Source: Chloroflexota bacterium
Lineage (GTDB): Bacteria; Chloroflexota; Anaerolineae; Epilineales; SHYO01
DNA: 35,295 bases
Reading direction: 5' to 3'
Assembly (NCBI GenBank): GCA_009692745.1
Contig: SHYO01000027.1
Location: 1-35,295, forward strand
A model generated the notes under the pieces. The model did not search any database. It was not told where the DNA came from and saw only the letters and a program-made list of their open reading frames with translations. Below are positions 1-35,295 of this stretch, piece after piece (within the stretch, counting starts at the first letter, position 1; each line of letters opens with the position of its first letter). The position numbers and the translations under genes were made by a program.

Positions 1-1158
1 CAACTCGCTGTTCAGCCGCTGCACCACGAAGCGCATCTCGACGCCCTGCACCTGCGCCACCACCTCCCCGGCGAAGCTCTCGCCCTGCACGCTGGCCGCT
101 TGCAGCATCTGGCGCAGGTCGTCGGGCAGCCGGTTGACCCGTTCCTCGATCACCGCCTCCGCCCGGTCCGGCAGCGTCGCCCAGTCCAACGTCGCTCCCA
201 TCTGCCAGGCGCCGGCGCCGTCCTGCACCAGGTCGCCCCTTTCCTGCATGGCGCGCAGCAGTTCCACCACAAACAGGGCATGGCCCCCCGTGTGGCGGAA
301 CAGCGACTCGCGAAAGCCTTCCTCCAGGCGGTTGGGCTCACTGTCGAGCAAGGCGTCCACAAAGGCGCGCCCCTGGCTCTGGGCCAGGTCGATGGTGATA
401 TTCCCCAGGTAGCGTTTGGCTTCCACCACCACCTTGGTCAGCGGGTGGCGCTCGCCCTGGCGGCCCAGCTCCAGCTCCGCCTCGCGGTAGGTGACCACCA
501 GCAGGATGCGGCTCTCCTGCATCCGCCGCACCAGGTAGAAGAGCAGGTCGATGGAAGAGCTGTCCGCCCACTGCGCGTCGTCCAGCAGCAGCAAGAGCGG
601 CACCTGGGCCGACAGCCGGGTGATGACATTGACATACTGCTGGAAAATTTGGTTCTGCTCCACCGGGGCGGCCACAAAGGTGTCTGGCTTGCCTTTGCCC
701 ATCCATTTGCCCAGCTTGTCGGCCAGCCCGGTCTGTTTGCCAATGGCGCTGCCTATTTTGGTGGCCAGGGCCGCACCGGGCACAAAGGTCTCGATCAGGT
801 CGGGTCCCCAATCCAGCAATACCTCTATGGAGGCCTGGACCAGGGTCTGGCGGCGCAGCGTTGGCTGGCTCTGCGGCCGGGCGGCGCTGGTATCGGTCAG
901 GATTTGCAGCATGGTGCGGAAGGGCAGGTAGGGGTCACCCTGGCCGGTCTGGGGGTCGCACACACCGGCCGCCGTCGCCAACTCGGGGTGGGCTTGCTGG
1001 GCGCGGCGGGCGAACTCCAGCGCCAGGGTAGTTTTGCCCTGCCCTGGCTCGCCGGTGATAAAGCAGATCTGGCCTTTGCCGGCCAACGCCTGGTCGAAGT
1101 AGGCGTTAAGCTCGGCTAATTCTTTCTCGCGCGTGACGAACACGGCTGGCGTTGTCAT
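1..1158 (-). CDS. AAA/NTPase-domain regulator (LuxR/adenylate-cyclase-associated ATPase type), C-terminus cut by window edge
   Basis: Minus-strand open frame from ATG at 1158 to base 1 without a stop (absent from the ORF track because it is incomplete): MTTPAVFVTREKELAELNAYFDQALAGKGQICFITGEPGQGKTTLALEFARRAQ... with Walker A GEPGQGKTT and a Walker B-like LLLLLDDAQWAD. Confidence 0.85.
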   Translation of the reverse strand, partial: MTTPAVFVTREKELAELNAYFDQALAGKGQICFITGEPGQGKTTLALEFARRAQQAHPELATAAGVCDPQTGQGDPYLPFRTMLQILTDTSAARPQSQPTLRRQTLVQASIEVLLDWGPDLIETFVPGAALATKIGSAIGKQTGLADKLGKWMGKGKPDTFVAAPVEQNQIFQQYVNVITRLSAQVPLLLLLDDAQWADSSSIDLLFYLVRRMQESRILLVVTYREAELELGRQGERHPLTKVVVEAKRYLGNITIDLAQSQGRAFVDALLDSEPNRLEEGFRESLFRHTGGHALFVVELLRAMQERGDLVQDGAGAWQMGATLDWATLPDRAEAVIEERVNRLPDDLRQMLQAASVQGESFAGEVVAQVQGVEMRFVVQRLNSEL

Positions 1159-1458
1159 AGACCCCTTTTCCCGGACGAAGGCAGTTTCGGCCGGAAAATT
1201 CATTTTCATCTTTCAAGGCGCCCGTAGCGGGTACGGTAACACCTGTGAGGGCAATTATACGTTGTAGCCCAATGGATTACAACCCTCTCGATAACCGGTA
1301 CCCGCTGAGTACTCTCAGCAGTAGCTGTACTCAGCACGCATCTGATCTAATTTCCTGGGAGCGGCCCGAACTACGTTCACCTGGCGCATGAGCCGGTGGA
1401 GTTACTTTTCGGTGTGGCCCCCTGTTACTTGCCGGCCTGATGCTTGTCGAGATTACTC

Positions 1459-1510
1459 GACTGAAGGGTCGAGAGTACTAGACTGAAGGGTCGAGAGTAC
1501 TAGACTGAAG
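1459..1510. repeat. 22-bp tandem repeat, ~2.4 copies (gactgaagggtcgagagtacta)
   Basis: Exact copies at 1459-1480 and 1481-1502 plus partial copy gactgaag at 1503-1510; overlaps the 3' end of the 1478-3115 CDS. Confidence 0.9.
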
Positions 1511-3115
1511 CCAGTCATTGCCCCAGAAGCCCCAATCCAGCAGTTCCCCCTCGGCATAGACCAGATAGTCGGGCAAAAGGTGCATGTCTAAATGGCTGCC
1601 CCACGAGATAGCATCAGGTACGATGCCGCCGTGGACCGCGATATACCGTTCGGGATTCGCCGGATGCGGAAAAATGGCGAACACAGCGGTGCGACTGGCG
1701 GTATAGCGCCTGTCTCCAAGTTGGGTAGCAGTGGCGCTGAAGTCCAGCGGTAAATCCGCCGCAAAGCGGGCCAGCACGGCATTAGAAGCGGGCGTGCCAT
1801 AGAGCAGCAGATTATGGTTGGCCAGGATATCCGGCGCCAGGTCGACGTCGTTGATGATCGGCAGGTTGATAAAGTTTTCCCCCATGATGCCGCCCCGATG
1901 GACGCCGCCATTCCGGCTGCGGTAGTAGGTCTGGGCGTGCCGCGCGACCCAGGAAGTAAAAAAGGTCTCCTCCTCTGTGCCAGTAGTTCCGGGCACCAAG
2001 ATCAGACCATCGAAGAAGAGGTCCCCGATGGGACCTGAGGCGCTATGGTGTTTCTCTTGGGAAAGGTTGGGGACTCCGGCCGTCCAGCGGCCATCTGTGC
2101 GGCGGAAGGTCTGCGCCCGGCCGGTTTCACCGGGCCCCACAGGTACGGTTCCCAAATCTTGACCGTCGATGACAATGGAGAGAGGGTTGCGGGCTGGGTC
2201 CAGTTTCAAGGAAAATGTCCGGATGTTGTCAGTCCGCACAACCAGGCGGTGCTGGTCTGGGAAGCCTGCGTCTACCATGCCACGGGTACCGTAGTGCTCA
2301 AGTTGGTCGATGGTGGTCCAGTAGGAGCGATTGTGGCGCAAATTATAGGTCGCCAAAGTCACATGGTCGGGGTTGCGGCGCTTTTTTTGCTCCAGCAGCC
2401 AGGGAATCAGTTGATCCCAGACCTCGGGCAAGTTGGAATTATGTCCGAGGCGTGGCACCTCGGTATAGGTGTAAGAGAAGCCCTGCGCTTGCATGAGGCG
2501 CGCCATCTGGCGTGAATGTTCCACGGAGACCCCTCCGCCGATGGACCGGTCCCATGCCCCGTGGATCATCCAGACAGGGGTATGCTCCAGGTTTTCGACG
2601 AGGAAGGCGGCCGAGCGGGATTGCCAGGAGGGCTCTTCCCACGGGTTGAGGTGGAAGGTCATGCCGCCGGGTTTCTCCCAGAGCCGGTAATCGCAATAGC
2701 CGCAGAATGGGGCGGCGCCGGCAAAGAGATCCGGGTAATGGGAGATCAGATACCAGACGGCCGCCCCACCCATAGATGATCCGGTGATGGAAATGCGATC
2801 CCGGTCGATGGGGTAGTGGGCAGCCACATGCTCGATAGCTTCCATAACATCGACTTCTCCGTAGTTCTGATAGACCGAACCGGGGCCTCGTCCGGTGGGG
2901 CGGAGCACCACGCAGGATATGCCGTGCCGGGCGGCGATGGCAGCGATCTCTTCCGCCAGAGCTACGTCGGCGGCCAGATCCTTGAGGCCACCCGGATTCA
3001 CCTGCAGGAGGAGAGGCTTAGGCGCGTCGCTGGTATCTGTGGCACAGACGGCGCAAGGGTGGAGCTGGTTATCGACGGGTGAACGAAAGTATTGGATTTG
3101 CCCTATAGGCTTCAT
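1478..3115 (-). CDS. Alpha/beta hydrolase, prolyl-oligopeptidase/esterase-like, with C-terminal extension
   Basis: Nucleophile elbow ITGSSMGGAAVWYL, 'WMIHGAWD' and 'RLGHNS' consistent with a Ser-Asp-His triad. Start chosen at the internal ATG (MKPIGQIQYF) at 3115; the ORF-track extension to 3328 looks non-coding and contains a palindrome. Confidence 0.8.
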   Translation of the reverse strand: MKPIGQIQYFRSPVDNQLHPCAVCATDTSDAPKPLLLQVNPGGLKDLAADVALAEEIAAIAARHGISCVVLRPTGRGPGSVYQNYGEVDVMEAIEHVAAHYPIDRDRISITGSSMGGAAVWYLISHYPDLFAGAAPFCGYCDYRLWEKPGGMTFHLNPWEEPSWQSRSAAFLVENLEHTPVWMIHGAWDRSIGGGVSVEHSRQMARLMQAQGFSYTYTEVPRLGHNSNLPEVWDQLIPWLLEQKKRRNPDHVTLATYNLRHNRSYWTTIDQLEHYGTRGMVDAGFPDQHRLVVRTDNIRTFSLKLDPARNPLSIVIDGQDLGTVPVGPGETGRAQTFRRTDGRWTAGVPNLSQEKHHSASGPIGDLFFDGLILVPGTTGTEEETFFTSWVARHAQTYYRSRNGGVHRGGIMGENFINLPIINDVDLAPDILANHNLLLYGTPASNAVLARFAADLPLDFSATATQLGDRRYTASRTAVFAIFPHPANPERYIAVHGGIVPDAISWGSHLDMHLLPDYLVYAEGELLDWGFWGNDWLQSSTLDPSV

Positions 3116-3159
3116 AGATTCTCCCCTGCAACCGTTTATATTCCTAGATTTTGCGCCAG

Positions 3160-3173
3160 GCGAGTATACTCGC
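3160..3173. promoter_or_regulatory. Perfect 14-bp palindrome GCGAGTATACTCGC, candidate operator
   Basis: Located 45 bp upstream of the ATG at 3115 and in the divergent region between the 3115(-) and 3352(+) genes. Confidence 0.45.
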
Positions 3174-3351
3174 ACGGCAGCATCTGTCAACACATCCTTT
3201 GGAGAATTGGCGTCCGGCGTTATCTGGCTGCCGGTACTCCGGCAGGAGTTGTCTTTTGCCGAACAGGCGGGATTAGGGCAAAATAGGGGTATTACTTTCT
3301 CTATCCCTGGCAGTTTGGTGAAAGCCACTGCATAGAACTGGAGGATCAGCT

Positions 3352-5019
3352 ATGACTAATGCAACAGGTACCATAACCATTTCCGACTTGAGCCATTGCC
3401 AGCCGCAAGAAGCCTTATCGAAGACGCCGCAGAAGGGGCACTGGCAGGTGATTCCTTATGAGGCGGAGGGCGTCTCCGGCAAGATGGTTGTGGCGGGACA
3501 GGAGTGCGGTGCGCCCGCTCTGACCATGCCGCTGGGGGTGCAGGGGTGGTATGCGATCCATCTGGGGATCTGGACGCACTGGATGAACAGTATGGTCAAG
3601 GTGAAACTTACTAAGGATGCCTGTTTCACGGTGGTTTCGACCCCGTCCCCTGATTGGCGATCCAACTATTTTGCCAGCATTGCAGAGGTCTTCTGGGTCT
3701 ATGCGGATTTGACAGGCCAGGATCTGAATATCAGCCAGATGAGCACCGGGCTGCCGGTCCGGTCGGGAATTGCTTACATTAAATTGGAAGCTCTGACCGC
3801 CGACCAGGTGGCAGAAATTCAGCGAGATCGCAGCCAGAGCGACACGAAACGGTTGATCGGCTATAACGATGCCTGGAGTTTTATCTATTCCCGCGGCCCA
3901 TCGACTGCCCAGGAGATCTGTGAGGAGATAGAGCCGTTCCGGCACACAGATTTCCAGAAGTTGCTATGGGGTATCGGCCAGGGCAGTGCGACACTCTATC
4001 CCTCTAAGATTGGGGAGATGATGGAGCGGGCTAACCGCACCGACTTCCAGCGGGATGGGGACCGGGTGGCTGCCGAAAGCTTCCGCACGTTCAAACGCAA
4101 GGGGATCGATCCGTTGAAGACAGCGATTGATTTTGCCCACAGCATGGGCCTGGAGTTACACGGTTCTTACCGTATGTCTGGGTGGTATACGCCCCCGCCG
4201 GAGGATATGGAGGACAGCTTCTTCCAGCAGCATCCCGAGTGGCGGTGCATAGATCGGGATGGGGTAGAGATTACGCGCATGAGTTATGCCTTCCCGGGCG
4301 TACAGGATTTTGTGATTTCTCTGTTTCGGGAAGTGGTGGAACTAGGGGCGGATGGAATCAGCCTGGCGTATGTGCGCAGCTATCCCTGTGTGTTGTACGA
4401 GGCGCCGGTGGTGGATGGCTTCCTTGAGAAATATGGGGTGGATCCGCGGAATTTACCGGAGGATGACCCCCGTTGGCTGAAACACAAGGCAGAGGCCTTG
4501 ACCGGCTTTATGCGGAATTTGCGCCGGTCTATGGATGAGACCGGACAGCGGTTGGGGCGACATATCCAGCTATCTGCGGTGGTATTGAATACATTGGACT
4601 TTAGCCTTTTACACGGCATGGATGTAGCTGCCTGGGCGCGGGAAGGGCTGGTGGATTTTATCATGCCCGATTCGTCGCGAGGAAGTATGCCGCTCGATAG
4701 CAGCGGTTACATAGACGTGTGCCGGGGTACCAAATGTAAGGTCTATCCCGAGATGATGCCGCGTCAGATGGCGCCAGCCGAATATCAGCAGCGGGCTTTG
4801 CAGGCTTATGGGTTGGGGGCGGATGGCCTATCTTTCTGGGACATCGACTCGGAGAGCCGGTTGGGTCTGAAGGATCAGTGGAGCATGGTGCGCCGGCTGG
4901 GTCATAAGGATGAACTGGCAGGGTGGACGCCAGATCAGTGGCCAGCCTACCGCCAGGTGCCAATGTATACGTTAGGGGGCTATAGGATAGATAGGTACTC
5001 GCCATACTGGGCGTGGTGA
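3352..5019 (+). CDS. Putative glycoside hydrolase-like TIM-barrel protein
   Basis: 555-aa ORF; N-terminal beta-rich region, then barrel-like segments (LELHGSYRMSGWY, ADGISLAYVRSYPC, ADGLSFWDIDSESR). GGAGG ribosome-binding site upstream of ATG. Confidence 0.65.
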   Translation: MTNATGTITISDLSHCQPQEALSKTPQKGHWQVIPYEAEGVSGKMVVAGQECGAPALTMPLGVQGWYAIHLGIWTHWMNSMVKVKLTKDACFTVVSTPSPDWRSNYFASIAEVFWVYADLTGQDLNISQMSTGLPVRSGIAYIKLEALTADQVAEIQRDRSQSDTKRLIGYNDAWSFIYSRGPSTAQEICEEIEPFRHTDFQKLLWGIGQGSATLYPSKIGEMMERANRTDFQRDGDRVAAESFRTFKRKGIDPLKTAIDFAHSMGLELHGSYRMSGWYTPPPEDMEDSFFQQHPEWRCIDRDGVEITRMSYAFPGVQDFVISLFREVVELGADGISLAYVRSYPCVLYEAPVVDGFLEKYGVDPRNLPEDDPRWLKHKAEALTGFMRNLRRSMDETGQRLGRHIQLSAVVLNTLDFSLLHGMDVAAWAREGLVDFIMPDSSRGSMPLDSSGYIDVCRGTKCKVYPEMMPRQMAPAEYQQRALQAYGLGADGLSFWDIDSESRLGLKDQWSMVRRLGHKDELAGWTPDQWPAYRQVPMYTLGGYRIDRYSPYWAW

Positions 5020-5051
5020 GTCATCATCCGCCATAGATTTATAAAACAGGT

Positions 5052-6248
5052 TTATGAGGTGAGGGCATAGACATGCACGGCGTAGGGCTCAAAGGTGTCG
5101 GTGGCAGCGCCGTTGTGAATCGGAACCTGGCGCTCCTCACCCAATACGCGCAGATGCGTTGCGCTCGTCTGGTTGAAGCCGGACCAGGTAACCTCCGCCG
5201 GGTCGAAGGCGCTGTTGGCAGCTAAGAGGTAGAGCTGATCCCCAGCCTGTTTGACCAGGATTTGGACTCCCTTCCAGATGGAGTAGCCCAGGTTGCGGTA
5301 GCGGGGGCGCAGGGGCAGGTTGGTGGTGTGGCCTGCGAGTATATCATGCAGGTCGCGCAGCTCACCGACCAGCCGCCGGATATCCTGCCAGACGGGTTGA
5401 TCGAGGGCTACCTGGTACATACTGAAGAGGAGACCGGATGCGCCGTTAATAATATTGGCGAAGGCCATGTAACGCATCTGCGCATAGGTAGGATGCAGCA
5501 TAGCGCCGGGGTCCTTGCCCTGCGCGGCAAATTCCGGCCGCCACAGGGGGCTGTAGAAGTCCTCCCAGGCCATAGCCTGGAGCTGCATCCAGACGGGCTT
5601 CTGGCTCTCGCCTACCTGGACCATTTTGGCGGTGTAATCCGCTACTGCCGAAATCTGCTGGTCCGGCGAATCCAAAGCGCGACCATCGGGCCGGATGCCG
5701 ACGTGCTGGCGCATGTGGGGCGGCATGACGGGGTAGGGGTTACAGCCGACAATGTCGGCCGCAATATTGTATTCCTGCAGAGCTTCGACGGTGGCGCTGG
5801 CGCTATGCCCTTGATGGATGGGGTGATAGGGGTCTATCTTCTTCACCAGTTGATAGCCTGTAGCCAGGTCTTCTGCCGTCTGGCTAACCAGCATGGGAGC
5901 ATCCGGACGCCAGGCAGGTTCATTGTAGGTCTCGTAGGCCAGGAGATCAGGATGGTCCTTGAGCCTTTCTATGACGGCGGTTAACTCCTGGGTGAAGGCC
6001 GGATCAGAGTGCAGGTTCATGCGGTTATAGAGGTAGGCGCAGATCTTCAAGCCATATCGTTCCTCAGGCATGGGTTGGCCGCTCATCTTCATGCCGCCAA
6101 ACGAGGTCAGGCGGAAGCAGTTGAAACCGGCCTCCGCCAGATCCTTTAGCGACGCTCCTACCGGCATATGCCTCCCTTGCAAGGCAAAAAAGGGTTGTCC
6201 ATTGAATTCGAGGATGCGATCTTCTCGGATTGTGACTCTACTAGACAT
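5052..6248 (-). CDS. Glycoside hydrolase (GH5/cellulase-like TIM barrel)
   Basis: 398 aa; 'LLAYETYNEPAWRPDAP' contains the NEP acid/base motif of clan GH-A; AAAGGAGC RBS before ATG at 6248. Confidence 0.7.
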   Translation of the reverse strand: MSSRVTIREDRILEFNGQPFFALQGRHMPVGASLKDLAEAGFNCFRLTSFGGMKMSGQPMPEERYGLKICAYLYNRMNLHSDPAFTQELTAVIERLKDHPDLLAYETYNEPAWRPDAPMLVSQTAEDLATGYQLVKKIDPYHPIHQGHSASATVEALQEYNIAADIVGCNPYPVMPPHMRQHVGIRPDGRALDSPDQQISAVADYTAKMVQVGESQKPVWMQLQAMAWEDFYSPLWRPEFAAQGKDPGAMLHPTYAQMRYMAFANIINGASGLLFSMYQVALDQPVWQDIRRLVGELRDLHDILAGHTTNLPLRPRYRNLGYSIWKGVQILVKQAGDQLYLLAANSAFDPAEVTWSGFNQTSATHLRVLGEERQVPIHNGAATDTFEPYAVHVYALTS

Positions 6249-6289
6249 GGACCGGCTCCTTTGAGGGTGATCTCCAATCTGCTCCGGTG

Positions 6290-7867
6290 TTAATAAGGAT
6301 CGAAGAAGGTGAAATCTGTGCCGAAGTTTTCTATAGCTACGACTTCGTCGCCGCGCAGCCGGGCGCGGATGTCGCGCTTGGCGTGATGCAGCGTTAGTTC
6401 TTGCAGTTCCAGGGGGAAGCTGAAAGTGATGGGGCGGTTTGTGGGTGGCTGAGCGAAGAAGAGATAGCCGTTGGAGAGATCCCGCTGTGCCCCGGCGCCT
6501 TCAATGGATAGCTGGCTGCCCTGCACCCAAGGGGGGAGGCGCACCATCAGGGCCCCCGGACGTTTGAGGCGTACGCGCAGCGCCGCGTGGGTGTAGGGTG
6601 ATTCGACCTGGATGTGCTCCGTGTCGTGATCGAAGAGTAAGTTGACCCAATGGATGCCTGCCGAACCTTGTCCGGCATCGAAACGGGTGACCTCCCGGTA
6701 GGCTTCGCAGAGGGAGGCAACAGCCCCGCCCACGATATCCATATTGAAACCGATAGTGGGAAAATCTACCGGCTGATGGCCGTAGGGCGCCGGAAAACCA
6801 AAGGCTCCCAAGTGACGATGAGCTACGTCGCGTTTACCATCCTGACTTTCAGGGTTGGGCGGATCCTGGATAAAGGAAATATCACGAAGTTGGGAAGGGA
6901 GCAAATGTCCGCGCAGGATACGCTCGGCGTCATGGTAATATTGGGGATAGCCCCAGCGACCCAGGATCAGGGCGGTTTCCAGGATATCACCGGTGTTATT
7001 GGCCTCGCCCCGGTCGGAGGTGTTATCCGGCGCAGTGGTTTCGGGGGACCAACCCAGGGCGTCGCGCAACTGCCACAGGCCGTGGTCGTAGAAGGCTTTG
7101 ACGCGTGACATAAGTTGGGCATCGCCCAGCAGATCCGCCAGTTGCGCCAGGGAGGAGAGGACGCAGGTGCTGGAGTGGGGATGGGTGCCATGCTGGTCTA
7201 TGTCGTAGGCCCCGTCCGGTGGATAGGCGCCTTGTAGGACCAGTTCCTTTAAGGCCAGCGCCAGGTCCAAGGCCGGCGCGTAGTGGGTGGCGCGATAGTA
7301 TTTCACCAGGGGGCCCATGGAGCGGGCCAGGCCGGTGATCAGGGTATTATCCCAGAATTTCAGGCCATAGTCGTTTTCCAGGGGTTGGCTATTCCAGCCT
7401 CGCTGCGGATCCCAGAACTGGCAGATGGCGGCGATGCTGGCTTCAGCCAGCTCACGAGCGCGGGCCGAATTCCGGAAACGGACCAGGGCGTATAGGGCGT
7501 GAAAGCCTTCCCGCAGGTTGTGGGTATAAAAGTTGATGGGGATTCCGTCGATCTCCTGCCGGTTCAGGGCGAAAGGCAGGGTACCACTGTAAGAAAGAAA
7601 AGCAGCCTGCGCGTGCTTGTCAATGGCGTCCTCGTCCAAGGTGAGACCCAGGGCGTCTTCGGCGTTGAGCAGGGCGTTCAGATGCCGGCCAGGGACGTGG
7701 GATTCGGAGTGGGCCCGGCTAAAGGATAGGTAAGCTTCGGGCCAGACACGCGAGCCAAAGAAGGGCACATCATTGTCGTCGGCATTGAAGATGTTGCACA
7801 TTGTCTGGCAACCGAGGGTGATAGCGTCGCGCAAGTCAGTCGTATTGACGTTTTGCAGTTTGGGCAT
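6290..7867 (-). CDS. Six-hairpin glycosidase-like protein (GH127-type / (alpha/alpha)6 barrel)
   Basis: 525 aa; alpha-helical toroid-like sequence with 'GSAGIHWVNLLFDHDTEHIQVESPYTHAALRVRLKRPGALMVRLPPWV', resembling C-terminal regions of beta-L-arabinofuranosidase-type proteins. Confidence 0.55.
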   Translation of the reverse strand: MPKLQNVNTTDLRDAITLGCQTMCNIFNADDNDVPFFGSRVWPEAYLSFSRAHSESHVPGRHLNALLNAEDALGLTLDEDAIDKHAQAAFLSYSGTLPFALNRQEIDGIPINFYTHNLREGFHALYALVRFRNSARARELAEASIAAICQFWDPQRGWNSQPLENDYGLKFWDNTLITGLARSMGPLVKYYRATHYAPALDLALALKELVLQGAYPPDGAYDIDQHGTHPHSSTCVLSSLAQLADLLGDAQLMSRVKAFYDHGLWQLRDALGWSPETTAPDNTSDRGEANNTGDILETALILGRWGYPQYYHDAERILRGHLLPSQLRDISFIQDPPNPESQDGKRDVAHRHLGAFGFPAPYGHQPVDFPTIGFNMDIVGGAVASLCEAYREVTRFDAGQGSAGIHWVNLLFDHDTEHIQVESPYTHAALRVRLKRPGALMVRLPPWVQGSQLSIEGAGAQRDLSNGYLFFAQPPTNRPITFSFPLELQELTLHHAKRDIRARLRGDEVVAIENFGTDFTFFDPY

Positions 7868-8030
7868 GGTGATGCGCCTTTCCTCTCTAGAGGTGACTAT
7901 GTTTGGGAGTCAAACAACCTTGTACGGCAAATCTCATAGGTAGGCAGATTATAGCAGTATTTTAGGTGCGTGGCGAAGTAATCTCATGCCCTGTTTGTAC
8001 ATATCAAAGTGTTTGCTTACAAGGATTCTT

Positions 8031-8046
8031 CGTATAAAATTATACG
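8031..8046. promoter_or_regulatory. Near-perfect palindrome CGTATAAAATTATACG upstream of the 8067 hydrolase
   Basis: 7 of 8 half-site positions are complementary; sits ~20 bp upstream of the annotated start. Confidence 0.3.
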
Positions 8047-8066
8047 CAAGCATCTTAAACTAAACC

Positions 8067-9221
8067 TTGGAGAGCGCCATTTTCAGTAAAACTATCTTTC
8101 ACAAACCGGTTTGCCAGGCGATAGCTCAGACCGGCATACTGAGTAAATCCCATTTAGAGAAAGTCGACCGCTTTCTGGCGGCTATCGACGCGGAGGGTAT
8201 CAAGCGGTTTGACCGCTTTGCCCCAGGTGGCTTCCCGGGGGTGGGGATTCCCTATACGGGTATTTCTGTACAAAGCGCTGTGGCCGAGATAGACGACGGG
8301 CTACTTGATAAAGTCTCGCCTGGCTTACAGGCCGGCGCGCCGGAAACCAACATCGTGATCTTGCCGGGTTGGTCGCCGCCGCCGGGCAGCCATCCCTTCT
8401 CCGGTTGGAGCGCAGTTTACCATTTTGCCATTAAAGCTCTGCCGAGAAGAGGACAGGGAGATACCAACATATATTCGCTGGGCTTAGTTTCGGGATTCGG
8501 TGGCGCAGTTAGTGGCGAGTGGATTAAGACTATACGCCAGCGGGGATTAGCGGTTTATGGAGAAGCTTTGGCCGAATTTATCGAAAACGTGGTTCAACCT
8601 TCGCATACAGGCAGGTTGATACTAACGGGAACATCGCTAGGTGGAGTGTTGGCGAGTGAAACGGCGAAATATCTGGAAGGGCGGACGCCCCGGTTGATGC
8701 TATGGGCGCCGACAGGTTTGCATGAGCGGGGCGCGTTTTGGCGGCGCAGTGCGCAGATGATAGCAGGTATGGGTATAGAAACTCTGCTGCGCTTCCTGTT
8801 TGAGCGGGATGTCCGGGATGCGTTTCGGGAAGAGGAGCCGTTTTTACAGGTACTGCGGCAGTCGTTAGAGAAGAAAGGCCAGACTGTGGCGGATAACAGT
8901 GCAGGGCTGCATATCAAAGCTGCAGTATGGGATATCCTGAATGTGATGCGTGGCAATGTCCTTTCCCAAAAGGACCGCTGCTATATCATGGAAGGAGGGT
9001 TGGACCCGGTAAACGCTTCACCCCGGCGCGTTTTCAGGCGCATATTGGAAGGTTTTCCCTTCGCTACGCCCGATAATAGCATGGCCAGAGATGTAAATGA
9101 TGCTCAACACGTTACCAGGTTCACTGCCTGGCAGGGGACGCATACCATCAATCTGACGCGGCGGAGGGCAGTCCGGTGGGCGCGGATTTTGAAAGCTGGT
9201 TTACCGATTAGAGTTGTATAG
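8067..9221 (+). CDS. Alpha/beta hydrolase family protein
   Basis: 384 aa with GTSLGG nucleophile elbow (LILTGTSLGGVLASETAKYL) and C-terminal 'AWQGTHTINLTRR'. The start is non-ATG (TTG in the ORF track) and uncertain. Confidence 0.65.
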   Translation: MESAIFSKTIFHKPVCQAIAQTGILSKSHLEKVDRFLAAIDAEGIKRFDRFAPGGFPGVGIPYTGISVQSAVAEIDDGLLDKVSPGLQAGAPETNIVILPGWSPPPGSHPFSGWSAVYHFAIKALPRRGQGDTNIYSLGLVSGFGGAVSGEWIKTIRQRGLAVYGEALAEFIENVVQPSHTGRLILTGTSLGGVLASETAKYLEGRTPRLMLWAPTGLHERGAFWRRSAQMIAGMGIETLLRFLFERDVRDAFREEEPFLQVLRQSLEKKGQTVADNSAGLHIKAAVWDILNVMRGNVLSQKDRCYIMEGGLDPVNASPRRVFRRILEGFPFATPDNSMARDVNDAQHVTRFTAWQGTHTINLTRRRAVRWARILKAGLPIRVV

Positions 9222-9504
9222 TTTCTACAGCTATAATAGACGTTATCGGAAATAGCAATACTGTGCGGCCTGGCAGACCTGCATCAGGCACACTCTTGCT
9301 TAATCCCGATAAGATCTATTTAACTCAATTATGCCGTCTGGCTGCCATTCCGCGTGTAATAGTTGCGAGCCAACTGCCATGGAGCGGGACGACGCCGATC
9401 ACCTGAGGTACTGTGAACTGGGATTCGATCAACGGGGACAATGACCATTGGGGAACCATCGATTGATATTCTCCATTCCTTAACCCGCGTTTAACCAATA
9501 ATTA

Positions 9505-9533
9505 TTGACAGCCGAAAGCTTCTACGGTATAAT
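9505..9533 (+). promoter_or_regulatory. Consensus sigma70 promoter (TTGACA-17 nt-TATAAT)
   Basis: TTGACA at 9505-9510, 17-nt spacer, TATAAT at 9528-9533, immediately upstream of the riboswitch. Confidence 0.85.
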
Positions 9534-9564
9534 TAAGCCGCAATATAAATAAATATTCTAGAGC

Positions 9565-9645
9565 GATAATAGCAAACCTACCGTGAGGTAGGGTCGCAAA
9601 ACTACGGGTCCCGGTATCATAGCCTGGACAGCCGGGTTGCCGCCT
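9565..9645 (+). ncRNA. c-di-GMP-I (GEMM-I) riboswitch aptamer
   Basis: AGCAAACCTACCGTGAGGTAGGGTCGCAAAACTACGGGTCCCGG...AGCCTGGACAGCCGGGTTGCCG: matches the GEMM-I layout (GCAAAC; P2 hairpin capped by GNRA loop GTGA; CGCAAA; ACGGG; GCCGGGTTGCCG). Confidence 0.92.
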
Positions 9646-9663
9646 TGACACGTTGAGGACAGT

Positions 9664-9693
9664 AACCCGATTCTATTTGAGTCGGGTTTTTTT
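9664..9693 (+). terminator. Rho-independent terminator of the riboswitch expression platform
   Basis: 10-bp stem AACCCGATTC / GAGTCGGGTT (one G-U pair), TATTT loop, T tract to 9693. Confidence 0.9.
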
Positions 9694-9871
9694 GTGACTT
9701 GCTGTATTCAGCGCAGGAAAGCCAGTTATGCCCTGGTGGTAACACACTGGGGCGGCGCCAGGGTGGCGTTACACGCTCAGGTGACTCCTAAACTGCTCTT
9801 CCTGTATGTAACAGGCTGGGCAGTTTATATCTATATGGGCAGGTGTGCTGAAAAAGGGGCAAGCGCTATAG

Positions 9872-10975
9872 ATGAAACGGTATATTACGTTAAGTGGGGT
9901 AGGGGCGATTCTGGTATTGGTATTATTTGCGGTTTATCGCGGGGTAGATTCAACAAAAACCCCTATAGTCACGCCGGCTGCGCCACCCCTGGCTGCGGAG
10001 CTGGTCCTTTACGATTGGAAGGAAAATATGCCCCAAGCGGTGCTGGACGCCTTCACCCAGGAGTACGGCGTCAAAGTGAATTATCTGACGTACGAGGCGC
10101 AGCCAGAGGCTATCGATAATATGCGGGCTGGCCAAACGTACGATGTCGTGGTTATCGACAGCCGCTTCATTCCTATGCTGGCCAAGGCCGGTCTGCTGGC
10201 CGCTCTCCACAAAAACAACATCCCCAACCTGAGAAATATCTCGGCCAACTTTCGGGAACTGGCTTACGATCCGGACAACCGCTATAGTGTGCCCTACAAC
10301 TGGGGCACCACCGGCCTGGTGGTTCGCAGCGATCTGGTGGCCGAGCCGGTGACCCGCTGGGCTGATCTGTGGGATTCGCGCTACGCTGGCCGCACCGGAA
10401 TTTGGGCCGGGCAGGATCGGGAAATGATTGGCCTGACTCTCAAATCGTTGGGGTACTCGGCCAATTCTATGAAGCCTGGGGAATTGGAGAGGGCGTTACA
10501 ACGCTTGCTCGAGCTTAAGCGGGACGTGGTTTTTTTGGGGGACTATGATCCCGCCAGTTCCGCTGACGTGCTAGCCAGCGGCGGGGTCGTCATCGCGATG
10601 GGGTATGCCTCCGATCTATTGCTGGGGCGCGAAAAGAACCCGGCCATTACTTACGTTCTGCCGCAGGAGGGCGCATTGATGTGGAACGACACTTTTGTGA
10701 TCCTGGCCAACAGCCGCAACCAATACACGGCCGAGTTGTTTCTCAACTTCCTCATGCGGCCGGACATTAATGCCCAAATCGCCAATGAAAATCACTACGC
10801 CACCCCCAATGAGGCGGCGCTCCCCTTCATCGATCCCGCAATCCTGAATAACCCGGTGATCTTCCCGCCGAACGATAGTCTGGTTAAAGCCGAGCTTATT
10901 CTGCCCCTGGACGAGGCCGGACAGAAATTGTATGCCGATATATGGCGGCGCTTTACAGGTTCATCAACACCTTAG
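9872..10975 (+). CDS. PotD-like (spermidine/putrescine-type) extracellular solute-binding protein
   Basis: 367 aa; N-terminal hydrophobic segment; 'ELVLYDWKENMPQAVLDAFTQEYGVKVNYLTYE', 'YSVPYNWGTTGLVVRSDLV', 'WNDTFVILANSRNQYTAELFLNFLMRPDINAQIANENHYATPNEAA' are typical of the PotD/PotF family. Confidence 0.9.
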   Translation: MKRYITLSGVGAILVLVLFAVYRGVDSTKTPIVTPAAPPLAAELVLYDWKENMPQAVLDAFTQEYGVKVNYLTYEAQPEAIDNMRAGQTYDVVVIDSRFIPMLAKAGLLAALHKNNIPNLRNISANFRELAYDPDNRYSVPYNWGTTGLVVRSDLVAEPVTRWADLWDSRYAGRTGIWAGQDREMIGLTLKSLGYSANSMKPGELERALQRLLELKRDVVFLGDYDPASSADVLASGGVVIAMGYASDLLLGREKNPAITYVLPQEGALMWNDTFVILANSRNQYTAELFLNFLMRPDINAQIANENHYATPNEAALPFIDPAILNNPVIFPPNDSLVKAELILPLDEAGQKLYADIWRRFTGSSTP

Positions 10976-13900
10976 ATGGCGGCGTCAGAACGCGTCCATT
11001 ACCTGAGTAAGACCCTCGGGCGAATGCTGGACTATAGCCTGGGCAGACAAGTCATGACTCTGCTGGGCCTGGCCTTGTTGCTGGTCCTGATAGGCTTCAC
11101 GGCCAGCGCAACCTATTTTGTCCATGTCACTGAGGAAATAGCCTGGCAAGGCCGCCAGGGCGAAGCCGCCCGGAACGCTGCCGGAACAATGGCCGCCGTC
11201 ATCTCCCGCGCCCGGGATACCCTGGGAATCGTGGCCCTCCTCAATGCCGACGAATTGAAATCGAATCGGGAAGAGTTGGCCCATTTGCTTGAGCAGAATC
11301 CGACTTTGGAAGAAGTGGTTCGCCTGGATGGCAATGGCCAGATGTTTGTCAACGCTCATCGCCATCGTGCGGTGCTGGCGGAGCTGATCACCATTCCACA
11401 ATCGCGCTGGTTCCTGGATGCCAGGAGCGGCCGGCCCTATCTCGGCCCGGTCCAGTTGTCTTTTAATGAGCAACCCTATGTGCTGATGGCGATCCCAACG
11501 GCGGATGGCGGGGTGGCGGCAGCGCGGGTGCAAATCAATGTGCTGTGGCAGTCCGTCGCCGACATCCGGTTTGGCGTGAGCGGGCGGGCGTATGTTGTCG
11601 CTCGAGAGGGCGACATCGTAGCCCACACGAATACAGAGGTGGTGCTCGCCGGTATCAACATCGCCGGGCGGCCCGAACTGCAAGCCCTGTTAGCCGCCCC
11701 CAACGCCGAATGGCACGGCGAGTACACAAATTTCCAGGGAATCCGGGTCGTGGGGGCGACCGCCCCGGTTCCCAACACCGGCTGGATAGCCATTACCGAA
11801 CTGCCCGAGACCGAGGCCTTTGCCGCCAGCCGGGTAGCCCTGCTGATGCTCGGCGGCGGGTTACTGATTTTCATGGCGGTGACGATGTTGAGCGTCGCCC
11901 GATTGGTTGAGCGTTTGGTTGTCGCGCCCATGGGGCAGTTGCGCGACGGGGCCATTCGCATCGGCCAGGGCGATCTAAACCACCGCATCCGCCTTATCCG
12001 CCAGGATGAAATCGGCCAGTTAGCCCAGGCCTTTGACGAGATGGCCGGCCACCTGGACGAGCGCAACCGGCAAGTGGCGGCGCAGACTGCGGCCCTGGTA
12101 ATCAGCGAAGCGCGCTACCGGGCCATTGTCGAAGATCAGACCGAGCTGATCTGCCGCTTCAAACCGGACAACACGCTCACGTTCGTCAATGAAGCCTACT
12201 GCCGTTATTTCGGGCGGACGCGCGAAGCGCTGCTGGGGAATAGCTTTGTGCCCCTCATCCCGGCGGAGGATCAGCCGATGGTGATAGCACACATGGCGTC
12301 CCTGGGGCCGCAGAATCCGGTGACGGAGATGGAACATCGGGTGGTACGATCGGACGGCGCTGTTCGCTGGCAGCATTGGACGGATCGCGCGATCCTGGAC
12401 GCTGTTGAAGGGCAGATCGAGGAGATTCAAGCCGTCGGGCAGGATATCACTGAACGCCGAGCGGCGGAAACGGCTCTGCGAGCCAGCGAGGCAAGTCTAC
12501 GGCGGATCACGGACAATATGTTCGACGTGATCAGCCAGATCGACACGGCGGGCGTCATCCAGTATGCCAGCCCATCCCACAAGTGGATACTGGGCATTGA
12601 GCCGGAAGAGGCCATTGGCCAGTTCATCTTTGAACGCCTGCATCCGGACGATATGACCGGGGCCCTGGAGGCGTTTGCTGAAGCACTCAACAGCGGCGAT
12701 ACCCGCAAGACAGTGACCTTTCGCTATCGTCATGCTGATGGTCACTACGTGTGGCTGGAAGCTGCCGGGAACATGATTGTCGATTCGCAGGGCGTGATGT
12801 CGAGCGTTATCCTGAGCAGTCGGGATATTACCGCCCGCAGGCAAATGGAGAGCGCGCTCCGCGAGAGTGAAAACCTCTACCGGCTGCTGGCGGAGAATGC
12901 CACCGACCTGATCTGGATGCGCGACATGAATTTGCGCCTGACCTATATCAGCCCTTCCGTTTATAAGTTGCGTGGCGTTACGGCAGAAGCGGCGCTGACT
13001 CAGGGACTCACAGAAATTCTCACCCCGGAGTCGACTGAAGCGGCGCTGAACTTCTTCGCCAGCATGCTGGTCGCAGCGCAATCCGCCTTGCCCGACAACC
13101 TCCGGAGCCAGTCACGCCGGCTCGAATCGGAACTGCTCCGCCAAGATGGCTCGACGGTCTGGACTGAGTCGGTGATGACTTTCCTGTTGGACGAGCAGGG
13201 CCAGCCCAGCCAGATCCAGGGGGTCACGCGTGACATCTCTGAGCGGCGGCACGCCGCCGAGGAATTGCGCCGCCTGAATCTGGAGCTTGAGGATCGAGTC
13301 TTGCAGCGCACGGCCGATCTCATGCGCGTGAACGAAGAGTTGACGGCGGAGGTCGCCGAACGCCAAAGGGCGGAAGCCGCCCTGCGCGAGAGCGAGGCGC
13401 GCCTGCGCCGGGTCACCGATAACATGCTGGACATGATCGCCCAAACGGATGAGCAGGGCTGCTATGTGTACGTCAGCCCCTCTCACAAACCGATCTTGGG
13501 CTACGAGCCGCAAGAATTATTGGGCCGACCCATACTGGAAACCATCCACCCCGACGATGCGGCACTGGCGTACGCAACGGCAACGACGGCGTTCAATGCT
13601 GCTGCGCCGGCACGGATGGAATTGCGCTTTCGGCACGCTAGCGGGCGCTACATCTGGCTCGAGTCGGTTGGCAACCCCTTGTTTGACGATCAGGGTCACG
13701 TGGTTGGCTCGATTATCGGCAGCCGCGATGTCACCGCGCGCAAAGCCGCCGAGGCGCAATTGGTACAACTGAGACAGGCCGTGGATAATTCCAGCGAGGC
13801 CATTTTCATGACCGATCGGGAGGGTGTGATCATCTTCATGAATCCGGCCTTCACTCGGCTCTACGGTTACCCTGCGGCGGAGATCATTAACCAGGCGACG

Positions 13901-14764
13901 CCGCGCATCTTAAAGAGCGAGGTCCAAGGGCAGAGCACTTATGAGGATCTGTGGCAGACCATCCTGAGTAAAAAAGTGGTGGTTGGCGAAATGGTCAACC
14001 GGGCCAAGGATGGCCGGCTGTTGACCATTGAATCAACAGTAAACCCTATCGTGGATGAACGCCAGGTCATCACCGGTTTCCTGGCCATCCAGCGAGACAT
14101 CAGCCAGCGCAAGCAGACCGAGGAACAGATCAAAACCTCGCTGCGCGAGAAAGAAGTGCTGCTGAAGGAAATCCACCACCGGGTGAAGAACAACCTGCAG
14201 ATCATCTCCAGCCTGCTGCATCTGCAATCCAACACGACCAGGGACCCTCAAACGTTGGAGTTATTGCGCGACAGCCAAAATCGGGTCAGGTCCATGGCCC
14301 TGGTACATGAGAAGCTCTACCGCTCCCCCGACCTGGCCCAGATCAGCTTAGCCGAGTACGCGCAGAGCCTGGCCGCCCAGCTATTCCGGACGTATTCAAC
14401 GGCGGCCGGGGCGGTGGTGCTGCAGGTGAAGGTTGAGGACATCTGGCTGGATGCGGAGGCGGCAGTCCCGTGCGGCTTGATCATCAATGAATTGGTGTCC
14501 AACGCTCTGAAGCATGCCTTTCCGGACGGGCGAGAGGGCGAAATCGGCCTGATTGTCCGCAACGGGACTGGCGACCGCATCGTTATGCAAATCAGCGACA
14601 CCGGCGTTGGTTTTCCGCCGGGCTTCGATTTCCGCACCTCGCCCTCGCTGGGCCTGAAACTGGTCAACACGCTGGTAGACCAGCTTGGCGGAACATTGGA
14701 GTTGGAGCGCGGTGCGGGAACGATCTTCCAAATCGAATTCACCAATCCGGCGCGCTACGGTTAA
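10976..14764 (+). CDS. Membrane sensor histidine kinase: Cache-like sensor, HAMP, multiple PAS/PAC, HisKA_2, HATPase
   Basis: Starts directly after the previous stop (TAG|ATG). Two TM segments bracket a sensor domain, then HAMP, several PAS repeats, 'LLKEIHHRVKNNLQIISSLLHLQS' (HisKA_2), 'LIINELVSNALKHAFP' and 'ISDTGVGFP' (HATPase). Confidence 0.92.
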   Translation: MAASERVHYLSKTLGRMLDYSLGRQVMTLLGLALLLVLIGFTASATYFVHVTEEIAWQGRQGEAARNAAGTMAAVISRARDTLGIVALLNADELKSNREELAHLLEQNPTLEEVVRLDGNGQMFVNAHRHRAVLAELITIPQSRWFLDARSGRPYLGPVQLSFNEQPYVLMAIPTADGGVAAARVQINVLWQSVADIRFGVSGRAYVVAREGDIVAHTNTEVVLAGINIAGRPELQALLAAPNAEWHGEYTNFQGIRVVGATAPVPNTGWIAITELPETEAFAASRVALLMLGGGLLIFMAVTMLSVARLVERLVVAPMGQLRDGAIRIGQGDLNHRIRLIRQDEIGQLAQAFDEMAGHLDERNRQVAAQTAALVISEARYRAIVEDQTELICRFKPDNTLTFVNEAYCRYFGRTREALLGNSFVPLIPAEDQPMVIAHMASLGPQNPVTEMEHRVVRSDGAVRWQHWTDRAILDAVEGQIEEIQAVGQDITERRAAETALRASEASLRRITDNMFDVISQIDTAGVIQYASPSHKWILGIEPEEAIGQFIFERLHPDDMTGALEAFAEALNSGDTRKTVTFRYRHADGHYVWLEAAGNMIVDSQGVMSSVILSSRDITARRQMESALRESENLYRLLAENATDLIWMRDMNLRLTYISPSVYKLRGVTAEAALTQGLTEILTPESTEAALNFFASMLVAAQSALPDNLRSQSRRLESELLRQDGSTVWTESVMTFLLDEQGQPSQIQGVTRDISERRHAAEELRRLNLELEDRVLQRTADLMRVNEELTAEVAERQRAEAALRESEARLRRVTDNMLDMIAQTDEQGCYVYVSPSHKPILGYEPQELLGRPILETIHPDDAALAYATATTAFNAAAPARMELRFRHASGRYIWLESVGNPLFDDQGHVVGSIIGSRDVTARKAAEAQLVQLRQAVDNSSEAIFMTDREGVIIFMNPAFTRLYGYPAAEIINQATPRILKSEVQGQSTYEDLWQTILSKKVVVGEMVNRAKDGRLLTIESTVNPIVDERQVITGFLAIQRDISQRKQTEEQIKTSLREKEVLLKEIHHRVKNNLQIISSLLHLQSNTTRDPQTLELLRDSQNRVRSMALVHEKLYRSPDLAQISLAEYAQSLAAQLFRTYSTAAGAVVLQVKVEDIWLDAEAAVPCGLIINELVSNALKHAFPDGREGEIGLIVRNGTGDRIVMQISDTGVGFPPGFDFRTSPSLGLKLVNTLVDQLGGTLELERGAGTIFQIEFTNPARYG

Positions 14765-14828
14765 AGCAACCGAAATATGTTCAGGCGGCATCAACGATAG
14801 TTGGACCTGAGAGAAAAAGAGGTCAACA

Positions 14829-16934
14829 GTGGCAAACGCCCGCATTATGATTGTCGAGGATCAAAATATCATCGCCATGGATTTGGAGAGCCGCTTGACC
14901 AGTCTGGGATACCTGATCCCGGCGACGGTGGCTTATGGCGAAGAAGCCATCACCCGGGCGGGCGAGCTCATGCCCGACCTGGTGCTGATGGATATTATGT
15001 TGAAAGGGGCAATAGATGGAGTGCAGGCTGCCGACCAGATCCGCCAGCAATTCGGCCTGCCCATCATCTACCTCACCGCCCATTCCGACAACCGGACGCT
15101 AGAGCGAGCCAGGCTCACGGAGCCTTACGGTTACATCCTCAAGCCATTTGAAGACCGGGAATTGCATCTTACGATCGAGATAGCGCTGTACAAGCACCAG
15201 ATGGAGAAGCAGCTCAGGGAACATGAACGCTGGCTGGCCGCTGTGCTCAAGGGAATGGGTGATGGCGTCATCGCCGCTGATGTGCAGGGCAATATTCAAT
15301 TCGTCAACCCCGCCGCCGAAGCCATGACCGGCTGGTCCCATGCGGAGGCCCAGGGACGGTCGGTGGCTGAGATATTCAACGTCGTGCATGCCCACACTCG
15401 TGCTCGCATCGATAACCCAATCCACCAGGCTCTCGAGCGGCAAGAGGTGACCCGGCTGCCGGAGCAGGCGCTCCTGATCGCCCGCGACGGGCGCGAAATC
15501 CCGGTGGACGACAGCGCCGCCCCTATCCGTAGCCAAGAAGGGCTCCTCACTGGCGCCGTGCTGATATTCCGAGACGTTACCGAGCGCAAACGCGCCGAAG
15601 AGCAACTGCGTCACCTGGCCTATCACGACACCCTGACGGGATTGCCCAACCGGTCCCTCTTCCAAATCCTGGTCGGCCGGTCGCTGGCGGATGCCCAGCG
15701 CCACGAGCGGCTCGGCGCTATCCTATTCCTGGACCTGGATCGCTTCAAGAACATCAACGACACCCTGGGCCACGCCACAGGCGACCAGTTGTTAAAAGCA
15801 GTCGCTGCGCGTCTCACCGGCGTCCTGCGTCAGAACGACACGGTCGCCCGTATCGGTGGTGATGAGTTCACCATCCTCATCGAAGAAATCGAACAGCCAC
15901 AGGATGCCACACTCGTAGCTGAGAAACTACTGAACACGCTGGCCGAGCCGTTTGACCTGGCCGGGCAAGAGCTGTTTGTGAGCGCCAGCATCGGCATCGG
16001 GATTTTTCCTACCGACGGGCAAAACCTCGATGTCCTGCTGAGAAACGCCGACACGGCCCTGTATCGCACCAAAGAGCAGGGCCGGAACGGCTACACCTTC
16101 TACCAGCCCGAGATGAACGCTACCGCGCTGACCCGACTCGCTCTGGAGAACGACCTGCAGCGGGCATTGCAGCGCGGGGAATTCGTTCTCTATTATCAGC
16201 CCAAGGTGACCCTCGATACCGGGCGTATTCTCAGCGCCGAGGCGCTGTTGCACTGGCAGCACCCGGAGTTGGGCCTGACCCCACCCGAACAGTTTCTGAG
16301 CATCGCCGAAGATACCGGCCTGATCCTACCGATCGGCGAATGGGTGCTGCGCACGGCTTGCCGCCAAGCCAAAGCCTGGCAGGCGGCCGGCCTGGCCCCA
16401 TTGCGCGTCGCCGTGAACTTTTCGAACCGCGAGTTCCGGCGGCCAGATATGGTGGCCCTGATTGAGAAAATACTGGCTGAGACGGGCCTGCCGGCCAGCG
16501 CGTTGGAAGTGGAGTTCCTTGAAACCGTTGTTATGAAGGATCGGGACAATTCGATGGCCAAGTTGCAGGCGCTCCGGCAGATAGGAGTGTTTGTATCAAT
16601 TGACGACTTTGGCATCGGGTATTCATCTTTAGAATACATTCGTCAGTTCCAAATTGACGGGCTTAAGATTGACCATTCCTTCGTCAGCCGGGCTCACGCA
16701 GACAAAAGGGACGAAGCGGTCGTGAGAGCGATCGTTGCCCTGGCGCACAACTTAAGTATCCGGGTAACGGCGGAAGGAGTGGAAACGCTAGAGCAGTACG
16801 AGTTCATGAAGACCTGCCTATGCGATGAAGCGCAGGGTTTCTATTTTGGTCATCCCATGGCGCCGGACGTATTTATGCGCTTCATGAAAAAGGGCAGCGG
16901 AATGTTGAACACGAACTCAGGCGCCAGACCCTAA
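14829..16934 (+). CDS. Response regulator REC-PAS-GGDEF-EAL (c-di-GMP synthesis/hydrolysis)
   Basis: REC (MIVEDQNIIAMDL, LVLMDIML, LTAHSDN, ILKPF), PAS, RIGGDEF with upstream RQND (RxxD I-site), EAL domain (SAEALLHW, DDFGIGYSSL, LKIDHSFV, AEGVETLEQ). Confidence 0.93.
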   Translation: MANARIMIVEDQNIIAMDLESRLTSLGYLIPATVAYGEEAITRAGELMPDLVLMDIMLKGAIDGVQAADQIRQQFGLPIIYLTAHSDNRTLERARLTEPYGYILKPFEDRELHLTIEIALYKHQMEKQLREHERWLAAVLKGMGDGVIAADVQGNIQFVNPAAEAMTGWSHAEAQGRSVAEIFNVVHAHTRARIDNPIHQALERQEVTRLPEQALLIARDGREIPVDDSAAPIRSQEGLLTGAVLIFRDVTERKRAEEQLRHLAYHDTLTGLPNRSLFQILVGRSLADAQRHERLGAILFLDLDRFKNINDTLGHATGDQLLKAVAARLTGVLRQNDTVARIGGDEFTILIEEIEQPQDATLVAEKLLNTLAEPFDLAGQELFVSASIGIGIFPTDGQNLDVLLRNADTALYRTKEQGRNGYTFYQPEMNATALTRLALENDLQRALQRGEFVLYYQPKVTLDTGRILSAEALLHWQHPELGLTPPEQFLSIAEDTGLILPIGEWVLRTACRQAKAWQAAGLAPLRVAVNFSNREFRRPDMVALIEKILAETGLPASALEVEFLETVVMKDRDNSMAKLQALRQIGVFVSIDDFGIGYSSLEYIRQFQIDGLKIDHSFVSRAHADKRDEAVVRAIVALAHNLSIRVTAEGVETLEQYEFMKTCLCDEAQGFYFGHPMAPDVFMRFMKKGSGMLNTNSGARP

Positions 16935-16939
16935 TCCGT

Positions 16940-16955
16940 GCTGAGAATACTCAGC
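16940..16955. repeat. Palindrome-like GCTGAGAATACTCAGC
   Basis: Starts 6 bp after the stop of the GGDEF-EAL gene; same motif family as 1304, 17222 and 17238. Confidence 0.6.
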
Positions 16956-17050
16956 CGATACCAACAGAACCCCACCCCGTCAGCTACGCCAACTTCACTT
17001 CCTGTATCATCCTGTACCCAGGGGGCGACCTCCTATTAAACCTTCCGTAG

Positions 17051-17076
17051 GTGCGGTTTTCAACCGCACGTTTTTT
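17051..17076 (+). terminator. Rho-independent terminator of the c-di-GMP operon
   Basis: Perfect 8-bp stem GTGCGGTT / AACCGCAC, loop TTC, followed by G and six T. Confidence 0.8.
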
Positions 17077-17221
17077 CAAAGCAGTAGGTGCGATCTCGGC
17101 TGTCCAGAAGACAGCATGCCGCACATTTTCCAGGTGTGCCAAAGACGTGCAGCCGGAGGCAGATCTTAAAACAAGCACCTACAATTAGTTTCTTAACTCC
17201 AGGGCTCTATCACAGCAGCCG

Positions 17222-17253
17222 GCTGAGTATACTCAGCGCTGAGTTTACTCAGT
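17222..17253. repeat. Two adjacent palindromes GCTGAGTATACTCAGC + GCTGAGTTTACTCAGT
   Basis: First 16-mer is a perfect palindrome, second imperfect; the second overlaps the stop codon of the 17249-19009 CDS. Confidence 0.75.
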
Positions 17254-19009
17254 ATAGCTCCTTGACGCGCTCGTGTACCGCCTCGGTCAGCCCTGGGTGG
17301 AATTGCAACTTGCCATCAGCACCTACCGCGCTGCTATCGAACATGGACGCCGTTTCGTACATGGTGTAGCCGGCCAGCTTGCCGGGGTGTTCTGAACTCC
17401 AGCGATAGCTATACTCAATCTGATCGGCCAGGGTCTTGCCATCTTTCTCGCTCAACCCCACCGGCTCGCTCAAGTGCGCCGGCACGCCGGCGACTGCCGC
17501 CTCTCCTATCACATCCAGCACGCCGGCGTCGTTGAGGAGGCGCTGCGCCATCCACGCCCGGCCAAACAGTGTCGTCTCGTCAGCCAGGCCCGAGCGCAGC
17601 CAGCGCCGCCAATGGAACGCGATGTTACCCGGCCGGGTGCGCACCCGTGACATCCCGGCGTCGGGCCGGAACGATTCCACTTCGATGTGAAGCTGTAGCG
17701 GCATGCCGGCGGCGGACAAACGCTCCTTGACCGCCCAGAGGAACTGATCATAGATATCGCCGCGCAGATCGCCCAACAGTGCCGGGTCATAGGGCTCCAC
17801 ATCGGGGTTGACACCATACCGCCGCTGGTACTCAGCCGAAATCGGCGCATTGAAGCCGTAGATCCCCGGCGTATTGGTCCAAGAACTGTGGCACGAGATA
17901 CGCACGTCCACGCCATCGACGCCGGCCAGGATACAGTCGCTGACCCAGCCCAGCCAGAAGTTCTGCACTTCGGGGTAGCCCTCACAGAGCGAGCCGGACA
18001 GGTATTTGTCGCGCCCTTTGGCGAAGGCGATTATGCCATCGCGTTCTGCAGAGGGCCGGGTGGGCGTGCCGCCAAAGACCGTCGTCTGGTTGCTCACATC
18101 CAGGCAGACCACGATATGGCCCAGGCCGCGGTCGTACTCCAAATCGCCGGTACGCAGATCCCGCTGCGACCGCCAGACCGCTCTGTGGCTGGCGACGACG
18201 ATCGGCAGCGGCTGGTCGCCGGAGCCATAGACGCGCACCATCTCGAGCGCCGTGTTGCAGAACATGCCGGCCTGATCCTCGAAGTTGGTGGTGATGGCGA
18301 TAAACGGGTCGAGCAGGTTCAGGCCGGCCAGGTTGAGGGTGCGCACCGGGTCACCCTGGCGCGTGACCAGATTGCCTTCCATGTCCACCACATCCTGTGG
18401 GCAGGTCTCGACCCCCTCACTGAAGCTGAACGGCACATCGCGCTGCTGGTAGCCGTTGTTATCGGCGCTGGTCCAGATTTCTAAATTCTCGGGCTTGATG
18501 CGGATCGGCGTCATGTCCTTCTGGCGCAGTTGTATGCGCGACACCGGCGCCTTGTCCAGGCCATCCGGCACATCCGCTGTGCGAGCGCGCACGCGCAGCT
18601 CCGGCCGCGCCTGCACCCAGGGATCGACGCGATAGACCCCGCCAATGCCCGGCAACCCGGTCTGCCCCTCCCGTTCCAACACCTCCTTGGGCGTAGCATG
18701 GCTGGTGCCGTTCTCATAGGGTTTGATCACGGCATAGAACTGCATGCCGCGTGCATGGGCCAGCCGGCAGCCCACTGCCATAGGGTCCCCGCCCATGGCT
18801 GCCAGGGTCTGGCGGGTGCCCGGCGACTTCGGCCAACCCATGAACCACTGCCATAGGTCGGCGCTGTAGTAGTTCCAGTAAACACGGCGCACACCCATCC
18901 ACTGCAGGCGATCCATCAGTTGCGCCAGCAGCCCTTCATTGAACCCAATTCGCGAGCAATCGTCTGGAAAATCGACCAGAGTTGAGAGCAGGAACCCACG
19001 GTCTTGCAC
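17249..19009 (-). CDS. Putative glycoside hydrolase-like (TIM-barrel) protein
   Basis: 586 aa from GTG at 19009 with GGAGAGA RBS; 'MGVRRVYWNYYSADLWQWFMG', 'GMQFYAVIKPYENG', 'WVSDCILAGVDGVDVRISCHSSW' resemble uncharacterised hydrolase-like barrels. Confidence 0.55.
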   Translation of the reverse strand: MQDRGFLLSTLVDFPDDCSRIGFNEGLLAQLMDRLQWMGVRRVYWNYYSADLWQWFMGWPKSPGTRQTLAAMGGDPMAVGCRLAHARGMQFYAVIKPYENGTSHATPKEVLEREGQTGLPGIGGVYRVDPWVQARPELRVRARTADVPDGLDKAPVSRIQLRQKDMTPIRIKPENLEIWTSADNNGYQQRDVPFSFSEGVETCPQDVVDMEGNLVTRQGDPVRTLNLAGLNLLDPFIAITTNFEDQAGMFCNTALEMVRVYGSGDQPLPIVVASHRAVWRSQRDLRTGDLEYDRGLGHIVVCLDVSNQTTVFGGTPTRPSAERDGIIAFAKGRDKYLSGSLCEGYPEVQNFWLGWVSDCILAGVDGVDVRISCHSSWTNTPGIYGFNAPISAEYQRRYGVNPDVEPYDPALLGDLRGDIYDQFLWAVKERLSAAGMPLQLHIEVESFRPDAGMSRVRTRPGNIAFHWRRWLRSGLADETTLFGRAWMAQRLLNDAGVLDVIGEAAVAGVPAHLSEPVGLSEKDGKTLADQIEYSYRWSSEHPGKLAGYTMYETASMFDSSAVGADGKLQFHPGLTEAVHERVKELY

Positions 19010-19139
19010 TTTGATCTCTCCTTTACCAAGATAATGCGGCTATTATGTAGATCATAAATCTGTGTCATCCTCCCTAACCCGGTTGGGCACAATCTGTGGA
19101 TCGCTCTTATGTTCTCTGCCGCGGCCGATACCGAATCAT

Positions 19140-20054
19140 CTACCGCCAGGCCGCCGGCAAAATCGCCTGCCGGAAGCCCATTTGGCGCGTCAGCCAGCGC
19201 TCGGCGTACAGACCATCCTTATAAGAGGAGTGCTGCGTCTCGTATACCGTTATCTGGCTCCCTAGAGCCTCGATCAGGGGGTGAAGCGCCTCTGGGCCGA
19301 GCAGCTCGCCTTTAGCCCCGCTCACCAGCAGAGTGGTGGCCTTTACCTGCGGCGCAAACCAGCGCAGGTCAAAGTAGGCCAGCGTCTTTTCCACCTTAGC
19401 GCGGCTCTCCGGACGGTAGCGCAGATAATCGTTGATCTCTTCCAGGGGATAGCCTTTGGTCTTTGCGGCTACCGCGCAGGTATCAAAGAAAAGGCCGGGC
19501 GCGGAGATGGTATGGCTAAACCGGGGATCAAGGGCAGCGGTGATCAGGGCCAGGTCACTGCCCGCCGCCGTCACCCGGCCCGTATCCACTTCCGGGCGGC
19601 TGAGGAGATATTCCGCCCCCCGGCAGCAATCCGCTACAATGCCCCGATAAATATATCCCAGGGAGTCCTCAATTCCCTCCGTGAGCAGGCCGGGGAACGT
19701 GGCGGCGAAGGGCTGGTCGGCGTTGCGCTGCCCGCGCACGGCGATGGCGAAGGTGACGTACCGGCGCCGCTTGGCGAGGGCCGTCCCCTGCGGCAGCGGC
19801 TCTACCACGCTGCCATAGTTCGGCAGTTGATAGATGGCCGGGAAAGGGCCTCGTCCACGGGGGATGCTCAGATAGCCAAAGAGCCGGTAAGGACCGATGC
19901 TGGTCAAGCGCACGCCATACATGGTAGCATCGCTAGTGGTGCGTATTGGCATAGGCTCAACCACCGGGGCCGGGGAGATTTGGGATAACTCTGCCAGGGT
20001 ACTGCTCCAATAGCTTTCAAAGTCCGCAGGCTTGTGGTTCGATGCAGTAGTCAT
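19140..20054 (-). CDS. Acetyl-xylan-esterase/cephalosporin-C-deacetylase-like protein, possibly catalytically degenerate
   Basis: 304 aa, collinear with the neighbouring 20067-20993 protein (shared EINDYLR..P..R..VE.TLAYFD). The GGSQGG elbow is replaced by AAGSDLA. Confidence 0.7.
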   Translation of the reverse strand: MTTASNHKPADFESYWSSTLAELSQISPAPVVEPMPIRTTSDATMYGVRLTSIGPYRLFGYLSIPRGRGPFPAIYQLPNYGSVVEPLPQGTALAKRRRYVTFAIAVRGQRNADQPFAATFPGLLTEGIEDSLGYIYRGIVADCCRGAEYLLSRPEVDTGRVTAAGSDLALITAALDPRFSHTISAPGLFFDTCAVAAKTKGYPLEEINDYLRYRPESRAKVEKTLAYFDLRWFAPQVKATTLLVSGAKGELLGPEALHPLIEALGSQITVYETQHSSYKDGLYAERWLTRQMGFRQAILPAAWR

Positions 20055-20066
20055 AGTATTCCTCCC

Positions 20067-20993
20067 TTATGCTTTGAGATGGGTGTGGAAAAACTGCTCA
20101 ACCAGGGTATTATGCTGGTATCGCCCGGAGTCGTGGCCATGCCCATCATAGGCATAGAGTTGCTTATCCCGGCTGCCAATAGCATTGAACACCGCATATC
20201 CCGTCTCCGGCGGGCAGACGTTGTCCTGCAGGCCGATATAGACCATGGTGGGGCAGCGAATCTTGTCGGCAAAGTTGATGCCGTCGAAGTAGGCCAGGGT
20301 CTCCTCGACTTGCGGCCGCTGCTGCGGGTACAGGCGCAGATAGTCGTTAATCTCGTCGTAGGGGTAGGTACGTTCCAGCGCAATCGCATCTATAAACCCG
20401 GTGAGGTAAGGCGCACCTGCCACTGCCGCTTTGATCTCCGGTCGCATGGCCGCTGTAGTAATAGTCAGGCCGCCCCCCTGGCTGCCGCCGGTGACGCCAA
20501 TGCGCTGCGGGTCAATCTCTTCCCGTCCCAGCAGAAAGTCCACCGTGCGCCAGGCATCCACGAAAAAGCCGCGATAAACGTAAGTATGCCGGTCCACGAT
20601 ATTGTGAGTTAGCAGGTTGGGATACCCCGGATTGACCTGCCGGTTACTGCGGATTTTACCGCGTGGGGCGGGGGTGAGGGCGGCATAGCCCAGCCTGGCC
20701 CACTCTTTTGAGATGGGAGGGTCGCTGATATACCCCGGCATAGTCAGAATGGCCGGCAGCCGCCCTTGGCGCTGCTTCGGCACACAATACCAGGCGAATA
20801 TCCGCACCTGATCCAGACTGGTATAATATACGTTATAAACGTCCACGTCTTCCGAAGACCGCAGGGGATCAAGCGTCACCTGCGGGTCCAGCGGAATCTT
20901 TGCCGCCTGTTCCAGTACTCCTTGCCAGAAGGCATCGAAATCGTTGGGCTTCTTCACCTTAGTGATATATTGGTCCGGTACTCTTCGTGCCAT
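20067..20993 (-). CDS. Acetyl xylan esterase / cephalosporin-C deacetylase family
   Basis: 308 aa from ATG at 20993 (CAAGGAG RBS); GVTGGSQGGGLTITTAAM elbow, GLQDNVCPP, GHGHDSG. Confidence 0.85.
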   Translation of the reverse strand: MARRVPDQYITKVKKPNDFDAFWQGVLEQAAKIPLDPQVTLDPLRSSEDVDVYNVYYTSLDQVRIFAWYCVPKQRQGRLPAILTMPGYISDPPISKEWARLGYAALTPAPRGKIRSNRQVNPGYPNLLTHNIVDRHTYVYRGFFVDAWRTVDFLLGREEIDPQRIGVTGGSQGGGLTITTAAMRPEIKAAVAGAPYLTGFIDAIALERTYPYDEINDYLRLYPQQRPQVEETLAYFDGINFADKIRCPTMVYIGLQDNVCPPETGYAVFNAIGSRDKQLYAYDGHGHDSGRYQHNTLVEQFFHTHLKA

Positions 20994-21379
20994 AGCGTGC
21001 TCCTTGGTGAGATGGCTGCCACGCGAGGTAGCCGCGTGGCACATAGAAATCTGTGGCATCAGTAGCTATGATTCTATTCGATCTGTGCGTAAATGAAAGG
21101 CTGAGACACTTTGCACCAGGAGCATTATGGCACGCATGTGGATTTTAGGCCAATAGGAAAATTGACACGGCCCTGGTTTTGGACATCGGTAATTGGCCTA
21201 TCCCCGATGCTATCCCAACAAATTTGACAGGAAGCGCATCAATTTAATCCGATCCGGCGGCGCCATATAGGGCGGCAGGAGTTCCTGCAAAGCGGCGGAA
21301 ACCTGGGTAACACTGGCCTCAATCGCGGCCCGGTGGGACCCGCCTTGATGCACCACGTAAAAGGGTTTGCCGACTTTTA

Positions 21380-21692
21380 AGCTGGCCCGCTTGCTGCTAG
21401 CACTCTACCGCCGGCTGCGTCTCTACATCAACTTCTTCCAACCCGTGATGAAGCTCGTCAGCAAAGAACGAGTTGGCGCTAAACTCAGAAAGCGCGATGA
21501 TCTGGCTAAGACCCCTTACCAACGGGTCTTGCCATCTGACCAGATCTCTGTGGAGCACAAAGACAAATTGCGTACCCTGTATCCTGATCTTAACCCAGTA
21601 ACTTTGCTGAGGGAGATTGAATCTTTGCAACACCGCATCTGCCAGACGGTCATAGTAAGATCTTCTAATGAGGCAACGAATCCCTCAGGGTA
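21380..21692 (+). pseudogene. 3' remnant of an integrase-core (DDE) transposase
   Basis: LALYRRLRLYINFFQPVMKLVSKERVGAKLRKRDDLAKTPYQRVLPSDQISVEHKDKLRTLYPDLNPVTLLREIESLQ matches the C-terminal part of transposases of this type; no N-terminal DDE part upstream. Confidence 0.75.
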
Positions 21693-21839
21693 AGATTCTT
21701 ATGTGAGGCAATACGGAGCGAATGTCTGTGGCATATTTCCCCAGGGGCTAAAGGTCAGGCTGGTTGGCCAGGGGTGGATCGGCGGAGGACGCCTGGTCAA
21801 AGACTGTCGTTTTCATAATTACCAGGGTTTAGGCATTTT

Positions 21840-21868
21840 TTGACAAATTAGAATTTATGTTCTATAAT
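21840..21868 (+). promoter_or_regulatory. Consensus sigma70 promoter (TTGACA-17 nt-TATAAT) for the VOC gene
   Basis: TTGACA at 21840-21845 and TATAAT at 21863-21868, ~74 bp upstream of the ATG at 21942. Confidence 0.8.
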
Positions 21869-21941
21869 CTTGTATCGCGTGATGGGCGACAAAAACAATC
21901 ACCTTGAATCAATCCAGGCATGAGATGACGAAGGAGTAATC

Positions 21942-22715
21942 ATGACCACACATTCGCAGGCAAAACCGGCCGGCACCCCCACGTGGACCGACCTGATGAC
22001 GCCAGACGTAGAAGCGGCGCGCACGTTCTACCAGGCTGTATTCGGTTGGGAGTATGACATCGGCGGCCCGGAATTTGGCGGATACACAACCGCGCGACTG
22101 GGAAAGCGAACGACGGCCGGCCTGATGGGTAATCAGCCGGGCGCACCGCCGATGCCAGCCGCTTGGGGCCTGTATTTCGCTACCAACCACGTCGAGACCG
22201 AGGTTGCCCGTGCGGTGGAATTGGGAGCGAAAGTGCTGTCCCCGGCTATGGTGGTGGGCGAATTTGGTGGTATGGCAATCTGCGAGGACCCCACCGGCGC
22301 AGCGTTTGGCTTTTGGCAGGCGGGCCAGCATATTGGATCGCAGGTTACCGATGAGCCGGGTGCGACGACCTGGTGCGAGCTGTATACATCCAATGCCAAA
22401 CAGGCGCGTGATTTTTACATGACATTGCTGGGCGCCACTGCAGATCCGATGGCCGGAGGCATGGAGTATTACGTGCTCAAGCATGGAGAAGAGATGCTGG
22501 CCGGCATTATGCAGATTGACCCCGCGTGGGGCAATATGCACACGCAATGGGTCAGCTACTTCTCGGTAGCCAATGCCGACGAAACCGCGGCTGTCGTAAC
22601 CAAGCACGGCGGCAAGCAGATGGGACCGATTGATGATTCGCCATTTGGCCGAATTGCCGCCCTGGCGGACCCGAGCGGCGCAATTTTCAAAATCGTCCAG
22701 CCCCCGATGCACTAA
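21942..22715 (+). CDS. VOC superfamily (glyoxalase/bleomycin-resistance-type) protein with two VOC modules
   Basis: 257 aa; 'PTWTDLMTPDVEAARTFYQAVFGWEY' and 'TWCELYTSNAKQARDFYMTLLGA' mark two modules; ends 'GRIAALADPSGAIFKIVQP'. Confidence 0.9.
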   Translation: MTTHSQAKPAGTPTWTDLMTPDVEAARTFYQAVFGWEYDIGGPEFGGYTTARLGKRTTAGLMGNQPGAPPMPAAWGLYFATNHVETEVARAVELGAKVLSPAMVVGEFGGMAICEDPTGAAFGFWQAGQHIGSQVTDEPGATTWCELYTSNAKQARDFYMTLLGATADPMAGGMEYYVLKHGEEMLAGIMQIDPAWGNMHTQWVSYFSVANADETAAVVTKHGGKQMGPIDDSPFGRIAALADPSGAIFKIVQPPMH

Positions 22716-22847
22716 TCCACATCAGTTCATCGTCGCTGAAAAGCGTGGCCTGGGCACTGCGCCGAACCATACAGGGCGCAGTGCCCATTGCGGTCAAATC
22801 TGCAACCTCAAGAAATCCTTCTAATCCTTTTTATGCAGCATCTCCGT

Positions 22848-23603
22848 TTATCCGCGACCTATGTAGGGCATCCCAGTGGCCATCACGGTGATAAACGGCA
22901 CACTCACATCCAGCGGCAGGTTCGCCATATACAGCACCGCCCGCGCCACATGATCGGCATCTATGGTCGGCTCGACAGCCAGCGTGCCATTGGCTTGCAG
23001 CACACCGGTTTTCATGCGCGCGGTCATATCGGTAGCCGCGTTGCCTATGTCAATCTGCCCGCAGGTAATGTCAAATCTCCGACCATCCAGCGCTGTGGAT
23101 TTGGTGAGCCCGGTGATTGCATGTTTGGCAGCCGTATAAGCGGTGGCATTGGGTCGAGGGGTATGTGCCGAAATCGACCCATTGTTGATGATGCGTCCGC
23201 CGCGCGGATCTTGCTGCTTCATGATCCTGAATGCCTGCTGCGTGCACAGAAATGTGCCCGTAACGCAGGTATCGAGCACAGTACGCCACTGTGCATAACT
23301 CAGCTCTTCCAGCGGGGCTGCCGCGCCCACACCCGCATTGTTGAATAAAACATCCAGCCGGCCAAATTTGTCCACCGTGGCCGCGAATAACGCCGACACT
23401 GCCGCCGGGTCACTCACGTCGGTGGGCATCACCAGCGTGCGCGCGTGCGACACACCGGCTTCCTGAACCAATTGCTCCAGTGGTTCAACCCGGCGGCCTG
23501 CTAGCACGACGGAATACCCGGCTTCCCACAGCAGCAGTGACGTTCGTTTGCCAATACCGGTTCCAGCGCCGGTCACGATTGCGATACGACTTGTTAAATT
23601 CAT
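22848..23603 (-). CDS. SDR family oxidoreductase
   Basis: Start chosen at ATG 23603 ([25 protein letters not shown]); TGxxxGIG motif, NNAG, and YTAAK catalytic motif. Confidence 0.93.
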
Positions 23604-23669
23604 TCCTCTATTCCTTGTGTGAGTAATCCCCAATAACAAATAGTTTTCGGGGTGTGATATCCTCTCAGC

Positions 23670-25110
23670 TTACGCCCGCTGCCGGGGCCTATACTGGATT
23701 GCCTCCGCCAGGTGCGCCGTCTGGATGCTCTCCGCCCCCGCCAGGTCCGCAATCGTGCGCGACAGCTTCAGAATGCGGTGAAACGCCCGCGCGCTCATCC
23801 CCAACTGCGCCATGGCCGCCTTCATCAGATTCTTCCCGGTGTCATCCAGCTTACAGTACTCCCGTACCTCGCCTGGCCCCATATCCGCATTCGCCTGGAT
23901 ACGACCGTTGAATGCAGCGAGGCGCTTGCGCTGCCGCTCTCGCGCCGTCTCCACCCGCTGCCGCACTGTCTCTGAAGATTCCCCCAGCCTGTCGTTGGTC
24001 AGCTTCTCATATTCGACGCGTGGCACATCCAGGTGAATATCGATGCGGTCCAGCAATGGCCCGCTGATGCGCTTCTGGTAGCGGGTGACGGTGCTAGGCG
24101 AGCAGGTACACTCCTTCACCGGATCGCCGTAAAAGCCGCAAGGGCACGGGTTCATAGCAGCCACCAGCATGAAGTTCGCTGGGAAGGTTAGCGTGCCGGT
24201 GGCGCGGGAGATGGTGACGATCTTGTCCTCCAGCGGCTGGCGCATCACCTCCAGCACCCGCGAGCTGAACTCCGGCAGCTCGTCCAGGAAAAGCACCCCG
24301 CGATGAGCCAGTGAAATTTCTCCCGGTCTGGGCCACGAACCTCCTCCAACTAACCCCGCGTGGCTGATGGTATGGTGCGGCGCGCGGAAGGGGCGGTAGC
24401 GCAGCAGCGGCTGCTCCGGCGTCAGCATCCCCGCCACCGAGTAGATCTTCGTCACCTCCAGCGCCTCATCCACCGACAACCGCGGCATGATTCCTGGCAT
24501 GGCCCGCGCGATCAGCGTCTTCCCCGCTCCCGGCGGACCCGACAGCAGCACGTTGTGCCCACCCGCGGCGGCCACCTCCACTGCCCGCTTAACGTGCTCT
24601 TGCCCCCGGATATCGTGGAAGTTCACCGCATAGCTAGGCGGCTCTACGTTCTCCAGGTCAAACTGAGTTTCATATCGTATCATGGCGACCAGTCCCTGCA
24701 GGTGGCGCACCAGATCAGCCAGGGTGACCACCGGGTAGACATTGACCTCCTGTATCAACGCCGCTTCCGCCGCATCCGCCGCCGGCACGAATAGATCCTG
24801 GTACCCGTGGTGGGCGGCCGCGCTGGCCATCGACAGCATGCCGTCGACATGCCGGATGGCGCCATCCAGCGAGAGCTCGCCCAGGAACAGCGCCTTTTCC
24901 GTGGGCCACACCTGCTCCGAGGCCATCAGGATACCCACGGCGATGGGCAGGTCGTAGGCCGGGCCTTCCTTGCGTAAGTCGGCCGGCGCCAGGTTGACGG
25001 TAATCCGCATCATGGGGAAATTAAAGCCGCTGTTCTTGATGGCGCTGCGCACCCGCTCGCGCGATTCGTTCACGGATGCGTCCGGCAGACCTACTATAGT
25101 GTAAGCCGGC
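23670..25110 (-). pseudogene. YifB/ComM-family Mg-chelatase-like AAA ATPase, apparently 5'-truncated (ORF extends to 25244 through unrelated sequence)
   Basis: Strong YifB sequence from PAYTIVGLPDASVNESRERVRSAIKNSGFNFPMMRITVNLAPADLRKEG through GPPGAGKTLIARAMPGIMP to the C-terminus. The usual N-terminal strand before 'GLPAFTIVGLPD' is absent and replaced by MPAPPTYHRYHLRYPK...QNFGHNVGFLW, partly encoded by a repeat. Confidence 0.75.
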
Positions 25111-25157
25111 CATAGGAACCCCACGTTATGTCCAAAATTTTGGAGATGATTTTGACG

Positions 25158-25356
25158 CTGCATGGGGTATACCGAGACAGAATCCTTCAAAACCACCTTG
25201 GGATACCTCAAGTGATATCTATGATATGTCGGTGGTGCAGGCATTGGCTCAAATGCTCGGAAAAAACTGAATAGAGTAAGGCAATTGGCACCATATCAGG
25301 TTCCGATAGCATTATACTCGGTTATTTCCCTGTCCACTCAATCGGGAGAAGCTCAG
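25158..25356 (+). repeat. Copy 1 of ~199-bp imperfect direct repeat
   Basis: Aligns without gaps to 25425-25623 (offset 267 bp). Conserved blocks ctgcatgNggtat, cctcaagtgatatctaYgata, gtgcaggcattggctcaRatgctcgg, actgaata, ccactMaatc; divergent middle. Confidence 0.85.
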
Positions 25357-25424
25357 TTTTCTCATAGCCTCTTTTCTATCTTATTTTCGCCCATTTTCCT
25401 GTTCAGTTTTTGGGGTCCACCATA

Positions 25425-25623
25425 CTGCATGTGGTATGTCGGGACAGGATTCGGAAACACTATCTTGGAATTCCTCAAGTGATATCTACGATACCGCAGT
25501 AGTGCAGGCATTGGCTCAGATGCTCGGTAGATACTGAATATGGCGTGGTATCTGACGGTATTCAAGCTTTCAACTGCAACATTCTCCTTTACCTCTCCCT
25601 CCACTAAATCAGGGGGAGCTCAC
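25425..25623 (+). repeat. Copy 2 of ~199-bp imperfect direct repeat
   Basis: As copy 1; its right end overlaps the 3' end of the SIR2 gene (25609). Confidence 0.85.
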
Positions 25624-26409
25624 AGATAAGGTTTGAAGAAACTTTAACAAAGATACTGTCCGATCGTTAGCTATGTTTTCTATCTTGATAGCATGGATTC
25701 CTCGTTCGCGTAGGTCGTCACCTTTCAGCGGATCAATTTCGAAATGGATTGAAAACCCCCATCTTCTGAGCCTGCCAAAATCCAAACCGATCCGATCCCA
25801 GATCTGGTTAAAAAAAGGGTCTTGAAGACTATAGCCCAGGAAAAGAGGACTCATACTTTCCAGATTTGTGCGAAGTCGCTCAACTAACCGTGGGTGGGTA
25901 GCAAAATAGGTGTTGAAATCACGCTGGGTGATGACAATACTTTCAGGTCTTTGAAGGTCACCACACAGTTTAATTATTTGTATACGCTCTGAACTCCAAA
26001 AGGCTATTTCCGGATCGCTCACGATAATATTTGATTGGCGGCCTATCTGTACTAAGGCTCTCTCGATTAGGTCATCATAATTAGTTGTAAAAATAGTACT
26101 TATAGGAAATGAGCCTATAAGCCGATGGACCGCAGTTGGCTGTTTTTCGCCAGAATCCAAAGTCTCTCGAAGATATCTGATGAGTGCATTACGACCGCAT
26201 TGGTTCTGATAGTGCTGAGCGATAGAGAGTAGGTAGTCTGGAGTAAGATCGATTTCCTCAATGGGCCAACGGGCACCAATATCTTGGGCTAATGGATGGA
26301 TGAGATTTACCCAATCAGGAAAACCCGCGCCAATTGAAAGGCCGGCTCCGACGAAAAGAACAACATTCCCAATTTTGAGTTGCTGAGCCAATTCGTCGGA
26401 GAAATTCAT
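25609..26409 (-). CDS. SIR2-like domain protein (stand-alone, defence-type)
   Basis: 266 aa from ATG at 26409 with GGAGGAAAG RBS; VVLFVGAGLSIGAGFPDW, TIFTTNYDDLIERAL, PLFLGYSLQDPFF. The usual LHG histidine is Cys (KLCGDLQRPESIVIT). Confidence 0.85.
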   Translation of the reverse strand: MNFSDELAQQLKIGNVVLFVGAGLSIGAGFPDWVNLIHPLAQDIGARWPIEEIDLTPDYLLSIAQHYQNQCGRNALIRYLRETLDSGEKQPTAVHRLIGSFPISTIFTTNYDDLIERALVQIGRQSNIIVSDPEIAFWSSERIQIIKLCGDLQRPESIVITQRDFNTYFATHPRLVERLRTNLESMSPLFLGYSLQDPFFNQIWDRIGLDFGRLRRWGFSIHFEIDPLKGDDLRERGIHAIKIENIANDRTVSLLKFLQTLSVSSP

Positions 26410-26701
26410 TCTTTCCTCCAAATTGTGATTTTGGGATTTTATGCAAACTAATATTATCACTTCTAGGCAATATGAGCTGTGTGATTTAGAATGCGGTTGA
26501 AAAATAATCAAATTCACGAAGGCATTGCCAATTATTTCGGGAACAAAAACACCCTCTATGCAAAAACCTGGTGATTACGGCTGAAACTCGGATCATTTCG
26601 AGAAATCGCAGTATACTATCAGGATCATCTCTATGAATCACAAATATTTAGAAAAATTGGACTTCTTTTTAGAATTATAATGGACCCCACCAAGCGAAAA
26701 C

Positions 26702-26797
26702 ACTATTGAATTCTACAATCATCGCCGGTTACACCAAGCCTTAGATTACCTGACACCTGCTGAACTCTACTTTGGAAAGGAGAGACCTCTATCTTAA
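26702..26797 (+). pseudogene. C-terminal remnant of an integrase-core (IS3/IS481-like) transposase
   Basis: Frame reads TIEFYNHRRLHQALDYLTPAELYFGKERPLS*, the hallmark 'YNHRRPHQALGYxTPAEVY' C-terminus; a stop lies shortly upstream. Confidence 0.75.
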
Positions 26798-26848
26798 TCC
26801 TGCCCTTTTGTCTGTCTTGACGAAGCGGTCCACCTTACTAGGTATCAT

Positions 26849-27883
26849 TCAATTATCGCGCACGTGAATCTTATTCTGCTCTCTTACGGACCGATTAATG
26901 GCATCAATCAATTCAATCGTACCTAAATTACTCCTTCCATCTGAAATAATAGGACTTCCGGTCCTTATACCTCGCAAGAAATCTTCGAAAGGTCTCCAAT
27001 GCTCAGGTAGATCAGTAAACACAATTTCTTGAACATGGCCTTCCGTAGACTCCTCAATAAGGATTGGAGGTTGAATAGATCGCTTAGGCTGAAAACGACG
27101 AGTAAAGATATTACTTCGAGATCCATATATCGATAATTCCTCTTGAACAGAATTGGCAGGGGCTTCGTACGAAACCGTCAGACTGACAAGAACATGGGGC
27201 TCAAATTCGGCCAATATAGCAACACTCTGTTCTACGTGTTTGATGCCGGATGTTAAGGCGTCAGCAAATACCCAACACAATGGCCTATCTAATAGCCAAA
27301 CTAACATATCTGCGGCAAGGTGTCCTATGTCAATCATAGCGCCACCACAATTTAAATCAGAATCTCCACGCCAAGACTGGGCATAATTGTACCAGGGACT
27401 GCTCGCAAAAAGATAATTCACTAGTTTGATCTCCCCCATTCCGCCTTCCGCTATTCTAGCTTTGATATGCCGATAGGGGCTTTCATATCGGCGTTGGTTC
27501 CCAACTGCTAGTTTTAAACCCTTTAATTCAGCGAATTCCACTAGTGCTTGCGCATCTCTAAATCTGCAAGAAATAGGTTTATCCACCAATACGTGTTTAC
27601 CTGCCTCGAGGCATGTTTTTACTTGGTCAAAATGGAAGCTATGAGGCGTGCTCACAATTACTGCATCAATGTCAATAGTCGCAAGCATTTCCGCTAAATC
27701 ATGAAATAGCAAAGGTCGAGAGTCAAATCCTGCCTTAGTTATTAATTCCGTTAGCTCAGGTAGTCCAAGAATGTCGCAAACCGCACTTAGCTCAATTTCA
27801 GAATGAGTCTTAAAGTACGGAATATAAGCTCGCCTTACATAGGCGCTATAACCGATAATGCCAATTTTCATCGCCATACTCAA
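26849..27883 (-). CDS. Gfo/Idh/MocA family oxidoreductase
   Basis: 344 aa; KIGIIGYSAYVRRAYIPYF, DAVIVSTPHSFHFDQVKTCLEAGKHVLVDKPISC (nucleotide-binding fold and DKP/EKP motif). Exact start among TTG/ATG options uncertain. Confidence 0.93.
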   Translation of the reverse strand: MSMAMKIGIIGYSAYVRRAYIPYFKTHSEIELSAVCDILGLPELTELITKAGFDSRPLLFHDLAEMLATIDIDAVIVSTPHSFHFDQVKTCLEAGKHVLVDKPISCRFRDAQALVEFAELKGLKLAVGNQRRYESPYRHIKARIAEGGMGEIKLVNYLFASSPWYNYAQSWRGDSDLNCGGAMIDIGHLAADMLVWLLDRPLCWVFADALTSGIKHVEQSVAILAEFEPHVLVSLTVSYEAPANSVQEELSIYGSRSNIFTRRFQPKRSIQPPILIEESTEGHVQEIVFTDLPEHWRPFEDFLRGIRTGSPIISDGRSNLGTIELIDAINRSVREQNKIHVRDN

Positions 27884-27934
27884 TCTTCCTTTAGACCGAC
27901 TAACAGCAACTCAAAGTGAATGCGATGACGTCTC

Positions 27935-29191
27935 TTACTGATTATTAATTGTTGTGAGACAGCTCAAGACAGCTGCATCCATTGCTGCCAATGTATCGTC
28001 TACATCTTGTTTGTTGTGCTCCAAACAGATAAAGCTAGGGTGGTTTGCTAATATTAAGACTCCATGTCGTGCTAGTTCATTGATTAGGGATGACTTCAGA
28101 TTCTGTGCCCTTTCTGAATGCTGGTGAAACCATAGCGCTGGCATACAAGGCCAACGGTACGCTACAGCCTGAATATCTTCTATCAACCTGTACCGGTTCA
28201 GAATCTCATTGGTACCGTCAATCAGCTTCTGTCCTAATTCCCATAACCGAGTAATGCTCCCTGATCTTTCGAGGATCGAGATTGTCTTTAAGGCTGCTGC
28301 GATAGAAACCAGTTCATTATTATAGGTCCCCATTATCCTGGCAGATTGAATTAGACCCATGATTTTGGGTTGCCCGAGGACGACAGCCAATGGAAAACCA
28401 TTTGATATGGCCTTACTCAAAACGGTTATGTCAGGTTTTATGTTGTACAGCCCTTGGACACCATTCAAGCTCACGCGAAAACCCGTCTTAATTTCATCTA
28501 AGATCAATAAAGCACCTTCTTCCTCAGTAAGCTTGCGTAATTGCCTGAGATTTTCTTCGAACGGTTCTCTAAGTTGAATGGGGTCTAGAATTAATGCAGC
28601 GACAGAGGGACGGTGTGCCTGAAAAAGGTCGGCTAATTGTTGAAAGTCCTCCCCATCCCAACTGACTACTAGCGCTGCTGTAGGGTCCTGAGGTATGCCA
28701 GGAATATAGCGTGGGGGAAAGGGATCAGCCTCAAAGAGGTGCCATGAGGTGTAAGGAGATATGAAGGCATCATGCCAACCATGGAAACCGCAACGAAAAA
28801 TAGTGGCTCTACCTGTAAACGCACGTGCGAGACGGATAGCCGCAGAAATCGCCTCAGAACCAGTCTTCATAAAAAGGCAACAATCTGTATAAGGAAAGAT
28901 ACGTTTCAGAGTCGCATTTAACTGATAATGCAGCGTAGTATATGAGGGGAAGATGATACCTAACTCTAATTGTTGAATGACTGCCTGGTTGACCTCTGCG
29001 TTGCAGTGGCCAATGATAATAGGCCCATATCCGCAGATGTAGTCAATGTAAGTCTGGTCGAATTGATCCCAACATCGTCCACCATGGCCTCGCACAATGA
29101 ATCTCCCTGGCAAACCCTGCAGCGCCGAAAGTACGCCACCTGGCAAGGTAGGAGAGGGATTGGTCAGATCCATACGGCTTTGAATACTCAC
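27935..29191 (-). CDS. Class-III PLP-dependent aminotransferase (glutamate-1-semialdehyde aminotransferase-like)
   Basis: 418 aa; FMKTGSEAISAAIRLARAFTGRATIFRCGFHGWHD, LILDEIKTGFR, DITVLSKAISNGFPL (PLP lysine). GTG start overlaps the upstream stop (GTGA). Confidence 0.92.
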   Translation of the reverse strand: MSIQSRMDLTNPSPTLPGGVLSALQGLPGRFIVRGHGGRCWDQFDQTYIDYICGYGPIIIGHCNAEVNQAVIQQLELGIIFPSYTTLHYQLNATLKRIFPYTDCCLFMKTGSEAISAAIRLARAFTGRATIFRCGFHGWHDAFISPYTSWHLFEADPFPPRYIPGIPQDPTAALVVSWDGEDFQQLADLFQAHRPSVAALILDPIQLREPFEENLRQLRKLTEEEGALLILDEIKTGFRVSLNGVQGLYNIKPDITVLSKAISNGFPLAVVLGQPKIMGLIQSARIMGTYNNELVSIAAALKTISILERSGSITRLWELGQKLIDGTNEILNRYRLIEDIQAVAYRWPCMPALWFHQHSERAQNLKSSLINELARHGVLILANHPSFICLEHNKQDVDDTLAAMDAAVLSCLTTINNQ

Positions 29192-29736
29192 TCTTCACCT
29201 TCTTCGAGTACCTCATAATAAGGTCGGTTTCCATATCTATCTTGATACGTCCTCCGAGCACCTATTGTTGATTTACTTAGTTCATCCTCTTCCTTTTTCT
29301 GGAGTTCACTAAGAGTGAATTCATGTAAAGATTCAGTTTTGCCCGGTTCGCCAATTTCCGGTTTACCTTTCTTGATCCGGCATAGAAAAGAAACAATCAC
29401 CCAATTTTGCAGGCCATGGTCTTGCTCATAGAATTCAACCTGGCGAATTTCAAACAAGCGATCGACCACAATCTCAAGTCCTACAGCTTGAGCAGACAAT
29501 TCCTGATCAATCTCCTCCCGTAGCTCTTGAAGTAAATCCTCCCGGTCCCCAAGGCTCCCGCCAACCCCTTCCAGCTTGCCTATTTCATCCCGGCTATGAG
29601 GACCTCGTTTTTGAAGTAAGATTTTTCCTTCCGGCGTAAAGATAAGTGCTTCGACAGCTATGCGGAATCCCGGCTTGTGATAGCCAATCTTCCTCAAGTG
29701 GTCTAGCACTTCGGCCTTAGTTCTCATCATTTTCAC
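29188..29736 (-). CDS. Nudix-like hydrolase with non-canonical Nudix box
   Basis: 182 aa, GTG start with AGGAGGTG RBS; GFRIAVEALIFTPEGKILLQKRGPHSRDEIGKLEGVGGSLGDREDLLQELREEIDQEL. Confidence 0.8.
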   Translation of the reverse strand: MKMMRTKAEVLDHLRKIGYHKPGFRIAVEALIFTPEGKILLQKRGPHSRDEIGKLEGVGGSLGDREDLLQELREEIDQELSAQAVGLEIVVDRLFEIRQVEFYEQDHGLQNWVIVSFLCRIKKGKPEIGEPGKTESLHEFTLSELQKKEEDELSKSTIGARRTYQDRYGNRPYYEVLEEGEE

Positions 29737-29774
29737 GACAGCACCTCCTAAAATGGTAGTATCTCCCTAAGACG

Positions 29775-32700
29775 TTAATCCCACGCATGCCTGCTAAGTC
29801 TAGGATAGATATCCCTTAGCGTCTCTTGGAGATAGTGGAAGGCCTCCTTGCCTTTAGGCAAACGCACAAAAACGCCGCTCCCTTTTTTTAAACCTGTACA
29901 GATCTGGGAGTCAGCGCTATGTACTACGAAAGCATAATAAGAAGTCAAAGGAAGTTTTTGCATAGTCTCAAATTGCGCTATACCTTTAATAAAAGCAATA
30001 TCTGCTGATCGGAGTACTTCTTGAAGCTTATTAGAGCAAAACAAAGGTTCAATTGCCGACCGAGAACTTTCCTCGAGGAATAAACTAAATCTAGTAGAGT
30101 GGGAAAGGTCGTGAAAAATTGGATATTCCAAGCATTTTTTTAGAGTTGACTCATTTGCATTATTTGCCACGACGCGAGAGCTTACTACTCCGGTGACTTT
30201 TAGCTTAGGATTCTGGCTTATTAAACGTTGAATTAGAGCTAAGTCCCATACCAACTCTCCGTTATCGCCAAACATAAAAACCATGTGACATTCTTTTGAC
30301 AACGTTTCTTTCAAAAACTGATTTCTATCATCAAATTCCAGTTTTCCCATAGGAGTAAATTGCTCTTCAAGGCTATCACCTTGACTATGCCACCATACTG
30401 TCCCTGAGAATACCTCATACTCAATCAATCTATTGAGATCCAATGACTTCGATGATTGGAAACCTTTCATGGCACGATCATTTGCTTCATATCCTGTGAT
30501 TAAAAGACGGTCAACACGTGCCAGGTCGTAGCAATCCAGGACCATATATATTAATGCATCGAGGTCGTTGTCGGCGAGATCTCGCCACAATTGGCGGGAT
30601 TGATTCACTTCAGTAGAAAGAAGAACAGCTACCACTTCCATCAAATTCTGCGCATTTTGATAATATTGATTGGCCGTAGAACCAGCGCTCAATTTTTCTT
30701 CTACCGCAAGCTTAATACGAGTATCCTGGTAGAGGAGGTTATATTCAAACTTGCTCTGTGGAACCTTATCCATGATAGGGAGTGATCGATCGATAGGTGC
30801 ATTCCTCTCCGACATCTTTTTGGGAAAGAGCTTCTCAATCATTCGGGTATTTATATCCGATGAAAAAATAGAAGCATAGGACTTGAGTTCTTGATCGGCC
30901 TCTGCCTGAGAACACACTCGATCAGTATATTTTGCATATATGTCAGCAAGTGTGGCTGGGTAAGTCTTGATTGGGAGCGTACCCTTGATAAGAATAGGTC
31001 GGTGGATTCGCAATACACGGAACCCCGTATCATCATACCGATTTACTGAAAGGACACAGTCCCGGTAGGCAGAGCGATGAGCCCGTGCTTGGTCGTGCCA
31101 CCCGCCTCCACGCCGATATCGATATTTTGAGTCGAGTGCCTCTATATGGTTCGCCTGCTTCAGATCCGACGTATACTTGTCAACACCATAATTCTGGACC
31201 CATTCCCAAATATTTCCATTCATGTCTATCACCCCATCATGTGTGATATCTAATGGGAAGAGACCTATAGGAGCAAGATGGCGCAATCCAGAATAATCAT
31301 TATGGATTTTATCTCCCAAATCTTGGGGTGGCATGTTACCAAAGATATATCTCATGTAATGAGACTGGCCTCGCCTGATTACGTATTCCCATTCGGCTTC
31401 AGTTGGCAAACGATATATCATTTCATCATCTCTGCGAGATAACCAATTGCAGTACGCCTGTGCTTCATACAAGCTTACATATACAACGGGACAATTGGGA
31501 TAGGAAAGCTGCTCGTCCCAACGATTAGGAGACAGAATCTGGCGTTGCTGCCTCCATTCCCAACCGTCAGGATCCCATAGGAATTGATCCTGATATCCCC
31601 CGTCTTCGACAAACAGCGCAAATTCCTGAACTGTCAAAGGATATTTTCCAATCTCAAATGAAGCAGAGAAAACTTGGTGTACTGGTTGCTCATTCTGTTC
31701 GGAAAATTCGTCGTAGTTGGAATGTAATATATCTTTGTTCTGTGATCCCAAACAAGCGACACCGCCGGGAATTCTAACCCAATTCTTCTCTTGATTGAAC
31801 AACCGAGGATCACCGCCGCGTCCAAGTGCCACCGCGGCATCATAACGAGTTTGCAAATCAAGTGTTATTTCCGCAGGAGTGAAGATTTGCATAACCTGAT
31901 CCCTAGCCTCCAGGTACTTGCTAACGCGGTAAACAGAGTAGTTATATATGAAGATATCTTGAAGCACAAACCCTAGGAACCCGACAACCTTCGCTGTTTC
32001 CGCAAGAGATTTATCCTTTCGCGAATTAAGGACAAGATTAACAAGCAAGTCGATTCTATCATCTCCCAATCGATGTAATATAGCCGGAAAAAAACGTAGT
32101 ACTTCGCGCCAATCTGCACTAAATAGATGTTTCTTAATGATACTCCACCAACTTTTCCTGCCACTATCCGTCATTGAAGCAATCTTACAGGCCGCAAGAT
32201 ACTCTTGAAATGATGTGTGCCAGAAAGAGATATTTCCTATTCCACGACGAATAATAATACCCGTCGCTATCTCATCTTGCTCAAGGAATTCCTGAGCTTG
32301 CTGGATTTTATCTTCTTTATCTGATCCATCAAAGTTGAGGGCTATCTGTTCTGCTGCCCACCTTAGTCCAACTCGCGTGAGCCTACCTTTCTGATGAAGA
32401 AACATTGACAACGCCAATGTTTTATAACAGTTCTCTCTGAATTCTTTGTTCTTGTGGCTATGCATAGAATAGCGGGCGCGAATCAGCCAGTCAATTACAG
32501 CCTCATACAAGTCTGCTTTGCCTTCCGGAAGCTTTGGCTGGTTCCAATGGACGAGGATGATCGAGGTAAGCATTACCGGGTTACGGGCTAGGAGATTAAC
32601 ATCACGACGCAAACGTATCGTATTTAGTAGTTCCCGTTCGTATTGGTCTGCCTGAAGAGAGTTTGTTCTGCCGTAATTTGGATTGCTATAGAACAATAAG

Positions 32701-34214
32701 TTTACCCAGGCGCTGATGAACGTATGTATCTCTTTATCACTCAGAGTGTCAATCACAGAAACCCTAAAATCCATAGGAATAGATATATTTTGTAAGACAC
32801 CTGGCCGGCTAGTGACAACCCAACTGCACTTTGACCACTCTTTGACACTACTATCAATTATCTCTACTATCTGGATACGGGCCTCCTCGCTGGGTAACTC
32901 GTCCAGGCCATCAACCAGGAAAAGAACTTGTCCTGACTTTAGCTTGCCCTGAAGCCAAGCATCCGTAAATCCCCAACCATGTGTTGTGGATTGCCCGATC
33001 CAAAAGCTAATTAGCACATGCCAAGACGGGCCTATGTCTCGAGATCTCGTTAAATGGAAATCGTAAATATCTGCCGCCCGCGTGAGCAAAGGCAAAGGAA
33101 AGCTGGTATTATCTACCATGATCCTAGCCAGGTAGCTAAGAAAAGTCGTTTTTCCTGCTCCTGGGTCACCAAGGAGCAACGTCAAACGGTTCTTTTTAAC
33201 CACATCTGTCAAAGGGATCCTTCTTGTACCCCCCTGTAATTCAGTCTCTGCGCCTTCAAGAGAAATTACTTCGTGCGCATGTAGTTGCATGTACAACTCA
33301 AGCAGCGGGAACCGCTGTGCTTGTACTGCGCCTCGTGCTGCAAGACCCCTAATATCAATATATCCGGTAAAGTCACGTAACCATTCACGGTAGATATTCT
33401 CATTAACCGGAGGGGATATGATTCGATCTTTGTTTAATCTTGGAAGCTTGATGCTGAATGCTTGTAGCCAATTTAGGATAGTTTGATTTTTATTATTATC
33501 AGCAGTTAGTTCGATAGCCATCAATCCTTTTTGCCTCAGATCCTTGACCTCCAATTTTTTTGCATCAAAAATTATTATGTAATGGTTTCGACGGAGAGGA
33601 TCTTCATGCGGTCGTATATAATCAAGAATCCCCAATAGCCTTTCGTCATTGGGTTCAAAGCCTATAAAAAGGGCTGTTTTCTTTGTTAAAGTATCAATTA
33701 GCAGATTTGCCAGTTTCTCATGATTGTTAAAATACTGGTGATATTCATCTCGTGTAATGACTAGACTCTCTGGTCGATCCAAGCGTCCGTGAAGATAGAC
33801 CAACTGCAAGCGATCTTCTTCCCAAAAATGGATATCGGTGTCCGTTATAATAGTGTAATATTTGCGGTTTACATTTCTCAAAGCTTCTTCCAGTAAACTA
33901 TCATGGATACTAGCAGCAATAATCATTGAGGCAGGTAGGTTTACCAAAACGTTATGCAAGTCTGATGGGTACTTACCTGACGCATCAAAGAAATCACGCA
34001 CACGAGTCCTCAGTGCATTTTTCCCATATTCATATTCATAGAATTGCGCTATCATTTGAGGTCTTTTCTCGTCAGGTATACCAAGTGTAGAACCTAGTTG
34101 GTCCTTCAATTCCGCCCAACACGGCAATCCTGCCATTTTCTGCAGATCTGGTCCTAAGAAGATTATTGCCTTACCTGAAGCGAATCCATCAATTAATTCA
34201 AGAGGAATGTTCAT
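29775..34214 (-). CDS. Multidomain STAND-type protein: SIR2-like - NACHT NTPase - FGE/SUMF1 - probable DUF89/ARMT1-like C-terminus
   Basis: ~1479 aa (start preferred at ATG 34214 with TGAGGT RBS; ORF track start 34244). SIR2-like region with LVYLHGRLDRPESLVITRDEYHQYF; Walker A LLLGDPGAGKTTF, Walker B VLFLVDGLDELP; FGE region (WVRIPGGVACLGS...YPLTVQEFALF...YRLPTEAEWEYVIRRG...DMNGNIWEWVQNY...YRRGGGWHDQARAHRSAYR...DDTGFRVLR); C-terminus FMFGDNGELVWDLALIQRLI...LRSADIAFIKGIAQFETM, DUF89-like. Confidence 0.85.
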   Translation of the reverse strand: MNIPLELIDGFASGKAIIFLGPDLQKMAGLPCWAELKDQLGSTLGIPDEKRPQMIAQFYEYEYGKNALRTRVRDFFDASGKYPSDLHNVLVNLPASMIIAASIHDSLLEEALRNVNRKYYTIITDTDIHFWEEDRLQLVYLHGRLDRPESLVITRDEYHQYFNNHEKLANLLIDTLTKKTALFIGFEPNDERLLGILDYIRPHEDPLRRNHYIIIFDAKKLEVKDLRQKGLMAIELTADNNKNQTILNWLQAFSIKLPRLNKDRIISPPVNENIYREWLRDFTGYIDIRGLAARGAVQAQRFPLLELYMQLHAHEVISLEGAETELQGGTRRIPLTDVVKKNRLTLLLGDPGAGKTTFLSYLARIMVDNTSFPLPLLTRAADIYDFHLTRSRDIGPSWHVLISFWIGQSTTHGWGFTDAWLQGKLKSGQVLFLVDGLDELPSEEARIQIVEIIDSSVKEWSKCSWVVTSRPGVLQNISIPMDFRVSVIDTLSDKEIHTFISAWVNLLFYSNPNYGRTNSLQADQYERELLNTIRLRRDVNLLARNPVMLTSIILVHWNQPKLPEGKADLYEAVIDWLIRARYSMHSHKNKEFRENCYKTLALSMFLHQKGRLTRVGLRWAAEQIALNFDGSDKEDKIQQAQEFLEQDEIATGIIIRRGIGNISFWHTSFQEYLAACKIASMTDSGRKSWWSIIKKHLFSADWREVLRFFPAILHRLGDDRIDLLVNLVLNSRKDKSLAETAKVVGFLGFVLQDIFIYNYSVYRVSKYLEARDQVMQIFTPAEITLDLQTRYDAAVALGRGGDPRLFNQEKNWVRIPGGVACLGSQNKDILHSNYDEFSEQNEQPVHQVFSASFEIGKYPLTVQEFALFVEDGGYQDQFLWDPDGWEWRQQRQILSPNRWDEQLSYPNCPVVYVSLYEAQAYCNWLSRRDDEMIYRLPTEAEWEYVIRRGQSHYMRYIFGNMPPQDLGDKIHNDYSGLRHLAPIGLFPLDITHDGVIDMNGNIWEWVQNYGVDKYTSDLKQANHIEALDSKYRYRRGGGWHDQARAHRSAYRDCVLSVNRYDDTGFRVLRIHRPILIKGTLPIKTYPATLADIYAKYTDRVCSQAEADQELKSYASIFSSDINTRMIEKLFPKKMSERNAPIDRSLPIMDKVPQSKFEYNLLYQDTRIKLAVEEKLSAGSTANQYYQNAQNLMEVVAVLLSTEVNQSRQLWRDLADNDLDALIYMVLDCYDLARVDRLLITGYEANDRAMKGFQSSKSLDLNRLIEYEVFSGTVWWHSQGDSLEEQFTPMGKLEFDDRNQFLKETLSKECHMVFMFGDNGELVWDLALIQRLISQNPKLKVTGVVSSRVVANNANESTLKKCLEYPIFHDLSHSTRFSLFLEESSRSAIEPLFCSNKLQEVLRSADIAFIKGIAQFETMQKLPLTSYYAFVVHSADSQICTGLKKGSGVFVRLPKGKEAFHYLQETLRDIYPRLSRHAWD

Positions 34215-34526
34215 CGGTACCTCATTTTCTTTAAAGATGGACACAAAGCACTTGCAGACTGTGAATTACTATGGGGTCGGTTGTCCTACCTTTTTTAGCC
34301 AGCAGGCGAGAATTGTTATAGATCAAGAATCCTAGAATGGCTTTTCCCCGACAAATTGAAGGGTTACTTAAGCCTAAGGTAGACCTGCTCATAGATGTTT
34401 GGACTGTGATACTAAAGGCACAATACTGCCGCTGGCGATTGTAGCAACCATCGATAGGACACAGCTTTCTTCTGCTTTTGGAGTATATCGCTTATCTCTA
34501 TTTCTACTAAACAAGGGGCAGTCCAC

Positions 34527-35141
34527 TCAACTCACATCATATATCTCTTTCATCGGTTCAGTGTATGGAAAGTGAGATTCCTTTTCGAGGTTCAAATTCT
34601 GCTTTCGTAGCTTGCTACGCACCCAAAACTGCTGCAAAAACCAAATTGTGACGAATGCAACAACACCTATAATCAGTGCCCAAAACTGATCTTTCGAAGA
34701 GAAATAGAGATAGGTCACCACCAAAACAATTGCAGTAAAGGAGACGCTGTTTATAGTGGTCAATATTCCGTCGCTTCCACGTTGGGCGAGATAAGATAGA
34801 CTCAGTTCCACCCTTGGTCTGTCATCGCGTGGCGGAAATGCGACATATGAAGCAATAGCTTTGTTTTGGTCTTCAAACCATCTTCTGACTCGTCCTGCCC
34901 TTCGGTAAAACACGACTATCGAGACAGAATACTCTACAACCTGGTTCAAGGTCGTTAGAGCTAACAAAAAAACGGCGAGAAAAATTAGAAGCAAACCCGG
35001 AGCCCCAATAGGCTGAAACTTCTCAATAAGTGTGGGCAATACCGTTATAGTTGCTGCTACAACAATGAGAAAGAAATTAACTCGGTTGGTTTTGAGTTCT
35101 TCATAATCAGACGCACGTTGTTGCAAGGCATTAAACTCCAC
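34527..35141 (-). CDS. Predicted 4-TM membrane protein of unknown function
   Basis: 204 aa; hydrophobic segments NFFLIVVAATITVLPTLI, GLLLIFLAVFLLALTTL, FTAIVLVVTYLYF, FWALIIGVVAFVTIWFL. GTG start with weak RBS. Confidence 0.7.
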   Translation of the reverse strand: MEFNALQQRASDYEELKTNRVNFFLIVVAATITVLPTLIEKFQPIGAPGLLLIFLAVFLLALTTLNQVVEYSVSIVVFYRRAGRVRRWFEDQNKAIASYVAFPPRDDRPRVELSLSYLAQRGSDGILTTINSVSFTAIVLVVTYLYFSSKDQFWALIIGVVAFVTIWFLQQFWVRSKLRKQNLNLEKESHFPYTEPMKEIYDVS

Positions 35142-35207
35142 TATAATAATACCTTCGCCAAAATTGGATTTGGCGGTTCACCAGCCTATTGGCGTAAGAA
35201 TTCGGCG

Positions 35208-35229
35208 ATATACCCCGTTCGGGGTATAT
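35208..35229. repeat. Hairpin/palindrome ATATACCCC-GTTC-GGGGTATAT
   Basis: Perfect 9-bp inverted repeat with 4-nt loop upstream of the 4-TM gene (minus strand). Confidence 0.6.
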
Positions 35230-35295
35230 GCTAGAAATGGCTAATGAATAAAAATCCCTTCTGGATTTTCCGTACCGAATTTTTATTGACGATAT

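What the first reader, a model, noticed from the sequence alone, without database searches (positions are those of the whole stretch)
29775..34214. Giant SIR2-NACHT-FGE protein with a DUF89/ARMT1-like C-terminal domain: candidate novel defence effector architecture
Seen: one minus-strand ORF of ~1479 aa containing a SIR2-like N-terminus, a complete NACHT NTPase (GDPGAGKTT, LFLVDGLDELP), an FGE/SUMF1-type domain lacking the active-site cysteine pair of genuine sulfatase-activating enzymes, and a ~230-aa C-terminus with DN-x-GE-V-D and ADxxFIKGxxxFET signatures reminiscent of DUF89/ARMT1 metal-dependent phosphatases. Established: SIR2 fused to STAND/NACHT modules is a recurrent antiphage layout (NAD+-depleting effector, NTPase switch, C-terminal sensor), and FGE/C-lectin folds can be ligand-binding. 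Inference: adding a phosphometabolite phosphatase-like domain to a SIR2-STAND protein would be unusual; it may act on an NAD-derived or nucleotide-sugar product, or be a second sensor.
Basis: partly seen in the sequence, partly recalled or inferred. Interest (0 to 1): 0.9.

Follow-up and report, generated by a model that had tools for sequence, protein, structure and literature searches.

The report
SIR2-NACHT-FGE immune sensor with DUF89-like tail
A large bacterial protein built like an anti-virus alarm (switch plus sensor) carries an extra tail derived from a metabolite-phosphatase fold, a join not seen in the relatives searched, but key catalytic residues of both its front end and its tail are changed, so it probably works as a sensor or scaffold rather than as the double enzyme first suggested.

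Summary
One minus-strand frame (29775-34214 from ATG, 34244 from GTG) encodes a ThsA-like SIR2_2 domain, NACHT, an FGE/C-lectin domain without the FGE cysteine pair, and a 405-aa tail. The last ~170 residues of the tail are truly DUF89/ARMT1-like: 62 bits against an 80-member profile, versus at most 4.5 for 2000 shuffles; an AlphaFold model's first 18 PDB hits are all DUF89. It resembles the 290-aa archaeal/bacterial DUF89 type, not ARMT1 proper.

DUF89's D/N/D metal triad (80/80 in relatives) reads G/D/N here (or D/N/N with a gap). The SIR2 lacks GAGxS and the catalytic Asn, keeping His. SIR2-STAND-FGE layouts recur in the class, and STAND-FGE is published; the DUF89 tail was found fused to a STAND protein nowhere else searched.

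The gene lies in a low-GC island with a second SIR2 gene that keeps GAGLS and TTNYD but has Cys for His. Most likely: a STAND immune sensor whose pseudo-SIR2 recruits the second SIR2 protein, with the tail as an added sensing or regulatory domain. New variant of a known kind, from one MAG.

The parts
29775..34214 (-). SIR2-NACHT-FGE-DUF89-like protein, 1479 aa from ATG (1489 aa from GTG at 34244)
   Evidence: open frame; domains by Pfam
33447..34184 (-). SIR2_2 (ThsA-like) domain, residues 21-266; GAGxS replaced by GPDLQ, TTNYD by ASIHD, His of LHG kept
   Evidence: PADLOC ThsA 4e-30; PDB ThsA 6.5e-18; motifs
32706..33188 (-). NACHT NTPase core, residues 353-513, Walker A GDPGAGKTT and Walker B LFLVDGLDE intact
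   Evidence: Pfam PF05729 4e-9
31008..31790 (-). FGE/SUMF1 C-lectin-fold domain, residues 819-1079, no FGE cysteine pair
   Evidence: Pfam PF03781 2e-43; PDB EgtB/PvdO/FGE matches
30345..30992 (-). helical region between FGE and the DUF89-like lobe, residues 1085-1300; no sequence match; two helices modelled well (pLDDT ~80), the rest poorly
29835..30338 (-). DUF89/ARMT1-like lobe, residues 1303-1470; GDNGELVWD, VANNANEST, ADIAFIKGIAQFE
   Evidence: Pfam PF01937; profile 61.8 bits; fold
34527..35141 (-). upstream small membrane protein, weak SLATT/8xMP match, a kind often seen in conflict loci
   Evidence: Pfam 8xMP 2.5e-5 under cut-off; SLATT_1 2.3e-4 under cut-off
29188..29736 (-). NUDIX protein, 38 bp after the giant gene
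   Evidence: Pfam PF00293 9.7e-9
27935..29191 (-). class III aminotransferase, start overlaps the NUDIX gene
   Evidence: Pfam PF00202 5e-50
26849..27883 (-). Gfo/Idh/MocA oxidoreductase
   Evidence: Pfam PF01408 2e-21
25609..26517 (-). second SIR2_2 protein (SIR2b); GAGLS and TTNYD kept, HG replaced by CG
   Evidence: Pfam PF13289 1e-25; motifs

Best explanation
It is a STAND-type immune sensor. NACHT is the ATP-driven switch and the FGE/C-lectin domain the invader sensor. The DUF89-like tail is a phosphatase-fold domain that has lost its standard metal site and serves as an extra ligand- or protein-binding sensor or regulatory cap. The N-terminal SIR2 domain is a pseudo-enzyme that, when the switch oligomerises, recruits a catalytic partner by SIR2-SIR2 contact, most likely the SIR2 protein at the other end of the island, which would then cleave NAD+ and stop growth. 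Shown: domains, lost motifs, island, two SIR2 genes. Inferred: immune role, pairing, NAD+ cleavage, role of the tail.
For: Domains. SIR2-STAND-FGE recurs (L167, L177: SIR2-nSTAND1-FGE) and the NACHT-FGE core is 33% identical over 816 residues to a Thiodictyon protein with another N-terminus and no tail. PMC8195603 describes STAND-FGS proteins with swappable N-terminal effectors and paired adaptor genes, one on the NTPase and the rest on effectors. The giant's SIR2 lacks GAGxS and TTNxD, while SIR2b keeps both. Degenerate SIR2 proteins lie next to a second SIR2 protein fused to a caspase (L169) or EAD7 (L177). In human FAM118A/B two SIR2 paralogues must join head to tail for NAD processing (PMC12700824). 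DUF89 fold with altered metal triad.
Against: SIR2b itself lacks the HG histidine (CG); Avs5 tolerates NG at this place but not Ala or Gln, and Cys is untested. In the L169 and L177 pairs neither SIR2 keeps the His. The two SIR2 genes here are 3.3 kb apart with metabolic genes between. No phage data; one example only.
Confidence: 0.42

Rival explanations
1. One reading: the SIR2 domain is an NADase effector in cis and the tail an active DUF89-type phosphatase working on an NAD-derived or nucleotide-sugar product.
For: The SIR2 keeps the HG histidine and the Asp of TTNxD; the tail keeps GE, KG, AD and E of the DUF89 core; with a one-residue gap the DN pair aligns (sequence).
Against: GAGxS and catalytic Asn are gone; N110A and D112A kill Avs5 immunity (PMC12931631), N133A/H171A abolishes DSR2 activity (PMC11087589). 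The third metal Asp, 80/80 in relatives, is Asn1362; the DUF89 N-terminal CxxC, Lys, Asn and Asp invariants have no counterpart.
Confidence: 0.13
2. Gene fusion by proximity: a DUF89-like gene that led the NUDIX-aminotransferase-oxidoreductase operon became joined in frame to the STAND gene; the tail belongs to a small-molecule pathway, or is a passenger.
For: NUDIX starts 38 bp after the giant and overlaps the aminotransferase. NUDIX and class III aminotransferase also sit together on Agrobacterium pAt1, and aminotransferase III, Gfo/Idh and NUDIX in one Streptomyces plasmid cluster, so the trio is metabolic. Tail codon usage is closer to the island genes (r 0.91) than to the body (0.80).
Against: No DUF89 gene next to those genes in the two plasmid clusters; altered metal site; the N-half of the tail does not match DUF89, so an intact former gene is not shown.
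Confidence: 0.27
3. The protein is an ordinary STAND-FGE sensor and the tail a structural filler or decaying domain with no selected role, or the contig is a MAG chimera at the GC break near 25.2 kb.
For: Single occurrence; MAG 83% complete with 2.6% contamination; GC falls from 0.6 to 0.43 at 25.0-25.5 kb.
Against: 405 codons open with coding bias and a conserved core motif set; codon usage uniform across the island. A chimera at 25.2 kb would not touch the gene itself.
Confidence: 0.18

Closest known systems
STAND NTPase-FGS (FGE) conflict systems (Kaur et al. 2021, PMC8195603; DGR-linked CLec sensors, PMC10907252)
   Same: NACHT/STAND core followed by an FGE C-lectin domain, swappable N-terminal effector or adaptor
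   Different: Here FGE is not terminal: a 405-aa DUF89-like tail follows; no PF00078 reverse transcriptase found in the assembly
Avs5 (SIR2-STAND; PMC12931631)
   Same: N-terminal SIR2_2 (PF13289) on a STAND NTPase
   Different: NACHT rather than nSTAND3 passes the cut-off; GAGxS and TTNxD missing; FGE plus DUF89-like C-terminus
SIR2-nSTAND1-FGE proteins in the same class (L167:7737-11111, L177:3790-7098)
   Same: SIR2, STAND, FGE in the same order, about 1100 aa
   Different: nSTAND1, not NACHT; end at FGE without tail
Thiodictyon syntrophicum WP_100923261.1 (plasmid pTs485)
   Same: NACHT-FGE core, 33% identity over 816 residues
   Different: N-terminus unlike SIR2 (phosphoesterase-like by eye, no Pfam match); no tail
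DUF89/ARMT1 family PF01937, 290-aa type (PDB 2g8l, 2ffj)
   Same: C-terminal lobe fold and DNxGE / KG core
   Different: metal triad altered, N-terminal CxxC region absent, fused to a STAND protein
ThsA / DSR2 SIR2 NADases
   Same: SIR2 domain homologous (E 6.5e-18 to ThsA)
   Different: catalytic Asn and GAGxS lost

Membership tests
STAND-FGE (FGS) conflict protein | STAND NTPase with Walker A/B | tested here: met
   Pfam NACHT 4e-9, GDPGAGKTT, LFLVDGLDE
STAND-FGE (FGS) conflict protein | FGE domain C-terminal to the NTPase | tested here: met
   PF03781 819-1079, but not at the end of the chain
STAND-FGE (FGS) conflict protein | DGR diversification (frequent, not obligatory) | tested here: inconclusive
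   no PF00078 in the assembly, which is only 83% complete; TR/VR pair not searched
Avs5 (SIR2-STAND) | N-terminal PF13289 SIR2 on a STAND NTPase | tested here: met
Avs5 (SIR2-STAND) | GAGxS and TTNxD motifs | tested here: not met
   GPDLQ and ASIHD against motifs in PMC12931631
Avs5 (SIR2-STAND) | nSTAND3 NTPase | tested here: not met
   nSTAND3 20.8 bits, cut-off 27.2; NACHT passes
DUF89/ARMT1 damage-control phosphatase | DUF89 fold and sequence profile | tested here: met
   26.6 bits over cut-off of 25, 61.8 bits own profile, PDB hits 1-18 all DUF89; model made with DUF89 rows
DUF89/ARMT1 damage-control phosphatase | metal triad D, N, D | tested here: not met
   80/80 relatives D/N/D; here G1326/D1327/N1362, or D/N/N in a gapped register
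DUF89/ARMT1 damage-control phosphatase | metal-dependent phosphatase activity | not testable with these tools
   needs protein
Formylglycine-generating enzyme | active-site Cys pair | tested here: not met
   only C1063 in residues 1040-1080 (sequence)
SIR2 NADase (ThsA, DSR2) | catalytic Asn and His | tested here: not met
   His kept, Asn lost

The most novel reading that the evidence does not exclude
A STAND immune receptor that uses a catalytically dead metabolite-phosphatase (DUF89) fold to sense a phosphometabolite altered by infection, and fires through a two-part SIR2 enzyme split between a pseudo-SIR2 on the sensor (His kept, Asn lost) and a separate SIR2 protein (Asn kept, His lost) at the end of the same island.
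Probability: 0.12. Interest if true: 0.8.

Novelty: new variant of a known kind. Interest (0 to 1): 0.48.

Why it matters
STAND receptors are known to swap effectors and sensors, but none with a DUF89 fold was found here or in the literature searched. If the tail binds a phosphorylated metabolite, it would suggest metabolic sensing in a bacterial NLR-like protein. The wider point, that many SIR2 domains on STAND proteins of this class have lost Asn, His or both, matters for annotation: such genes are routinely called NADase effectors, and some may be adaptors.

Tried and rejected
Tail-only searches of genome contigs, viral contigs, plasmids and phages found no close relative. Tail search in 100 relatives and 400 phylum genomes found plain DUF89 genes at E 1e-4 to 1e-5, plus one short 80-residue match in the helical half (L011, 9e-4, not followed). 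Profile-guided GTDB scan: 67 loci, DUF89 frames of 258-465 aa, mostly about 290, none giant. Single-sequence AlphaFold of the last 205 residues was uninformative (pLDDT 41). The IKTY just after FGE resembles the MKTY start of DUF89 proteins and hinted at a fossil start; rejected because the N-half of the tail scores no better than shuffles. The 410-aa ARMT1-type profile does not match (1.6 bits). A NUDIX-aminotransferase-DUF89 operon elsewhere was looked for and not found. No reverse transcriptase; no tRNA in the window.
Full report
What is there. The minus strand from 34244 (GTG) or 34214 (ATG) to 29775 is one open frame of 1489/1479 codons. Pfam finds SIR2_2, NACHT and FGE well over cut-off and the ARMT1-like domain at 4.5e-5, just under the whole-protein cut-off; in a six-frame search of the genome the same stretch passes the cut-off (26.6 bits). 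The tail is coding: other frames are full of stops and shuffles never stay open.

Is the tail really DUF89-like? Yes for its last ~170 residues. A profile of class DUF89 proteins of the 290-aa type scores 37 bits, the 410-aa ARMT1 type only 1.6. With 80 proteins the score is 61.8 bits against at most 4.5 in 2000 shuffles and 6.4 in 1434 other ORFs. An AlphaFold model made with 51 DUF89 relatives has a confident C-lobe (pLDDT about 90) and its best 18 PDB matches are all DUF89 structures, led by 2g8l at 3.5e-9. The model was built with DUF89 rows, so the profile score is the more independent evidence. The first ~215 residues of the tail match nothing.

Is it active? Probably not in the standard way. 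D, N and D of the DUF89 metal site are 80/80 conserved; the giant has G1326, D1327 and N1362. A one-residue gap would restore D and N but not the third Asp. It keeps G1329, E1330, D1334, D1415, K1420, G1421 and E1426. A human DUF89 D291A mutant structure exists in the PDB (6umr, listed); from memory D291 is the residue matching N1362, and that it is ARMT1 is also from memory.

The SIR2 end. The domain is closest to ThsA but GAGxS reads GPDLQ and TTNYD reads ASIHD, while LHG keeps the His. In Avs5 GAGxS and TTNxD are described as characteristic of sirtuins, and N110A or D112A abolishes immunity; NG in place of HG still works (PMC12931631). In DSR2 N133 and H171 are the catalytic pair (PMC11087589). 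So the giant's own SIR2 is most likely not an NADase. The second SIR2 gene of the island (25609-26517) keeps GAGLS and TTNYD but has CG for HG.

Relatives. SIR2-nSTAND1-FGE proteins of similar layout occur in L167 and L177, SIR2-NACHT in L162 and SIR2-NB-ARC in L164, all without the tail. Many SIR2 domains on STAND proteins in the class lack Asn, His or both. Two loci pair a degenerate SIR2 protein with a second SIR2 protein: L169 (SIR2-TPR-kinase beside SIR2-caspase) and L177 (SIR2-nSTAND1-FGE beside SIR2-EAD7); L179 also has two adjacent SIR2 frames. The NACHT-FGE core is 33% identical to a Thiodictyon plasmid protein that ends at FGE and has a different N-terminus. This is the domain swapping described for STAND-FGS systems in PMC8195603, where one adaptor copy sits on the NTPase and others on effectors.

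How unusual is the join? PF01937 searches list the open frame of each hit: in 298 class genomes (124 with DUF89) and 400 phylum genomes, some shared, the only frame over 700 aa is this one. Plasmid, phage and viral scans found none. Literature searches for SIR2, NACHT and FGE-sulfatase together, and for DUF89 with NACHT, returned no paper; subscription papers are mostly missing from that library.

Setting. GC falls from about 0.60 to 0.43 near 25.2 kb and stays low to the contig end; codon usage of the tail matches the island (r 0.91) and not the host part (0.25). Other NACHT/FGE-related loci of the genome have GC 0.51-0.64. The island also holds a SLATT-like membrane protein, NUDIX, class III aminotransferase and Gfo/Idh genes. 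NUDIX and the aminotransferase are neighbours on an Agrobacterium plasmid and aminotransferase III, Gfo/Idh and NUDIX share a Streptomyces plasmid cluster, so they are probably a small-molecule module.

Mechanism. I favour a STAND sensor with pseudo-SIR2 adaptor and pseudo-DUF89 accessory sensor, with SIR2b as the likely enzyme; FAM118A/B in humans is a precedent for two SIR2 paralogues needed together (PMC12700824). The pairing, the NAD+ step and the role of the tail are inference. The main rival is a proximity fusion with the metabolic operon.

Verdict. Observation confirmed, interpretation partly supported, new variant of a known kind, interest 0.48 because the join is rare and testable but rests on one MAG and both proposed enzymes look disabled.

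Noticed in passing
window 25609-26517 (-): Second SIR2_2 protein in the island with GAGLS and TTNYD intact but Cys in place of the HG histidine; nearest homologue found (53%) is L160:3495-4736, which has Asn there, like Avs5.
   Followed up: partly
L169:629-3412 and L169:3416-5047: Adjacent SIR2-TPR-kinase (Asn and His lost) and SIR2-caspase (Asn kept, His lost) genes in a genome of the same order: possible SIR2-SIR2 adaptor pair.
   Followed up: partly
L177:3790-7098 and L177:7484-8884: SIR2-nSTAND1-FGE protein near a SIR2-EAD7 protein, again both without the HG histidine.
   Followed up: partly
window 25158-25622: Two tandem copies of about 198 nt, 71% identical, at the border where GC falls from 0.6 to 0.43; may mark the island's edge.
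   Followed up: no
window 26849-29736 and L185:6938-8726: NUDIX plus class III aminotransferase pair also present on Agrobacterium plasmid pAt1, beside a radical-SAM-like gene and class V aminotransferase; looks like a small-molecule pathway.
   Followed up: partly
L186:7275-10574: Thiodictyon NACHT-FGE protein whose N-terminus has GNHD and GHRH motifs of a calcineurin-like phosphoesterase, without a Pfam match.
   Followed up: no
window 10976-16934 (+): Host-part genes: 1262-aa dCache-HAMP-multi-PAS-HisKA_2 kinase followed by a receiver-PAS-GGDEF-EAL protein.
   Followed up: no
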